A stretch of DNA of 64,000 bases from Chryseobacterium sp. G0162. GTDB taxonomy: Bacteria; Bacteroidota; Bacteroidia; Flavobacteriales; Weeksellaceae. Both the position numbers and the translations under genes were made by a program. Position 1 is the first letter of the stretch, and the number at the start of each line of letters is the position of its first letter. The stretch lies in assembly GCF_003815715.1 (NCBI RefSeq), contig NZ_CP033922.1, positions 1,248,501 through 1,312,500 on the forward strand, read 5' to 3'. Below are positions 1 through 64,000 of the stretch, one piece after another. The notes under the pieces are model-generated. The model saw nothing but the letters and a program-made list of their open reading frames with translations, was not told where the DNA came from and made no database searches.

Positions 1-26
1 AGCTCGCAACTCGTAACAAATACTAT

Positions 27-1010
27 ATGTCTAACTTTGTAGATTACGTAAAAATCCATTGTAAAAGCGGACACGGAGGTGCTGGTTCTGCCCACCTTCG
101 CCGTGAAAAGTATATCCCTAAAGGTGGTCCCGATGGTGGCGACGGAGGTCGTGGTGGACACGTCATTATGAGAGGAAATGCACAGGAATGGACTTTACTT
201 CCGCTTCGATACACCCGTCACATAAAAGCTGAACGTGGTGAAAACGGAGCAAAAAACCAGCTTACCGGTGCTGACGGTTCTGATATTTATATTGATGTTC
301 CTATCGGAACGATCGCTAAAAATGAAGAAGGAGAAATTATTGGCGAAATCCTTGAGGACAAACAGGAAATCATTTTGATGGAAGGAGGAAAAGGAGGAAA
401 AGGAAACGAATTCTTCAAATCTTCTACCAATCAAACTCCAAGATATGCTCAACCCGGAATGGATGGGCAGGAAGGCTATATTGTCTTCGAACTTAAAATT
501 TTGGCCGATGTAGGATTGGTTGGGTTTCCAAATGCCGGAAAATCTACACTTCTTGCTTCTGTATCTGCAGCAAAACCTAAGATTGCCAACTATGCCTTTA
601 CTACCCTGACTCCTAACCTTGGAATTGTGGATTACAGAAATTACAAATCATTTGTAATGGCTGATATCCCGGGAATCATTGAAGGGGCAGCAGAAGGAAA
701 AGGATTAGGACACAGATTCCTGAGACATATTGAAAGAAACTCTATCCTCTTGTTTTTGATTCCTGCAGATTCTGAAGATCACTTCCAGGAGTTTAAAATT
801 CTGGAAAATGAATTAAAGGAATACAATCCTGAGCTTTTAGATAAAGACTTCATTGTTTCCGTTTCAAAATCTGATCTTTTGGATAATGAACTGAAAAAAG
901 AAATTGCTGCTGAATTCCCAGAGAACAAACAGCCATTATTCTTTTCAGGAGTTACCGGAGAGGGTCTTATTGAACTGAAAGATGCCATCTGGAAACAACT
1001 GCATGGATAA
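27..1010 (+). CDS. obgE: GTPase Obg (ObgE/CgtA)
   Basis: Ribosome-associated GTPase linked to 50S assembly and stress control, acting in the cytoplasm. The glycine-rich Obg fold covers about residues 1-158. The G domain follows: G1 GFPNAGKS 166-173, switch FTT 191-193, G3 DIPG 213-216, G4 SKSD 280-283 (the N of NKxD is S) and G5 SGVTG 307-311. At 327 aa it lacks the C-terminal OCT extension, as is common in Bacteroidota. The ATG at 27 gives the standard Obg N-terminus (SNFVDYVKI). The next gene starts 8 bp before this stop codon. Family assignment is secure. Confidence 0.97.
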
Positions 1011-1572
1011 GAAAATAATTACAGTTTTACTTTTTGTAATTCATCAATATTACTTCTCACAAAGTAATACTTCAAAAATAGACAGCCTCGGGACGATCCC
1101 CGAGGTTGAGTCTTTTATAAGATCCTGTTCCAAAAGCAAAGATGATTTTCTTTCTAAATTTACATTGAAAACCATCAAGGATTTTGATAACACGGTCATT
1201 TCTCCAAAAATTAAGAAAAAAGCAAAAGCCTTAGGTGTTGGTAAAAGCTTTTACAAGGGAGACTTCAATCATGATGGCAGAACCGATCTCCTTTTTATAG
1301 GTGATAATAAAAGCTGTATACAAACTTCCATGGACTCAAAAAAAGAGACCTCCTGTAATACCAGTGTCAAGGTAATCTTCGACTTGGAATCGGGGTATGT
1401 ACTTAAAGATGTGATGCGACGTCATCGTGATTTTACCATTCCAAAAGTCATCAAAATTAATGGAATGGATTATATTAACATCACCTATGAAGACAACAGC
1501 ATGTTTTCTAATACACCCGAAAAAATGTTATCTAAAATTCTAACCTATAAATTTGATGATTTCATAGAATAG
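1003..1572 (+). CDS. Secreted protein of unknown function; N-terminal part of a frameshifted DUF6438-type gene
   Basis: The ATG at 1003 overlaps the obgE stop and gives a clear signal peptide ([20 protein letters not shown]); an earlier in-frame ATG at 982 lies deep inside obgE and would bury that signal. Near the middle is an FG-GAP/EF-hand-like loop (DFNHDGRTD), a pattern that often binds calcium. The frame stops at 1570-1572, immediately after ...DDFIE. The next frame resumes with a sequence that fits a continuous protein (YNSQPKK... leading into PCYGTCP). I infer that this is the 5' part of a gene broken by a 5-bp tandem duplication. The N-terminal part has no known function. Confidence 0.7.
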
Positions 1573-2048
1573 AATACAATTCCCAACCGAAAAAGCATTC
1601 TATTAAACAGATTTCTTACAAAGCAGGGCCATGCTACGGAACCTGCCCCATGTTTGAATTAGAACTCAATAAAAATAAGATTTCTACATTCACAGCATTT
1701 GCTTTTAACTTCATAGATGATAATGATCGAGCAGCAGCAGCTAATGCAATCGGAAATTTAAATAAAGGTAAAAATGAAGGGGTTTTTAAAAGTCAGATAA
1801 AGCCTTCAGACATTGCTGCTATTGAAGAGCTATTGAATTATATTGACTTTCCAAACCTCAATAACAGTTATTCAATCTCCGCAACTGATAATCCGTCCTC
1901 TACCCTTACGATTGTTTACAATACTGGAAAAATAAAAAAAATAAAGAAGATTGAAGACTACGGGTTAGTAGGAACTTATGGGCTTAAAAAACTTTATAAA
2001 ATCTTGTTCAACCTAAGATTTAATCAGGACTGGGAAAAGATGCCTTAA
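1560..2048 (+). pseudogene. C-terminal DUF6438-like fragment without its own start
   Basis: The open frame runs from 1560 to the stop at 2048. The only ATG near the front (1650) lies just after the conserved GPCYGTCP motif, so starting there would cut the domain in half. No ATG, GTG or TTG precedes it in frame. The protein aligns by eye with the next gene: PCYGTCPMF against PCFGFCPVF, a shared KIEDYG/NVEDYG step, and a shared C-terminal NQDWEKMP/NQQWTKVK. The two are tandem paralogues. The fragment most likely belongs to the preceding gene, giving a single protein of about 345 aa before the duplication. Without a start or an RBS it is probably not made as a separate protein. Confidence 0.6.
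1564..1577 (+). repeat. 5-bp tandem duplication (ATAGA x2) that breaks the reading frame
   Basis: The bases read ttc-ATAGA-ATAGA-ATAC. Removing one ATAGA restores one frame reading [12 protein letters not shown], joining the secreted N-terminal part to the DUF6438-like part. The shift makes the TAG stop at 1570-1572. A recent slippage mutation and an assembly error are both possible. Confidence 0.65.
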
Positions 2049-2095
2049 AACTCTTTGGAACAATTATTGGAAGACTGTTTATAAAATTGTCGGCT

Positions 2096-2584
2096 ATGAA
2101 ATATGTCCTAGGCCTTTGTGCTTTTATATTTATATTTTCCTGTACTTCTCAGAAAGTAAATTCTAAATATTCTAAAATAGAATATCAGGCAACTCCCTGT
2201 TTTGGATTCTGTCCTGTATTCACAATGACCATCAATCCGGATAGAACAGCCGTTTTTAAAGCAGAGCACTTTAATTTTAATGATAAGCCTTCAAAAGACG
2301 AATTTTCCAAACCTCGCGAAGGAACTTTTAAAGGAACTATTAAAGAAGAGGATTACAATAAACTCATCAGTTTACTAGATGGTTTAGAAGTAAAAAACTT
2401 GAAGGACAAATACGGAGAAAAAAACATCACGGATTTACCTACCTCTTATTTAAAAATCAAATTTGATGATGGTACTTCAAAAAATGTGGAAGATTATGGA
2501 AAACGTGGAAGTGAAAAACTCTCAGAAGTATATCATTTTTTTGAAGATCTGAGAAAGAACCAGCAATGGACTAAGGTGAAATAA
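2096..2584 (+). CDS. DUF6438 domain lipoprotein
   Basis: Intact 162-aa paralogue of the fragment just upstream. The ATG at 2096 gives a lipoprotein signal (FIFIFSC, lipid-modified Cys at about residue 16), so the protein is probably anchored in the cell envelope; a TTG at 2087 is less likely. The DUF6438 hallmark PCFGFCPVF lies at about residues 34-42, followed by a beta-rich domain of unknown function. A strong terminator follows the gene. The family is widespread in Bacteroidota, and I can assign no function. Confidence 0.85.
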   Translation: MKYVLGLCAFIFIFSCTSQKVNSKYSKIEYQATPCFGFCPVFTMTINPDRTAVFKAEHFNFNDKPSKDEFSKPREGTFKGTIKEEDYNKLISLLDGLEVKNLKDKYGEKNITDLPTSYLKIKFDDGTSKNVEDYGKRGSEKLSEVYHFFEDLRKNQQWTKVK

Positions 2585-2604
2585 AATATCTAAATTATAT
2601 TCTG

Positions 2605-2641
2605 AAAAATAATTCCTCTTTAAAGAGGAATTATTTTTTTT
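2605..2641 (+). terminator. Rho-independent terminator after the DUF6438 gene
   Basis: The arms AATAATTCCTCTTT and AAAGAGGAATTATT form a long perfect stem followed by a T-run. It closes the obgE-DUF6438 transcription unit. Confidence 0.85.
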
Positions 2642-2773
2642 AAGCCTTTCGATTTCTCTACTTTTGATATAATCCTGACAATTCCAAATTAAAAACATGT
2701 TCATCTCTCCCCTTTCTCACCTACAACGATCTACCAATCAAACAGAGGTTATTAAGTTCTTAATTTTTTAACC

Positions 2774-2781
2774 TACCTTTG
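2774..2781 (+). promoter_or_regulatory. Bacteroidota -7 promoter box for the RhlE-like helicase
   Basis: TACCTTTG matches TAnnTTTG exactly. It predicts transcription from about 2787, downstream of the in-frame TTG at 2779, which makes that TTG impossible as a start and favours the TTG at 2839. Confidence 0.6.
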
Positions 2782-2838
2782 CAGAATGTAATTCTTTCAG
2801 ACAGAGGGAATTTTTATTTAAATTTTAAAATAATTCAT

Positions 2839-4149
2839 TTGAATTTTACAGACTTAAACTTAATAGAACCTATTGCTAAAGCAATCCAGGAACAGGGATA
2901 TACAACTCCAACGCCCATTCAGGAAAGATCTATTCCTGAAATTTTACAAGGCAAAGACTTTTTAGGCTGTGCACAAACCGGAACAGGGAAAACAGCAGCA
3001 TTTGCCATTCCTATTTTACAGAATCTATCTAAAAATAAAATACCGAACAAAAATATTAAAGCCTTAATCCTAACGCCTACCAGAGAATTGGCGATTCAGA
3101 TTGAGGAAAACATTCATGCTTACGGTAAATATCTTCCTTTAAAAGAACTTGTTATTTTCGGCGGGGTGAAACAGGGGAACCAGGAAGCTGCACTCAAAAG
3201 AGGTGTTGATATTTTGGTAGCTACACCGGGAAGACTTCTTGACTTCATTGCCCAGGGTATTATTAGCTTAAAAAATCTTGAAATATTTGTTCTTGATGAA
3301 GCAGACAGAATGCTTGACATGGGATTTGTACATGATGTGAAAAGAATCATCAAACTTTTACCACAGAAAAGACAGACTTTGTTTTTCTCTGCAACGATGC
3401 CGGGAGAAATTCAGAAACTGGCTAATTCTATCCTGAACAATCCTGTAAAAGTAGAAGTTACTCCGGTTTCCTCTACTGCAGATACCATTAAACAATCCGT
3501 TTATTTTGTAGAAAAAGAAAACAAGCTAAATTTATTATCTCATATTCTCCAAAATGATATTGCGGATTCCGTATTGGTATTTTCCAGAACAAAGCATGGT
3601 GCTGATAAAATCGCCAGAAAGCTTCAAAAAGACAATATCTCTGCAGAGGCTATTCATGGGAACAAATCTCAAAATGCAAGACAGAACGCCCTTAATAACT
3701 TCAAATCAGGGAAAACAAGAGTTCTGGTAGCTACTGATATTGCAGCAAGAGGAATTGATATTGATGAATTAAAATTCGTTATCAACTTTGAACTTTCCGA
3801 TGTTTCTGAAACCTATGTACACAGAATCGGAAGAACAGGTAGAGCCGGAGCAGAAGGAACTTCTATTTCTTTTGTAGATGGATTAGACCTTCTTAATCTG
3901 AAAAATACAGAAAAACTAATTGGGAAGAAAATTCCTATTATTAAAGACCATCCGTTCCATACAGATGATCTTGTAGCACAGAAAAGAGATTCCAATAATA
4001 AGCCTGTTCAGCCAGGTGGGGAGAAACCAAAGAGGCCTAACAATAATTCCAGACCCAATAATAGAAATAAAAAGAAGCCTAACCCTTCAGAAACTCCTTC
4101 TACTGGATTTAAAAAGCCTAAGAATAAGAATTTTACAAGAAAGAAATAA
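2839..4149 (+). CDS. DEAD-box RNA helicase, RhlE-like
   Basis: ATP-dependent RNA helicase of the RhlE group, 436 aa from this start. The Q motif TPTPIQERS, motif I AQTGTGKT, Ia PTRELA, II DEAD ([12 protein letters not shown]), III SAT, the helicase-[13 protein letters not shown] and [12 protein letters not shown] are all present. A basic Asn/Pro/Lys-rich tail of about 60 residues probably binds RNA. I chose the TTG at 2839 because it gives [12 protein letters not shown], the usual N-terminus of flavobacterial RhlE proteins, and because the promoter box at 2774 rules out the earlier in-frame TTG. No ATG lies in a suitable place. The target RNA is unknown. Confidence 0.9.
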
Positions 4150-4152
4150 AGA

Positions 4153-5220
4153 TTACTGAGAGATGTTTCTGTAACTACTTTTCAGAGCAAGAAATCTTTT
4201 TTCATAATGCTGATATGAAAAGTGCGCGATCCATACTGTTATCAATGGGATCATCAGATAACTTGAAACAATGACGGCATAATCACTTATATTGTATTTT
4301 GAAACCAATTGAAGTAAAATAAACCCTATGGATTGCATTACAATGGTGTGATACATATAGATTCCATAAGAAATTTTTCCAAGATAAATCAGTTTTTTAT
4401 TTTCAAAAAAACTGATTTTTTTTTGGGTAAAGAAAATAAGGAAAAAACCAAACAGAACCATACTGAAAACTCTGTACTGAAATTCAGACATACTATTAAT
4501 AAATAGGTCTGTCGTAAAATAAATCAGGAGGAGTACACCGCTTATGATCTGAAGAATATTGCAATATTTATTAGTTTTAAACTTTAGCAAAGAGCACCAT
4601 CCCGCAAAAGAGAAATAGAAAAACATCATTCTATATTCATCTAAGAATTCAAGACCGGGCATATGATATAACCCTATGAATAGAACGGTGAAGATCAGTA
4701 AGAATGCTTTGATATTCTTTAAAGAAATCAACAAAATAAGAGGAGCAATCAGCAGGTAAAATTGCTCTTCTATTCCTATAGACCAGAGTATTTCAAGAAT
4801 CCCTCCTGGTTCGAAAGTTGCAAATATGTTAGGAAAGAATGTAAAAAGGAGAATTATTCCTTCCCATAGATTGTATTCACTTTTAAATTCAAAACCTAGT
4901 TGTGGAAGAATAATATTGTAGTATAGTAATCCTATAATGGCCACGAGATAATACAGGGGAAAAATCCTGATTATCCTTCTGATATAGAAGTTCTTCAGAT
5001 TTATTTTACCGGTAATTCTTTTTTCATCAAACAGCTGTCTGATAATAAGAAAACCGCTTAAAGAGAAAAACATATATACAGCTTCACGTCCTTTATCAAA
5101 CAGAGGTAAACCATAAAAAGTAGGCAATCCTCTGTTATCAAAAAACTGGGGAATATGAAAAATCACAACCAATAAAGCCAGGAAAAATCTCAAGGAAGTA
5201 ATATTAGGAAGTCTTTTCAT
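4153..5220 (-). CDS. Acyltransferase 3 family membrane protein
   Basis: Integral membrane O-acyltransferase of the AT3/OafA type, 355 aa, with about ten predicted membrane segments. The N-terminus has the family pattern SLRFFLALLVVIFH, with the conserved His at about residue 22. IRRIIRIFPLYYLV matches the conserved R-x-x-R-I-x-P-x-Y-Y block. Such enzymes O-acetylate surface polysaccharide or other envelope molecules; the substrate is not evident here. It is the last gene of a minus-strand operon (GSCFA, DUF4269, tatD, this gene), only 14 bp after tatD. It converges on the helicase with almost no spacer and no clear terminator. Confidence 0.88.
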   Translation of the reverse strand: MKRLPNITSLRFFLALLVVIFHIPQFFDNRGLPTFYGLPLFDKGREAVYMFFSLSGFLIIRQLFDEKRITGKINLKNFYIRRIIRIFPLYYLVAIIGLLYYNIILPQLGFEFKSEYNLWEGIILLFTFFPNIFATFEPGGILEILWSIGIEEQFYLLIAPLILLISLKNIKAFLLIFTVLFIGLYHMPGLEFLDEYRMMFFYFSFAGWCSLLKFKTNKYCNILQIISGVLLLIYFTTDLFINSMSEFQYRVFSMVLFGFFLIFFTQKKISFFENKKLIYLGKISYGIYMYHTIVMQSIGFILLQLVSKYNISDYAVIVSSYLMIPLITVWIAHFSYQHYEKRFLALKSSYRNISQ

Positions 5221-5234
5221 ATTTAATTTATCTC

Positions 5235-5999
5235 TTAGATAGCAAAAATCTTCTTTGCATTTTCCGTAGTAATCCTGTCTATCTCAGTAAAATCTTTACC
5301 ATAAATATTCACCAACTTCCCGGCTACAAGATCAAGATACGAGCTCTCATTTCTTTTTCCTCTGTGTGGAACCGGAGCTAAATAAGGAGAATCTGTTTCC
5401 AAAACAATTTTATCTAAAGGAACTTCATTCAAAAACTGATCAATTTTCCCATTTTTAAAAGTCACTACTCCACCAATACCTAAAATGAAGTTCAGGTCAA
5501 TTGCAAGCTGTGCCTGCTCCAGATTTCCTGAAAAACAATGAAATATTCCTCTTAATTGGGGATGTTTCTTTCTTTCCAGCACTTCGAAGGTTTCATCAAA
5601 GCTTTCTCTGGTATGGATTACAATCGGAAGGTCTTTTTCTATCGCCCAATCAATCTGCTGTTCGAAAGCCTGTACCTGAATATCCAAAGTTGTTTTATCC
5701 CAATACAGGTCAATTCCGATCTCCCCTATTGCAGGAAAATGTCTTTGGTCAAGATAATTCTTAACGATTTCCAGCTCTTTTTCCCAGGATTCAGGTTTTA
5801 CATAGCACGGATGAAGCCCCATCATTGAAAAAATCTGTCCGGGATATTCAGCTTCCAGCTGCAACATTTTCCCGTGGGATTCGGAATCAATAGCAGGAAG
5901 ATAAAACTCTGTAATTCCTTTATCCAAAGCTCTTTGAATGGCTTCTTTTCTATCTGCATCAAATTCTTCTGCATATAAATGGGTATGTGTATCAATCAT
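5235..5999 (-). CDS. tatD: TatD family metal-dependent hydrolase/DNase
   Basis: 254-aa TIM-barrel metallohydrolase of the TatD family, associated with 3'-5' exonuclease activity and DNA repair or turnover. The metal-binding blocks are visible in order: DTHTHL at residues 3-8, the GEIGIDLYWD glutamate, VIHTRES, IFHCFSG and ETDSPYLAP. Length and motif order are normal. It lies 5 bp after the DUF4269 gene and 14 bp before the acyltransferase, so it is co-transcribed with genes of unrelated function. Confidence 0.95.
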   Translation of the reverse strand: MIDTHTHLYAEEFDADRKEAIQRALDKGITEFYLPAIDSESHGKMLQLEAEYPGQIFSMMGLHPCYVKPESWEKELEIVKNYLDQRHFPAIGEIGIDLYWDKTTLDIQVQAFEQQIDWAIEKDLPIVIHTRESFDETFEVLERKKHPQLRGIFHCFSGNLEQAQLAIDLNFILGIGGVVTFKNGKIDQFLNEVPLDKIVLETDSPYLAPVPHRGKRNESSYLDLVAGKLVNIYGKDFTEIDRITTENAKKIFAI

Positions 6000-6004
6000 T
6001 TTAT

Positions 6005-6526
6005 TTAAAATTTCAACAGATCTTTATAAGGATTTTCAAGGCCCAGCAACATTCCGAAGGCCGGCTCTGTTTTGATTCCCTTTTTTTTAAGTTCTATTAT
6101 TTTTTGTTTAAATTCTTCTCCTTTTTCCTGTAATATTTTGTGTTCAGCAATCATATGAAGGTAAGCATTTTGCTGAGTCGTAGGTTTATTTTGTCCAAAA
6201 ATTTCAATAGGAAGCCCTTCTAACATAAAATTTAATGTAATGCATTTTTCGCCGTTTACAATGGGATATTCCACTCCTACATCATGAGGAATAAAGCGAC
6301 TCAACATTAAATCATCTAGAAAGTCTTCTTCAAATTTTAAATCCACCTCAAAAATAAGATCGAGATCACTTCCTTCTATGTCAATTTCAATAGGAATGGT
6401 TCCTGCTAAAATTGGTGAATACTCTTTTAGCTTTTCAAAAATGCGATGCTTTGTGAGAATTTCATAAGCTCTTCTTTGCCTTTCATTTCCTGTTTTCAGA
6501 TAGTCGATCTTTGTAAAATCAATCAT
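6005..6526 (-). CDS. DUF4269 domain protein (nucleotidyltransferase-like)
   Basis: 173-aa cytoplasmic protein of the DUF4269 family. The block AGTIPIEIDIEGSDLDLI resembles the G-S-x-x-D-x-D metal-binding turn of minimal nucleotidyltransferases, but that reading is inferred from the motif only. No signal peptide or membrane segment is seen. Its ATG overlaps the stop of the GSCFA gene by 4 bp (ATGA), so the two are translationally coupled. A role in modifying or sensing a small ligand is possible but unproven. Confidence 0.85.
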   Translation of the reverse strand: MIDFTKIDYLKTGNERQRRAYEILTKHRIFEKLKEYSPILAGTIPIEIDIEGSDLDLIFEVDLKFEEDFLDDLMLSRFIPHDVGVEYPIVNGEKCITLNFMLEGLPIEIFGQNKPTTQQNAYLHMIAEHKILQEKGEEFKQKIIELKKKGIKTEPAFGMLLGLENPYKDLLKF

Positions 6527-7476
6527 TTGAATATGGTATGTTTTACTTTTTTTCTTTGATTTTCGATTCTCTGATCCAATTTTCCCCTGAATTCTATAAA
6601 TTTAGGATCTTTTACATCATTGGTTCTATGCTCCAGTGCCCGCATGATCTTAAAATTTTCTTTAATAAATTCTTTAGTCTCTTCTGAAAAATAAGAGTCT
6701 CCAAACTTATCAAAAATATAATTAACGGCCTGAGTACTTGGATGAATCATATCTTCTTTATAGAAACGATAATCCCGCAAATCATCCATCAAAATCTCAT
6801 AAACAGGGAGATAATGACAGTCTTCAAACAGGGAAATAGATTCATGAATGGCGGTAATTAACTTGGACTTGCTTAACTGATTCTCCACCATTCCATCTTT
6901 GGTATGCCTTACCGGAGAAACAGAAAACAAAATCTGAACTCCTTCTTTACAGATATCCTTAAGTTCCAGAATGGTATTGTAAATGGACCCTGTAAGCTCC
7001 TGATGGGTAAGCAGCCTCTTCTCAAAGAATTTCTGAGGAATCTTATGACAGTTGGCTACCAGTTTTTGCTTTGGAAGAAACTCATAAATGAAAGAAGATC
7101 CATAAGTAATAATAATCCAGTCAGCTTCCTGAAGGAATGCATTTCCTGTTTCAATGGCTCCATTAATCTTGTCTAAAGTCTGATGAATATACCTGGTATC
7201 AAAACTCGTATGATGATCTAAAGAAATATATTCTTCATTATAAACAATCAACTCATCTTCTATATAAAACTCCGAATCATGAAGCCTTTTTACTGCATTA
7301 TTGATGGAAAAGGGATTAAAAATTGTCCCAAAAGGATTATTTAGCGTCTGAAGCTGGCCATCTTTCAGTAATTCAGTCATTTCAGAGGCAAAGCAGGAAC
7401 CAATTGAGAATATCCTATCTTCAATCTCTATCTTCTTCTCTGATTTCGGAATATCAACTTCTGTTCTGAATTTCAT
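6523..7476 (-). CDS. GSCFA domain protein
   Basis: 317-aa protein with the eponymous SIGSCFASE block near residue 24, where the Ser of GS probably acts as in SGNH-type hydrolases. Further conserved blocks are WIIITYGSSFIY, SVSPVRH and DMIHPSTQAV; the last, with its Asp and His, resembles SGNH block V. I infer an esterase or lipase-like activity; the substrate is unknown. The ATG at 7476 begins MKFRTEVDIP, the normal family start; a longer frame back to 7515 only adds residues that read through the intergenic spacer. It is the first gene of the operon with DUF4269, tatD and the acyltransferase. Confidence 0.88.
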   Translation of the reverse strand: MKFRTEVDIPKSEKKIEIEDRIFSIGSCFASEMTELLKDGQLQTLNNPFGTIFNPFSINNAVKRLHDSEFYIEDELIVYNEEYISLDHHTSFDTRYIHQTLDKINGAIETGNAFLQEADWIIITYGSSFIYEFLPKQKLVANCHKIPQKFFEKRLLTHQELTGSIYNTILELKDICKEGVQILFSVSPVRHTKDGMVENQLSKSKLITAIHESISLFEDCHYLPVYEILMDDLRDYRFYKEDMIHPSTQAVNYIFDKFGDSYFSEETKEFIKENFKIMRALEHRTNDVKDPKFIEFRGKLDQRIENQRKKVKHTIFK

Positions 7477-7550
7477 TGTATAGATTTTAGGTGGGAGGCA
7501 ATAGGTAGCAGGCAATTCTGCGACCTACTCCCTATCATCTGCAACCTTAT

Positions 7551-8522
7551 TTAGCTTTCTCTTCTTAATAAATAGTTGGCCAGTTCAATGAACGGCTTTT
7601 TCTTTTCTTCAGGAATATCAATTTTCTGCAGATAGCTTTGTCCGATTTCATTGTGTTTTTCGATCAGACGAAGGGCTTTTTCATCTACTTTTGTTCTTCT
7701 GAATATCTTTTCAACACCGTAGATTTTATCGATGTTATCAGTCTTTTTAGAATACCAGTAATCCAGTTCTTTTCTTTCTTCTTCTGTCGCATGTTCTCTT
7801 GCTAACAGATAAAGAACTGTTTTCTTGTTCTCATAAATATCTCCGGCATGTTTTTTACCAAACTGTGCCTGATCTCCGAATACATCAAGATAATCATCCA
7901 TAATCTGGAATGCGATTCCGATGTGTTTTCCAAAGTTGAAAATCGCTTTAGCATCTTTAAAATCAGCCTTTGCAATTAAAGCTCCGATCTCAAAAGAAGA
8001 AGCACTCAATACTCCTGTTTTATAGGTAATCATTCTGATATAATCATCAAAAGTTACATTCTCCTGAGTTTCGAAATTAATATCATACTGCTGTCCCTCA
8101 CATAAAAGAAGACCAGTATGGGTAAAGATTCGGATACAGGCTTTAAAGATTTCAGGTTCAAGATCTTCAAAGAATTTATATGCTTTAAGCATCAATCCGT
8201 CTCCAGAAAGAATCCCCACATTAATTCCATGTAAGGTATGGATTGTAGGCTTATTTCTTCTTAAAGGAGCCTCATCCATAATATCATCATGAATCAGGGT
8301 GAAATTATGGAAAAACTCGATAGCCAAAGCCGGTTTTATAGCCTGCTTCAGATCTCCACCGAACAGATCACAAGCCATCAGCACCATAATGGGACGAAGA
8401 CGTTTTCCACCATGGGAAATAATATAATTCATCGGCTCATATAACTGCGTAGGCTTATCTTTAAAAGTATACTTATTGATGGCGTCCCCAACAAGCTGCT
8501 GGTATCTGTCTAAAAATTCCAT
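7551..8522 (-). CDS. Polyprenyl (farnesyl/geranylgeranyl-type) diphosphate synthase
   Basis: Trans-prenyltransferase that joins isopentenyl diphosphate to allylic primers for quinone, undecaprenyl or carotenoid synthesis, in the cytoplasm. The first aspartate-rich motif is DDIMD at 79-83 and the second is DDYLD at 209-213. The GGKRLRP block is at 38-44. The 323 aa length is normal. Chain length is not certain; the bulky Phe-His pair before the first motif could restrict it, but I would not assign a product. It has its own promoter (-7 box at 8541-8548) and sits 74 bp upstream of the GSCFA operon. Confidence 0.92.
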   Translation of the reverse strand: MEFLDRYQQLVGDAINKYTFKDKPTQLYEPMNYIISHGGKRLRPIMVLMACDLFGGDLKQAIKPALAIEFFHNFTLIHDDIMDEAPLRRNKPTIHTLHGINVGILSGDGLMLKAYKFFEDLEPEIFKACIRIFTHTGLLLCEGQQYDINFETQENVTFDDYIRMITYKTGVLSASSFEIGALIAKADFKDAKAIFNFGKHIGIAFQIMDDYLDVFGDQAQFGKKHAGDIYENKKTVLYLLAREHATEEERKELDYWYSKKTDNIDKIYGVEKIFRRTKVDEKALRLIEKHNEIGQSYLQKIDIPEEKKKPFIELANYLLRRES

Positions 8523-8540
8523 AAAATCTTATAATTTGAA

Positions 8541-8548
8541 CAAAAATA
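8541..8548 (-). promoter_or_regulatory. -7 box of the polyprenyl synthase gene
   Basis: TATTTTTG on the minus strand fits TAnnTTTG and lies about 20 bp before the ATG. Confidence 0.5.
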
Positions 8549-8574
8549 CGATTTTTCAAGGCTTTATAAAACAA

Positions 8575-8602
8575 AAAACTTTGCCCAAATGGACAAAGTT
8601 TA
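8575..8602 (-). terminator. Terminator after the PiT transporter gene
   Basis: On the minus strand AACTTTG-tCCatttGGg-CAAAGTT forms a stem followed by TTTT, just past the phosphate transporter stop. Confidence 0.75.
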
Positions 8603-8625
8603 TATGATAATTGTGATTTTTTATC

Positions 8626-9768
8626 TTAAAATAAGAAAGTTACAATAAGATAAGTGATAGCAGCTACTATTGCTGAAATCGGAATGGTTAATACCCAAGC
8701 CCAAAGTAAGCTTACTGTAATTCCCCATCTTACTGCTGAAATTCTTTTTGTTAATCCTACCCCGATGATAGACCCTGTAATGGTGTGTGTGGTAGATACA
8801 GGAATACCAAAGTGATCTGTGATGAATAAAGTAATTGCTCCTGCAGTTTCTGCACTCACTCCTTCTAATGAAGTTACTTTAGTAATCTTTGTTCCCATTG
8901 TTTTAATGATCTTCCAACCTCCACTCATAGTTCCTAAAGCAATAGCAATAAACGAAACCAGAGGAACCCAGATATAGTGTTGAGCAAAATAATCGAAACG
9001 TCCTGCAGAAGGAATATTCAAATACTGTGCATCCTGAAGCATATTCACGTGATAATAAATTACCGCCGCTCCAATGATTCCCATTACTTTCTGGGCATCA
9101 TTCAAACCATGTCCTAAACTAAACAGTGCTGACGAAGCCAACTGCAATCTTTTGAAAGATTTGTCTGCTTTGTGTGGATTTGATTTTTTATAAAGGTGAA
9201 CAATAATTAATGTAATAATGATCGAGATAATCATCCCTATGATCGGTGCCATGAAAATGAACAGGAAGATAGGAATAACTTTATCAAACTTTACCACTCC
9301 CTGATGAGTTACCTGGCTGAAAGCTTCTTTAGTCGTTTCCCACACCCCAAGTTCAGGCTGTGCTGCTGCCACATCATGGTAATCCATCATAAAAGCATGC
9401 ATTAAAGCTGCTCCCAGGAATCCTCCAATCAAGGTATGTGATGATGAGGAAGGAATCCCAAACCACCATGTCAGAAGGTTCCAGGCAATAGCTGCCATCA
9501 AACCGGAAAATATAACTTCAAGCGTGATAAAATTCTCGTTAACTGTTTTGGCAATTGTATTACCAATTTTAAATTCTCCAATAATATAAGCAGCAATAAA
9601 GAAAGCTGCAAAGTTCCAAAGTGCCGCCCAAAGTACAGCCTGGAATGGAGTTAAAACTTTTGTAGAAACTATAGTTGCAATTGAGTTGGCCGCATCATGG
9701 AAACCATTGATATAATCAAAGATTAACGCCAACGCAATAATAACTACAAGTAAAATCGGAAATTCCAT
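8626..9768 (-). CDS. Inorganic phosphate transporter, PiT family
   Basis: 380-aa inner-membrane symporter of the PiT/PitA family. The two duplicated PiT signatures are visible: DYINGFHDAANSIAT near residue 18 and GHGLNDAQKVMG in the second half. About ten hydrophobic segments and a soluble central loop (SNPHKADKSF...) fit the family. It takes up phosphate, usually as a metal-phosphate complex, driven by H+ or Na+. It follows a DUF47 gene by 23 bp, the classic regulator-transporter pair. No pho box is visible to me. Confidence 0.95.
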   Translation of the reverse strand: MEFPILLVVIIALALIFDYINGFHDAANSIATIVSTKVLTPFQAVLWAALWNFAAFFIAAYIIGEFKIGNTIAKTVNENFITLEVIFSGLMAAIAWNLLTWWFGIPSSSSHTLIGGFLGAALMHAFMMDYHDVAAAQPELGVWETTKEAFSQVTHQGVVKFDKVIPIFLFIFMAPIIGMIISIIITLIIVHLYKKSNPHKADKSFKRLQLASSALFSLGHGLNDAQKVMGIIGAAVIYYHVNMLQDAQYLNIPSAGRFDYFAQHYIWVPLVSFIAIALGTMSGGWKIIKTMGTKITKVTSLEGVSAETAGAITLFITDHFGIPVSTTHTITGSIIGVGLTKRISAVRWGITVSLLWAWVLTIPISAIVAAITYLIVTFLF

Positions 9769-9791
9769 TTTTTGCTATGTATTGTTATCTT

Positions 9792-10430
9792 TTAGGCGTA
9801 TTTAATCATGATGTTCTCAATTGTATTGGCAACATCTTCTGCTTTATCCGTTACGATTTCAAGATAGTTCAATACAGATGAAACTTTAATAATGTTAATT
9901 GCATCATTAGTTTCGAATAAATCTACCATTGAGTTGGAAAGCAAATCATCTGCAATATTCTCAATAGAGTTTACTTTAATACAAGCTTCTTTCACCTGCT
10001 CCATGTTCTTAAACCCTTTAAGGTTTTTCATTGCATTCTGAATTTCAAGACATGCTTTGTGAATCAAAAGAGAGAAATCTGAATAAGCTTTCATCTCAGG
10101 AGATTTGTATAAGAAGATATATTTTGTAGAAGCGTAGATATAATCAGCAATATCATCTAATCCTGTTGCCAGTGTGTGAATATCTTCACGATCAAAAGGA
10201 GTAATGAAGTTTTTTCCCAGTTCTACGAAGATTTCGTGAGTAAGCTCGTCATTCTTATGTTCGTAATCACTCATTTTTTTCAACATTGAATCGTCATTAA
10301 GATCGAAATCCTTGATTCCAGCATTGAATTCCTCAGACATTGCAACTAGGTTTTCAGTTACCTTTTCAAAAAGTACAAAGAAGATTTTATCTTTTGGTTG
10401 AAAAGCGTGGAAAATATTACCAATTCCCAT
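9792..10430 (-). CDS. DUF47 family, PhoU-like phosphate transport regulator
   Basis: 212-aa all-helical cytoplasmic protein of the DUF47 (PhoU-related) family, usually paired with a PiT transporter and thought to modulate its activity. Acidic, potentially metal-binding helical segments such as REDIHTLATGLDDIADY (about residues 77-93) match the ExxxD-type PhoU repeats. The gene is first in a two-gene operon with PiT. A -7-like sequence with one mismatch (gAAATTTG) lies about 35 bp upstream. Confidence 0.92.
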   Translation of the reverse strand: MGIGNIFHAFQPKDKIFFVLFEKVTENLVAMSEEFNAGIKDFDLNDDSMLKKMSDYEHKNDELTHEIFVELGKNFITPFDREDIHTLATGLDDIADYIYASTKYIFLYKSPEMKAYSDFSLLIHKACLEIQNAMKNLKGFKNMEQVKEACIKVNSIENIADDLLSNSMVDLFETNDAINIIKVSSVLNYLEIVTDKAEDVANTIENIMIKYA

Positions 10431-10534
10431 TTTTTAGTATTTATAATTCGAGTGCAAATTTCTTAAAAAAGGATTGTACCTGAAACTATATAACATTAAG
10501 TTTTGTTAACATTCGCTTACCTGCTGATTACCAA

Positions 10535-10563
10535 ATAAAAAAACCGACATTACTGCCAGTTTT
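10535..10563 (-). terminator. Terminator after the DeaD-like helicase
   Basis: On the minus strand CTGGCA-gtaa-TGTCGG pairs through two G-U wobbles and is followed by TTTTTTT. Confidence 0.55.
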
Positions 10564-10581
10564 ATAGGGTATAAAAAGAGA

Positions 10582-12276
10582 TTAGTTAGCTACTTCAGCT
10601 CTCATATCTTTTCCTTTAAATTTCATCGATTGAATGTTACTTAAAACATTGTCTTTGAATGATTTTTCAACTTCAAAGAAAGAGAATTTCTCAAGAATCT
10701 CGATATCTCCGATTTCAGCTCTTTTCTTGGTTTTTCCACCAGCAGTAGCTTTATTGATAATATCTAAAACATCAAGTTTTTTCAAGTGATCTTTTTTACC
10801 AAGGTTGAAGAAGAATCTTACCATGTTTTCATCTTTTCTTCTTGGCTTTCCACCACGATCTCTGTCTCTTCCGCGATCTCTGTCTCGATCTCTTCCTCTA
10901 TCTCTGTCTCTATCACGACCACGATCTCTTCTTGAATAATCATCATCTCTGCTGCTCAATTTCTGCTCAGCAAGATCATGTTTATCCTTGTAGTATAAAG
11001 CAAGGTCTTTCAATTGGAATTGTAACAACTGGTGCACCAATTCTTCTTTTGTAAAGTTACTTAGATCTGGAATTAAACTGTCATCAAATTCGAAAATATC
11101 TTCGTGTTCCGTCAATAATTTTTCAAAAACACCTCCTACCTGAGCTTTGATAATATCTCCACCTGTAGGAATGAACTTCTCATTAATTTCAATTTTAGTA
11201 GCAGATTTGATTTGCTTCAGTTTTCTGCTTTCTTCAGGCTTGATTAAAGCCATAGAAATACCGTCTTTTCCTGCTCTACCAGTTCTTCCACTTCTGTGAA
11301 CGAATACTTCAGGATCATCAGGTAAAGAGAAGTGAATAACGTGAGTCAGAGAGTTAACATCCAATCCTCTTGCTGCAACGTCTGTAGCCACAAGAATATC
11401 AATGTTTTTCAATCTGAATTTCTTCATTACTGTATCTCTCTGTGCCTGAGAAAGGTCACCGTGAAGGGCATCAGCTGCATAACCGTTCTGCATTAAGAAA
11501 TCTGCAACCTCCTGAGTTTCCATTCTTGTTCTACAGAAAATAATGGAATACTGGTTCGGGTTAGCATCAATTAATCTTTTTAATGCTTCTTTTTTCTGAC
11601 GGTATCCTACCACATAATATTCATGCGTAATGTTCTTCTTCACTTCGTTGATAGAACCTACTGAAATACGGTGTGGTTTTGTAAGATAGTTTTTGGAAAT
11701 TCTTTCCACTTCTTTATTCATCGTAGCCGAGAATAAGAAAGTTTGTTTAGTTTCCGGAGTTTCACTTAGAATGGTTTCCAATTCATCCTTGAATCCCATT
11801 GAAAGCATTTCATCAGCTTCGTCTAATACTAACCAATGAATCGCAGAAAAGTCTAATGCTTTTCTGTTGATAAGGTCAATTACCCTACCTGGAGTTCCCA
11901 CGATAATCTGTGGTTTATCCTTTAAAGATCTCATCTGATCTACAATACTACTTCCACCATAAACCGCAGTAGTTTTGATGTCCATGTATTTAGAGTAATT
12001 CTTTATGTCTTTAGAAATCTGAAGACATAATTCCCGTGTCGGACAAAGCACCAATAATTGGATTTTGCGACTCGTATCGTCAATCATATCCAAAATCGGA
12101 AGCGAAAACGCTGCTGTTTTGCCTGTCCCTGTCTGCGCAAGTGCGATCAAGTCGCGAATATCTGAAAGAATAAAAGGGATAGTCTGTTTTTGGATTTCTG
12201 TTGGGCTTTCGTAACCCAGTTCGCCAATTGCCTTAAGGATATCAGGACTTAAATTGGTTTCCGTAAATAAATTCAT
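10582..12276 (-). CDS. DEAD-box RNA helicase, DeaD/CsdA type with C-terminal RNA-binding domain
   Basis: 564-aa helicase acting in ribosome assembly or RNA turnover, probably important in the cold as for CsdA. Motif I AQTGTGKT is at 47-54, DEAD at 152-155, SAT near 183 and HRSGRTGRAG at 327-336. A tract made almost wholly of Asp and Arg covers about residues 449-475, followed by a DbpA/CsdA-type RNA-binding domain at about 485-561 (VRFFFNLGKKD...). The 5' leader is short, with an exact -7 box 20 bp before the ATG. It is a second DEAD-box gene besides the RhlE-like one and not its close copy. Confidence 0.93.
   Translation of the reverse strand: MNLFTETNLSPDILKAIGELGYESPTEIQKQTIPFILSDIRDLIALAQTGTGKTAAFSLPILDMIDDTSRKIQLLVLCPTRELCLQISKDIKNYSKYMDIKTTAVYGGSSIVDQMRSLKDKPQIIVGTPGRVIDLINRKALDFSAIHWLVLDEADEMLSMGFKDELETILSETPETKQTFLFSATMNKEVERISKNYLTKPHRISVGSINEVKKNITHEYYVVGYRQKKEALKRLIDANPNQYSIIFCRTRMETQEVADFLMQNGYAADALHGDLSQAQRDTVMKKFRLKNIDILVATDVAARGLDVNSLTHVIHFSLPDDPEVFVHRSGRTGRAGKDGISMALIKPEESRKLKQIKSATKIEINEKFIPTGGDIIKAQVGGVFEKLLTEHEDIFEFDDSLIPDLSNFTKEELVHQLLQFQLKDLALYYKDKHDLAEQKLSSRDDDYSRRDRGRDRDRDRGRDRDRDRGRDRDRGGKPRRKDENMVRFFFNLGKKDHLKKLDVLDIINKATAGGKTKKRAEIGDIEILEKFSFFEVEKSFKDNVLSNIQSMKFKGKDMRAEVAN
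10852..10932 (-). repeat. Low-complexity Arg-Asp coding repeat
   Basis: Repeated (D-R)n and G-R-D-R codons encode the charged linker of the DeaD-like helicase. At DNA level it is a run of gatc/tctc-rich six-base units, and its length is likely to vary between strains. Confidence 0.8.
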
Positions 12277-12296
12277 TAACTATTTTAAAATTTTTG

Positions 12297-12304
12297 CAAA
12301 GATA
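12297..12304 (-). promoter_or_regulatory. -7 box of the DeaD-like helicase gene
   Basis: TATCTTTG on the minus strand matches TAnnTTTG exactly, about 20 bp before the ATG. The remaining AT-rich spacer up to 12503 shows no gene. Confidence 0.6.
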
Positions 12305-12503
12305 CAATAAATATTTGACTTGTTTTTGAACAAAGTTTTAAATATACAAACTTAAATTCAGAATCTTTTAATACTTTTTTAATATTTGAAAAATTAAATC
12401 CAAAAAAACAAGCTTTGGGTTAAAAATTTGTTAAACATTAGTTTTTTTTATTAAATTGGATTGATTTTTTCTGGATTATTTATGAATTTTCGAAAACAAA
12501 ACT

Positions 12504-13814
12504 ATGAAACGCAGATTTTTCTTTTTGATATTCTCATTGATAACGCTTGAAATATTTGCTCAGACCCCCAATTATCCCACCCGGTGGACCCTGGATAATT
12601 GTATTGAATATGCAAAGGAGAACAATATTTCTATCAATTCATTAAGGCTTTCAAAAAATTCAGCTCAGCAGGATCTGCTGCAGGCTAAAGAAGCAAAATA
12701 TCCCAACCTTAACGGAACGGTTTCACAAGGTCTTTTTTCTCTTAACGGAAATGACGGGCTTCACGTAACCGGAGCACAAACTCAAAGTATTGGAGCCAAT
12801 TCTTCGATGACCCTTTACCATGCCAATTATATTAAAAATAATGAAGCATCAAAAAACATGCTCGTTCAGATGGCTGATTTATCTGTACAGGAATCTGAAA
12901 ACAATATTACCATAAGCATCACACAGGCATATCTTAATATCTTGATGAATGAAGAAAATATCATTTCACTGGAAAATGTTTTAAAAACAACCCAAACCCA
13001 GTTAAAACAGGGAGATCAACTTTATAAAGCGGGAAGTCTTTCTAAACTTAATTATCTTCAGATTCAATCACAGGTTGCTCAGGATCAGTATAATTTAATT
13101 TCAGCTCAGAATAATTTGCGCACCAATATTGTTAATTTAAAACAAATTTTGCAATTGCCGACGAATTATGACTTCCAGATTGTAAAACCGGACAGTCTCA
13201 TGGTGGATGACCAGCTAAAATCCCTTCAAGACGTTCAGAGTCTTGCCCAAAACCAACGCCCTGAAGTAAAATATGGGGAACTGAATGTGGAAAATTCAAA
13301 TACCAATCTTAAAATGGCTCAGGCTTCTATTCAACCCACCTTAAGTGTAGTAGGAAATGTTTCAACCAATTATACCAATGGGAATGGCAATTATTTTAAT
13401 CAATTAGGTAATAATTTCTACATGCCTATCGGATTAAGCCTTGGTATTCCGCTTTATAATAACAGAATATACAAAACGCAGATTGAAAAATCAAAAATTG
13501 CGATAGAGCAGGCTAATCTTGATCTTCAAAATACCAAAACGATTCTCAACCAACAGATCGAGCAATCCTATATCAATTTACAAAATGCAGTATCACAATA
13601 CGATTCCGCCTCCAAACAAATGGAGCTCAACCAACAGAGCTACGATATTGTGAATGCTCAGATGAAAATTGGCAGTATTGACTATGTACAGCTTCAACAG
13701 CAACGATTGCTTTACATTCAGTCTATTCAAAATTATCTGCAGGCTAAATACACTGCGGTTCTCAATAAACAGATTTACGAATTTTATGCAGGTAACCCTA
13801 TAAATCTAAAGTAA
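12504..13814 (+). CDS. TolC family outer membrane efflux protein
   Basis: 436-aa outer-membrane channel of the TolC family, first gene of a tripartite efflux operon. A signal peptide (MKRRFFFLIFSLITLEIFAQ) ends at about residue 20. Two outer-membrane-efflux repeats follow, rich in long Gln/Asn/Ala helices (for example LDLQNTKTILNQQIEQSYIN), as expected for the periplasmic alpha barrel. It would form the exit duct for the MacA/MacB-like proteins encoded next. A repeated hairpin element fills the spacer to the adaptor gene. Substrate is unknown. Confidence 0.93.
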   Translation: MKRRFFFLIFSLITLEIFAQTPNYPTRWTLDNCIEYAKENNISINSLRLSKNSAQQDLLQAKEAKYPNLNGTVSQGLFSLNGNDGLHVTGAQTQSIGANSSMTLYHANYIKNNEASKNMLVQMADLSVQESENNITISITQAYLNILMNEENIISLENVLKTTQTQLKQGDQLYKAGSLSKLNYLQIQSQVAQDQYNLISAQNNLRTNIVNLKQILQLPTNYDFQIVKPDSLMVDDQLKSLQDVQSLAQNQRPEVKYGELNVENSNTNLKMAQASIQPTLSVVGNVSTNYTNGNGNYFNQLGNNFYMPIGLSLGIPLYNNRIYKTQIEKSKIAIEQANLDLQNTKTILNQQIEQSYINLQNAVSQYDSASKQMELNQQSYDIVNAQMKIGSIDYVQLQQQRLLYIQSIQNYLQAKYTAVLNKQIYEFYAGNPINLK

Positions 13815-13816
13815 AC

Positions 13817-13904
13817 TATGAAATCGCTATGATTTACAAACAAAATACCGATGAGGATAACGCGATTGCATATGACCTTTAAAAACAATAAACGGCTAGC
13901 ATAT
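13817..13904 (+). repeat. Intra-operon hairpin repeat, copy 1
   Basis: This 85-bp spacer between the TolC and MacA genes closely matches the reverse complement of 54637-54716. Shared blocks are ATGAAATCGC-ATGATTT, ACCGAT, ACGCGATTGCATATG, TTTAAAA-ACAATA and the closing CATATGAAA. TGAAATCGC (13819-13827) and CGCGATTGCA (13861-13870) can pair with one mismatch around a 33-nt loop. It begins 3 bp after the upstream stop and runs into the next ATG. Confidence 0.7.
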
Positions 13905-15174
13905 GAAAACAAAGAATAAAAAATGGTTATACTGGGTTGTGGGTGGCATCATTGCTATAGGTGCAGTCTGGTTTTTCTTCATCAGAGAAAAAGAAATAAA
14001 AATCCAATTGGAAACGGTAAAACCTGAAATGGGAGAATTTTCCAATTCTATTACTGCCACAGGAACTATTCAACCAGTGGATACTGTTGCGGTAGGTACT
14101 CAGGTATCAGGAATTATCAAAAATATTTATGTAGATTTTAATTCTACTGTAAAAAAGGGACAGCTTTTAGCGACTCTGGATCCGGATCTTCTTCAGTTCC
14201 AATCTGAACAGTATAAAGCCAATCTTCAGAATGCAAAAAGTAATCTTGCTTACAATGAAATCAACATCAACCGACAGTCACAGCTTTATAAAGTAGGAGC
14301 CATCAGCAAAGCAGATTATGATATTGCCACCAATCAATACAATATGGCAAAAGCACAGGTAGGTACTGTAACTGCCCAGCTTTCTACTGCTAATAAAAAC
14401 CTCTCACTTACCTATATCTATTCTCCGATAGACGGCACCGTTCTCAACAGGAATGTAAGCGAAGGGCAGACTGTAGCCTCCAGCTTCAGTACCCCTACTC
14501 TATTTAGTATTGCTAAAGACCTTACTAAAATGAGGGTTCGTGCTTCAGTAGATGAAGCTGATATTGGAAATGTGAAGGTGGGACAGAAGGCAACTTTTAC
14601 TGTAGATGCTTTTCCTGATGAAACATTTAATGGTGAAGTTGCTGAAGTCCGGCTCCACCCTACCGTTTCATCGAATGTTGTAAACTACACTACCATCATT
14701 AATGCTGACAACTCTGGTTTGAAATTAAAGCCAGGAATGACCGCAAATATTACAATTTACACACAGGTTTTAGAGAATGTAATGAAAATCCCGACTGCTG
14801 CAACCAGCTTCAGACCAGACAGTCTGGTTATTCAAAAATACAAGATCAATTCACCATTTGCCAATGCTAAGGCCCATGAAAAAGGGCAAGGGAAAAAGCA
14901 AGGGATGAAGAAAGGTACAGACAAGAAAAATGAGGCCGGTGTATGGGTTATTGCCAAAGACAGCACCATATCCCACAAAAGGATTAAAACAGGAATGGAC
15001 AGTGATACTGAAATACAAGTTATTTCTGGTTTAGATAAAAATGATAATATCATCACAGGCTACAAGCTGCTCTCTAAAAAATCTTCCGGTGGACAGACAA
15101 AAAGCCCGTTTATGCCTCAAAGAAGAAGTGGTGGTAACAATAATAAAGGCGGCGGCGGTGGACCCAGACAATAA
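13903..15174 (+). CDS. Periplasmic adaptor subunit, MacA-like
   Basis: 423-aa membrane-fusion protein linking an ABC transporter to TolC. One membrane anchor spans about residues 9-28. The lipoyl/hairpin region follows, with TVAVGTQVSGIIKNI near residue 63 and a coiled hairpin, then a beta-barrel (LRVRASVDEADIGNV region) and a membrane-proximal domain. A Lys/Gly-rich insert (HEKGQGKKQGMKKG) interrupts the last domain, and the C-terminus is Gly/Asn-rich. It is in the operon TolC-MacA-MacB(ATPase)-MacB(permease), so it is an ABC-type adaptor rather than an RND partner. Confidence 0.93.
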   Translation: MKTKNKKWLYWVVGGIIAIGAVWFFFIREKEIKIQLETVKPEMGEFSNSITATGTIQPVDTVAVGTQVSGIIKNIYVDFNSTVKKGQLLATLDPDLLQFQSEQYKANLQNAKSNLAYNEININRQSQLYKVGAISKADYDIATNQYNMAKAQVGTVTAQLSTANKNLSLTYIYSPIDGTVLNRNVSEGQTVASSFSTPTLFSIAKDLTKMRVRASVDEADIGNVKVGQKATFTVDAFPDETFNGEVAEVRLHPTVSSNVVNYTTIINADNSGLKLKPGMTANITIYTQVLENVMKIPTAATSFRPDSLVIQKYKINSPFANAKAHEKGQGKKQGMKKGTDKKNEAGVWVIAKDSTISHKRIKTGMDSDTEIQVISGLDKNDNIITGYKLLSKKSSGGQTKSPFMPQRRSGGNNNKGGGGGPRQ

Positions 15175-15215
15175 AAAGCCCAAAATCTAACCTAATATTT
15201 AGCAAAAAAAAAGTC

Positions 15216-15965
15216 ATGGCAGAAAAAATTCTTGATATCATGGATCTGAAAAGGGAATTCAGAATGGGTGAAGAGATTGTTCATGCGTTGAAAGGAGTTA
15301 CTTTTTCTGTAGAAAGAGGAGAATTCGTGACGATCATGGGAAGCAGTGGCTCGGGAAAATCTACCTTGCTTAATATTTTGGGCTGCCTGGATAAACCCTC
15401 CAGCGGCGATTATATTCTTGATGGAGTTAATGTTAAAAATCTTGACCGAGATGAATTGGCTGTTCTTAGGAATAAAAAAATAGGTTTTGTGTTCCAATCG
15501 TACAATCTTCTTCCCAGAACTACAGCAAGGGAAAACGTGGAACTTCCTCTTCTTTACAATGCAAAAATTTCAACAGAGGAAAGACACAAAAGATCATTAG
15601 AAGCATTGACTGCCGTAAAATTGGAAAGCAGAATAGATCACCTTCCCAATCAAATGTCAGGTGGGCAACAACAAAGAGTAGCTATTGCCCGGGCTTTAGT
15701 GAATGAACCTGTTATGATCCTTGCCGATGAAGCCACTGGAAATCTTGATACAAGAACTTCCTACGAGATCATGGCACTCATGCAGGATTTACATAAACAG
15801 GGACGTACCATTGTTTTTGTAACGCATGAACCCGATATCGCTACTTTTAGCAGCAGAACAGTCACACTGCGGGACGGAAAAGTAATTAAGGATGTTAAAA
15901 ATGACAATATAAAATCTGCCAGAGAAGCGCTGGATGCTCTTCCTGTCAATGATGATTATCAATAA
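15216..15965 (+). CDS. ABC transporter ATPase, MacB/LolD-like
   Basis: 249-aa nucleotide-binding subunit. Walker [10 protein letters not shown] is at 42-50, the Q-loop Gln near 94, signature MSGGQQQ at 147-153, Walker B VMILADE at 166-172 and the switch His in VTHEPD. It ends soon after the ATPase core. In E. coli MacB the ATPase and permease are fused; here they are separate genes 19 bp apart. It powers export or mechanotransmission through the adaptor and TolC channel. No C39 peptidase domain is present, so it is not a bacteriocin-processing exporter. Confidence 0.94.
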
Positions 15966-15984
15966 ACACTAAAACCTCATTGCA

Positions 15985-17214
15985 ATGAACCTCTCAAACC
16001 TCTTCAGAATTGCCTGGAAAGCCCTTTTAAGAAACAAGCTTCGAGCATTTTTAACGATGCTTGGGATCATTATTGGTGTTGCTTCCGTAATTGCTATGAC
16101 TGCCATTGGCGAAGGTTCTAAAAAGAGTATCAGCGATCAGCTTTCTTCTATGGGTTCCAATATGATTACGATTCGGCCTTCAAGCAATGTGAATGTTTCA
16201 GGAGGGGCAAGAATAGGAGCCTCCGGATTGCAAACACTGAAATCACAGGATGCTGACGCTATTTCCAAAGGAGCACCTGATGTTTCTTATGTCTCTCCCG
16301 CTGTACAAACCAATGGACAGTCGATCAACGGACCCAATAACTGGCCTACCCAATTGCAGGGTGTTAATGAAGAATATTCTCAAATCAGGGATTGGAGTGT
16401 AGCAAGTGGTAATTTTTTCAGCAAGAAAGATGTTTCCTCTGCCAATAAAGTCTGCCTGCTTGGACAGACGGTTTATACGAATCTCTTCCCCAACGGAGAA
16501 GACCCGATAGGAAGTATTATCAGGTTTAATAAAGTTCCCATGAAGGTTATTGGAATTCTCTCTCCTAAAGGATCCAATGCTTTCGGCCAGGACCAGGATG
16601 ATGTCATCCTTGCTCCTTTTAATACAGTTCAGAGAAGATTTCTGGGAATTACTTATGTGCAGACCATTTATGCGGCTTCTACGAATGCAAACACGTCACA
16701 ACAGGCTACGGATCAGGTTTCAGAAATTTTAAGAAAACAGCACAAGCTTCCCGTTGATGGAAGCAACGACGACTTCAGTGTAAAAACCCAGGCGGAACTG
16801 ATCTCTACCATGAGTTCTACCAGCCAGCTTCTGACCGTACTGCTTTCTGCTATTGCCGGAATCTCATTGATTGTAGGAGGAATCGGGATTATGAACATTA
16901 TGTATGTTTCTGTGACTGAAAGAACCAAAGAAATCGGTTTAAGGATGTCAATTGGAGCCAGAGGAAAAGACATTCTGTACCAATTTTTGATCGAAGCCGT
17001 ACTCATCAGTATTACCGGAGGAATATTGGGAGTCATCCTCGGGATTCTTTCCTCAGAGTTGGTTACTTTTTTTCTTTCATGGCCTACCTTCATTACCGAG
17101 TCATCCATTATTATTTCGTTTATTGTCTGTGCCGTCACCGGAGTATTTTTCGGCTATTATCCTGCCTTAAAAGCATCAAAACTTGACCCTATTGAAGCAT
17201 TGAGATATGAATAG
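15985..17214 (+). CDS. ABC transporter permease, MacB-like (FtsX/MacB_PCD)
   Basis: 409-aa permease with the four-helix MacB layout: one membrane helix near residues 20-42 (LTMLGIIIGVASVIAMTAIG), a large periplasmic domain, then three helices in the C-terminal FtsX domain with the usual ERTKEIGLRMSIGAR block. It is the last gene of the tripartite operon. Known relatives export macrolides, peptides, lipoproteins or siderophores; nothing here fixes the cargo. Confidence 0.94.
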   Translation: MNLSNLFRIAWKALLRNKLRAFLTMLGIIIGVASVIAMTAIGEGSKKSISDQLSSMGSNMITIRPSSNVNVSGGARIGASGLQTLKSQDADAISKGAPDVSYVSPAVQTNGQSINGPNNWPTQLQGVNEEYSQIRDWSVASGNFFSKKDVSSANKVCLLGQTVYTNLFPNGEDPIGSIIRFNKVPMKVIGILSPKGSNAFGQDQDDVILAPFNTVQRRFLGITYVQTIYAASTNANTSQQATDQVSEILRKQHKLPVDGSNDDFSVKTQAELISTMSSTSQLLTVLLSAIAGISLIVGGIGIMNIMYVSVTERTKEIGLRMSIGARGKDILYQFLIEAVLISITGGILGVILGILSSELVTFFLSWPTFITESSIIISFIVCAVTGVFFGYYPALKASKLDPIEALRYE

Positions 17215-17324
17215 TTTTATGTAAATTTGGATAGTGTTGTGGAGTATGGGCACGGGTTTCGAGTTTTCGGGATGATGAGATTCAGAATATAGCCACCAGA
17301 AAAATTAATAAACATCAACAAAAT

Positions 17325-17993
17325 ATGTCAGCCAGTATTTCTTCTAAAACCTTTGATTTTCTAAAAAAGTTAACCAAAAATAACAACCGTGAATGGTTTA
17401 ATGAAAATAAGAATCTGTATACTGAATCTCAGTCAAATGTCATTGATTTTTTAGACAGCTTGATTAAAGAAATGTCCGGATTTGATGAAGAACTTGCTAA
17501 AATTGACAGTAAAAAATCACTTTTCAGAATTTACCGTGACACCCGCTTTTCGAAAGATAAATCCCCGTACAAAACTAATTTCGGAGCTTCTCTGGGGATG
17601 GGAAAAGGAAATCAGAAAGGCGGATATTACCTTCATATGGAACCTGGTAAATCTTTTCTGGCCGGTGGTATATATATGCCTGAATCTTCAGTTTTAAAAG
17701 AAGTACGGAAGGAAATCTCTTTGTATGGCGATGATTTTCTTAAAATTTTAAATCATAAAGATTTCAAAAAACACTTTCCTGAACTAGATCAGGAAGATAA
17801 ACTGAAAAAGGTGCCTCAGGGTTTTGAAAAAGAAGATCCTATGGCGGAATATTTAAAGCTTAAAAACTTCATTGTGGTATACCCCATCAAAGATGAAGAA
17901 GTTTTAGATAAAAATGCTGTGAAAAATCTCAGTAAGATTTTCAAACTAATGAAACCTTTTAATGATTTCCTGAATACTCCTTTCCAGGATTAA
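17325..17993 (+). CDS. DUF2461 family protein
   Basis: 222-aa cytoplasmic protein of the DUF2461 (TIGR02453) family. Typical blocks are FLKKLTKNNNREWFNENK near the N-terminus, RIYRDTRFSKDKSPYKTNFGA at about residues 68-88 and GGYYLHMEPG. Its biochemical role is unknown. It stands alone between the efflux operon and the glycan cluster, with no clear promoter box. About 330 bp of non-coding AT-rich DNA follows, in which I see no gene. Confidence 0.88.
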   Translation: MSASISSKTFDFLKKLTKNNNREWFNENKNLYTESQSNVIDFLDSLIKEMSGFDEELAKIDSKKSLFRIYRDTRFSKDKSPYKTNFGASLGMGKGNQKGGYYLHMEPGKSFLAGGIYMPESSVLKEVRKEISLYGDDFLKILNHKDFKKHFPELDQEDKLKKVPQGFEKEDPMAEYLKLKNFIVVYPIKDEEVLDKNAVKNLSKIFKLMKPFNDFLNTPFQD

Positions 17994-18299
17994 AAATCGT
18001 TCAAGAATAAGCAACTTTTGGATTTCATTTGTATTTTTTATTACAGATGGCTAAGACTTTCACAGATGCAACTGCATTTACTATTGTAGTATCTAAAAAA
18101 TGCCTGTATAGACCTATGAAATTCTGTTTTTTTACGCATAAATATTCTACAAAGTAAAAAACACTCCTACAAGGCGTTTATGTGACAAATTCAAAATATA
18201 CTAGAGCTCAAGGTCTTACAAAACAACACACAAACACTATCAACTGAAAATCAATTCATTATATTTAACATTTTTTAAGAAAAGTTTTACATTTTTGCT

Positions 18300-18307
18300 T
18301 ATCTTTG
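18300..18307 (+). promoter_or_regulatory. -7 box of the glycan cluster (FkbM-flippase)
   Basis: TATCTTTG matches TAnnTTTG. It overlaps an in-frame TTG at 18305 and so rules it out as a start, supporting the ATG at 18329. Confidence 0.6.
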
Positions 18308-18328
18308 CTGTTCGTCAAAAAGCTAAGG

Positions 18329-19123
18329 ATGTCTTTATACCAAAAAATTGCAGAAAAACTACAATATATAAGTCCGGATTTTTATAAGAAAAGATATTTT
18401 AAGACCTTAAACAATCTTAATAAAGATAATTTTTCGGAACGCAATGTAGAACCGGAACTGGTATGGATCAAAGAATACCTTCCAAAAAATGCTGTAATAC
18501 TGGACATTGGCGCCAATGTAGGAACTTTCCTATATCAACTGGAAAATAAATTAGACCACGAGCATATTTATGCTTTTGAGCCTAATAAAAAGCTTTACAC
18601 CAGACTGAAAAGATTATTCCCCACGATGAGGGTACTTCCTTTGGCACTTTCTGACGAAAATACAATTGCGGAATTCAAAGTTCCCATTATCAACGGAAAA
18701 ACCATCGCTTCCCGTGGAACCTTAAATACGGACTACAAAGAAAAAGGCGAAGAGAAAAGCTATACTGAGAAAGTAAAGGTTATCAAACTGGACGAATGGG
18801 CTGCTCTGGAACACTTCAACCGACTGGATTTTATCAAGATTGATGTTGAAGGCAATGAAATAAAGACTCTTTCGGGAGCTAAAGAAACCATCAGACAGTT
18901 TATGCCTACTTTAATGGTTGAGATGGAACAAAGGCATCACCAAACACCTATATGGAATGAAATCTCTGAAGTGGAACGCTGGGGATATGAAGTAAAGTAC
19001 CTGAACAGGAACACCTTTACCCTTGAAACCCTTACAGAGAATATTCTGCTACAAAATACAAACGACGAAAAAAATAAAACTCAGTACATCAACAATATTA
19101 TTTTTATACCTAAAAACCCTTAA
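18329..19123 (+). CDS. FkbM family methyltransferase
   Basis: 264-aa SAM-dependent methyltransferase of the FkbM family, which O-methylates sugars or natural products. The SAM-binding motif I is VILDIGANVGTF at about residues 53-64, and the FkbM hallmark FIKIDVEGNE is near 168-177. The ATG at 18329 lies about 22 bp after the promoter box. Only 9 bp separate it from the flippase gene, so I infer that it methylates a sugar of the surface glycan that the flippase exports. Confidence 0.9.
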   Translation: MSLYQKIAEKLQYISPDFYKKRYFKTLNNLNKDNFSERNVEPELVWIKEYLPKNAVILDIGANVGTFLYQLENKLDHEHIYAFEPNKKLYTRLKRLFPTMRVLPLALSDENTIAEFKVPIINGKTIASRGTLNTDYKEKGEEKSYTEKVKVIKLDEWAALEHFNRLDFIKIDVEGNEIKTLSGAKETIRQFMPTLMVEMEQRHHQTPIWNEISEVERWGYEVKYLNRNTFTLETLTENILLQNTNDEKNKTQYINNIIFIPKNP

Positions 19124-19132
19124 AACAACTTT

Positions 19133-20611
19133 ATGAGCGTAGTAGCGAGACAAGGCTTCAAATATTCCATTATCGGTTATATTGGTTTTTTGCTGGGTAC
19201 AGTTTCTGCAATATTCATCTTTCCCAATGACTTCGAATTTTATGGAAAACTCCGCTACAGTATGCAAACTGCAGAAATGCTTGTTCCTTTCGTTGTTTTT
19301 GGAATTTCTTATGCGAATGTAAAATTTTTTCATTCTTTACAGAAAGATGGTAAAAATCAGAATATGCTTTCCTTATCGCTTGTTACTGTTTTAATTAACT
19401 TCATTATATTTTCCATTATATTTTTTGTTCTTCCTTACTTTTATCCCAAGTTCATTCATTCGGAAGCCTGGAAAATTAAAAAAATTATCTTACCTCTTAT
19501 TTTAGTTTTATCTATCTGTGCTATTTTCAATAAATACACTTCTAATTATAAAAGGATTGTTGTTTCTAATATCTTTGACAATCTATTCCCTAAAATAGCC
19601 AATTTGGGAGCATTCTGTCTGTTCTTTTATTTTTCTCTGTCTCAGAATATAGCATTGGCTTTCTTCTTTGGAATGTTTACCTTAATGCTTTTCGGATATA
19701 TTTATTATACCAATAAACTTGAGAAAATCCATTTTGACATCAGTACAGATTATTTTAAGAAAGACAATTTCTGGAAAGAATTTCTAAACTACAGTTTCTT
19801 TGGCTTTCTGGGAACATTTGGAAATTACCTGGCGATTAATAGCTTTATGATCGGAGAGTTTATGGGTATGGAAGAAAATGGTATTTATTCTGTATTATAT
19901 GCTCTTATTTCATTGATCTCTATTCCACAGCTGGGTTTATTTAATATTTCAGCACCCATTATCAGTAAACATCTTGCTGATGGTGACATGGAAGGCCTGG
20001 ATAAGTTCCATAAGAAGACTTCATTAACGTTATATTTTCTGGGAGCGGTATTATTTTCCTGCATTATGGTCGGGTTTCCTTACCTGACTCAGTTTATGCC
20101 AAAAAATGGGGTAATGCTCAGAGAATATGAACCGGTTGTATGGATCTGGGGATCTGCAGTTTTAATTGACTTAGCCACAGGATTCAACGGAAATATCATC
20201 TCTCTTTCAAAGTATTACAGATTCAACATTCTGGTGATGCTTTTATTAGCCGGATTAACGATTGGGCTGAACTATTATTTCATCAAAAATACAGACTTGA
20301 AACTTATCGGAATTGCTTTATCCACAGCCATTTCCCTTACGATTTATAATGTTGTTAAAATCTTATTCAACTATATTCTTTTCAAAGTTTCACCATTGAG
20401 TATCGAAATGATCTTCATTTCAATCATTTGTACTTTAGCGATTACTGTAGCCATTGTTTTGCCTAATTTCAACAGCAACTTCATCAATCTGATCTACAAA
20501 CCTGCTGTAGTACTCCTATTAATCTATATTGGAAACTACTTTACAAAGATTTTCCCAATAGAGGATTATCTGAATATGAGGTTTATTAAGAGTATTTTTA
20601 AGTTTAAATAA
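19133..20611 (+). CDS. Polysaccharide flippase, Wzx/MATE-like (MOP superfamily)
   Basis: 492-aa membrane protein with about 14 hydrophobic segments and the N-terminal layout of O-antigen/polysaccharide flippases (RQGFKYSIIGYIGFLLGTVSA). It would flip lipid-linked oligosaccharide across the inner membrane. It is co-transcribed with the FkbM methyltransferase and converges on two minus-strand glycosyltransferase genes, which suggests a small glycan assembly locus. No polymerase (Wzy) or ligase is seen in the window. Confidence 0.9.
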   Translation: MSVVARQGFKYSIIGYIGFLLGTVSAIFIFPNDFEFYGKLRYSMQTAEMLVPFVVFGISYANVKFFHSLQKDGKNQNMLSLSLVTVLINFIIFSIIFFVLPYFYPKFIHSEAWKIKKIILPLILVLSICAIFNKYTSNYKRIVVSNIFDNLFPKIANLGAFCLFFYFSLSQNIALAFFFGMFTLMLFGYIYYTNKLEKIHFDISTDYFKKDNFWKEFLNYSFFGFLGTFGNYLAINSFMIGEFMGMEENGIYSVLYALISLISIPQLGLFNISAPIISKHLADGDMEGLDKFHKKTSLTLYFLGAVLFSCIMVGFPYLTQFMPKNGVMLREYEPVVWIWGSAVLIDLATGFNGNIISLSKYYRFNILVMLLLAGLTIGLNYYFIKNTDLKLIGIALSTAISLTIYNVVKILFNYILFKVSPLSIEMIFISIICTLAITVAIVLPNFNSNFINLIYKPAVVLLLIYIGNYFTKIFPIEDYLNMRFIKSIFKFK

Positions 20612-20646
20612 GACTTAGAAGATAAAAACAACAGAACAAGACCAAT

Positions 20647-21693
20647 TTAATCAGCAATAAGGCTGTTTAATACCTGTTCTAATCTGCTTTGGACTTCTGA
20701 CTTACCGTAATTTTTTTGAAAATCGAAACGGGTGTTTATAAGCCCATTCATCTGCTCAAGGATATTTTCTTTTTCGGGAAAAATGAAATTCAGTTTTGAT
20801 GGGTAATTTTTGGGGAAAACAGCCAGTTTTCCGTAGGCAATAGCATCACCAAGGTTCCCTGTCATCTTGGTTTTCCCATACGTTTCTTTTATGCTGAAAA
20901 ATTCCGTTTCCTGTTGAATCGGACACCAAAGTACATCTGCCTTCTGCATCCATGCCTCAAAGTCTTCCGACGAGACTCTTTCTGGAAAATAGTTTACAGA
21001 GATATTCTCCGGCAAGTGTGAAGACAGGCGTTCAAGTTGTTTTAATTCATAATTCTGGGCTTTTCCAAGAAAAATAAATTCACATTTTTGATCCGATCTT
21101 ATCTTCTGAATGGCTGCAAAAATATGGGCATAATCTCTCCTCTTCTGAGAAACACCACCCGGAATAACAATCATGAGACTTTCATTCTCAGATGACACAT
21201 AGTCTCTGGCATAAAAAAGAGGCAGAAACTGATGCCTGTCAGAGATCAGCGCTTCATCCAGTACTATCAGAGATTTTGATTGCTGATACACTTTACCAGC
21301 ATACAATAATCCTTCTTTCCACCATAGTTTTAGTCTGTAGATGACATCACCTTTGAATACATTTGTTATTAAATCAAGTTTTGAGGCTCTGGTAAAATTG
21401 AGATTATGAGTAATAACAGCCGTATTGTATTTTTTTGTTATCGCTAAAAATGTATTGAAAAAACGATGAACAGTTCCGATAATAACCAAATCATATTCTC
21501 TGGTCTTCAGCTGATCTAAAATCATAGAACTATCCGACAGAAAAACCTTTGATCCGGTCTCACGGATCTGATCCTTGATCCTTTTGGAAAAATAATAATC
21601 TACACTGAAATTCTGAGATCCCTCCATGACATTCATGAAAGCCTGTACTATTTCTGCGTGGGTATCTATTTCTATGTAGGCTATTTTTTTCAC
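20647..21693 (-). CDS. Putative glycosyltransferase
   Basis: 348-aa protein that looks like a divergent GT-B glycosyltransferase. The second half has the pattern LMIVIPGGVSQKRRDYAHIFAAIQ, then CEFIFLGKAQNYELKQL and ADVLWCPIQQ, as in GT4-type enzymes where a beta-strand-Gly loop and the ADV-P block bind the nucleotide sugar. A canonical E-x7-E is not clear, so donor and acceptor are unknown. It lies near a GT2 gene on the same strand, with a repeated palindromic element in the spacer. Confidence 0.65.
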   Translation of the reverse strand: MKKIAYIEIDTHAEIVQAFMNVMEGSQNFSVDYYFSKRIKDQIRETGSKVFLSDSSMILDQLKTREYDLVIIGTVHRFFNTFLAITKKYNTAVITHNLNFTRASKLDLITNVFKGDVIYRLKLWWKEGLLYAGKVYQQSKSLIVLDEALISDRHQFLPLFYARDYVSSENESLMIVIPGGVSQKRRDYAHIFAAIQKIRSDQKCEFIFLGKAQNYELKQLERLSSHLPENISVNYFPERVSSEDFEAWMQKADVLWCPIQQETEFFSIKETYGKTKMTGNLGDAIAYGKLAVFPKNYPSKLNFIFPEKENILEQMNGLINTRFDFQKNYGKSEVQSRLEQVLNSLIAD

Positions 21694-21716
21694 TGACCGA
21701 TTGGAATTATTTTTAA

Positions 21717-21783
21717 TTTTTGGCTAAAGCCGGTTGAATTTTTATTTTGTATTAAACGGACTAAAGTCCGTTTCTATTGATGT
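21717..21783. repeat. Bipartite palindromic intergenic repeat, copy 1
   Basis: It contains GGCTAAAGCC, a spacer of about 27 bp, then AAACGGACTAAAGTCCGTTT, a palindrome apart from its AA centre, and TCTATTGA. A second copy lies at 35087-35150. The outer arm pair differs between copies in a compensating way (A-T here, G-C there). Confidence 0.75.
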
Positions 21784-21801
21784 TTATATTGGTTTACAGC
21801 A

Positions 21802-22656
21802 TTACATTTTCAGCCATTTTTTCTTCAGCATTTTCCAGCGTTGATCGTTAACGGCTTTTTGTTCTTCTTTTGAAATTTTAAGTTCCAGTTTTTTAGCCTT
21901 ACAACCTTCATAGGATTTCACAATATCAAAGAAAAATGATGGAGATTTGCTTTTCATTGCTTCCTTTAATGAGGCAATATAAGCCAGAAATCTGTTCAAT
22001 CCTAAAAAATAGAAATAACGCCCGTAATAATCGGCTGGTCTTATGGTATAATCCGCTCCTTTTACTTTAATAAGCTTTACATGAAGTTCAGGTAAGACAA
22101 CTTCTTTCCAGCCTAAATGCTCCAATAGAATAGAATCTATATTATCCCAGCCTAATGTTTCCCTTAAGCCTCCCATCTGAACAAAACATTCTTTCCGGTA
22201 AGCCTTCATAGGGCCTCTTACATGATGCTTATTAGAATTCCCTTCATATACCCAGTTTCCATCTTTTTCTACGTAGAGCAACCCTCCTACCAATCCGTAT
22301 TCGGGATTGTTATTAAAAGCTTTTTCTACAGTTTCCAGATAATTTTCAGGAAGAATAATATCGGCATCAAATTTACAAATGATATGGAAATCATCTACTG
22401 ACTGTGTCTGCAAACCTTTTTTGAAAGCATGAACTACTTTTGAACCGGGTTGATGTTCTGATTTTTGAAGATTAATGGTTTCAAAACGGGAATCAGGTGC
22501 AGTATATTTTCTGATAACATCAGAAGTACCGTCTGTGGAACCGTCATTAACGACTACCACTTTAAAATCCTTACTACTTTGCTGCTGTAAGGAGTCCAGA
22601 GTGAAGGAGAGGTTCTGCTCTTCGTTATGGGCAGGAATAATAATTAAAAACCTCAC
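21802..22656 (-). CDS. Glycosyltransferase family 2
   Basis: 284-aa GT-A-fold transferase. The N-terminus IIPAHNEEQNLSFTLDSL and VVVVNDGSTDGT are the nucleotide-binding part, and KFDADIILPENYL near residue 100 supplies the metal-binding DxD. The REC-x-x-QMGG and GWDNIDSILLEHLGW blocks resemble the acceptor end of GT2 enzymes. It has no membrane segment. It most likely adds a sugar to the surface glycan handled by the neighbouring flippase and methyltransferase. Confidence 0.9.
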   Translation of the reverse strand: MRFLIIIPAHNEEQNLSFTLDSLQQQSSKDFKVVVVNDGSTDGTSDVIRKYTAPDSRFETINLQKSEHQPGSKVVHAFKKGLQTQSVDDFHIICKFDADIILPENYLETVEKAFNNNPEYGLVGGLLYVEKDGNWVYEGNSNKHHVRGPMKAYRKECFVQMGGLRETLGWDNIDSILLEHLGWKEVVLPELHVKLIKVKGADYTIRPADYYGRYFYFLGLNRFLAYIASLKEAMKSKSPSFFFDIVKSYEGCKAKKLELKISKEEQKAVNDQRWKMLKKKWLKM

Positions 22657-22682
22657 GGAGTAATTTATAAGTAATGAATGAT

Positions 22683-22717
22683 AAGTGATAAATGATGAAA
22701 ACCATCACTTATCACTT
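22683..22717. repeat. Imperfect inverted repeat between aspA and the GT2 gene
   Basis: AAGTGATAAATGATG and CATCACTTATCACTT pair over about 15 bp with mismatches. It may be a terminator for aspA, but it has no clear T-run. Confidence 0.4.
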
Positions 22718-22733
22718 ATTGATTGTTTTTATA

Positions 22734-24134
22734 TTATTTGTTGTGTGGCATCAGCATGTTTTTCGGATCAAGGATTTCATCCAGCTTTTCCTGAGAAAGG
22801 ATCCCTTTCTCTAAAACAAGATTGTATACGCTTTTCCCAGTCTCCAATGCTTCTTTTGCAATCTGTGTAGATTGTTTATAACCGATATAAGGATTCAATG
22901 CCGTTACAATTCCGATGCTGTGTTTTACCATATTCAGGCATACTTCTTTGTTGGCTGTAATTCCTACTACACACTTATCACGAAGGGTATCCAATGCATT
23001 GCAAAGGAAATTGATATTTTCCATGATTGCATGAGAAAGAACCGGTTCCATTACATTAAGCTGTAGCTGTCCTGCTTCTGCTGCAAACGTTACCGTTAAA
23101 TCGTTTCCAATTACTTTGAAGCAAACCTGATTCACCACTTCCGGGATAACAGGATTTACTTTACCCGGCATAATAGATGAACCAGGCTGCATTGGCGGAA
23201 GGTTGATTTCAAAAAGTCCCGCTCTTGGTCCTGATGAAAGTAATCTTAAATCATTACAGATTTTTGATAATTTTACCGCCAGACGCTTCATAGCTGAAGA
23301 ATAAATCACATAAGATCCTGTATCCGGTGTAGCTTCTACCAGGTTAGGTGCAGAAATAATAGGAAACCCTGTGATCTGAGCTAAATTTTTAGCACAAAGT
23401 GTAGCATACCCAACCGGAGCATTTAACCCTGTCCCGATGGCTGTAGCTCCCATATTTACTTCTACGAAAAGATCTGCATTATTGTTTAGTTTGGAAATAT
23501 CTTCTTCCAAGGTAGCAGCATAAGCTTCGAATTCCTGGCCTAATGTCATAGGAACAGCATCCTGAAGCTGAGTACGTCCCATTTTAATAACATCATGGAA
23601 CTCCTGCCCTTTTGTACGGAAAGCAGCTATGATTTTCTCCAATCTTTCTACCAAACCGATATTCATCTGCAACAGCCCCATTTTGATGGCTGTAGGATAA
23701 GCATCGTTCGTTGATTGCGAAAGGTTGATATGGTCGTTAGGTGAACAGAATTCGTATTCTCCTTTATTTTTCCCTAATTTTTCCAATACTACATTGGCAA
23801 TTACTTCATTCGCATTCATGTTGATTGAAGTTCCTGCTCCTCCCTGGATCATATCTACCGGAAACTGGTCATGATATTTCCCTGCTACAATCTCATCACA
23901 TGCTTCTGCTATTTTGAAATATAGGCTTTCATCAAGAAGTCCTAATTCATAATTGGTTTTTGCGGCAGCTTTTTTTACGAAAGCCAGTCCTTTGATAAAA
24001 TCCGGATATGAAGACAAAAGCTGTCCCGAAATTTTGAAGTTGTTGATTGCTCTTTGCGTCTGCACTCCATAATAAGCATCTAAAGGCACGTTCAGTTCGC
24101 CTAATAGATCACTTTCTTTTCTGAAATTTTCCAT
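22734..24134 (-). CDS. aspA: Aspartate ammonia-lyase
   Basis: 466-aa homotetrameric lyase that converts L-aspartate to fumarate and ammonia. The superfamily signature GSSIMPGKVNP is at 318-328 and supplies the catalytic Ser of the flexible loop. Earlier blocks GTSINMNANEV (101-111) and STNDAYPTAI (141-150) match the aspartase/fumarase family, and the N-terminal GELNVPLDAYYGVQTQRA favours aspartase over fumarase. A -7-like TATCTTTA lies upstream. It stands alone between the amidase and the GT2 gene. Confidence 0.94.
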   Translation of the reverse strand: MENFRKESDLLGELNVPLDAYYGVQTQRAINNFKISGQLLSSYPDFIKGLAFVKKAAAKTNYELGLLDESLYFKIAEACDEIVAGKYHDQFPVDMIQGGAGTSINMNANEVIANVVLEKLGKNKGEYEFCSPNDHINLSQSTNDAYPTAIKMGLLQMNIGLVERLEKIIAAFRTKGQEFHDVIKMGRTQLQDAVPMTLGQEFEAYAATLEEDISKLNNNADLFVEVNMGATAIGTGLNAPVGYATLCAKNLAQITGFPIISAPNLVEATPDTGSYVIYSSAMKRLAVKLSKICNDLRLLSSGPRAGLFEINLPPMQPGSSIMPGKVNPVIPEVVNQVCFKVIGNDLTVTFAAEAGQLQLNVMEPVLSHAIMENINFLCNALDTLRDKCVVGITANKEVCLNMVKHSIGIVTALNPYIGYKQSTQIAKEALETGKSVYNLVLEKGILSQEKLDEILDPKNMLMPHNK

Positions 24135-24172
24135 TACAGATATTTTACTGTTTTTGATCGTTTAAAGATAGC

Positions 24173-24198
24173 AAAAACGCATCGATCCGATGCGCTTT
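24173..24198 (-). terminator. Terminator after the amidase gene
   Basis: On the minus strand CGCATCG-GAT-CGATGCG forms a 7-bp stem followed by TTTTT. It lies immediately upstream of the aspA promoter region. Confidence 0.75.
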
Positions 24199-24206
24199 AA
24201 TTTGAA

Positions 24207-25232
24207 TTATTTTACTGAATATTTTACATTTAAAGCTTGTAATATTGCCCATGTTTCGGCATCCATAATTCCGTCATAATTTTGTGGGCGGAAATGATAC
24301 TGAAATGCTTCAATAGTCTTCTTAGTAGCATCATCCCATTTTCCGCTCAATTCTATTCCATATCCGAATTTTTGTAATGCAGTCTGTATAGTGAAAATAA
24401 AGACCGTATCACTATACTTTGCCGGAAGTTCTGTTTGCGCAAGCTCGAAGTAGTTTTGTTTTGCTGCCTCATCATACCACATTCCTATCTGGTATTCGTC
24501 ATATAATTTTTTCCATGGGAACATGGGTCCCGGATCTTGTTTTCTTGTAGGAGCAATATCTGCATGACCAATAACATTGGTTGCCGGAATCTGATATCTT
24601 GTTACAATATCTTTTGCCAATGCTGCCACTTTTCTTACCTGTGCATCACTGAAAGGAACAAAAATCCTTTTCCCTGTAGCATCCGTAGTAAAGCCAGGAT
24701 TCACAATTTCTATTCCTATAGAAGTATCATTAAGATTCTTATCAGCTCTCCATGAGCTTACTCCTGCATGATAGGCACGCTTATTCTCATCTACCAATTG
24801 GTAGATTTCATTATCTCCTGTATTGTTTACCAGGTAATGGGCACTTACTCCCGGCTGGGTAAGAACGGTAATAGACTTGTCATCAGGAAGCACTGTATAA
24901 TGCATGATCAGATAACGTTGTCTGAAGTTCTGTGCCATGGCAGGGAAATAAGTTTTTACGACTTTATATCCTGCAGGTTTTGCCGAGACAATAGAACCAT
25001 AACTTGCCGTATTATCATTTTTTGCTGGGTCTGCTATATTAGTAGTAAAAAAGTCTACTCCATGATCACTTACAACTTTTGGTTTTGGAGCTTCAGGAGT
25101 TGGGGTCTTTACTGCTGTTTTTGGCTGTGCCACGGGGGTTTTCGGTTGGTAGGTATTTTTTTTCACATTTTTCTGAGAAGTACATGAAAAAACTAAAGTG
25201 CTTAATCCGATGATATATAATGTTTTACGCAT
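24207..25232 (-). CDS. N-acetylmuramoyl-L-alanine amidase lipoprotein (AmiD-like)
   Basis: 341-aa envelope lipoprotein: signal with lipobox LVFSC (Cys at about 17), a Pro/Lys-rich linker (about 20-55), an amidase_2 domain and a C-terminal peptidoglycan-binding domain (LQKFGYGIELSGKWDDATKKTIEAFQ). Zinc ligands and catalytic residues are seen in LIMHYTV, the HAGVSSWR His, the GIEIVNPG Glu and HADIAPTRKQDPG. It cleaves the amide between MurNAc and the stem peptide in cell-wall recycling. It has its own -7 box and terminator. Confidence 0.93.
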   Translation of the reverse strand: MRKTLYIIGLSTLVFSCTSQKNVKKNTYQPKTPVAQPKTAVKTPTPEAPKPKVVSDHGVDFFTTNIADPAKNDNTASYGSIVSAKPAGYKVVKTYFPAMAQNFRQRYLIMHYTVLPDDKSITVLTQPGVSAHYLVNNTGDNEIYQLVDENKRAYHAGVSSWRADKNLNDTSIGIEIVNPGFTTDATGKRIFVPFSDAQVRKVAALAKDIVTRYQIPATNVIGHADIAPTRKQDPGPMFPWKKLYDEYQIGMWYDEAAKQNYFELAQTELPAKYSDTVFIFTIQTALQKFGYGIELSGKWDDATKKTIEAFQYHFRPQNYDGIMDAETWAILQALNVKYSVK

Positions 25233-25261
25233 CAGTTTGGTTTTTTATCAATTTATTAGCT

Positions 25262-25269
25262 CAAAAATA
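25262..25269 (-). promoter_or_regulatory. -7 box of the amidase gene
   Basis: TATTTTTG on the minus strand fits TAnnTTTG, about 30 bp before the ATG. It lies back to back with the tRNA promoter. Confidence 0.45.
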
Positions 25270-25291
25270 CACAAAAAATTCTTGAAATTTA

Positions 25292-25323
25292 TTTGGTAAA
25301 TAAAGAAATCTATTCTATATTTG
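25292..25323 (+). promoter_or_regulatory. Full Bacteroidota promoter for the tRNA-Ser/Pro/Arg cluster
   Basis: TTTG (25292-25295), a 20-bp spacer, then TATATTTG (25316-25323) fit both halves of the Bacteroidota consensus. The start of tRNA-Ser is 45 bp downstream. Confidence 0.75.
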
Positions 25324-25367
25324 CACTCGCAATAACGGAACAACGATCATTAAAAAATAAACAAAAA

Positions 25368-25452
25368 GGAGGGTTGCCAGAGTGGTTAATGGAGCAGTTT
25401 GCTAAACTGTCGACGCGAAAGTGTCGCAAGGGTTCGAATCCCTTACCCTCCG
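25368..25452 (+). tRNA. tRNA-Ser(GCT)
   Basis: 85-nt class II tRNA. The acceptor GGAGGGT pairs with ACCCTCC, and the anticodon loop TTGCTAA gives GCT. It has a long variable arm and the T-loop GGTTCGAATCC. The discriminator is G and CCA is not encoded. It is first in a Ser-Pro-Arg array. Confidence 0.96.
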
Positions 25453-25466
25453 CACTCTATATATCT

Positions 25467-25541
25467 CGGGGCGTAGCGTAGTCCGGTCATCGCGCCTGGT
25501 TTGGGACCAGGAGGTCGCAGGTTCGAATCCTGCCGCCCCGA
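25467..25541 (+). tRNA. tRNA-Pro(TGG), copy 1
   Basis: 75 nt. The acceptor CGGGGCG pairs with CGCCCCG, and the anticodon arm CCTGG-TTTGGGA-CCAGG reads TGG. Two identical copies follow at 29114 and 29381. Confidence 0.96.
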
Positions 25542-25582
25542 CTTTTTTAATGTGCTTATTATAAGCGAGAATCAACTTCTAA

Positions 25583-25656
25583 GGGTGCGTAGCTCAGCTG
25601 GATAGAGCATCTGCCTTCTAAGCAGACGGTCAAAGGTTCGAATCCTTTCGCGCTCA
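25583..25656 (+). tRNA. tRNA-Arg(TCT), copy 1
   Basis: 74 nt. The acceptor GGGTGCG pairs with CGCGCTC through G-U wobbles, and the anticodon arm TCTGC-CTTCTAA-GCAGA reads TCT. Two identical copies follow at 29200 and 29468. Confidence 0.96.
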
Positions 25657-25693
25657 CAAAACCTCATCATTTTATGGTGAGGTTTTTTGTTTT
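25657..25693 (+). terminator. Terminator of the first tRNA array
   Basis: AAAACCTCATCA and TGGTGAGGTTTT form a stem followed by a T-rich tail, directly after tRNA-Arg. Confidence 0.85.
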
Positions 25694-25754
25694 ATTACCA
25701 TTCTTTATTTTAAAGCTTAGATTATCAAGGATAAAACATTCCTATTTTTTAATC

Positions 25755-25796
25755 CGGTTAAAGGTTCGAATCCTTCTGCGATTACAAAACCTCATT
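25755..25796 (+). repeat. Degenerate tRNA-Arg 3' end fragment
   Basis: GGTTAAAGGTTCGAATCC followed by TTCTGCG and ACAAAACCTCAT repeats the T-arm, acceptor end and terminator start of the tRNA-Arg at 25637-25670, with a few changes and no 5' half. It marks the left side of the island carrying the defensin-like peptide. The rest of 25797-26017 shows no gene. Confidence 0.7.
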
Positions 25797-26017
25797 TTCT
25801 GTTTATATTATGAATATATTGATTTTCCAATAATTTATTCACAGTCAGCTTAATTCTAAACTAAACCTAACAAGAAGCCCTATCTCTTCTCTAAGCAAAT
25901 AGTCGATAGAATCAACATTTCACACTCGCAACAGAGGTTATCATCTAAGTTCTATCTTTAAAGTTTTTAATCATAATTTTATCATAAACATTTTTTCACT
26001 CATAAAGGATATTTTTA

Positions 26018-26025
26018 TATATTTG
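26018..26025 (+). promoter_or_regulatory. -7 box of the defensin-like peptide gene
   Basis: TATATTTG is an exact TAnnTTTG match. It predicts a start near 26031, leaving a leader of about 24 nt before the GTG. No clear -33 element is seen. Confidence 0.6.
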
Positions 26026-26054
26026 GTTCACTAACCTATAAAAAAACAATTACC

Positions 26055-26249
26055 GTGAAAACATTCAAAAAACAACACAGTGCTCTAAAGAGAAATGAAT
26101 TGAAAACTATTTTAGGAGGAACCTTACCAAATCAATGTATTCCACGATTTTGTAGAGATTTATGTAAGGAGCAAGGTTTTGAACAAGGAGGTTGTGACCC
26201 TAACGGACTATGCTTATGTGGTCCGTTCCCAAACCCAAATGACTTGTAA
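26055..26249 (+). CDS. Double-glycine-leader peptide with CS-alpha-beta (defensin-like) cysteine pattern
   Basis: 64-aa precursor starting at GTG. Residues 1-22 form a bacteriocin-type leader (LKRNELKTILGG at 11-22) that should be cut after Gly22 during export by a C39-peptidase ABC transporter. The predicted 42-aa core has six cysteines at 28, 33, 37, 47, 53 and 55: C-x4-C-x3-C-x9-C-x5-C-x-C. From the second Cys on this is exactly the spacing of insect defensins, including a gamma-core-like G-G-C-x5-C. The core is net acidic (about -2), unlike most defensins, so a killing role is not assured; signalling or a protease-inhibitor role is possible. It has its own promoter and terminator. No exporter or immunity gene is next to it. 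Confidence 0.75.
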   Translation: MKTFKKQHSALKRNELKTILGGTLPNQCIPRFCRDLCKEQGFEQGGCDPNGLCLCGPFPNPNDL

Positions 26250-26275
26250 AATATAAATCTTAATATTTATAAACA

Positions 26276-26312
26276 ACAAAAGCCTTACAATTTGAATTGT
26301 AAGGCTTTTATT
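26276..26312. terminator. Bidirectional terminator, peptide gene and metallopeptidase
   Basis: AAAGCCTTACAA-tttgaa-TTGTAAGGCTTTT is a perfect 12-bp stem flanked by A-rich and T-rich runs, between two convergent genes. Confidence 0.85.
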
Positions 26313-26365
26313 ATTCAACAATACCACCTGATTATTATATTCTATTTTTCACTTATGATGTCTGG

Positions 26366-27649
26366 CTATTTTTTAACCAGCACATAATTTCCATCAGTTT
26401 CATTTTTCTTTATTCCATATCCATCAGTCAGTTCAAGAGTCCAGCCATCACCTGATATCTTTCTACCTTCTGTTTTAGCAGGAATCGATATCGAAATCTT
26501 ATCCCAGTTTGAACTCATTAATGCTCCATTTTCAACGGTCAGAATTCCCCATTTATCAGTAACCCTGATATTGGGATATACTGTTCCTTTATCTTCAATC
26601 GGTATTATATTTCTTGGATCGAAAGAGACATTCATCTTTTCAAATTTTATTTCAAAATGGGGATTCTCTATAAATTTGGTTTTATATTCAGCAATGAGTT
26701 TTTTTGTTTTCTCTTCTCTTTTTGTTTCTTCCTCAGTTATTGCTGAGCCATTGTAATCCTCAGCTAATCTTTTAACAACCTCATCTAAATCACCAGCAAC
26801 TTTACTATTGAATACTTTGATAAAATAGTTGGTAAGATCTGTTTTTGCCGTGATTTTTTTATTCCATTCTTTATCTTTATTATAGAGTAAATACCCATAA
26901 ACAGGTACTGTGTGATAAGCAAATGATCGTACAAACGTTGCATTCTTAAAAAAATCATTAATTCCATCAACTAAAAAAGCAGCTGTCTGCGTCTTATCCC
27001 TACCACTTACTATTACCCCTGTAAACTCCGCAATTCCTTCATTGAGTTCCAGAAGATTTTCATTTGAACCTGAACCTTTGTAAAGACTATGTCTGAATTT
27101 CCTGAAAGTGAGTGCATTCGTAAGATGTTCCTGTAATTCTTTTTTTGAAGCAGATTTCAACGCTTTTTTCAAAGCTTCCAGTTCTAAACGAAGATAAATC
27201 CTACCTTCTTTCTGATCCAGGTGGTTATTTTCAACATTGTTTAGTTCAAAACCTAATGAGGGTTGTATGCGATGAAATGACTCATGAGCCAGCAAACCCA
27301 TTCTATTGTATTTATTTTTAGGAAGTGGAAGCATCATCATTGCCCATCTTTTTCCATTCCAGTTCACAGCCGTATTGGCAATATTAATTTTCTCAGGCAA
27401 AACTCCGGTATAAATAGTGCCATTAGCCTTTAAAATATCATTTTCATCAGCCTCATTGGCAAAAATTTCTCTTGTCTTTGGATCAATTAAAAGGAGAGGA
27501 CCATAGAGATCTTTATTCCAAAGTTCAATATTTCTTTTAGATTCGATTTTAAACTCATTATAAAAAATGGAAATACTATCATTTTTTTGTCCCGTTAGAT
27601 AGTGTCCGAACAGAGAGAACAATAGTATAAAAGTAGCAGTCTGCTTCAT
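26366..27649 (-). CDS. Secreted HExxH-containing putative metallopeptidase
   Basis: 427-aa exported protein; the signal peptide MKQTATFILLFSLFGHYLTG from the ATG at 27649 supports this start over an upstream in-frame ATG. At 122-126 HESFH is an HExxH zinc-peptidase motif in a hydrophobic context (RMGLLAHESFHRIQP). The next helix, with EGRIYLRLELEAL, offers a possible third ligand Glu, as in gluzincins. The C-terminal 60 residues look like a small beta domain (DKWGILTVENGALMSSNWDKI). No family name is certain. It shares an island with the defensin-like peptide and converges on it, so a link is possible but unproven. Confidence 0.75.
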   Translation of the reverse strand: MKQTATFILLFSLFGHYLTGQKNDSISIFYNEFKIESKRNIELWNKDLYGPLLLIDPKTREIFANEADENDILKANGTIYTGVLPEKINIANTAVNWNGKRWAMMMLPLPKNKYNRMGLLAHESFHRIQPSLGFELNNVENNHLDQKEGRIYLRLELEALKKALKSASKKELQEHLTNALTFRKFRHSLYKGSGSNENLLELNEGIAEFTGVIVSGRDKTQTAAFLVDGINDFFKNATFVRSFAYHTVPVYGYLLYNKDKEWNKKITAKTDLTNYFIKVFNSKVAGDLDEVVKRLAEDYNGSAITEEETKREEKTKKLIAEYKTKFIENPHFEIKFEKMNVSFDPRNIIPIEDKGTVYPNIRVTDKWGILTVENGALMSSNWDKISISIPAKTEGRKISGDGWTLELTDGYGIKKNETDGNYVLVKK

Positions 27650-27707
27650 AGTTAAGTTCTTTAATTGCACAGACTATTTATTGCGTTTATTGTAAGTGTC
27701 TGTATCA

Positions 27708-27715
27708 CAAATATA
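27708..27715 (-). promoter_or_regulatory. -7 box of the metallopeptidase gene
   Basis: TATATTTG on the minus strand, about 60 bp before the ATG. Confidence 0.5.
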
Positions 27716-27754
27716 ATAAATTACACCTCTTATTTTATTCTGATAATTTTAAGA

Positions 27755-27788
27755 ACAAAAAAAAGCCTTAGAAATAATCTAAGGCTCT
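27755..27788 (-). terminator. Terminator after the thermonuclease gene
   Basis: On the minus strand AGCCTTAGA-ttatt-TCTAAGGCT is followed by TTTTTTTG. Confidence 0.85.
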
Positions 27789-27797
27789 TCCCTATTT

Positions 27798-28322
27798 TCA
27801 AGCATCTTTTTTCGTTTTCAATTGAATTTTAGATGCTTCCATTTTCTTATTTTTCGATTGTTCCCGTCTCATTTTTCTGTATTCCCAGGGAGCAACAGCA
27901 TGAACATCCTGCCAAAGACCAATTTTCTTCTGTTGAGCCTTTTCCTGTAGCTTTCCTAGAGAATCATCTTTAGAATAAGAAAAGTACCACCATCCCATTC
28001 CAGCCTTTATCACTTCTTTGGAAAGGTATTTATCATTATCATAATAAATTTTGGCAATGGAACGTCCATAACGGTCCGTACTGGTCTCTTTAAACGTAAT
28101 CGTTTTTCCAAACACCTGCTCAGAGGTGAATTGTTTGGCATTTTTTCCGAAAGCCTGTCCATTTTCCGGACAATCTACTTCCGCCAATCTAAGTTTCTTT
28201 TGGGTATTGCCTTTTAAAAGTACTGTAATTGTATCTCCATCTGAGATTTTGATTACTTTTCCGCTTGTTTGTGAAAACAGGATGGCCGGGAAAAGTATGC
28301 TCATCAACATTAATCGTTTCAT
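27798..28322 (-). CDS. Thermonuclease (SNase) family protein
   Basis: 174-aa secreted nuclease of the staphylococcal nuclease family. A signal peptide covers about residues 1-17. Catalytic and calcium residues appear in KISDGDTITV (Asp-Gly-Asp-Thr), the first Arg in LRLAEVDCPE, and the Glu/Arg pair in TSTDRYGRSIAKI. It should cleave DNA or RNA outside the cytoplasm. An exact -7 box TATATTTG lies only 4 bp before the ATG at 28322, so the transcript is leaderless or begins at Met5 or Met7 (28310, 28304). A lysine-rich tail follows the core. Confidence 0.9.
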   Translation of the reverse strand: MKRLMLMSILFPAILFSQTSGKVIKISDGDTITVLLKGNTQKKLRLAEVDCPENGQAFGKNAKQFTSEQVFGKTITFKETSTDRYGRSIAKIYYDNDKYLSKEVIKAGMGWWYFSYSKDDSLGKLQEKAQQKKIGLWQDVHAVAPWEYRKMRREQSKNKKMEASKIQLKTKKDA

Positions 28323-28326
28323 GGGG

Positions 28327-28334
28327 CAAATATA
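28327..28334 (-). promoter_or_regulatory. -7 box abutting the thermonuclease start
   Basis: TATATTTG followed by CCCC and ATG on the minus strand. This implies a leaderless mRNA or a slightly later start codon. Confidence 0.5.
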
Positions 28335-28590
28335 AGGATTAAAGGATCTGGATAAAGAAGGACACTATCTTATTTATCTTTAATTATATTTTCATTTCTC
28401 GTTAACCTTATATAACTTATTCTTAAATCCTTATTACTTAATAATATCTCCATCTATTTTCCTTTTTTCTTTATTTCGTGAATGCTTTTATAATTGGAAT
28501 CTATACTATATCCATATTTAACAATACCATCTACCTGCATCCTAACTGAAATATTTTCACATTTTTATAAATTTAAAATCCAGAAATCCA

Positions 28591-28811
28591 TCACAAATTG
28601 TTTAAAGTAAACCTTCCCACTGTAAAATCATCAGGATAGGTTCTAAACCCAGGGAGAATTAATGCTTTTGCTTTTTCGAACATTTCTATATCTTCAAAAT
28701 ACCCAATATACAGGCTGTATGAGTTTCATCAGTGTAGAGATGCTCAAGTGCGTATACAAAGTAATGACATCAATTTATTCCTTCTGCTTCTTTATAAATC
28801 TCATAGTTCAT
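28591..28811 (-). pseudogene. Decayed DUF7336-like gene
   Basis: From the ATG at 28811 the minus strand reads MNYEIYKEAEGIN, then a TGA, then CHYFVYALEHLYTDETHTACILGI. After a one-base loss in a T-run it continues EDIEMFEKAKALILPGFRT and YPDDFTVGRFTLNN before a stop. The order VY-x-L-x-H, GIF, EKA, PGF-x-x-YP-x-x-F-x-V resembles DUF7336, a small domain of unknown role. The stop and the frameshift mean no intact product. A 53-aa open frame (28808-28969, minus) overlaps its start by 4 bp and may be a fragment of its former partner. Confidence 0.55.
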
Positions 28812-28969
28812 GTCACCATTTTATATGTTTTTTCAAGAATGGGAAGGTCTATTTTATGAAAATCATGAGTTCTTGTATTTTTAAATTTTAAAAATTGTGA
28901 TGGCAAAATTTGTGGATCTGCTATTGAACCATAAAAAAATGTAAAATTCCTCTGATAATCTAAATCCAT
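28808..28969 (-). CDS. Small unknown ORF upstream of the decayed DUF7336-like gene
   Basis: 53-aa frame from an ATG: M-D-L-D-Y-Q-R-N-F-T-F then FYGSIADPQILPSQF and a Lys-rich middle, ending in MVT. Its stop overlaps the next gene start as ATGA, as in coupled genes. I do not recognise it. It may itself be a truncated remnant, since the neighbouring gene is broken. 28335-28590 holds no gene that I can see. Confidence 0.3.
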   Translation of the reverse strand: MDLDYQRNFTFFYGSIADPQILPSQFLKFKNTRTHDFHKIDLPILEKTYKMVT

Positions 28970-29061
28970 GGTTATTAATCAAGTAAAGTTAACAAAAAAG
29001 TTTCTCCAAAATTTAATTAAAAATTATCCTTTAATTTATTTTTTTATTTCAAAAAGTATTG

Positions 29062-29069
29062 TACCTTTG
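29062..29069 (+). promoter_or_regulatory. -7 box of the second tRNA array
   Basis: TACCTTTG is an exact TAnnTTTG match 45 bp before tRNA-Pro copy 2, the same distance as in the first array. Confidence 0.65.
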
Positions 29070-29113
29070 CAACCGCAAAAACGAAGTAAAATTCGTTAAT
29101 GATGACCTTTAAT

Positions 29114-29188
29114 CGGGGCGTAGCGTAGTCCGGTCATCGCGCCTGGTTTGGGACCAGGAGGTCGCAGGTTCGAATCCTGCCGCCCCGA
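29114..29188 (+). tRNA. tRNA-Pro(TGG), copy 2
   Basis: Same 75-nt sequence as copy 1, anticodon TGG. It is followed after 11 bp by tRNA-Arg copy 2. Confidence 0.96.
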
Positions 29189-29199
29189 CTTTTTTCAAA

Positions 29200-29273
29200 G
29201 GGTGCGTAGCTCAGCTGGATAGAGCATCTGCCTTCTAAGCAGACGGTCAAAGGTTCGAATCCTTTCGCGCTCA
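29200..29273 (+). tRNA. tRNA-Arg(TCT), copy 2
   Basis: Same 74-nt sequence as copy 1, anticodon TCT. Confidence 0.96.
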
Positions 29274-29380
29274 CAAAAAGACTTACTGATTGATGTAAGT
29301 TTATTTATTTTAATTTTTGAAAGCATCTTGTTTTTTTAAAATTAAAACAATGAAGTAAAATTCATTAAAGATGACCTTAT

Positions 29381-29455
29381 CGGGGCGTAGCGTAGTCCGG
29401 TCATCGCGCCTGGTTTGGGACCAGGAGGTCGCAGGTTCGAATCCTGCCGCCCCGA
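29381..29455 (+). tRNA. tRNA-Pro(TGG), copy 3
   Basis: Same sequence as copies 1 and 2. Its upstream 30 bp (GAAGTAAAATTC-TTAA-GATGACCTT) repeats the flank of copy 2, which points to a tandem duplication of about 267 bp. Confidence 0.96.
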
Positions 29456-29467
29456 CTTTTTTTCAAA

Positions 29468-29541
29468 GGGTGCGTAGCTCAGCTGGATAGAGCATCTGCC
29501 TTCTAAGCAGACGGTCAAAGGTTCGAATCCTTTCGCGCTCA
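29468..29541 (+). tRNA. tRNA-Arg(TCT), copy 3
   Basis: Same sequence as copies 1 and 2, last tRNA of the array. Confidence 0.96.
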
Positions 29542-29548
29542 CTTTATA

Positions 29549-29577
29549 AAAGTCTCTGTTTCAGAGACTTTTTTTGT
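29549..29577 (+). terminator. Terminator of the second tRNA array
   Basis: AAGTCTCTG-ttt-CAGAGACTT followed by TTTTTT. Confidence 0.85.
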
Positions 29578-29702
29578 TTTCTGATGATCTATTTTAGATT
29601 GCTATTCTGATATTTCCACAATAATCTGAAAAATGTCTGAAAACATTCAGACTTTGTTCAGACATTTCATGGATTCAAATAAACTATAAACCTCGAAAAT
29701 AG

Positions 29703-29733
29703 TTGTCATAAAATTCAAATTGTTATAATTTTG
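29703..29733 (+). promoter_or_regulatory. Promoter of the e(P4) acid phosphatase gene
   Basis: TTG (29703-29705), a 20-bp spacer, then TAATTTTG (29726-29733); the ATG is 19 bp further on. Confidence 0.6.
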
Positions 29734-29752
29734 TGCTCTCTATTTTAATTCA

Positions 29753-30577
29753 ATGAAAAATTTCAAGTTCATTATCGCAAGCTGTTTCTTTGCTTTGACT
29801 TTGTCGTGTAAAACAGCATCTCCAGTTTCACAGGCTTCTGTGCAGAATGTACCTTATCAAAATCTTGGACGTGACGGTAAAATATATGCTGCTTTTTATC
29901 AGCAAAGGGCTGCAGAATATGAAGCACTATGTCTTCAAGCCTACAATATCGCAAAACTTCGTCTGGATGAAGCCTTAGCACAAAAACCGGATAAGCCATT
30001 AGCTATTGTTTCAGATATTGACGAAACCTTTTTAGATAATTCCTATTATGCTGTTGAGCGTTCAAAAATGGGAAAAGATTACGATCAAAAAACATGGGAG
30101 GAATGGACTGCCAAAGGCATCGCAACACCCCTTACCGGTTCCCAGGAGTTTTATCAGTATGCCGCCAGTAAAGGAGTGCAGGTATTCTATGTTACCAATC
30201 GCGTGGAACAGGAACGTGCAGGAACTTTGAAAAACCTGAAAAAATACAATTACCCTATTCAAAGTGAAGCTCATCTTATTCTTCGATCTAAAGAAAGCAG
30301 TAAGGAAGCCAGACGTTTGGATATTGCCAAAAATTACAATATTGTACTCCTGCTGGGTGATAATCTCGCCGATTTCTCTAACCTATTTGATAAAAAATCA
30401 GAAACGGAACGCTCAGCTGCGGTGAAAAATTCAGCAAATGAGTTTGGCAAAAAATTCATTATTATTCCTAATGTCGGATATGGAGATTGGGAATCTTCTT
30501 TTTATCAATACAAGTATGATTACGCCCCTCAGCAAAAAGATTCAATGATGTATAACGCTGTAAAGGCAGCTCCTTAA
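29753..30577 (+). CDS. 5'-nucleotidase / acid phosphatase lipoprotein, e(P4) family
   Basis: 274-aa outer-membrane or periplasmic lipoprotein: lipobox LTLSC with Cys19. HAD-superfamily class C phosphatase core: motif I VSDIDET with Asp88 and Asp90, motif II Thr in YVTNR, motif III Lys/Arg region, motif IV LLGDNLADF. Relatives dephosphorylate NMN, nucleotides and phosphomonoesters to feed uptake of nucleosides and phosphate. Length and motif order are typical. It follows the tRNA array but has its own promoter and terminator. Confidence 0.93.
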   Translation: MKNFKFIIASCFFALTLSCKTASPVSQASVQNVPYQNLGRDGKIYAAFYQQRAAEYEALCLQAYNIAKLRLDEALAQKPDKPLAIVSDIDETFLDNSYYAVERSKMGKDYDQKTWEEWTAKGIATPLTGSQEFYQYAASKGVQVFYVTNRVEQERAGTLKNLKKYNYPIQSEAHLILRSKESSKEARRLDIAKNYNIVLLLGDNLADFSNLFDKKSETERSAAVKNSANEFGKKFIIIPNVGYGDWESSFYQYKYDYAPQQKDSMMYNAVKAAP

Positions 30578-30631
30578 TACATTCTATAAATATTATACTC
30601 CTGACAAAATAGGTATAGGATCAAAATTTTA

Positions 30632-30668
30632 ACCCCCTCACAACAAAAACTGTGAGGGGTTTTATTTT
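30632..30668 (+). terminator. Terminator after the e(P4) gene
   Basis: AACCCCTCACA and TGTGAGGGGTT-like arms with a TTTTATTTTT tail, between convergent genes. Confidence 0.8.
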
Positions 30669-30694
30669 TAATAATTTTTATTTTCTAATCCAAT

Positions 30695-31753
30695 TTATTT
30701 TAGAACTTTCTCATAGATTTCGTTCAGCAGATTCTGTCTCATTTTTGAATTTCTTTGGGTTAAGAGAATGATAATTCCCCATTTTTTGGCTCTGTTGTAG
30801 CAAATGATGGATGATTGCCCCATAGAATCTCCAGACTTCAGATAGATTGTATTCTGTTCATCAGTACTCATGTTAAGTCCTAGTCCCATTTCTCTCTTTT
30901 CATCTTTGTAATAAATTTTTTCTGTGATTAAGCCCGCTTCAGATATTGGATTTCCTTTAGTCAGAATTGCTTTTAAATAGGTTACCATATCAGAAGCATC
31001 TGATTTTATCAATCCCGCTGATGCTGTAACATTCCAATTAAAAAACTCCTGAGCACCTCCACTAGGATTATAACCTGTTGTTTTGTTTTTTACATTAAAT
31101 TCTTTTGTGAATGTACGGTTCATTTTTAAAGGATTTATTATTTTTTCATGAATGATCTCATCGTAAGTCTTTCCATATACTTTTTCTAATATTTGCCCAA
31201 GTAAAGTATACCCAATGGTAGAATAACGGTATTTTCCATAGTCAATAAGCTCTGTACAGCTATTAATCATAGAGGTTAATGATTGTTCAGTAATGGTACT
31301 TACAGGCTGCTGCGGATTTTGTTCTATTAATTTGGCAAAATCTATATCAGGTAGTCCGGACTGATGAGAAGCTAAGTCTGAAATTTTGATCTTATTCTTG
31401 ATATTTTGATTTAAAGCATATCCTTTTGGAAGATAACGATCCATATAATCATCCAGTTTTAGTTTATGATCCAGAACAGCTTGTGCAATTAAGTTTGAAG
31501 TCAGTATTTTAGTAATAGAAGCAATTTCAAATAGTGAATTTTTGTTAATATCTACATTACTTTCTTTACTCAGTTTTCCATAAGCTGTATAATATTCTTT
31601 ATTATTATTGATAAAGCCAACACTGATTCCTACCTCCGGATTTTTTTGATAATTGTCTTTTACGATGGAATCAATTTTTTGGGTGAAATCTTGTCCAAAA
31701 GAAAAGCTGCTGATGAATAATAGTACTGCGAAAAATGTGAATGAAGTTTTCAT
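30695..31753 (-). CDS. Serine hydrolase, beta-lactamase/class C (AmpC-like) family
   Basis: 352-aa secreted enzyme. The signal peptide MKTSFTFFAVLLFISSFSFG from the ATG at 31753 fixes the start; the open frame extends to 31918 but only through spacer DNA. The nucleophile motif S-I-T-K is at 79-82. The Tyr of the second motif is probably in RYSTIGYTLLG. The family holds class C beta-lactamases, DD-peptidases and esterases, and sequence alone does not decide among them. Upstream 31754-32463 has no gene on this strand. Confidence 0.88.
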   Translation of the reverse strand: MKTSFTFFAVLLFISSFSFGQDFTQKIDSIVKDNYQKNPEVGISVGFINNNKEYYTAYGKLSKESNVDINKNSLFEIASITKILTSNLIAQAVLDHKLKLDDYMDRYLPKGYALNQNIKNKIKISDLASHQSGLPDIDFAKLIEQNPQQPVSTITEQSLTSMINSCTELIDYGKYRYSTIGYTLLGQILEKVYGKTYDEIIHEKIINPLKMNRTFTKEFNVKNKTTGYNPSGGAQEFFNWNVTASAGLIKSDASDMVTYLKAILTKGNPISEAGLITEKIYYKDEKREMGLGLNMSTDEQNTIYLKSGDSMGQSSIICYNRAKKWGIIILLTQRNSKMRQNLLNEIYEKVLK

Positions 31754-32236
31754 TGTATCGTTTTTTAAGGTTAAATATTTATTTCGATACAAATTTGAAA
31801 AATAGAAAAACCTTATACGACCGAATAAACGTACTTGATCTTTTTTGTTAAAAAAAATGAGTACAAATACTTTCAAAACCAAGTACGAGTAATTACAAGA
31901 CACTAATAAACAATACATTAAAAATAAAAAAAATGTATTTCCCGTATTTTTTTAAAGGCAGTATTAAAGAAAAGCTTTGAATTAAAACCTACTTCATAGA
32001 GAAATTCAAGAATTGTTACTTTGCTTTTTTATAGCATCTTTTAAAATAACCATAGCATACTCGATTCAATATATATTTACAAAACTGTAAAAATAACCGA
32101 CTTTAATTGATGGTTGATAAGAACGGATCATCTCATACGCTTCACAGCAAAAAAATTCCGTTTCACTGATCTATTTTGCGGAGTCAACTTAACTTTTCCA
32201 CTGATGAACTTCAATTCGTAGTATTTTTACAGGGTA

Positions 32237-32410
32237 AGCTTTTACCGGGAAGCTGGTATAAAAGTTAGTTTTAATTATTATTTAAGGAAACATTGGTTAA
32301 GCATCAATAAAAATCTTTTTGTGCAAATATTCCTTATAGCCATTTATGGCTAAACTATACACTTAATCATGTTTGGGTAGGGTTGGGTATTCCAGCCCTA
32401 TTTTGTTTTG
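32237..32410 (+). ncRNA. Possible orphan structured transcript with terminator
   Basis: In a 700-bp gene-free stretch two hairpins stand out: CTTTTA-CC...GG-TATAAAAG near 32239-32266 and AGGG-t-TGG-gtatt-CCA-g-CCCT (32379-32399), followed by TTTTGTTTTG. The second looks like a terminator on the plus strand with no gene upstream. It may mark a small RNA or the remnant of a lost gene. No promoter box is clear. Confidence 0.25.
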
Positions 32411-32427
32411 TAATATCTACAAGCAAA

Positions 32428-32457
32428 ACAAAGCCCTTACATTAGGTAAAGGCTCAA
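32428..32457 (-). terminator. Terminator after mgtC
   Basis: On the minus strand GCCTTTAC-ctaat-GTAAGGGC (one G-U pair) is followed by TTTGTTTT. Confidence 0.6.
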
Positions 32458-32463
32458 TTATTT

Positions 32464-33096
32464 TTAAAATTTAAATTCATCTATCGTTGGATCATTCAGT
32501 AACATTTTCGTGCAAACGTCATGGTTCCTTGAAGCTCCCTGTACCCGCCAGATCGCTGTATATTTTTCTCCACTCCTCACCTGCTTTCCTCTGATTGATT
32601 TTAAGCCATGTTCTTTAAAGAGATTTTCATATTTCTCCATTATGCCATCTTCATAGGAAAGTGTAATCTGATAAGTATACCGGGTACTGATCCTATCAAT
32701 TACATTCTGAATATATTTGAACATGATTAGCAATAAAAATACAACCAGCGAACCAATTGTTGCTTCCTGATAATATCCTGCTCCTATTGTCATTCCCAGA
32801 GCCGCACATATCCATATGGTAACAGCCGTTGTAAGCCCCGAAACTCGGTTATCTTCCTTAAAAATCACTCCTGCTCCCACAAAACCTATTCCGGTGATAA
32901 TATTGGCAGCAATACGATCCGGACTCCCCGTCTCTCCAAGGTTCATAGAAAGCATTGTAAAGATACAGGACCCCAAGGTTACCAATATCATGGTACGAAG
33001 CCCTGCCGACTTCAATTGATATTCTCTTTCAATCCCGATTATACCTCCTACAATTACAGAGAAAAGAATGGGAAGTACATCATCCAGTATATTCAT
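32464..33096 (-). CDS. MgtC/SapB family membrane protein
   Basis: 210-aa inner-membrane protein. The N-terminal domain has about four to five membrane segments with the family blocks GGIIGIEREYQLKSAGLRTM (residues 17-36) and GIGFVGAGVIF. The C-terminal 75 residues form a soluble ACT-like domain, here divergent. MgtC proteins modulate the F1Fo ATPase or help growth at low magnesium; the role in this organism is unknown. It stands alone with its own terminator. Confidence 0.9.
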   Translation of the reverse strand: MNILDDVLPILFSVIVGGIIGIEREYQLKSAGLRTMILVTLGSCIFTMLSMNLGETGSPDRIAANIITGIGFVGAGVIFKEDNRVSGLTTAVTIWICAALGMTIGAGYYQEATIGSLVVFLLLIMFKYIQNVIDRISTRYTYQITLSYEDGIMEKYENLFKEHGLKSIRGKQVRSGEKYTAIWRVQGASRNHDVCTKMLLNDPTIDEFKF

Positions 33097-33159
33097 TGTT
33101 CAGTTTTTTTATCATTAAATGTATTTTATTTTTTTCAATTGAGAAAGGAATATTCTGAA

Positions 33160-33193
33160 CAAAAAAACCGTTGTACAATGACAACGGTTTCAT
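33160..33193 (-). terminator. Terminator after the SH3-like protein gene
   Basis: AAACCGTTGT-acaatg-ACAACGGTTT, a 10-bp stem. The minus strand continues into a run of T. Confidence 0.85.
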
Positions 33194-33212
33194 TTATTTT
33201 AAATAAAAGAAT

Positions 33213-34058
33213 CTATTTAAGCTTATAAGAACTTCCGTTCCAAAGATAAGTTTTAGAAGAACGTTTTTTCTTCTCCCGGTCTTTATCATCGGTTTCCATA
33301 TCTTCTACTTTCAGGATAAATGCATTAGGTATTCCTCCTTTATCATTAGGAAAAACATATTCTTCACTATGATAGTAAGCTCCGGCATCTCCTATATTCA
33401 TCAACTGTGGAAGGGCAATAAGTTTCTTATCTTTATAAAGAACGTATTGGTCATAAGTTCCAATGCCACATGCTTCTCCTGACACCATTGCCTTTAATGT
33501 AAATTCTACCTCCTGCAACTTATGATTGCTTTCAATACTAAAAGAAGCTGTACTCAACTCTTCCCCTTTTCCCGTATCAAAATACACCTCATCAATCAGC
33601 GTATTGCCTTCCATTACTTTTATTCCTGCAATATTCTGCTTATTGGGTTCATTCAAGTCCTTAATTTTCCTATCTACAGTCTTGGAAAGACCAAAAAGGA
33701 AGTCATAGCCGTTTTTATTACGGTACCCTACGCATAAATTACCTCCCCAAACATATCCTTCAGAAGTAACATCTCCTTTTTGGTAAGAAATCTTATACCA
33801 ATTAGCTCTTCTTTCTCCGAGTTGTAAAACCGGTACCCCTTCTTCTTTTTTAAGGATCATAACCTGCTGATTGCTCTGCAATGAATCCAACATCTGAGCA
33901 TTAACACCTGGTTCTTTTCTGACTCTTGTCCAATCTGTAAAGATCTTCTGATTCTTGTTTTCAGTAAAATTAAAAACACCATCTGCATATACTTCATTTT
34001 CCTGAGCTACAAAAAGTTGTATCATCAGTAAAAATAAAGCAGTCCATAAAGTTTTCAT
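33213..34058 (-). CDS. Secreted SH3b-like domain protein of unknown function
   Basis: 281-aa exported protein with signal peptide MKTLWTALFLLMIQLFVAQ. At about residues 40-105 the pattern W-x-R-V-R-K-E-P...QVMILKKEEGV...WYKISYQKGD...GYVWG is that of a bacterial SH3 domain, which binds peptidoglycan or proteins. The remaining 170 residues are beta-rich and unfamiliar. The last 40 are very charged (EDMETDDKDREKKKRSSK). It follows prmA by 18 bp, so it is probably co-transcribed with it. Confidence 0.75.
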   Translation of the reverse strand: MKTLWTALFLLMIQLFVAQENEVYADGVFNFTENKNQKIFTDWTRVRKEPGVNAQMLDSLQSNQQVMILKKEEGVPVLQLGERRANWYKISYQKGDVTSEGYVWGGNLCVGYRNKNGYDFLFGLSKTVDRKIKDLNEPNKQNIAGIKVMEGNTLIDEVYFDTGKGEELSTASFSIESNHKLQEVEFTLKAMVSGEACGIGTYDQYVLYKDKKLIALPQLMNIGDAGAYYHSEEYVFPNDKGGIPNAFILKVEDMETDDKDREKKKRSSKTYLWNGSSYKLK

Positions 34059-34076
34059 GTTTGTTATTTCGTTTTT

Positions 34077-34904
34077 TTATTTTTCAAGCAGTAAGCTTAC
34101 CCATTCTTCTCTCTGTAGCTGTTTTTTTAAGGTAAGACCACTTTCTTTGCACACTTCAAGAATATCATCTACATCAAAGAAACAAAGTCCTGAAAGCAAT
34201 AATTTTCCACCTTCATTCAACACAGACACATACGTTGGAATATCTGAGATCAGAATATTTCTGTTGATGTTGGCTAAAATGATGTCGAAATTTTCGTTTC
34301 CTAGATTATCTGCTGCTCCCTGCTCAATTTCCAATTCAACGCTATTTCTTGTTGCATTTTCTTTTGAATTTTCTACAGACCATTCATCAATATCGATGGC
34401 TTTTGTATCTCCGGCTCCTTGTTGTTTAGCGTAAATAGCCAATACGGAAGTTCCACATCCCATATCCAATACTTTCTTTCCATTGAAATCAATATCCATC
34501 ATTTGCTGGATCATCAGGTGGGTAGTAGGATGATGCCCTGTTCCGAATGACATTTTAGGCTGAATAATGATCTCGTGCATTCCCGGTACAGACTCATGGA
34601 ATTCTGCTCTGATGAGTACTTTATCATCAATATTGATGGGTGAAAAGTTCTTTTCCCACTCTTCATTCCAGTTGATATTCGGCATTTCTTCAAAAGAGTA
34701 CTCGATTTTTACATTTTCATTTTCAAAGATCGGAAGTGCTTTAAGCTGATCTTCATTAAATAAATCGGTCTGGATATATCCTAAAATTCCGTGAATTTCT
34801 TCTGTAAAGCTGTCAAAACCTATTTCAATAAGCTCTGCCATTAATATCTCGTTCCAAGGTTGCAATGGAGAAATCTTGAAATTGAATTCTAAATAATTTT
34901 GCAT
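34077..34904 (-). CDS. prmA: Ribosomal protein L11 methyltransferase
   Basis: 275-aa SAM-dependent enzyme that trimethylates L11. The N-terminal substrate-recognition domain covers about 1-100, then the catalytic domain with VLDMGCGTSVLAIYA near residues 145-159 and the NPPY-like NINRNIL block. GTGHHPTT (about 127-134) is a PrmA hallmark. The ATG at 34904 gives MQNYLEFNF, the usual start, and lies about 16 bp after the -7 box at 34920-34927, which excludes an in-frame ATG at 34922. Confidence 0.94.
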   Translation of the reverse strand: MQNYLEFNFKISPLQPWNEILMAELIEIGFDSFTEEIHGILGYIQTDLFNEDQLKALPIFENENVKIEYSFEEMPNINWNEEWEKNFSPINIDDKVLIRAEFHESVPGMHEIIIQPKMSFGTGHHPTTHLMIQQMMDIDFNGKKVLDMGCGTSVLAIYAKQQGAGDTKAIDIDEWSVENSKENATRNSVELEIEQGAADNLGNENFDIILANINRNILISDIPTYVSVLNEGGKLLLSGLCFFDVDDILEVCKESGLTLKKQLQREEWVSLLLEK

Positions 34905-34919
34905 GTGAATAATTTGCTG

Positions 34920-34927
34920 CAAAAATA
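34920..34927 (-). promoter_or_regulatory. -7 box of prmA
   Basis: TATTTTTG on the minus strand, about 16 bp before the chosen ATG. It overlaps the alternative upstream ATG. Confidence 0.5.
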
Positions 34928-35086
34928 CTAATGTTATTACGGTTAAAAAAATGGAAAGGGTAAGTTTTGGGTAAAGCTGAAAGATTTTGGGTTCCGTTTA
35001 TTGGAATAAGGCTTTCTTCTCTTGATTTTTTATCTCTTGCAGATTGTACTGATAACGCAGATAAAAAGGTGTTTGTTTTATTTAGG

Positions 35087-35150
35087 TTTTGGCTAAAGCC
35101 ATTGGAATTTGACATTATAAAGAAAGCGGACTAAAGTCCGCTTCTATTGA
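35087..35150. repeat. Bipartite palindromic intergenic repeat, copy 2
   Basis: It carries GGCTAAAGCC, a spacer, then AAGCGGACTAAAGTCCGCTT and TCTATTGA, matching copy 1 at 21717-21783. The G-C pair replaces the A-T pair of copy 1, so base pairing is kept. The rest of the prmA-SDR spacer shows no gene. Confidence 0.75.
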
Positions 35151-35228
35151 ATTTCTTTGTGTATAATTTAAAATTGGATAGAATTGTTTTATGACAACTT
35201 TAACCCCTTGAATTTTAAACTTTACTTC

Positions 35229-35942
35229 TTATGGATTGGTAGAGAAAATAGAACCATTAGCAATTAGCGCTCTTCTGTTCATTTTCAGGATATCTCTTAC
35301 CCATTCTGCGAAGTCTTCAGGCTGTAATACTTTGTCTGGATTTCCGTCTGTAAGTCCGCCCTGGATACTCATGTCAGAAGCAATCGTACTTGGCGTCAAT
35401 GTGATTACACGGATGTTTTGTTTTCTCCATTCTGCCATCATTGATTGAGATAAAGAAACGACAGCTGCTTTTGAAGCGGCATAGGCAGACATATTTGGAC
35501 CTCCTTTTAATCCTGCAGTAGAAGCAACATTCACGATATCTCCTTCTCCTTTAGCTTTCATAAATGGATGAACTGCTTTAGCAGCATAGTACACTCCAAA
35601 TAAATTAGTTTTAATCACCTGCTCCCAAGTTTCAGACGGCATCTCTTCAATAGTTCCGAAATCTCCGATTCCCGCATTGTTCACAAGGATATCTACTCCG
35701 CCTAGTTTTTCAGCTAAAGTTTCAATTCCTGCTTTTACCGCTGCTTCATCATCAATAGAGAATATTGCATATGCAGAGTTTACTCCTAGTTTTTGGATTT
35801 CGTCAACTGTATTTTTAAGATTTTCTTCATTTCTTCCTGTAATGGCAACGTTCACTCCTTCATTCGCCAAAGCCAGTGCTACAGCTTTTCCTAGTCCTCT
35901 TCCACCACCTGTTACGATGGCATTTTTTCCATTTATATTCAT
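35229..35942 (-). CDS. Short-chain dehydrogenase/reductase (3-ketoacyl reductase-like)
   Basis: 237-aa NAD(P)-dependent SDR. The cofactor motif TGGGRGLG is at 11-18, NNAG at 88-91, catalytic Ser141, and Tyr154 with Lys158 in YAASK. It most resembles FabG-type 3-oxoacyl reductases, but a fatty-acid role is not shown, as no fab gene is nearby. The ATG at 35942 lies about 20 bp after an exact -7 box at 35964-35971, which excludes an in-frame start at 35966. Confidence 0.92.
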   Translation of the reverse strand: MNINGKNAIVTGGGRGLGKAVALALANEGVNVAITGRNEENLKNTVDEIQKLGVNSAYAIFSIDDEAAVKAGIETLAEKLGGVDILVNNAGIGDFGTIEEMPSETWEQVIKTNLFGVYYAAKAVHPFMKAKGEGDIVNVASTAGLKGGPNMSAYAASKAAVVSLSQSMMAEWRKQNIRVITLTPSTIASDMSIQGGLTDGNPDKVLQPEDFAEWVRDILKMNRRALIANGSIFSTNP

Positions 35943-35963
35943 AGTGTAATACTTTTCGTAAGA

Positions 35964-35971
35964 CAAAGTTA
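35964..35971 (-). promoter_or_regulatory. -7 box of the SDR gene
   Basis: TAACTTTG on the minus strand matches TAnnTTTG. Confidence 0.55.
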
Positions 35972-36247
35972 CGAAAGAACATTTTTATGGAATGGAAAGA
36001 AAGGAGATTTAATAGTTTTTTAATGGTTTTCAGAGGAATATTGAAAACTTAGGTTTTACTAAAGGCAAAAAAGTCTAAAACACTTAAGCAAAATAGAAGT
36101 TATTATGACACTTAAGTTTTATAAAATCATAGATTTTATCTTATGTGAACTTTTATCCAAAATTGTACAAATCTTTACTATTCTAAAACAGCAAAATAAT
36201 CTTTTGGGACTTTTGTGGTTTAAACTCTTCAACATAAATCCAAAATA

Positions 36248-36275
36248 AAACCGGCTCATAGACAACCGGTTTATA
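36248..36275 (-). terminator. Terminator after the phosphoesterase gene
   Basis: AAACCGG-ctcatagaca-ACCGGTTT-type stem in the 370-bp gap. The rest of the gap is AT-rich with short inverted repeats (CACTTAAG twice) and no gene. Confidence 0.65.
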
Positions 36276-36310
36276 AATCTAAAAAAATTATAGTAAAAAA
36301 ATGAAAAGGC

Positions 36311-37900
36311 TTAAGGAATCTGGATGGCATTCTGTACTTCAAATTCTTCTGAAGCTGAGAATTGATTTCCATACATGTCTACGGCTCTCACCTCAACTTT
36401 ATGCTTTCCTAAGGCTAGTTTTTTAGGAAAATCTGCTTCCCAGATATGTTTTGACATTTCAGGATTGGAAGGTCTTCTTCCCTGTAGAATTTTCTCTGTA
36501 GTATCCCATTTAAAAACGGAAAGAGCAAAATTTGGATCTATAGTTTCATCATATTCCATTTCTTCCCATTTGCCATTGTCTATTCTGTATTCCACTTTGT
36601 CTTTTTTGCTTCCCATGAAAAAGTTAGCCAACACTTTTGCAGAAGTTTTTGACGGGAACGGAATTACTTTCGGAACATACAATTTGATCTGATAATCATC
36701 CGGTTTTCCGGCAGTCTTATATTTTACTTTGTATTGATTATCAGTGAAACTGATAAATGAATAGCCTTTTGCAGTTCCGTCTCTCATGGTTGAAGTAGGA
36801 AGCCCAGCTTCATCAGCCGTTCCGGAATACCAATCTCCGCAAGTGGTTCCTACGTTATACTCATGCAGTTCTTTGATCCCATTCCAACCTGCTTTTTTTC
36901 CGTAGAAAATTTGTTGCTGAATATGAGTATGAGCTGACAAAAGCAATACATTCTGGAAAGGATTCAGGAAATCGAATAATTTCTGACGGTCTGCATTTCT
37001 GAAACTATCTTCGTTATTATGCTCCAGCGGAATATGGAAAGACACTACGATCAATTTGTTTTTATCAACCAATTTTAAATCGTTTTCGATGAACTGAAGC
37101 TGATCTTCACGGAAGCCACCCCAATATCCTTTTCCGTCTCTTGGATCAGGATACAGAATATCATCTAAAATAATGAAGTGTACATTTCCGTAGTTGAATG
37201 AGTAATTGGCAGGGCCAAAATTGGATTCAAAAGTTTCATCTGAAAATTGATCTTCTTTAGCATCATAGTTCATGTCATGGTTCCCCATTACATTATACCA
37301 AGGCAATCCTACTTCCTTCATTACATCAGCATAAGGTTTCTGCAGGCTAAGGTTATCTCCTACCAAATCTCCTAAACTGATTCCTAATACCGCATTCTTT
37401 TTGGTATTTTTCACCTCGTTTACGATTCCTCTTTTAAAATAATCCAATTCTTTTTCTGTATAAGGCTGTGGATCTCCAAAAACCAGAATATCAAAGTTTT
37501 TGTTTTCATTCTGTTTGTAAAGTGGGAAATTCAATTCTTTAGGAAGTTCACCTGTTGGAGCAACACCTTTATATTTAAAATCTGCCGGAGAACCTTTGGG
37601 TTTGTGATGGTAATAGAACTGTGGCAGATTATTGCTGTTTAAAGCAGTTTGATATCCTGATGGTTTGATAACAAAAATTGTCTGATCTTCCTGAACTGGC
37701 AGACTGTAACGTCCATTTTTATCGGTTAATACCACCTGAATACCATTGGAAACTGCTACCCCTTCAATTCCTTTTTCGCGGTTTTCTTTCTTTTGGTTCT
37801 TGTTACTGTCTTCATATACATATCCTGAAACAGAAGACTGGGAAAAAGCCATTGCTGATACCAGCATGCATGGCATTAAAAGTTTTATATTGATACTCAT
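36311..37900 (-). CDS. Secreted calcineurin-like phosphoesterase
   Basis: 529-aa exported protein: signal peptide (to about residue 20), a MetallophosN-type beta-sandwich (VSGYVYEDSNKNQKKEN...), a central metallophosphoesterase domain, and a C-terminal beta domain. The catalytic metal ligands are FGDPQPY (first Asp), LGDLVGDN, MGNHDMN, and SAHTHIQ for the last His pair. It is the third gene of the susC-susD operon, so I infer that it attacks a phosphate ester taken up or captured by this SusC/D pair. Substrate unknown. Confidence 0.9.
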   Translation of the reverse strand: MSINIKLLMPCMLVSAMAFSQSSVSGYVYEDSNKNQKKENREKGIEGVAVSNGIQVVLTDKNGRYSLPVQEDQTIFVIKPSGYQTALNSNNLPQFYYHHKPKGSPADFKYKGVAPTGELPKELNFPLYKQNENKNFDILVFGDPQPYTEKELDYFKRGIVNEVKNTKKNAVLGISLGDLVGDNLSLQKPYADVMKEVGLPWYNVMGNHDMNYDAKEDQFSDETFESNFGPANYSFNYGNVHFIILDDILYPDPRDGKGYWGGFREDQLQFIENDLKLVDKNKLIVVSFHIPLEHNNEDSFRNADRQKLFDFLNPFQNVLLLSAHTHIQQQIFYGKKAGWNGIKELHEYNVGTTCGDWYSGTADEAGLPTSTMRDGTAKGYSFISFTDNQYKVKYKTAGKPDDYQIKLYVPKVIPFPSKTSAKVLANFFMGSKKDKVEYRIDNGKWEEMEYDETIDPNFALSVFKWDTTEKILQGRRPSNPEMSKHIWEADFPKKLALGKHKVEVRAVDMYGNQFSASEEFEVQNAIQIP

Positions 37901-37924
37901 TTTTTATTTTTTTATTGGTTATAC

Positions 37925-39376
37925 TTATTTACTCCACCAAACTTTTACATTGATATCATCGCCTCCCATCTGCTGAACTGCAGCCTGGTAGTTATCTTTA
38001 TTCAGTACTCTGGTATTCGTTGGGTACATTAATCGCTGGGGAAGATTTCCACCATTTAAAAGACCTCCGTTGTTAGGAAGTTCCGGGAATCCTGTTCTCC
38101 TTTTTTCAAACCATTGCTGCTGATCTACAAAGAATAAAGCGACATATTTCTGAAGCATAATTTTCTTCATATCTCCGGTTCCAAATGCTACCACCGGATT
38201 ATCAAAGTAATTGGCCGGAACTACAGCTCCCCATTGTTCAATAGCAGCTTTTACTCCGTTTTCATAATAGGTTTTTGCACTTCCTTGTATCACTCCTTTG
38301 AATGCTAATTCAGATAATGTAAACTGAAGTTCTGCATAAGGATACACTAAAATTTTCAATGGTGCTTTTGCCAGGTTTTGATTAAGATTGGATGGCTGGT
38401 AATTAAATACAGTTCCAAATTTATATCCTGATGGTGCTCCTAAATATCCTATATTATTATTGTTTGGATCTTTTGCCTGCGAAAAGAACATAGCCATACG
38501 AGGATCATTATTAGCTTTCAGCGTTTCTACAAAAAATTCTGAAGCAGCTCTACCTGTAGTAAAATCCTGAGGTCTTGCAATAGGCGTCATTAAAGGAAAA
38601 ATCCCTGTTATATCTACTTTTACCCCATCTGCATTACTTTGAAAAATAGGATATGTTGTTGGATTGCTAATAATCTCCTGAATTCTTGCCTTCACGTTCA
38701 CTTCTCCATCCTTACTCAAGATTCTGATCAACAATCTCAAAGAAAGAGAATTACAGAATTTTTTCCAGCCTAGAATTCCGTTGGCAGCATCTGTATCTGC
38801 TTTAAAGAACAAATCTCCCCCGGTAAGTGCTTTATTAGCAACAAAAAGAGAGTTTGCTGTTTTTAAATCATCCAATAACTTGATATAAATATCCTTTTGT
38901 CTGTCAAATTTCGGATACATGATTTTGTCATCCAGCTGTGAAGCTTCAGAAAAGGGAATATCTCCATAGGTATCCGTAAGATTAGAGTAAATCCAGGCAT
39001 TCAGTACCATCGAAATAGCCTGGTAGTTTTTATCACCTTCAGAAATGGCTGCCTTCTTAAGATCATCCACCTGTTTAAGCCATCGGTAAGAATTGTCCCA
39101 AAAACCGTTTCCAGTTTTTTCTGTTAAATAGTAACGGCTCAATGAATTTCCTTCATTGGGAAAATCTAAAGAAACCTGCATAAGATCAAAGGTTAGATCA
39201 TTAGCTCTATTGTACCCTACTGCAGACATATTGTACTGAATAGGAACCAGCAAGGCACTGGCAACCGGTACATTAATTCTACTTGTATCTTTATTGATCT
39301 CATCAAGACTTCTGTCACACGAAACAGTACTGCCCATAAGAGCAAGAAATGAAGATATATAGATTAACTTTTTCAT
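37925..39376 (-). CDS. SusD/RagB-like nutrient-binding lipoprotein
   Basis: 483-aa surface lipoprotein with lipobox (MGSTVSC; Cys at about residue 20). The SusD-like pattern is visible: N-terminal helical repeats, the block MVLNAWIYSNLTDTYGDIPFSEA near 105-125 and a C-terminal WWSK. It binds the ligand above the SusC pore. It lies 11 bp after susC and 24 bp before the phosphoesterase. It belongs to the SusD-2 group, which often serves in peptide or phosphorylated substrate uptake, though no ligand is proven. Confidence 0.92.
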   Translation of the reverse strand: MKKLIYISSFLALMGSTVSCDRSLDEINKDTSRINVPVASALLVPIQYNMSAVGYNRANDLTFDLMQVSLDFPNEGNSLSRYYLTEKTGNGFWDNSYRWLKQVDDLKKAAISEGDKNYQAISMVLNAWIYSNLTDTYGDIPFSEASQLDDKIMYPKFDRQKDIYIKLLDDLKTANSLFVANKALTGGDLFFKADTDAANGILGWKKFCNSLSLRLLIRILSKDGEVNVKARIQEIISNPTTYPIFQSNADGVKVDITGIFPLMTPIARPQDFTTGRAASEFFVETLKANNDPRMAMFFSQAKDPNNNNIGYLGAPSGYKFGTVFNYQPSNLNQNLAKAPLKILVYPYAELQFTLSELAFKGVIQGSAKTYYENGVKAAIEQWGAVVPANYFDNPVVAFGTGDMKKIMLQKYVALFFVDQQQWFEKRRTGFPELPNNGGLLNGGNLPQRLMYPTNTRVLNKDNYQAAVQQMGGDDINVKVWWSK

Positions 39377-39387
39377 TTTTTTTGATT

Positions 39388-42363
39388 TTAAAATTTAACA
39401 TTTAACTGGAAACCAATAGTTCTTGCCTGAGGTAACTGACCCATCTCAACTCCCGGGGTAATGGTAGAATCATCCAAAGTAGCCGCTTCCGGATCGAATA
39501 ATGGGAACTTTGTCCACATCCAAAGATTTCTTCCGAATACAGCAAGGGTAATATCTGTAAGCTTTAAAGGCTCAACAATTGATTTCGGGAAAGAATAAGA
39601 GATTCTGGCATCTCTCAACTTAAGGAATGAAGTATCAAATGAATTGGTTTCCACGTTTGCTCTTCTGTAGTAATCTCCATAATAAGTAGCAACAGGAATC
39701 CCTTTTGTATTAGGTGAAAAGCTTCCATCAGGATTCTGAACCACTCCCTGGCCAACGATTAAACCGCCCGGGTTATCTCTTCCCACAAGGGTATGGGTAA
39801 GTTTCCCCTGTTCAGACATCTTGTGATGGGAGTGAGAGTAAGCAATTCCTTTGTACTGACCGTCAAAAGAGAAACTCACTGTAATATTTTTGTATTTGAA
39901 TTCATTCTGAAGACCTGCCCTCCACTTCGGATAAGCATTTCCTATTTTTTTCATTTCGGTAGACTTCGCGGTTAAACCATCTTTTGCATCATAGATAACC
40001 TGACCATCCGGTGAATACAATAACCCTGCACCATACATATCTCCCAGAGAACCGCCTACTATAGCATCATAGAACACTACACCTCCTATACTTCCCATGG
40101 TATAAGGTTTTCCGTTATATTCTTCCGGAAGGGAAAGGATCTTGTTTCGGTTCATAGACCAGTTTGCACTTACATTCCATGAGAAGTTTTTGTTCTTGAT
40201 TGGATAAGCATTTAAAGTCATTTCAATTCCTCTGTTTCTCAATTCACCAGCATTGATAATTCTTTTATTATATCCTGTTTCATACAACATTGGAATAATG
40301 ATAGACTGATCTTTAGAGTTATTCTGATACGCTGTAAAATTGAAAGTCAACCTGTTTTTAAGAAGAGTAAAGTCCATACCTCCTTCAATATTGGTAATCA
40401 TTTCAGGTTTCAGGTTTGGATTTGGATATAGCAGCGGAGATTCTACAGACCCAACGAAACCGCTATTTTCATAATACTTGTCCAGCATATAAGTATAAGT
40501 ATCGTTCCCTACTTTAGACCATGATAATCTTAGTTTCCAGAAGTTTAAATTATCTGATTTTAGCTTAAAAATATCCGATAATATAAAAGATGATGATACA
40601 GAAGGATAAAAATATGATCTGTTATGAGCAGGAAGTGTACTGCTCCAATCATTTCTGGCTGTAACATCCAGGAAAATCATGTCTTTATAGCTGAAGTTAG
40701 CCAATGCATATGCACTGTTTACCTGATTATCATTAGGCTTTGGCAATTTGTATTCTACCTGCAGAGCATTAGAAAGCTGGTAAAGCCCTGCTTTGTTAAG
40801 TCCGTTTCCTCTGTAATCATTCATGGTATATTCATGATACCTGATATTTCCTCCAGCTGAAGCTGTTATCCCAATGTTACCGAATTTATTTTTATAGGTG
40901 AATAAAACATCATTATTCAGATCCATGTATCGGATGTACTGTTCCCTGTAATATCCTTTCGCATAGTTGGCAGAGCTCCATGGTCTTCTTTGGGTACGGA
41001 GTTCATTATTCCATTCTAAACCTGTTTTATAGGCTACATCAAGGTTTTTTGCCAATTGATAGCTGACATTAATATTTCCGGTAATTGTTTTCTTATTGGT
41101 TCCGTTCAGGTTTTCATAGGCAATCAGATAAGGATTGTCGATATAAGAGCTGAAAGGGTGAATCTGATCTACCTGATCCTGTCCTTTCTTCCAGATAGGT
41201 CTGTACCAGGCAAGATCTACGTTTGGATTCTGGAAAATCATAAAATAGGAGATCGACTGGTTGTTATATCCCGTTGCAGGAAGGTTATCACTTTTCGTCT
41301 GGCTAAAGTTAATCTTAGTTCCTATTTTCAGTCTGCTGCTTAGTTTATGGTCTAAGGATAAAGCCACGTTGAATCTGTCCAGGCCTGTATTAGGCATCAT
41401 CCATTCATTTTTCAGATAACTGAGTGATGTCCTGAAAGCTGTAGTTTCATTGGAATGTTCTACAGATAAGCTATTTGAATAATTAGATCCTACCTGCCAA
41501 AAATCTTTAATATTATTTTTATAAGGTCTCCAAAGCTGTCTTTCTAAACTTTGACCTTCTCGGTTGGGATCATATTGAAAATAATATTGTCCGTCAAACT
41601 TCGGTCCGAAAGCACTACTGGTAGAACCTGTATTCACCCCATCAGGAGATGCATTATAAGAGTAATAATAATTCCCGTTTTTATCTCTCTGCTGAGTTCC
41701 CTGCCCGTATTCATATTGATAATCCGGCCATTTCAATACGGAATCATAACTTGAATAAGAATTGAAGGCAACCTGAACCCTTCCTTTTTTACTTTTTCCG
41801 GATTTGGTCGTAATCATAATGGCTCCTCTTGAGCCTCTTGAACCGTATAAGGCTGATGCTGTAGGTCCTTTAAGGATAGAGATAGATTCAATATCATCAG
41901 GATTAATGCTATTAAAACTGTCTCCGTAATCAATAGGTAAATCCCCTCCTGAACCTGCTCCATAAGCCGCTGTGCCGGTTCCTGTTTTTTTTCCACTCAA
42001 AGGAACGCCGTCCACCACAATTAAAGCATCATTATTCCCCATATTCATAGAAATATCTCCACGAAGGGTGATACGGCTTGTACCCAAAGGTCCCGCTCCG
42101 GCGGTCTGAATCTTTAATCCAGCTACTTTCCCTTCTAACGCCTGTGCCCAGTTATTATTTTGGGTTCTTAGAATTTCTTCTGAGGTAACTGTCTGGGTAG
42201 AATACCCTAAAGACTTATCATGCCTTTTAATTCCCAAAGCGGTCACAACTACTTCGTCAAGTCCTTTAATAGTGTCTTTTTTAGCTTTTTGCTGAGCGGT
42301 CAGATTGGCGCTGAATAATCCTAACAGCGACAAAACCAACAACTTTTGTGTCTCTTTACGCAT
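39388..42363 (-). CDS. SusC/RagA TonB-dependent outer membrane transporter
   Basis: 991-aa TonB-linked transporter. It has a signal peptide (to about 24) and a TonB box region GLDEVVVTALGIKRHDKS near 34-51. The plug has ESISILKGPTASALYGSRGSRGAIMITTK near 160-190, and a long beta barrel ends in a C-terminal aromatic strand (GFQLNVKF). Unlike many SusC proteins it lacks the N-terminal carboxypeptidase-like domain. It moves a bulky ligand into the periplasm using TonB energy. A -7 box lies 17 bp upstream. Confidence 0.95.
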   Translation of the reverse strand: MRKETQKLLVLSLLGLFSANLTAQQKAKKDTIKGLDEVVVTALGIKRHDKSLGYSTQTVTSEEILRTQNNNWAQALEGKVAGLKIQTAGAGPLGTSRITLRGDISMNMGNNDALIVVDGVPLSGKKTGTGTAAYGAGSGGDLPIDYGDSFNSINPDDIESISILKGPTASALYGSRGSRGAIMITTKSGKSKKGRVQVAFNSYSSYDSVLKWPDYQYEYGQGTQQRDKNGNYYYSYNASPDGVNTGSTSSAFGPKFDGQYYFQYDPNREGQSLERQLWRPYKNNIKDFWQVGSNYSNSLSVEHSNETTAFRTSLSYLKNEWMMPNTGLDRFNVALSLDHKLSSRLKIGTKINFSQTKSDNLPATGYNNQSISYFMIFQNPNVDLAWYRPIWKKGQDQVDQIHPFSSYIDNPYLIAYENLNGTNKKTITGNINVSYQLAKNLDVAYKTGLEWNNELRTQRRPWSSANYAKGYYREQYIRYMDLNNDVLFTYKNKFGNIGITASAGGNIRYHEYTMNDYRGNGLNKAGLYQLSNALQVEYKLPKPNDNQVNSAYALANFSYKDMIFLDVTARNDWSSTLPAHNRSYFYPSVSSSFILSDIFKLKSDNLNFWKLRLSWSKVGNDTYTYMLDKYYENSGFVGSVESPLLYPNPNLKPEMITNIEGGMDFTLLKNRLTFNFTAYQNNSKDQSIIIPMLYETGYNKRIINAGELRNRGIEMTLNAYPIKNKNFSWNVSANWSMNRNKILSLPEEYNGKPYTMGSIGGVVFYDAIVGGSLGDMYGAGLLYSPDGQVIYDAKDGLTAKSTEMKKIGNAYPKWRAGLQNEFKYKNITVSFSFDGQYKGIAYSHSHHKMSEQGKLTHTLVGRDNPGGLIVGQGVVQNPDGSFSPNTKGIPVATYYGDYYRRANVETNSFDTSFLKLRDARISYSFPKSIVEPLKLTDITLAVFGRNLWMWTKFPLFDPEAATLDDSTITPGVEMGQLPQARTIGFQLNVKF

Positions 42364-42379
42364 TTCCTTTTTGTTTGCG

Positions 42380-42387
42380 CAAAATTA
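42380..42387 (-). promoter_or_regulatory. -7 box of the susC-susD-phosphoesterase operon
   Basis: TAATTTTG on the minus strand fits TAnnTTTG. Confidence 0.5.
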
Positions 42388-42640
42388 AAACGACATTATG
42401 AGTATGATTTTAACAACATTTTAACGTTTATTAAATGTTCATTGAATAATATATTAAGTATTTCTTAACAATATTAGGCAAAACCCTAACTCACAACCAC
42501 TTAATAAATTAAGAATTTTTAACACTATTTTCAATTTCCGCTTATTTGTGTATCTTTATTGTCTTGCCCTGAGATAATATAAGATCAAACAATTGAATAC
42601 ATTGATTTTATGATCCTTACAAATAAGAACTTTTATACAA

Positions 42641-42673
42641 CAAAAGCCTGCCCTTGAAAGGACAGACTTTAGA
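42641..42673 (-). terminator. Terminator after the glycerophosphodiesterase gene
   Basis: On the minus strand AGtCTGtCCT and AGGgCAGgCT arms with G-U pairs are followed by TTTTG. Confidence 0.7.
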
Positions 42674-42701
42674 AAATTATGGGTTGTTATTTTGCTTACT
42701 G

Positions 42702-43448
42702 TTATTTATTTTTCAGCTGCTCAGGAATGTTTGTTGTTACAAAACCGATTCCCTGCTTTTTCAATTCATCATATACAGCAATATCGTTTACTGTCCATGA
42801 ATTGGTGATAAGTCCTAACGTTTTTGCTTCAGCAATCCATGTTGGATTTTTCTGGAAAACACTGTAGTGATAATCCATCCCGTCAAGACCTTCTTTTTTG
42901 ATCTGCTCCGGTGACAATTCTCCATTCAGATACTGAACTTTAAATGATGGTGCCAGTTTTTTGATCTCTTTACAGATATTCAGACTGAAAGAAATAAATT
43001 CACTTTGAGATTCCAGCTTCATATCCTTAATCATCTTGATTGTCTTTTGTGTGATCTCATTTTCAATCTCAGGCGTTTTAGCCGGTTTGATCTCTACAAT
43101 CAGTTTTACGGAAGCATCTTTTTTCCCTTGTTTTAAATAATCCTTTAAAGTTGGAAACTTCTCTCCGTTTGATAATTTTAAAGCTTCTAATTCTTTGAAT
43201 GATGTTTCAGAGATTTCCATTTTACCGTGATGCTCATCATGATTGATGACCAATACTCCGTCTTTTGTCATTCTCACATCAAATTCGGAACCGTAAACTT
43301 TTAATTTCTGTGCATTTTCTAACGATGTAATAGAATTTTCCGTTGTAGGAGGCTGAGCCTGGAAATATCCTCTATGGGCAATGATCTGGGTTTGTGCTTT
43401 CATTAAAACTGTACTTAAAACTGCTAACCCTAAGATAAAATTTTTCAT
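42702..43448 (-). CDS. Secreted glycerophosphodiester phosphodiesterase
   Basis: 248-aa exported enzyme with signal peptide (MKNFILGLAVLSTVLMKAQ) that splits glycerophosphodiesters to glycerol-3-phosphate and an alcohol. The GDPD signature HRGYFQAQPPTTENS is at residues 25-39, with EFDVRMTKDGVLVINHD just after and FISFSLNICKEI further on. Length is typical of the glpQ/ugpQ group with signal. It neighbours a SusC/D-phosphoesterase operon, which fits a phosphodiester-scavenging theme. Confidence 0.93.
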   Translation of the reverse strand: MKNFILGLAVLSTVLMKAQTQIIAHRGYFQAQPPTTENSITSLENAQKLKVYGSEFDVRMTKDGVLVINHDEHHGKMEISETSFKELEALKLSNGEKFPTLKDYLKQGKKDASVKLIVEIKPAKTPEIENEITQKTIKMIKDMKLESQSEFISFSLNICKEIKKLAPSFKVQYLNGELSPEQIKKEGLDGMDYHYSVFQKNPTWIAEAKTLGLITNSWTVNDIAVYDELKKQGIGFVTTNIPEQLKNK

Positions 43449-43529
43449 AATATAATTTAGATAATTAAAACAAAGTCCTGAAACTTTTGATAAAGGTAAT
43501 TATTATAGGACTTATTGAGAAATATAAAA

Positions 43530-43595
43530 CCACAAAAGAAAGGTCTTAATCTTGTATTTTTAGAATACCTTTCTTAAAAATCCTGTCTTTTGTGG
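43530..43595. repeat. Nested hairpin after the Oar-like receptor gene
   Basis: CCACAAAAGA (43530) pairs with TCTTTTGTGG (43586-43595), and an inner pair AAGAAAGGT / ACCTTTCTT lies inside. It sits in the spacer between the Oar-like gene and GDPD and could act as the terminator. Confidence 0.55.
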
Positions 43596-43620
43596 CAACC
43601 AACTATTATTTTATAATTTC

Positions 43621-46600
43621 TTAAAAACTATACTTCGCTCCAATCTGAATCTGATATGGATTTCCTGACAAAGGTGCTAATCCGTTACCGCTCACATTTT
43701 TTGTATATTCAAATCTTTTGGTAACCGGATCAAAGCTTTTAATTTTGTACATAGAGGTATTTCCATAGGATTCATTGACACCCCATTCTTTATTAAGCAG
43801 GTTGGCAACATTGAAAATGTCTACAGAAAGTTCAAATGCACCAATTTTATCAAATTTTATTTTCTTGGCTATACGCAGATCCCAAACTCCATAGAATCCG
43901 TTCTTACCGCCGTTACGTTCTGCAATTTTACCATTGTATTCACTCACATAATCTTTCAATGCTTTTCCTACATTAGGATCATCAATAATAGATTGGGCAA
44001 TATTCGGGAAGATATAAGCAAGATCATTGCTATCTACAAAATCTCCATTAATATTTCCTCCTGCTGTCATAGAGAAACGTGTTCCTCCAATTCCTGAATA
44101 CCTGATTCCTAGTGTAAATCCTGCAACAGTAGGTGAGTTACCATAAATAACCACTTTATTACGGAACTGGTTATCTGAATATGTCATTTTCAAATCTCTA
44201 GGATCTCCCTGAACCATTGTAGATAGCGTTGCAGAATTCGCTACGTTTCCGTTGTATGATGTATTGTCTTTAATATCAGACCAGGTATAACTTGCTGTAA
44301 TTTCCCCATCTTTCCAATAACGGTAACTGGTATCTACTACAAATGAAAACTGATTGACTTTACCATCACTCACCAGCTCCAATACTCTACCGAAATTATT
44401 GTTGATTCTTCCTTTTTTCCAGTCAATTTTTGCGCCGTCTATTGCAGAGGTAGGAACATACACTCCTCTTCCTCCTTCATTATCCAATGTAAAGAATGGA
44501 TTAGCTACCATGTTTCTGTCGTAGTAATAGTAGTTATTTCTACCCAAAGCCATATAGGCTGCCAATCCTGCTCTGAATCTATCATTAAAGAAGTGGGTAT
44601 AAGAGATGTTCGCTTTGTAAACAATTGGGATTTTAGCATCTTTCCCGGTATAGTTGATGGTTGGAACCTGATCCTTAGCAAGCGTAGGAACAGAGGCGTA
44701 ATTATTTCTATAACTGTTAAAATCCGGTGTCAGTCCAGCCGTTGCCGGATCTACATCTACTGTAGCCAGATGTTTTCCGTCAAATACCAGATTATTGATA
44801 ATCATATAATTGTTGATATCTGAAGAGAATACCCCTGCTCCGAATTTTAAGAAGTCTTTATTCTGCTCGTTGATATTCCATTCAAACTGAAATCTTGGCT
44901 GAATGACGAAAGATTTGATTTTATTATCCGTTCTGATCCCCATTTCATCAAGCAATTTTTGATTGAGTTCTGCTTTTGGATACCCTCCATAATCTAATCT
45001 CAAACCAGCCATCAAATCTAAACCTTTTGCAATTTTAGTCTGGAATTGTCCGTAAACACCGATATTCCAGATATTAGACCTTACTGACGGATCATCCATT
45101 AAAGGGACTTCTCTATAAAATCTGTAAGGTTTAAGATTATCAAAATTATCAAGACTGCTTATTTTTTTATCCGGATCATCCTTAAAATGGAATCTTCCGT
45201 TGACCTCACTTCCGTAAACAGATTTTGAAGTGGTATACATTAAATCAGCACCGAAAGTATATTTTACTTTATCTGTATTGTAGTATAAGTTATCTACAAT
45301 CTGAAACACATTATTTCTGAAGCTTTCCTGGGCAAAACGATGTCCACCGATCTGGATATTCGTAGATCCTGCACTTGATGCTACTCCTTCAACAATCGCT
45401 CTTGGTACAGGTCTTCCTAATTCATCATTCTGATAACTATCCTGGAAAGTATATAAATACTGAGCCTTTAATTCATTAGTTAAATTAGGCTTTAAATTTG
45501 ATCTTAAAGTCAATAATAAACTGTTGTCAAGGTTTTTATCATTCCCATAAGATTCAAAGAAATTGATACTGGTATTATCACCAAGTCCATTTTTATTCAG
45601 GTCGTAAGTAAAATTGTTTCTTAAAGTCAACAAATGCTTCTCATTAATCTGCCAGTCTAAACGTAGAAACGCAGCATCAGAGTTTCTTACTTTGTCAAAG
45701 CTTCCGAACTGTGGAGTATTTCCCACTCCATATTTAGCCCTTGCAATGTCTAAAAATTTATTAAGCGTTTCTGTTGTGGTGTTGAATCTCTTTTCATCAT
45801 CTTTAGACCTGATATCTGCAATAATCAAAGGTCTTGAATCCAGCTGGTGATCCCATGCTGCAAAGAAGTGAAGTTTATTTTTGATAATCGGTCCCCCTAA
45901 AGAGAATCCGAACTGAGAAGTAGAAAAATCATTCTGTCTTTTATTTCCTCTGATGTCATAGGGACTAGAAAGCCAGTTAGTTCTTAGGTATTCCCAGGCA
46001 CTTCCGGAAAATTTATTCGTACCGGATTTGGTAACGGCACTTACCGTTCCACCACCACTTCTCCCCAAGGTCACATCGTATTGGTTGGTGGTAATTTTAA
46101 ATTCACGTACAGCTTCAATGGAGATAGAGAAAGGGGCACCACTTCGGCTGGTAGTAGATCCTGCAGAAGTTGGGTTTTTAGCTGTCATTCCATCAATGGT
46201 AAAGTTGGTAGAAGATCCCAGCTGCCCGGAAAGGTTTCCTCCTTTTCCACTTAAAGGAGATAACTCTGTAAGATTGGTAAAGTTTCGTCCGTTTACTGGC
46301 AAGATACCGATGTTTTTCGCAGAAATAGCTGTAGCGGCTCCCAGGTTTCCGATTTTGTTTTTCAGGTTTCCGGTAATCTTTACTTCTTCAATATGTTTTT
46401 CATTACCCAAATCCATGTTCACCGTTACCTGATCTCCGAAGTTGACATTGTAACCTTCTCTTTTATCATCATTTACGATCACCGTATAAGGCCCTCCCAA
46501 AGGAATTTCTTTAAAAATATACTCTCCTTTTGAGTTCGTTTCCGTTTCCGTCCTGAACCCTGTGGATTCATTAACGATGGTTACTTTCACTTTTTCCTGA

Positions 46601-46716
46601 GCCGCACTTCCCGGCCCGGTCACTTTTCCTACGATGGATGCCTGCGTAGTCTGTGCATACGCTATAGTTCCAAGTCCTAAAAACAATAACCCCAGTACAA
46701 TCTTTACTTTTCTCAT
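43621..46716 (-). CDS. TonB-dependent receptor, Oar-like
   Basis: 1031-aa outer-membrane protein. Signal peptide (to about 21), an N-terminal carboxypeptidase-regulatory beta-sandwich (TQASIVGKVTGPGSAAQEK, about 24-110), a plug with NLTELSPLSGKGG near 145-157, and a barrel with the typical GGTVSAVTKSGTNKFSGSAWEYLRT. It ends in a C-terminal aromatic strand (IQIGAKYSF). Oar-type receptors are known for adhesion and for uptake of peptides or signals. It has its own -7 box. The substrate cannot be read from the sequence. Confidence 0.93.
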   Translation of the reverse strand: MRKVKIVLGLLFLGLGTIAYAQTTQASIVGKVTGPGSAAQEKVKVTIVNESTGFRTETETNSKGEYIFKEIPLGGPYTVIVNDDKREGYNVNFGDQVTVNMDLGNEKHIEEVKITGNLKNKIGNLGAATAISAKNIGILPVNGRNFTNLTELSPLSGKGGNLSGQLGSSTNFTIDGMTAKNPTSAGSTTSRSGAPFSISIEAVREFKITTNQYDVTLGRSGGGTVSAVTKSGTNKFSGSAWEYLRTNWLSSPYDIRGNKRQNDFSTSQFGFSLGGPIIKNKLHFFAAWDHQLDSRPLIIADIRSKDDEKRFNTTTETLNKFLDIARAKYGVGNTPQFGSFDKVRNSDAAFLRLDWQINEKHLLTLRNNFTYDLNKNGLGDNTSINFFESYGNDKNLDNSLLLTLRSNLKPNLTNELKAQYLYTFQDSYQNDELGRPVPRAIVEGVASSAGSTNIQIGGHRFAQESFRNNVFQIVDNLYYNTDKVKYTFGADLMYTTSKSVYGSEVNGRFHFKDDPDKKISSLDNFDNLKPYRFYREVPLMDDPSVRSNIWNIGVYGQFQTKIAKGLDLMAGLRLDYGGYPKAELNQKLLDEMGIRTDNKIKSFVIQPRFQFEWNINEQNKDFLKFGAGVFSSDINNYMIINNLVFDGKHLATVDVDPATAGLTPDFNSYRNNYASVPTLAKDQVPTINYTGKDAKIPIVYKANISYTHFFNDRFRAGLAAYMALGRNNYYYYDRNMVANPFFTLDNEGGRGVYVPTSAIDGAKIDWKKGRINNNFGRVLELVSDGKVNQFSFVVDTSYRYWKDGEITASYTWSDIKDNTSYNGNVANSATLSTMVQGDPRDLKMTYSDNQFRNKVVIYGNSPTVAGFTLGIRYSGIGGTRFSMTAGGNINGDFVDSNDLAYIFPNIAQSIIDDPNVGKALKDYVSEYNGKIAERNGGKNGFYGVWDLRIAKKIKFDKIGAFELSVDIFNVANLLNKEWGVNESYGNTSMYKIKSFDPVTKRFEYTKNVSGNGLAPLSGNPYQIQIGAKYSF

Positions 46717-46734
46717 GTCTTCAAATTAGATGTG

Positions 46735-46742
46735 CAAAGGTA
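46735..46742 (-). promoter_or_regulatory. -7 box of the Oar-like gene
   Basis: TACCTTTG on the minus strand, exact consensus. Confidence 0.6.
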
Positions 46743-46917
46743 TTTTTACTTTGAGAGGCATCTGTTTAAGGGAGTTTTAACATTTTTTTAATTAAACTGA
46801 AACGATATGTTAAATTACTTTAAACATCTGTTTTATTTTCTACAGAGCCAGTTGGTTAAAGCATGTTACAGATTATTAATTTTCCTGTAATATTTAATTC
46901 TCTTATTTTTTAAATGA

Positions 46918-48963
<2,046 letters not shown>

Positions 48964-48992
48964 AGGAATAAAAGCATTTTTAAATAATTATT

Positions 48993-49032
48993 AAATAAAC
49001 CATTAAGATATTATCTTAATGGTTTATTTTTG
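48993..49032 (+). terminator. ligA terminator overlapping the next promoter
   Basis: AAATAAACCATTAAGATA and TATCTTAATGGTTTATTT form an 18-bp perfect stem around one base, followed by TTG. The bases TATTTTTG (49025-49032), in the 3' arm and T-run, also form an exact -7 box for the T9SS gene, 48 bp before its ATG. Confidence 0.8.
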
Positions 49033-49079
49033 CAATATATTCTATATAAAGAATAAAAAACTAATACTAAAACTAAACC

Positions 49080-51788
49080 ATGAAAAAAATTTACTTAGTC
49101 CTTCTGATGACTATGTTCTCTGCCCTACAGGCACAAATCGTTACGATTCCTGATGTTAAATTAAAAAACAAACTTTTATCTTCAACGGCTACAAATAATA
49201 TTGCAATGAATTCCACAGGAAGCAGTATTAAGATAGATGCCAATAATGATGGTGAAATTCAGCTGTCTGAAGCTCTCGCCGTTGAGAAACTTAACGTTGA
49301 GAGTTCTGCAATCGTTAATATAAGTGGTCTTGAAGCATTTTCAAATGTGAAAGAATTAAATTTAATGAGTAATAATCTAATCTCAGCATCTCTCAGTTTT
49401 CCTGAACTTAAATCTCTGAACATCTCTTCTAACTATCTGACTTCTATAAATATTACTAATTGCCCGCTTCTCCAATCAATTGACATCACAAGCAACAATC
49501 TTTCAACGCAGGCCCTTACCAATAACTCTTTAGCCAATTTATATACCGGAGGTAATCAACTGCAACATTTAAATCTACAAGGAATTCCAGCAGTAAAAAA
49601 AGTATTGATAAGCTATTCTAATCTTGAAACAATTAATGCAGCAAATATGCCTTTTTTGGAGGAATTGGAAATAAGTAATGCATCTAAGCTATCACAACTC
49701 AATTTGAGCGGTTCCTTACAACTTAAGAGTTTAGCAATGCAATACACGGGTTTAATTAATCTTGACCTGACCAATCTTACAGGCCTTAAAACACTAGAAG
49801 GTAACAATAATAAATTTCAGACGGCAATTCTTGACGGCTGCACTGCTCTTTCTTTGGTAAGATTGGAAAACTGCTTTCTTACAAGCATGAGTATTAATAA
49901 TCTTCCTTTGCTCAGCATGATGTATCTTTCGAATAATAAACTTACTTCTGTAGTTTTAAACAACCTTTATGGTCTGCAGCATTTTGAATGTTATAGTAAC
50001 CAACTTACCAATCTTACCATCAATAACGCACCTCATCTTATAACTCTGTATGCCAGCAACAATAAGCTTACTGCTCTTAATTTGTCTACAGCTACCAATA
50101 TCGAAACTTTATGGTGCAGTTCTAATAATCTGCTAAGTCTGGATGTCAGCATTCTGACCAATCTTACTTCCCTTCAATGTACTGAGAATCTATTTACAGA
50201 ACTTGATTTTTCCAAAAATAAAGCAATGCAATATGTAGCTTGTAGTTATAATCATAATTTACAAAAAATCTTTTTAAAGAACGGAACCTCTCAGGCTTTT
50301 ATTCTTACTCATTTATTTCCTAATCCAAGCCTTGCTTATATTTGTTGTGATGAAAACGAAATTAATTATTTTAATGCTAATAATGTTTCTGTCAATAATG
50401 GTAAGACAGAAATCAATTCATACTGTTCATTTAACCCTGGAGGTACATTTTATACCATTCAGGGAAATGTAAAAGTAGATGGCAATAACAATGGCTGTGA
50501 TACCAATGATGCCAACAAGGCTTTGCAAAAGTTCATCATAACAGGAGGCAGCAATACAGGAACTGCGATTGCCAATACTTCCGGCAATTTTTCTATTCCG
50601 GTTCAGGCAGGCACCCATACGGTGACTCCGGTTCTTGAAAACCCAACATATTTCAATATTTCACCTACAAACTTTACAGCAAGCTTCCCTCAACAAGCAA
50701 GTCCATTTACTCAAAATTTCTGCATAACTCCCAACGGGATTCATAATGACTTGGAAACAGTAATTATACCGGTAACAGACGCTTCTCCGGGCTTCGAATC
50801 AACCTATAAAATCATTTATAAAAACAAAGGGACTGTCACACAATCAGGCAATCTGATATTTACTTACAATGATAATTTAATGGATTATATGAGTGCGACA
50901 TTGTCTCCATCTTCTCAATCTTCCGGAACATTGAACTGGAATTTCACAAATCTTCAACCCTTTGAAACCAAAGAAATTATCGTTACAGTTAAGCTAAATA
51001 CTCCCACACAAACTCCAGCTTTAAATGGGGGTGATATTCTGCATTACACTGCACAGATTAACGGAGCTACTGATGACACTCCTGCAGATAATAATTTTGT
51101 ACTGAACCAAACAGTTGTGAACTCTTTTGATCCTAATGATAAAACCTGTCTTGAAGGAGCTGCTATCTCAAAAACCCAGGTTGGAGACTACGTCCATTAC
51201 TTAATCCGATTTGAAAATACAGGAACAGCCAATGCCAGAAACATTGTGGTAAAAGATGAGATTGATACCTCAAAATTTGATATTTCTTCTTTAGTTCCTT
51301 TGAATGGAAGCCACAGCTACGTAACAAGAATAACTGATCCTAATGTGATAGAATTTATTTTCGAAAATATTCAGCTGCCTTTTGATGATGCTAACAATGA
51401 CGGATATATATCATTTAAGATTAAAACAAAATCTACTTTAGCGGTAGGGAATAGCTTCAGCAATACGGCCAAGATCTACTTTGATTACAATTTTCCTATT
51501 GTTACCAATACTTATACAACATCGGTGATGGGTACATTGGCTACTTCAGAGATCAAAAACGATAAGAATACAATAAGCATTTATCCTAATCCTGTAAAAG
51601 ACATCCTGTATATTCAATCTGCAAATGAAGTAAGTAAGGTTGTAATTTATGATGCAACCGGAAGAGTCATTACTTCTATGGGTACAAAAGGAAATTCCGT
51701 TCCAGTTTCGGATCTTCCGAAAGGAAATTATCTGATTAAACTATTCTTAGAAGATAAAGTTTCTGTACAGAAATTCATTAAAGAATAA
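49080..51788 (+). CDS. Leucine-rich-repeat surface protein secreted by type IX secretion
   Basis: 902-aa exported protein. A signal peptide (to about 19) precedes a long leucine-rich-repeat block (about 60-420; repeated L-x-x-L-x-L-x-x-N-x-L units). A Gly/Cys-containing joint and a DUF11/CARDB-like beta domain follow (about 560-810; NPNDKTCLEGAAI, YLIRFENTGTANARN). The C-terminal T9SS type A sorting domain is SIYPNPVKDILYIQS...YLIKLFLEDKVSVQKF (about 830-902). It would be exported through the outer membrane and anchored. Function is probably adhesion or ligand binding; no enzyme motif is seen. Confidence 0.9.
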   Translation: MKKIYLVLLMTMFSALQAQIVTIPDVKLKNKLLSSTATNNIAMNSTGSSIKIDANNDGEIQLSEALAVEKLNVESSAIVNISGLEAFSNVKELNLMSNNLISASLSFPELKSLNISSNYLTSINITNCPLLQSIDITSNNLSTQALTNNSLANLYTGGNQLQHLNLQGIPAVKKVLISYSNLETINAANMPFLEELEISNASKLSQLNLSGSLQLKSLAMQYTGLINLDLTNLTGLKTLEGNNNKFQTAILDGCTALSLVRLENCFLTSMSINNLPLLSMMYLSNNKLTSVVLNNLYGLQHFECYSNQLTNLTINNAPHLITLYASNNKLTALNLSTATNIETLWCSSNNLLSLDVSILTNLTSLQCTENLFTELDFSKNKAMQYVACSYNHNLQKIFLKNGTSQAFILTHLFPNPSLAYICCDENEINYFNANNVSVNNGKTEINSYCSFNPGGTFYTIQGNVKVDGNNNGCDTNDANKALQKFIITGGSNTGTAIANTSGNFSIPVQAGTHTVTPVLENPTYFNISPTNFTASFPQQASPFTQNFCITPNGIHNDLETVIIPVTDASPGFESTYKIIYKNKGTVTQSGNLIFTYNDNLMDYMSATLSPSSQSSGTLNWNFTNLQPFETKEIIVTVKLNTPTQTPALNGGDILHYTAQINGATDDTPADNNFVLNQTVVNSFDPNDKTCLEGAAISKTQVGDYVHYLIRFENTGTANARNIVVKDEIDTSKFDISSLVPLNGSHSYVTRITDPNVIEFIFENIQLPFDDANNDGYISFKIKTKSTLAVGNSFSNTAKIYFDYNFPIVTNTYTTSVMGTLATSEIKNDKNTISIYPNPVKDILYIQSANEVSKVVIYDATGRVITSMGTKGNSVPVSDLPKGNYLIKLFLEDKVSVQKFIKE

Positions 51789-51809
51789 ACTTATAAAACA
51801 ACTCTATAA

Positions 51810-51843
51810 TAAAGGCTGCGAATAGTTTTTCGCAGCCTTTTGT
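51810..51843 (+). terminator. Terminator after the T9SS protein gene
   Basis: AAAGGCTGCGAA-tagtt-TTTCGCAGCCTTT with a T-rich tail. It also serves the convergent minus-strand gene. Confidence 0.85.
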
Positions 51844-51846
51844 ATT

Positions 51847-52308
51847 TTATTTAAAAACAAGAATCGCATATCGATTATTCTTCACATCTTTAGGAGTAAC
51901 CAATCTGATGTGTTCCTTATTTTTAAAATAATCTACATAAGAATCTTTGGTGATTGTCTTCCCTTTCTCAGTCTCTTTATATCCGGATTTGAGAATGATC
52001 TTAACGTATTCGTCGTACTCTTTTTTACTTTGGAATTCATATTCAATTCGGTCATCTGATTGATCTTTGTATTCAAACTTACCGATTTTAGATTGGTAAT
52101 CAGCTGATTCATATTCATTCAAGACAAAGCCTAAACCTTCTGTTTTATCATAAAACCTGTAATTAAGACTTTTCATTTCCTTTTTAAAATCAGCCATTCC
52201 CAATTTGTTGAGCGTGGTAAATTGTTCTAAGGTAAAAGTTTGAGCAGAAAAACTCACACTCAGAATCATACAGAATGATATGGCTAATAAGTTTATATCT
52301 TTCTTCAT
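51847..52308 (-). CDS. Small secreted protein of unknown function
   Basis: 153-aa exported protein; the signal peptide MKKDINLLAISFCMILSVSFSAQ fixes the ATG at 52308. A longer in-frame start at 52356 would lie upstream of an exact -7 box (TATATTTG at 52323-52330) and is unlikely. The rest is soluble, Lys/Glu/Tyr-rich and without a motif I recognise. It lies beside a small membrane protein gene on the same strand. Confidence 0.7.
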   Translation of the reverse strand: MKKDINLLAISFCMILSVSFSAQTFTLEQFTTLNKLGMADFKKEMKSLNYRFYDKTEGLGFVLNEYESADYQSKIGKFEYKDQSDDRIEYEFQSKKEYDEYVKIILKSGYKETEKGKTITKDSYVDYFKNKEHIRLVTPKDVKNNRYAILVFK

Positions 52309-52322
52309 TTCGTTAATTGGGG

Positions 52323-52330
52323 CAAATATA
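52323..52330 (-). promoter_or_regulatory. -7 box of the small secreted protein gene
   Basis: TATATTTG on the minus strand, 14 bp before the ATG at 52308. Confidence 0.55.
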
Positions 52331-52349
52331 GAATAATAATAATTTTTGC

Positions 52350-52877
52350 CTACCATTTATCTTCTTTACCCAGCAAGCTATAAGGTCTGATCCTGCTATT
52401 CAAAAGCTTCAGCAAAACCTTTGCCTTTACATTTAAGATATCGGTCTGAATACTGTAACGGATTCCTTTTAAATGAGGCAATATTGTTGTAGATACCTTG
52501 TCTATGACATTAGGATTCTCTTTTGGCTTCTTCGTGATAACACAGATATAGGATGAGGTCTTAATCCCATAATGCCGCATATCTACTATAAAAAATAAAG
52601 TGACTTCGTCAAACTTGATGAATGTGGGCTTTCTCAATACATTATAAACAATAATCTGCTGATCTGCTACAGTCAGTAAAGGCTCTGTTCGTACTAGCAG
52701 CAGTATTGAGTACAGTATTCCAAATGAAAAAAGCGTAATTCCAAGAGAAAGAATTCCTATTATAAAAATATTCTCATCCTTGAAATCCGAGTAGGAAAGA
52801 CCAAAAGTAAAAACACATGAAATGATAAGCAGTACCAGGCTTTTAATTTTACTGGAATAAAAATGATGCTCTTTCAT
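52350..52877 (-). CDS. Small membrane protein of unknown function
   Basis: 175-aa protein with two hydrophobic segments (about 12-30 and 37-63; the second IFIIGILSLGITLFSFGILYSILLL). A soluble PH-like segment follows (TEPLLTVADQQIIVYNVLRKPTFIKFDEVTLFFI), which resembles bacterial PH_9/STM3941-like proteins. I infer membrane association only. It is 35 bp downstream of the histidine kinase gene and may be in the same transcript. Confidence 0.7.
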   Translation of the reverse strand: MKEHHFYSSKIKSLVLLIISCVFTFGLSYSDFKDENIFIIGILSLGITLFSFGILYSILLLVRTEPLLTVADQQIIVYNVLRKPTFIKFDEVTLFFIVDMRHYGIKTSSYICVITKKPKENPNVIDKVSTTILPHLKGIRYSIQTDILNVKAKVLLKLLNSRIRPYSLLGKEDKW

Positions 52878-52912
52878 AGTTTCTATTTGATAGGATTCAA
52901 ATATATAAAACT

Positions 52913-54628
52913 TTAAGCAATGGGAAGTCTGAAATAAAAAGTACTTCCATTATTCAAAGCACTACTGACTCCAATTTCTCCATTCTGTTTCTCAATGAAA
53001 TTTTTGGAGATCGCCAGCCCAAGACCTGTTCCATTCTGATGTTCACCCGGAACCTGGAAATAGCGGTCAAAGATCTGTCTGTGATACTTTTCATCAATAC
53101 CACTTCCTGTATCTATGATATTAAACTGGATAAAAGCATCCATCTTTTCCACTACAATCCGGATTTCTTCATCCTGAAAAGAATGTTTGACTGCATTGGT
53201 AAGAAAATTATTCATTACCCAAACCGTTTTGTCAAAATCAGCAGTTACAAAATCAGTATCTTCCAGCTGATATGATGTATGTATTGAGATATTTTTTTGC
53301 TCTGCCAGTTTTTCAACATTTTTCACAGCTGCCAGTACAATCTCCTTAGGGGAACATTTTTCAACCGTTAACCTGATATTTCCGGATTCCACCTGCGAAA
53401 GATTAAGGAGTTCACTGGTAATATCCAACAACCGCTGCCCATCTTCATTAATGCTTTTCAATAATTCCTGTTGCTGCTCATTCAGCTCTCCGAATTTCTG
53501 ATTTCCCAACAGCTGTACTCCCATTTTAATAGCAGAAATCGGAGTTTTCAACTCATGAGAAATGGTTGCAATAAAATTGGTCTTAGCAAAATCCAGTTCT
53601 TTGAAAGGTGTAATATTTCGCAGCAAAATCACTTTTCCAATATATTTCTTCTCCTTTTCCCCTGTTTTGACAATATTGATGGGAACAATATCCTGTTCAA
53701 AGTAGTTTTCTTTGTTTTCCCGAACAATTTTGATAGGTTCTTTCACCGGATGATCGATATTCTTCAATAATTCACGCATCAAATCATTATTAACGGCAAC
53801 TTCATGGGCTGTTTTTCCAATGATATCTTCTTTGTGGAGATTGGTAATCTTTAAAGCTTCATCATTAATCATATAGATAAAATGATTTTCATCCAGGCCA
53901 ATCACAGCATCATGCATATTATTGACCAAAGTTTCGATCCTTTTTTTCTCCATCAGTTGTTTAGAAAGATTACTGCTTTCATATTCCTGAAGTTTTTCTG
54001 CCATCACATTAAAAGAATCTGCAAGACTGTTGAATTCTTCACTCCCTTTAAAATGGACCCTTTCATTATAATTTTTATCTGCAATCTGTCTGATACTGAA
54101 TGTCAACTGATTGATAGGTTCAGCAATGGTCTGAGGCAGATTGAAAAGTAAAATAAAAGCAATCAGGAAGCAGACTGTTCCGAGGCTGACAATCCAAAAA
54201 GTGGCATTTCCGGCTGTAATAATCGCGATATCACTTTTACGCTCAATCCCTTTCATATTCAAAGACATAATTTTAGCGAGATCTTCCCGGATCAGTTTCT
54301 CCTTATTTGAAGATGGTTCTTTTAAATAGCTGCTGAAATGCAGATTCAGATTCTGGGTAGCCTCTTTTTCTCCAAATTCTGTAAGGTTTTTTTCCTGGAG
54401 CCTGTTATTTTTCTGAAAATCAGCTACTGCAACAGCACTGTCTGTATCAATATGATCCAGGGCAAGAAGCATATTTTTAGAGAACTCAAGACTGTTGTAA
54501 TTGGCTGTAAGAATTTTTTCAGTATCCGATTTCAGCTTATTAATATATACAGAACCTATCACTGAAAGCAGGACGATCAGTAAAAATAAAAGGCCAACGC
54601 CTAAGGTGAGTTTTGTTTTAAGTTTCAT
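52913..54628 (-). CDS. Membrane sensor histidine kinase (HAMP-PAS-HisKA), Kdp-linked
   Basis: 571-aa inner-membrane kinase. Membrane helices are at about 7-30 and 142-165, HAMP at 164-220, PAS at about 230-345, and HisKA with phospho-acceptor His358 in ATISHELKTPISA. The ATPase has an N box VMNNFLTNAVKHS, a G1 box DTGSGI and a G2 box GTGLGLAIS. It comes right after a KdpD protein that lacks a kinase domain, so I infer that it supplies the missing kinase. The NtrC-type regulator at 61939 is a plausible partner. The spacer upstream holds a repeated hairpin element. Confidence 0.92.
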   Translation of the reverse strand: MKLKTKLTLGVGLLFLLIVLLSVIGSVYINKLKSDTEKILTANYNSLEFSKNMLLALDHIDTDSAVAVADFQKNNRLQEKNLTEFGEKEATQNLNLHFSSYLKEPSSNKEKLIREDLAKIMSLNMKGIERKSDIAIITAGNATFWIVSLGTVCFLIAFILLFNLPQTIAEPINQLTFSIRQIADKNYNERVHFKGSEEFNSLADSFNVMAEKLQEYESSNLSKQLMEKKRIETLVNNMHDAVIGLDENHFIYMINDEALKITNLHKEDIIGKTAHEVAVNNDLMRELLKNIDHPVKEPIKIVRENKENYFEQDIVPINIVKTGEKEKKYIGKVILLRNITPFKELDFAKTNFIATISHELKTPISAIKMGVQLLGNQKFGELNEQQQELLKSINEDGQRLLDITSELLNLSQVESGNIRLTVEKCSPKEIVLAAVKNVEKLAEQKNISIHTSYQLEDTDFVTADFDKTVWVMNNFLTNAVKHSFQDEEIRIVVEKMDAFIQFNIIDTGSGIDEKYHRQIFDRYFQVPGEHQNGTGLGLAISKNFIEKQNGEIGVSSALNNGSTFYFRLPIA

Positions 54629-54636
54629 ATGAGAAT

Positions 54637-54716
54637 ACTTATTGTTTTTTAAAAGACATATGCAATCGCGTCATCTTTATCGGTGTTTGTGTTTCCAAAT
54701 CATCGCGATTTCATTA
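54637..54716 (-). repeat. Intra-operon hairpin repeat, copy 2
   Basis: Between the KdpD and histidine kinase genes, the minus strand matches the spacer at 13817-13904. TGAAATCGCG and CGCGATTGCA (54704-54713 and 54661-54670) pair with one mismatch. As in copy 1 it starts a few bases after the upstream stop and ends in CATATGAAA at the next start codon. Confidence 0.7.
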
Positions 54717-54719
54717 CTT

Positions 54720-55829
54720 TTAAGATAAAATAATAATGTCTACCTGTCTTTCATTCAGCCTGTTCATCAAAGTATAGATCCAGCTATAACCGAACAAACG
54801 CTGCCAGAGTTTTGCATGAGGTTTTCCAATACAAACTGTGGTAATGTTATGGGCAATCACATATTCCAGAATTCCGTTATGAACGCTGCTTTCCTTGATT
54901 CGGACAACCTTGGCTCCTAATTCCTGTGCTAAATTAAAATTATTAATCAAATACCGCTGCTTGTCCAGGGCTATTTTTTCAGGATTCTCAGAAGGTTTCT
55001 GGATATAGAGAACCGTCCATGGACTGTTATAATAACTCGCCAATCTGGCTGTTTTCCTAATGATCGTTTTAGCAATTTTCTCATTGCTGCTGATACAAGC
55101 AAGGAATTTTATAGGTTTAAAATTCTCTGTCTTAATTTCAGCTTCCACCTTTCTTTCTACATGCGTTGCCACTTCTTTTAACGAAAGCTCACGAAGCTGG
55201 AGAATGTGTCCGCTTTGAAAGAAATTACTGAGAGCAGTCTGAATTTTCTCTTTCTTATAGATTTTTCCTTCCTTCAATCGCGTGAGCAGCTCATCAGCAG
55301 TAAGATCGATATTGACCACTTCATCCGCCAGCGCTAAAATTTTATCCGGAACTCTTTCAGCAACTTCAACCCCTGTAATTTTTTTAACTTCTTCATTAAG
55401 ACTTTCAATATGCTGGATATTCATGGCACTGATGACATTGATTCCGTTATCCAGAATTTCCAGTACATCCTGCCATCTCTTTTTATTTTTAGAGCCTTCC
55501 ACATTGGTATGGGCCAGCTCATCTACAAGAACTACCTCCGGATGTTCATTGATAATAGCCTGGAGGTCCATTTCCTCCAGGTTTTTACCTTTATAAAAGA
55601 CTGATTTTCTTTCAATTTCCGGAATTCCTTCCACCAAAGCTACCGTTTCTTCCCGGTCATGGGTTTCTATATAACCAATCTTTACATCAATGCCATTCCG
55701 TACAAGAGCATGAGCCTCCTGCAGCATCCGGAAAGTTTTCCCAACACCTGCGCTCATCCCAATATAGATCTTGAATTTTCCTTTCCGGGATTTCTGGATC
55801 AATTCTAAAAAATGTTTTGCTGATGACAT
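54720..55829 (-). CDS. KdpD sensor domain protein without kinase domain
   Basis: 369-aa cytoplasmic protein equal to the N-terminal part of KdpD: Walker A GMSAGVGKT at 24-32, the DELAHTN block, then a universal-stress-protein domain (ASYYNSPWTVLYIQ...). The membrane segments and histidine kinase of full-length KdpD are absent. It probably senses K+ or turgor and works with the separate kinase encoded next. The ATG at 55829 gives MSSAKHFLEL; the frame runs further up to 55862 but reads into spacer. It follows the porin gene in the kdp operon. Confidence 0.9.
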   Translation of the reverse strand: MSSAKHFLELIQKSRKGKFKIYIGMSAGVGKTFRMLQEAHALVRNGIDVKIGYIETHDREETVALVEGIPEIERKSVFYKGKNLEEMDLQAIINEHPEVVLVDELAHTNVEGSKNKKRWQDVLEILDNGINVISAMNIQHIESLNEEVKKITGVEVAERVPDKILALADEVVNIDLTADELLTRLKEGKIYKKEKIQTALSNFFQSGHILQLRELSLKEVATHVERKVEAEIKTENFKPIKFLACISSNEKIAKTIIRKTARLASYYNSPWTVLYIQKPSENPEKIALDKQRYLINNFNLAQELGAKVVRIKESSVHNGILEYVIAHNITTVCIGKPHAKLWQRLFGYSWIYTLMNRLNERQVDIIILS

Positions 55830-55874
55830 TGATTTTATTCTTTTTAGTTTTATTTTAAACACTCTTTCCTTTGG

Positions 55875-56960
55875 TTAAAACCATACCGCTAAACTTGTTG
55901 TAACAAAGAAATTTCCTTTTCTGAAATCATCATTTTTCGCAAAAATAGCATCCTTGGAAGTAAATCCTCTTGCTTCAGTACGAAAAACAACATTTTTAAA
56001 CACAGCATAATCCACATTCAGCGAATACCCGAAAGTTTGAAAACCATTAGGAGTTCCTGTGCTGATAATGACTCCATTTTTATCATTATAATATTCCAGC
56101 CTTCCGGCCAGTGCCCATTTACTGTCAACCTGATATTTCATTTGTACATTCGGGCTGTACCATATATTATACTGCTCACTTCCTTTGGCCTTCTGCTCTG
56201 CTCCGATATCAAATCCTAGCAAAGCTGAAAACTGATCCGTCAATTGGACACTTCCATACAAATCATGGAAATAACGCATTCTTTTCTCATCTTTAGCTTT
56301 ATCATTTCCAATAAATGAACTGCTATTCAAAGTTACTTTATCATTTGGTTTGTAGGTCACCTGATGCCCAAAAGAAATACTCTGATTTCCTTTCACTTTT
56401 GCAATACGTTGCCAGCCATTCAGAACCAATCCACTTAAAAACCATTTTCCATTATCTGAAGTATAAGAAATTTTAGCTCCAGTTTCAAAATAAGGTGAAT
56501 TCTCAGCGGCAAAACTTCTGGTCAGATTAATATTATCTCTTCCTATCGCACTTTCCCAACCAATATGAGAGGGCATAATTCCCGCATCGATCCATAGGTC
56601 TTTATTTTTGGATATTTTGATTCCTACATTCGCTTCATTAATATATCGTAAAGCATTCTGTTCCGCAGCCATATTGTCCTGTGCGTAAGTTCCGCCCATT
56701 AATGCAAGATTGGCTCGAACATTTTCGCTCTGATAATTAGCTTTTATCAATCCCAGATTAAGGTTTAGCTCATTATGCCTGTTGTATGAATATAAAAAAC
56801 TCTGACGGAGATGATCTCCCGGTTCATTAAAATCGTAAGTATAGAAGAGTTCTGCATAGGCAGAAAATGTCACTTTATTTCCTGTTTTTAATGAATCTGA
56901 TGATTGTGCTTTGGAAAAAAATGTTCCCAATACTGCACCTATAAATAGATATTTTTTCAC
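55875..56960 (-). CDS. Outer membrane beta-barrel porin in the kdp operon
   Basis: 361-aa barrel protein: signal peptide (VKKYLFIGAVLGTFFSKAQ), alternating beta strands rich in Tyr/Trp, and a C-terminal aromatic strand (TSLAVWF). I chose the GTG at 56960 because it gives a compact signal; ATGs at 56987 and 56990 are possible. It resembles putative porins found with bacterial kdp genes. I infer that it lets K+ or other ions through the outer membrane to KdpFABC. It lies between kdpC and kdpD. Confidence 0.75.
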   Translation of the reverse strand: MKKYLFIGAVLGTFFSKAQSSDSLKTGNKVTFSAYAELFYTYDFNEPGDHLRQSFLYSYNRHNELNLNLGLIKANYQSENVRANLALMGGTYAQDNMAAEQNALRYINEANVGIKISKNKDLWIDAGIMPSHIGWESAIGRDNINLTRSFAAENSPYFETGAKISYTSDNGKWFLSGLVLNGWQRIAKVKGNQSISFGHQVTYKPNDKVTLNSSSFIGNDKAKDEKRMRYFHDLYGSVQLTDQFSALLGFDIGAEQKAKGSEQYNIWYSPNVQMKYQVDSKWALAGRLEYYNDKNGVIISTGTPNGFQTFGYSLNVDYAVFKNVVFRTEARGFTSKDAIFAKNDDFRKGNFFVTTSLAVWF

Positions 56961-57020
56961 GTTAACTTTAGGGGATGTTAACCACATCAAGATTAAAACC
57001 CTGACATGGTTAATGGTTAG

Positions 57021-57578
57021 TTATTTTAACTGGTCTAAAGCAATATTAAGCTTTAAGACATTCACTTTTGAGGGTCCGAAAAGTCCTAAAAATGGCTTTT
57101 CAGTTTGATTTTTAATTAAATTGTTGATCTGTTCAACGGAAAGACTTCTCATGTGGGCAATCCTTTTAGCCTGATACAATGCTCCTTCTTCTGAAATATC
57201 AGGATCTAACCCACTTCCACTTGCTGTAACAAGCTCAACAGGAACATTAGTACTTCCCATTTCGGGGTTTTGCAATTTCAGTGTATCTATTCTTTTCTGT
57301 ACAGTTTCCAGATACTCTTCATTGCTGGGACCTTTATTGCTTCCTCCGCTTCCTGCAGCATTATAGTTTACTGAGGATGGACGGCCATGGAAGTATTTTT
57401 CAGATTTAAATTCCTGCCCGATATTGGCATAGAATTTTTGCCCTTTATAATTAATAATCTCTGCATTTCCCTGGGTAGGCAATATTTTTGATCCTCCATA
57501 TACAATGATCAGATAAATTCCTACAACTGCCAGCATTACCAAAGTGAGTCTGAATGCTGAAACGATATGATTTTTCAT
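57021..57578 (-). CDS. kdpC: Potassium-transporting ATPase subunit C
   Basis: 185-aa single-span subunit of the KdpFABC complex. A membrane helix is near 9-30 (FRLTLVMLAVVGIYLIIVYGG), and the periplasmic domain has the family blocks KYFHGRPSSVNYNAAGSGGSN and SGSGLDPDISEEGALYQAKRIA. It ends with a conserved NVLKLNIALDQ. It helps assemble the complex and raises K+ affinity. It is 10 bp after kdpB. Confidence 0.95.
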   Translation of the reverse strand: MKNHIVSAFRLTLVMLAVVGIYLIIVYGGSKILPTQGNAEIINYKGQKFYANIGQEFKSEKYFHGRPSSVNYNAAGSGGSNKGPSNEEYLETVQKRIDTLKLQNPEMGSTNVPVELVTASGSGLDPDISEEGALYQAKRIAHMRSLSVEQINNLIKNQTEKPFLGLFGPSKVNVLKLNIALDQLK

Positions 57579-57588
57579 TTTTTAAATT

Positions 57589-59628
57589 TTAATAGAATAA
57601 ACTAATCAGTACATCAATAATTTTGATTCCAATGAAAGGAACGATGACACCGCCTAACCCATAGATCAAAAGATTTCTTCTCAATAATGCACTGGCTCCA
57701 ATTGGCTTATACGCCACTCCTTTCAATGCTAATGGAATCAGGAAAGGAATAATCACTGCATTGAAAATAACCGCTGATAAAATGGCTGTTTCCGGACTGT
57801 GAAGATTCATGATATTAAGCTTCTGAAGCGATGGGATAAACGTGATAAACAGTGCTGGAATAATAGCAAAATACTTAGCAACATCATTGGCAATACTGAA
57901 AGTGGTTAAGGTTCCACGGGTCATCAGTAACTGTTTTCCAATCTCTACGATTTCGATCAGTTTGGTAGGGTCATTATCAAGATCTACCATGTTTCCCGCT
58001 TCCTTCGCGGCCTGAGTTCCACTGTTCATCGCTACGCCCACATCAGCCTGGGCCAAAGCCGGAGCATCATTCGTTCCATCTCCCATCATTGCAACCAGTT
58101 TTCCTTCCTGCTGTTCCTTTTTAATATAGTTCATCTTATCTTCCGGTTTGGCTTCGGCAATAAAATCATCTACTCCTGCTTTTTCTGCGATAAATTTTGC
58201 GGTTAAAGGGTTGTCTCCGGTGACCATTACCGTTTTTACCCCCATTTTTCTCAATCTCTGGAAACGTTCCTGGATGCCGGTTTTAATAATATCCTGCAGT
58301 TCAATCACTCCCCATACTTTTTCATTGACAGCCACTACCAAAGGAGTTCCTCCATTTTCAGAGATTTTGGTTACCGCATCCTGGGTTTCCTGTGGGAAAA
58401 GATTCCCGGCTTTTTCAGTCAGTTTTTTAATTGTGTCATAAGCTCCTTTTCTGATTCTTGTTTCCTCAAAATCAATCCCTGAAGTTCTCGTTTCAGCAGT
58501 AAAATCAATGTATGTTGGATTAGGAACCAGCAGGTCTTCTGATTTCAGCTGGCTAAGTTCTATAATCGATTTACCCTCAGGTGTTTCATCTGCGACCGAA
58601 CTCAGAGCAGAAGCTTTAATAAATTCTTCAATCTTAATTCCGTTGGCCGGATGAAATTGAGTCGCTTTACGGTTCCCAATAGTAATAGTACCTGTTTTAT
58701 CAAGTAGTAAAACATCAATATCACCCGCTGTTTCTACTGCTTTCCCACTTTTTGTAATAACATTCGCTCTTAAAGCTCTATCCATTCCTGCAATTCCGAT
58801 GGCAGAAAGCAGACCTCCAATAGTTGTCGGAATAAGGCATACGAAAAGTGAAATAAATGCTGCGATGGTAATCGGAGTCTGCGCATAGTCTGCAAAAGGC
58901 TTTAAAGTCAGGGTAACAATAATAAAAGTAAGAGTAAACCCTGCTAACAATATGGTTAATGCGATTTCGTTTGGTGTTTTCTGTCTTGAAGCTCCTTCTA
59001 CAAGAGCAATCATTTTATCCAAAAAGGATTCTCCCGGTTTGGTAGTTACTTTTACTTTAATTCTGTCTGAAAGTACTTTTGTACCTCCAGTCACCGAGCT
59101 CTTATCTCCACCTGCCTCCCGAATGACCGGGGCACTTTCTCCGGTAATGGCAGACTCATCAATGGTAGCGAGACCTTCAATGATTTCTCCATCCATCGGG
59201 ATCTGATCTCCAGCTTCACAAAGAAAAATATCGCCTAGCTTCATTTCAGCCGACATTTTTAAGGCTGTTTCCACCTGAAAGCCTGGCTTATTTTCAAGAA
59301 CCAGCTTAGCAGGAGTTTCTTCACGGGTTTTTCTCAGGGTATCAGCCTGTGCTTTTCCTCTGGCTTCAGCAATCGCTTCAGCAAAATTGGCAAATAATAC
59401 CGTAAAAAACAGGATGATGAAGACCAGGAAATTATAAGAAAAACTTCCCTGGGTTTTATCACCAGTCAGGCTGAACATGCTTACTATAAACATGACCACT
59501 GTTCCGATCTCCACCAGGAACATAACTGGATTTTTAAACATAATTTTCGGATTCAGTTTCACGAAAGACTGTTTAATCGCTTCGTTTACCAAATCTTTTT
59601 GAAACAATGTTTGTGATTGATTTTTCAT
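57589..59628 (-). CDS. kdpB: Potassium-transporting P-type ATPase subunit B
   Basis: 679-aa catalytic subunit of the KdpFABC pump. The phosphorylated Asp310 lies in DKTGTIT, TGES is at 162-165, and the hinge [19 protein letters not shown] is in the last third. About seven membrane segments are predicted. The ATG at 59628 gives [13 protein letters not shown], the usual start; a longer frame to 59661 adds AT-rich leader. It couples ATP hydrolysis to K+ uptake when external K+ is very low. It follows kdpA after a spacer of about 180 bp. Confidence 0.97.
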
Positions 59629-59807
59629 TTTTTTGAAAGAGTTTATATCATTATAAATCAATAATAACCATCAAGGTAAACCCAATTATAGAGAGTAGAA
59701 ATGGATAATATTATGAGTGAACGTTTCGGTAAGTTTTAGACTAGTTCTCTAAACTATTCGGCTTCCTTAATGGTTGAATATTGATTTTAATTTTTAATGT
59801 TCACAAT

Positions 59808-61502
59808 TTATTTAGAGAAATACTGTATCTGTTCTGCAATAGGTCCCAGAGTCAACGCAGGGAAGAATGACAATGCAGCAATAAGTAAGATAACCGCCAG
59901 GGTCATAAAACCAAATGTTGCTGTATCTGTCTTTAATGTTCCTGAACTTTCCGGAATAAATTTTTTCTGAGCCAGTAAACCTGCAATGGCTACCGGTCCT
60001 ATGATTGGGATAAATCTTGATAACAGCAATACAATTCCGGTTGAAATATTCCACCATGGGGTATTATCTCCCAACCCTTCAAATCCAGATCCATTGTTGG
60101 CCGAAGAAGAAGTAAATTCATACAGCATTTCACTGAATCCATGGAATCCCGGATTATTTAATGTTTTGGCTCCAAATTCCGGTAAGTAAGCTGTTAAAGC
60201 TGTCCCCACCAAAATTAAAAATGGGTGGAACAAGGCAACAATCATTGCAATCTTCATTTCCTTGGCCTCAATCTTTTTCCCCATAAACTCAGGAGTTCTT
60301 CCTACCATCAAACCACTGATAAATACTGCGAGAATGATGAAGATAAAGTAGTTTAGAATCCCTACACCACAACCACCGTAAAAGCAGTTAATCATCATGG
60401 CAAGAAGTTCATTCATCCCTGAAAGAGGCATCGTACTGTCGTGCATAGAGTTTACCGAACCGGTAGAAATCACTGTTGTGGCAATACTCCAATATCCTGA
60501 TGCCGCACTTCCGAAACGGATTTCCTTTCCTTCCATCGCCCCCAGGCTACTCTCTGCTCCCATTTTTGTAATCAAAGGATTACCACCAGTTTCATTAACG
60601 ATATTCGGAATAGCAAGTGCAAGAAAACCAACGGTCATTACGGTAAAAATTACCCATGATAACTTTCTTTTCTTTAAATAAAAACCTAGCGCAAAGACCA
60701 ATGCAAAAGGAATAATCATCTGAGTGACCATTTCCGTCATATTTGTTATATAGTTAGGGTTTTCAAGAGGGTGAGCAGAATTGGCTCCGAAGAATCCTCC
60801 ACCATTGGTTCCCAAATGTTTAATGGCAACAAAAGCAGCCACAGGACCTCTGGAGACCTCTATTTTTTGTCCTTCCAATGTTGTAATATGATCTTTTCCT
60901 TCGAAAGTCATTGGACTTCCGTTGATAGAAAGAATTAAAGCGACCACTACGCTGATCGGAAGTAAAATCCGAATCATTGACTTAGTAAAATAATCATAGA
61001 AATTACCAAGTTCTGTAGCTGTTTTTTCTTTGAAGGCTTTAAAAAGAACAGCCATAGCAGCCATTCCTGTTGCAGCCGTTACAAACTGTAAAAACATCAG
61101 GTAAAGCTGGCTCAGATAGCTTACTCCCGTTTCTCCCGAATAATGCTGTAAATTACAGTTCACTAAAAATGAAATGGTTGTATTAAAAGCCAGATCAGGT
61201 GACATATTCGGGTTCCCATCTGGATTCAAAGGTAACCAGGCCTGAGTCATCAGGAGAATAAAGCCTATTACAAACCAAACCAGATTAATCGCCAGCATCG
61301 CATACATATTCTGTTTCCAGTTCATCTGGCGATTGGAATTGATCCCTGATATTTTATAAATTAACTTTTCAATAGGTCCAAAAACCGGATCAAGAAAAGT
61401 TTTTTTGTATCCATAGACATTAGCTATATATTTACCTAAAAATATTCCGATAACTAATGTGATAGCAAACATGGCTATGATGCCTAAAATTTCTGTATTC
61501 AT
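59808..61502 (-). CDS. kdpA: Potassium-transporting ATPase subunit A
   Basis: 564-aa channel-like subunit related to KcsA/Trk folds, with about ten membrane segments and four pore loops. Selectivity-type blocks are visible, such as NLQHYSGETGVSYLSQ, GTNGGGFFGANSAHPLENP and NNGSGFEGLGDNTPW. It binds and passes K+, while KdpB drives transport. It lies 5 bp after kdpF. Confidence 0.97.
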   Translation of the reverse strand: MNTEILGIIAMFAITLVIGIFLGKYIANVYGYKKTFLDPVFGPIEKLIYKISGINSNRQMNWKQNMYAMLAINLVWFVIGFILLMTQAWLPLNPDGNPNMSPDLAFNTTISFLVNCNLQHYSGETGVSYLSQLYLMFLQFVTAATGMAAMAVLFKAFKEKTATELGNFYDYFTKSMIRILLPISVVVALILSINGSPMTFEGKDHITTLEGQKIEVSRGPVAAFVAIKHLGTNGGGFFGANSAHPLENPNYITNMTEMVTQMIIPFALVFALGFYLKKRKLSWVIFTVMTVGFLALAIPNIVNETGGNPLITKMGAESSLGAMEGKEIRFGSAASGYWSIATTVISTGSVNSMHDSTMPLSGMNELLAMMINCFYGGCGVGILNYFIFIILAVFISGLMVGRTPEFMGKKIEAKEMKIAMIVALFHPFLILVGTALTAYLPEFGAKTLNNPGFHGFSEMLYEFTSSSANNGSGFEGLGDNTPWWNISTGIVLLLSRFIPIIGPVAIAGLLAQKKFIPESSGTLKTDTATFGFMTLAVILLIAALSFFPALTLGPIAEQIQYFSK

Positions 61503-61507
61503 GAGCT

Positions 61508-61585
61508 CTAAAATTTTTCAGGTTTCATTAAAACATAACAGATATACACAAAGGCAAGTACTGAAAGGAAAAATAAACTCCACAT
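61508..61585 (-). CDS. kdpF: Potassium-transporting ATPase subunit F (KdpF)
   Basis: 25-aa membrane peptide (M-W-S-L-F-F, then a hydrophobic helix, then VLMKPEKF). The hydrophobic helix followed by KPEKF is the standard KdpF ending. It stabilises the KdpABC complex in the membrane. It is too short for ordinary gene calling. It sits 5 bp before kdpA and 3 bp after another tiny membrane ORF. Confidence 0.85.
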   Translation of the reverse strand: MWSLFFLSVLAFVYICYVLMKPEKF

Positions 61586-61588
61586 AAT

Positions 61589-61672
61589 TTATATTCTATC
61601 AAAAAATTCAACTGATTTATATAAAAGCCAAAACAATACTGCAAAGAGCACAATTAAACTTATCAGCATCAT
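61589..61672 (-). CDS. Tiny membrane protein before kdpF (27 aa)
   Basis: Predicted 27-aa peptide: M-M-L-I-S-L-I-V-L-F-A-V-L-F-W then LLYKSVEFFDRI. It is one hydrophobic helix plus a short charged tail, with the same build as KdpF but a different sequence. Its start overlaps the stop of the next upstream ORF as ATGA, and it ends 3 bp before kdpF. This coupling and its position argue for a real gene. I know no named family. Confidence 0.55.
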   Translation of the reverse strand: MMLISLIVLFAVLFWLLYKSVEFFDRI

Positions 61673-61776
61673 ATCTTTATTATTAAGGTTAAAAGGGTAA
61701 ACAATACATACGATACAATCAGCAAACTAAAAGTGGAATGCTCCCGTTTTTTAAACGTTTTTTTTGAAATTGTCAT
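61669..61776 (-). CDS. Tiny membrane protein, first ORF of the kdp operon (35 aa)
   Basis: Predicted 35-aa peptide: a basic start (M-T-I-S-K-K-T-F-K-K-R-E-H) followed by one hydrophobic helix (STFSLLIVSYVLFTLLTLII) and KI. The positive N-terminus predicts an N-in orientation. It is translationally coupled to the 27-aa ORF by ATGA. Together they precede kdpF, kdpA and kdpB. A leader role, an accessory subunit or a regulator of the pump are all possible. Confidence 0.5.
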   Translation of the reverse strand: MTISKKTFKKREHSTFSLLIVSYVLFTLLTLIIKI

Positions 61777-61802
61777 TTTTAAATATTTTATTCAATGACT
61801 AT

Positions 61803-61821
61803 ATGCCAAAAGAAGGTCCAA
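61803..61821 (-). promoter_or_regulatory. Possible sigma-54 promoter (-24/-12) of the kdp operon
   Basis: On the minus strand TTGGACCTTCTTTTGGCAT carries TGG, ten bases, then GG, next to the predicted first ORF. The invariant GC at -12 reads GG at the correct spacing, so it is one mismatch off the TGGCACG-N4-TTGC pattern. An NtrC-type activator gene is adjacent, which makes the idea attractive but unproven. Confidence 0.3.
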
Positions 61822-61888
61822 TCCTTAAATAAAACACATAACACACTATAAAACAAATAATTAAACCAAGTATACAATCTGTATAAAA

Positions 61889-61916
61889 ACAAAAAAACCT
61901 ATCAAAATGATAGGCT
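61889..61916 (-). terminator. Terminator after the response regulator gene
   Basis: On the minus strand CCTATCA-tttt-TGATAGG is followed by TTTTTTTG. It separates the regulator from the kdp operon. Confidence 0.85.
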
Positions 61917-61938
61917 CTTTATTAAAATGATAAACGAT

Positions 61939-63264
61939 TTATTTTAGTCCGTATTCGTCGAGTTTACGGTATAACGTAGCAATTCCTATTTCAAGGAGTC
62001 TGGCCGCTTCTGCTTTATTACCTTTTGTATATTGCAATACTTTTTGGATATGAATTTTTTCAAGTGATCTCATACTTAAAGAATCACTCTCCTGAACAGT
62101 TTTTTCAGAATAATGTGGAAGGCTTTCCATATCCAGAATATTATCATTCATTAGGATCAAGCTACGCTCTATAGCATTCCTTAATTCTCTGATATTCCCT
62201 TTCCATTCATTTTTCTCAAGGGCTTTATAATAATCCGGCAAAACCTGAATAGAAGCCAGATGCAACTTATTTGAAAATAGATCAATAAAATTCTTAGCCA
62301 GCATTTTCAAATCCTCTTTTCTTTCTCTTAAAGCAGGAAGCGTAATCTCAAAGACATTCAGTCTGAAATAGAGATCTTCCCTGAAATTTCCCTGTCTTAT
62401 TTCATTTTCCAGGTTTCTATTGGTAGCAGCAATGAGCCTGAAATCAGATTTGGAAACCTTAGTTTCCCCCATTTTGATAAACTCCCCGGTTTCAAGAACC
62501 CTAAGCAATTTTGCCTGAAGTTCTATGGGCATTTCACCAATTTCATCCAAAAATAATGTTCCGCCATTGGCTTCTTCAATCAATCCTTTCTTATCTTTTA
62601 TTGCCCCGGTAAAGGCACCTTCTTTGTGTCCAAAAAGCTCACTTTCAAGAATTTCTTTACTAAAAGCAGAGCAATTAATTGCTACAAAACTATTTTTCTT
62701 TCTCTCACTTCCTTCATGAATGGCATTGGCAAAAACTTCTTTTCCAGTCCCAGTTTCACCAGTTAAAAGTACTGTTGCATCTGTTAGCGCAACTTTTTCA
62801 GCTAATTTCTTAGCATGCAAAATCAAAGGGGAGCTACCAATAATTTGCTCAAAACCCTTTAATAATGAGGATGGTTGAACTACTCTGGTTTTATTATCTT
62901 TTACTTTCTCCAGTGCTTTATACACCAAAGGAATAATTTTCTCATTATCGTCCCCTTTTACCAGGTAATCATAAGCTCCATTTTTCATAGCCTGTACAGC
63001 ATCAGTAATATTTCCAAATGCAGTCATCAGAATAATTTCCAGATATGGATATTTTGTTTTAATAGACCTTATAAGGTCTACTCCAAACGCATCAGGTAAC
63101 CGGACATCGCTTAGCACAACATCAAAATCATACTGCTCCAACATCGTCATAGCCGAGCGGGCTGTTGAAGCTTCTTTTACGTTAAAATTCTCTTGGGAAA
63201 GGATCATTCCTAATAACTTAAGGAGCTTGATCTCATCATCGATGATCAGAATGTTTCCTGACAT
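61939..63264 (-). CDS. Sigma-54-dependent response regulator, NtrC family
   Basis: 441-aa transcription activator. The receiver domain has phospho-acceptor Asp53 in LSDVRLP. The AAA+ domain has Walker A GETGTGKE (169-176) and the sigma-54 contact loop GAFTGA (216-221), then Walker B with TLFLDEIGE. A C-terminal Fis-like helix-turn-helix follows (NKAEAARLLEIGIATLYRKL). It lies immediately upstream of the kdp genes and is followed by a terminator, so it is transcribed separately. I infer that the operon's kinase phosphorylates it and that it activates the kdp promoter; other targets are possible. Confidence 0.93.
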   Translation of the reverse strand: MSGNILIIDDEIKLLKLLGMILSQENFNVKEASTARSAMTMLEQYDFDVVLSDVRLPDAFGVDLIRSIKTKYPYLEIILMTAFGNITDAVQAMKNGAYDYLVKGDDNEKIIPLVYKALEKVKDNKTRVVQPSSLLKGFEQIIGSSPLILHAKKLAEKVALTDATVLLTGETGTGKEVFANAIHEGSERKKNSFVAINCSAFSKEILESELFGHKEGAFTGAIKDKKGLIEEANGGTLFLDEIGEMPIELQAKLLRVLETGEFIKMGETKVSKSDFRLIAATNRNLENEIRQGNFREDLYFRLNVFEITLPALRERKEDLKMLAKNFIDLFSNKLHLASIQVLPDYYKALEKNEWKGNIRELRNAIERSLILMNDNILDMESLPHYSEKTVQESDSLSMRSLEKIHIQKVLQYTKGNKAEAARLLEIGIATLYRKLDEYGLK

Positions 63265-63359
63265 TATAATTCTTTTTGGAAAACTAATACAAACTTATTG
63301 AAATTATTCGAGTAACGGCCCTTTATTGCGGAAATTAATTTCATCCAATCCTTTATTTT

Positions 63360-63474
63360 CAGGAGCTTAATCCTGCTATCCACTCATACTCCTCGCGCCG
63401 TTGCCTTTACCTTACCCTACGCCTAACCCAAGGGCCAACCCATGCTGCGGGGTAACCGTTCCTATCAGGGCTAG
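63360..63474 (-). ncRNA. Structured RNA candidate, Flavo-1-like motif
   Basis: The minus strand begins CCTAGCCCTGATAGGAACGG and ends GGATAGCAGGATTAAGCTCCTG, the framing I associate with a recurrent flavobacterial intergenic RNA, probably the Flavo-1 motif. The last part folds as CAGGA-ttaagc-TCCTG. A central pair TTACCC / GGGTAA closes a GC-rich insert, and base composition is clearly unlike the AT-rich surroundings. It lies between the rRNA operon and the response regulator. The rest of 63265-63640 shows no gene. Confidence 0.5.
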
Positions 63475-63648
63475 GAAAGAGGTATGAATAATCAATAATG
63501 GGGCAATCTGTAATGTCCAATATATTGAGTAAATCTAAGTACTATTTGTATTGTATACAGCCAATATTCAATAGAAGTGGGGATATTACTCATTGCTTAT
63601 TACCCATTACTTATCGATTCTTGTTTTGCTGTGGAGTATAGAGCAAAA

Positions 63649-63682
63649 AAAAGTCTCATACATAATTGTATGAGACTTTTAA
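63649..63682 (-). terminator. Terminator of the rRNA operon
   Basis: On the minus strand AAGTCTCATACA-atta-TGTATGAGACTT is followed by TTTTTTT, directly after 5S rRNA. Confidence 0.9.
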
Positions 63683-63697
63683 AAATAAAATAAAAAC

Positions 63698-63802
<105 letters not shown>

Positions 63803-63937
63803 AAGGTTGTATATAAGATGTCAGATGCAAGACATCAGATGTCAGACGAATTTGTCTGATATCTGAGATCTAATCTCTGATATCTGTTTTAAGCGATAAA
63901 AACTTTCACAAAGAGCTAACCTTGCTGCACTTTCGTG

Positions 63938-64000
63938 CGCCATATCAGGCTATAAATCTACGGGTAATTAGTACTACTCGGCTATGACATTACTGTCTTT
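63938..64000 (-). rRNA. 23S ribosomal RNA, 3' end (runs off the window)
   Basis: The minus strand has AAAGACAGTAATGTCATAGC, then CGAGTAGTACTAATTACCCG, the conserved 3' terminus of 23S (ACTAAT within helix 1). The gene continues beyond position 64000. The exact end near 63940 is a guess from the conserved core. Confidence 0.85.

Follow-up and report, generated by a model that had tools for sequence, protein, structure and literature searches.

The precursor gene and its tRNA-linked locus

The window, the whole stretch of 64,000 nucleotides that we analysed, comes from Chryseobacterium sp. G0162, whose genome is a single contig of 5.28 Mb. On the forward strand it carries a gene for a 64-aa precursor (26055–26249, GTG start, TAA stop), which comprises a double-glycine leader of 22 codons, MKTFKKQHSALKRNELKTILGG (26055–26120), with a predicted C39 cut after Gly22, and a 42-aa core (26121–26246) with six cysteines, a predicted CS-alpha-beta fold, and a net charge of -2. 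Translation gives the cysteine framework C-x4-C-x3-C-x9-C-x5-C-x-C, with five residues ahead of Cys1 and a short n-loop (x4). Coordinates and translation agree with the earlier note, which had described a 64-aa precursor with a leader ending in GG and an acidic 42-aa core of six cysteines spaced 4-3-9-5-1. The acidity extends to the orthologues: across an alignment of 12 rows, 11 of them distinct (P0005 and L007 are identical), the net charge of the core is always -1 to -2.

C39 double-glycine leaders typically have L-12, E-8, L or M at -7, I-4, and GG at the cut, and the window leader fits this pattern with L-12, E-8, L-7, I-4, G-2, and G-1 counted from the cut. Among the aligned orthologue leaders, one has Asp at -8 and two (L009, L010) have the GG off by one residue. 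Against the NCBIfam model leader_Chryseo (NF047798), the window leader scores 15.2 bits, under the cut-off of 23.5, and is therefore an atypical example of the genus leader type; what had been called a bacteriocin-type leader keeps its double-glycine pattern but needs this correction. Ten of the 12 rows match the same model at E ≤ 1 (best 0.009). The window gene starts with GTG, compared with ATG in eight other same-genus orthologues, and in the database protein P0004 the start position is a Val within a longer annotated frame.

Bacteroidota -7 elements have the consensus TAnnTTTG, by which we take TATATTTG (26018–26025, forward strand) to be the -7 element of the promoter that the earlier note had placed at 26018. 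It is kept in seven of eight aligned orthologous upstream regions, the eighth (G084) reading TATATTTA once a gap is closed, and the DNA further upstream diverges among the aligned orthologues. Downstream, RNA folding predicts a terminator-like hairpin followed by a T-rich tail (26278–26309, forward strand); the 86-nt hairpin stretch folds at -18.5 kcal/mol (z -5.6), and none of 200 shuffles folds as well. The strong terminator that had been proposed here is thus borne out as a stable hairpin but is absent from the list of a simple terminator scan.

Besides tRNAs, the nearest neighbours of the peptide gene encode an amidase-type protein, a protein with an HExxH motif, and a nuclease. A cluster of tRNA-Ser(gct), tRNA-Pro(tgg), and tRNA-Arg(tct) lies upstream (25368–25657, forward strand), and between cluster and peptide gene the 3' end of tRNA-Arg with its flank recurs in degenerate form (25755–25795, forward strand; 41 nt, 88% identity to 25627–25667). 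Within the retrieved stretches, the Ser-Pro-Arg cluster is found near the peptide in seven of the nine carrier genomes, while G084 has Pro/Arg pairs only and G024 has no tRNA. The window also contains two tandem tRNA-Pro/tRNA-Arg pairs at 29114–29542, with anticodons as in the cluster at 25467–25657. GIY-YIG nuclease-type genes occur between the tRNA cluster and the peptide at L006:1027–1317 and at L008:2068–2358 and 2427–2717; the two L008 copies are similar, and the domain check covered only the L006 gene.

The convergent neighbour is a 434-aa protein with the HExxH motif HESFH (26366–27670, reverse strand), for which Pfam gave no family over the cut-off. It is matched at E ≤ 1e-20 in 49 of 171 genus genomes, most of them without the peptide; among the peptide carriers, the match is missing from G005 and located elsewhere in G024 and G084. 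For these reasons we rejected a functional pairing of the two genes. At L120:1230–1382 and L119:1255–1407, a different leader peptide with four cysteines adjoins the HExxH gene, and the one in L120 sits between tRNA-Arg and the HExxH gene, which is the slot of the defensin-like peptide in the window. In G037, the HExxH gene lies within about 75 bases of tRNA-Arg with no peptide between them, and in G014 the same slot holds a different four-cysteine leader peptide. This varied slot content, together with the tRNA linkage and the degenerate tRNA-Arg copy, is what one would expect of a tRNA-linked site that gains and loses peptide cassettes.

Conservation and predicted fold of the core

The peptide gene is real, and its distribution is narrow. 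A profile built from eight cores gave nine strong matches and eight weak partial ones (E 0.004–0.09) in 173 same-genus genomes, and at E ≤ 0.01 in 320 family genomes it returned the same nine strong matches plus two weak ones, covering 15 positions in G034 and a stop-containing stretch in G225. Across 395 genomes of the class, only the window's own strong match and one weak 18-position match were recovered. A single-sequence search of the genus matched 55 of 148 genomes at E ≤ 0.1, which beyond eight strong matches reflected mostly leader similarity. Protein-database searches returned four and six proteins, the named ones all from Chryseobacterium, as were all four loci from a search of genome contigs; plasmids, phages, and PHROGs gave no match to the peptide, and no homologue was confirmed in viral contigs. 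In the eight pairs computed by NG86, dN is lower than dS wherever dS is defined (one core comparison is undefined). With strong matches in nine of 173 genus genomes and dN below dS, the gene is not a product of chance.

The earlier note had envisaged homologues that keep the leader and lose the cysteine spacing. Instead, all 12 rows retain the six cysteines, C-x3-C, C-x-C, and Gly-X-Cys4; the invariant columns include the six cysteines, the Gly at -2 and the Asp at +1 of Cys4, and CGPF, and the loops are variable. PMC5234102 lists Cys2-x3-Cys3, Cys5-x-Cys6, and a Gly at -2 of Cys4 as marks of CS-alpha-beta peptides, all of which are present in each of the 12 rows. From the second cysteine on, the spacing is that of insect defensins, as had been proposed, and it is exact in the alignment with 6px8. 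AlphaFold2 modelled the core as a helix followed by two strands (H8-18, E22-25, E31-34; mean pLDDT 80, pTM 0.49), the arrangement of a CS-alpha-beta fold. The model superposes on 1r1g over 31 residues at 0.9 A. Its Foldseek matches include lucifensin and drosomycin, and several of the closest are potassium-channel toxins; the suggested comparison found defensins among its matches but no hit at E ≤ 0.001.

Profile searches give a similar picture. The window peptide scores 20.2 bits against Pfam Toxin_3 (PF00537), below the cut-off of 21.5 (E 6.8e-4), and at E ≤ 1 the 12 rows match Defensin-like (11 rows), Gamma-thionin (nine), Toxin_3 (six), and Arthropod defensin (five). None of these four families is matched at E ≤ 1 by the 46 other leader peptides of the same genome that served as controls, which are drawn from a set of 50 by leaving out the window peptide and three peptides with longer, different leaders. 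Single control peptides did hit further toxin families, in one case Toxin_12 at 3.6e-4, so a single profile hit of about this strength proves little. It is the pattern across rows that counts, and the rows are mutually related. The NCBIfam model actinodefensin (NF038042) is matched by six of 12 rows at E ≤ 1, with a best E of 0.0031 that corresponds to 18 bits against a cut-off of 65; two of the 46 controls match it too, the better of them at 0.002, and both come from a tandem set whose cysteine framework is similar.

These tandem peptides belong to L041 (around G000:C1:2645616–2646344), where leader peptides have the spacing C-x6-C-x3-C-x9-C-x8-C-x-C, one of them ending in x5 and x2; weak matches to actinodefensin come from two of the four. 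AlphaFold2 modelled the L041 family as two short helices, and its peptides have no Gly at -2 of the fourth cysteine; we did not accept it as a second CS-alpha-beta family. A random placement of six cysteines in a core of 42 residues would give a broad CS-alpha-beta pattern with P of about 0.0013, and about 0.03 such patterns are expected by chance among the 25 six-cysteine peptides in the set of 50. Cysteine spacing alone is the weaker evidence, since L041 has such a pattern and no predicted fold; conversely, the two-helix model of L041 indicates that C-x3-C plus C-x-C does not by itself force the fold prediction. The predictions support the view that the core adopts the CS-alpha-beta fold of defensins and short-chain scorpion toxins.

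Leader peptides and export machinery of the genome

The genome encodes about 50 cysteine-containing double-glycine peptides (loci L002, L003, L035–L064, and L082–L101), collected by a script that accepted cores with at least two cysteines and a fixed leader pattern within the retrieved stretches and that missed at least one peptide (54 aa, L083:7500–7664). Their cores are diverse, yet 48 of 50 have an even cysteine count (2, 4, 6, or 8); the set includes paralogues, which overstates the binomial significance of the even counts. Since even counts prevail to this extent, a repertoire of disulfide-bonded secreted peptides is the simplest reading. The leader_Chryseo model has 80 matches in the genome at E ≤ 10, 45 of them over the cut-off, and the window peptide is among those below.

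No exporter adjoins the peptide gene, and a check for a C39-peptidase exporter elsewhere in the genome found two. One belongs to a lantibiotic-type cluster with LanB- and LanC-like proteins. The other, about 0.5 Mb from the peptide gene, lies in a cluster (L083:3606–11549) of grasp-with-spasm enzymes, a VKOR-thioredoxin protein, a four-cysteine leader peptide, the C39 exporter, a six-cysteine leader peptide, and HlyD; its maturases score 346 bits against GRASP_w_spasm (cut-off 230) and 412 bits against SPASM_w_grasp (cut-off 175). The order of VKOR-thioredoxin, four-cysteine double-glycine peptide, and C39 exporter is kept in all nine peptide-bearing genomes. The VKOR beside this exporter is the only VKOR match at E ≤ 0.01 in the window's genome, and in G168, a draft of 250 contigs, the VKOR-linked C39 is the only C39 match found. 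The VKOR protein occurs in 158 of 171 genus genomes, which marks the VKOR-C39 pair as general machinery of the genus. It is a candidate for oxidising and exporting the window peptide in trans.

Role, rival explanations, and known systems

We read the product as a bacteriocin-like secreted CS-alpha-beta mini-protein that is exported in trans, disulfide-bonded, and acts on competing bacteria, which we hold to be probable, if by a small measure. The C39-peptidase ABC exporter about 0.5 Mb away would likely recognise the precursor by its double-glycine leader, cleave it behind Gly22, and export it in trans, and three disulfides (1-4, 2-5, 3-6) would likely be made during export, with the VKOR-thioredoxin protein beside the exporter as the oxidase. 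The most probable role of the released 42-aa acidic core would be to hit a specific envelope target of competing bacteria and not to disrupt their membranes by charge. We infer antimicrobial activity from these features and, by analogy and with moderate confidence, regard the peptide as a targeted bacteriocin. A bolder version, which we put forward tentatively, is a venom-like arsenal in which one leader type, dozens of disulfide-rich cores, and a shared VKOR-C39 machine are combined, and which has evolved or captured a defensin fold, yielding the first acidic CS-alpha-beta bacteriocin of Bacteroidota with a GG leader and a specific target.

A classic cationic killer or a channel blocker is not to be assumed, because the core is acidic, lacks the KCXN lysine, and xanthusin-1, from a defensin group with many activities, is inactive as an antimicrobial (PMC11561630); the idea that acidity speaks against a cationic killer gains from its presence in all 12 rows. 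The KCXN motif is described for alpha-KTx channel inhibitors in the same paper, and a blocker of this type was rejected, as the residue before Cys4 is Gly, Val, Ile, or Met in every row. A lanthipeptide was rejected as well: with a single Thr and no Ser in the window core, and neither residue in two orthologue cores, lanthionine rings cannot use the six cysteines of these peptides. Other orthologue cores have up to six Ser plus Thr.

The same fold and export could instead serve a signal, a public good, or an effector that acts on a host or another eukaryote. We judge this unlikely: the uniformly acidic core, the inactivity of xanthusin-1 and the varied activities of its group (PMC11561630), and the potassium-channel toxins among the closest structural matches would suit such a role, but the alpha-KTx lysine is replaced throughout, and the patchy presence (nine of 173 genomes) and the different slot peptide of G014 resemble a bacteriocin repertoire. 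Modification in trans as a RiPP, for example by the grasp-with-spasm enzymes, with cysteine thioethers or with acids as macrolactones or macrolactams, is suggested by the maturases clustered with the C39 exporter and by the thioethers considered for SPASM-associated precursors in a graspetide paper (PMC8939145). It appears improbable given that conservation concentrates on the cysteines, Gly-X-Cys4, and CGPF, that Ser plus Thr range from 0 to 6 per core, that the core is recognised by profiles and by a fold predictor whose training included disulfide proteins, and that the rSAM-target leader TIGR04149 is matched by only one of 12 rows (E 0.044).

That the cysteine framework matches by convergence while the real fold or disulfide pattern differs is, in our estimate, highly improbable. 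L041 has a similar framework and no predicted fold, Foldseek and Pfam stayed short of their thresholds, and control peptides give model matches of similar strength; against this, spacing, Gly-X-Cys4, predicted secondary structure, profile hits, and superposition agree. A convergent origin of the defensin fold is quite possible and leaves the fold claim unaffected. The chance that a spurious or unexpressed frame lies beside the tRNA cluster is close to negligible, since the GTG start and the hypothetical or uncharacterised annotation of the named records are outweighed by a frame conserved across nine genomes, a dN lower than dS in the computed pairs, the kept -7 element, and the stable hairpin, all of which also uphold the earlier impression of a functional gene.

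The bacteriocin reading can be set beside several known systems. The predicted fold is like that of the short-chain scorpion toxins cobatoxin 1 and BmBKTx1 (alpha-KTx 19.1, the 1r1g match), and the alignment with cobatoxin has C-x4-C-x3-C-x9-C and C-x-C in common; the window peptide has x5 between C4 and C5 where cobatoxin has x4, lacks the lysine before C4, and comes from a bacterial double-glycine precursor. Insect defensins and the venom peptide Dg3b (6px8) share C-x3-C-x9-C-x5-C-x-C from the second cysteine, whereas the first two cysteines of the window peptide are close (x4), its n-loop is short, and its core is acidic. Insect defensin precursors have signal peptides. The leader_Chryseo bacteriocin-like peptides of the same genome also combine a GG leader with a cysteine-rich core and differ from the window leader in its N-terminal half.

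Bacterial defensins are already known, including actifensins with ABC-type cleavage sites. They have been described from Proteobacteria (myxobacteria above all), Acidobacteria, and Actinobacteria (PMC11561630, PMC8819291), the groups that also make up the signal-peptide-filtered set of Cardoso et al. 2024 (PMC11561630). Their classes I–V have a CS-alpha-beta core with GXC; class I has a similarly short n-loop and an N-terminal tail of 1–4 residues, compared with five residues before Cys1 here. Actifensins and actinomycesin (the NCBIfam actinodefensin family) likewise have an ABC-type cleavage site, mostly GA and in two cases GG (PMC6989792), and actinomycesin is reported to inhibit cell-wall biosynthesis (PMC8819291); they differ in their actinobacterial hosts, their own operon with ABC genes, and their proven activity, and the actinodefensin score of 18 bits is far from the cut-off of 65. 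Bacteroidetocins (class IIf, Bacteroidales) are the nearest tested system by anatomy, with a GG leader, a 42-aa core that is likely disulfide-bonded, a C39-type transporter, and a thiol oxidoreductase (PMC6671954), and they target BamA (PMC8546649). They have four cysteines and an exporter beside the gene, whereas the window peptide has six, a predicted defensin fold, and an exporter elsewhere; the class IIf layout of an adjoining own exporter, membrane protein, and mostly thiol oxidoreductase is absent from its locus.

The main text of PMC11561630 contains no mention of Bacteroid-, Flavobacteri-, or Chryseobacterium, and the open-licence literature searched gave no defensin from Bacteroidota and none with a double-glycine leader in Chryseobacterium, in line with the earlier remark that no CS-alpha-beta peptide with this leader type was known in Flavobacteriia. 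Because that large survey required predicted signal peptides, a filter in which actifensins were lost (PMC11561630), double-glycine defensin precursors would be missed. As far as searched, the Bacteroidota host, the canonical GG leader, and the acidic core are new. If the reading is true, Bacteroidota would have a defensin fold behind a C39-type leader, which would extend the known bacterial range of the fold, and the acidic core would offer a natural comparison for separating fold from charge. VKOR and C39 may form a general machine for many disulfide peptides of Chryseobacterium.
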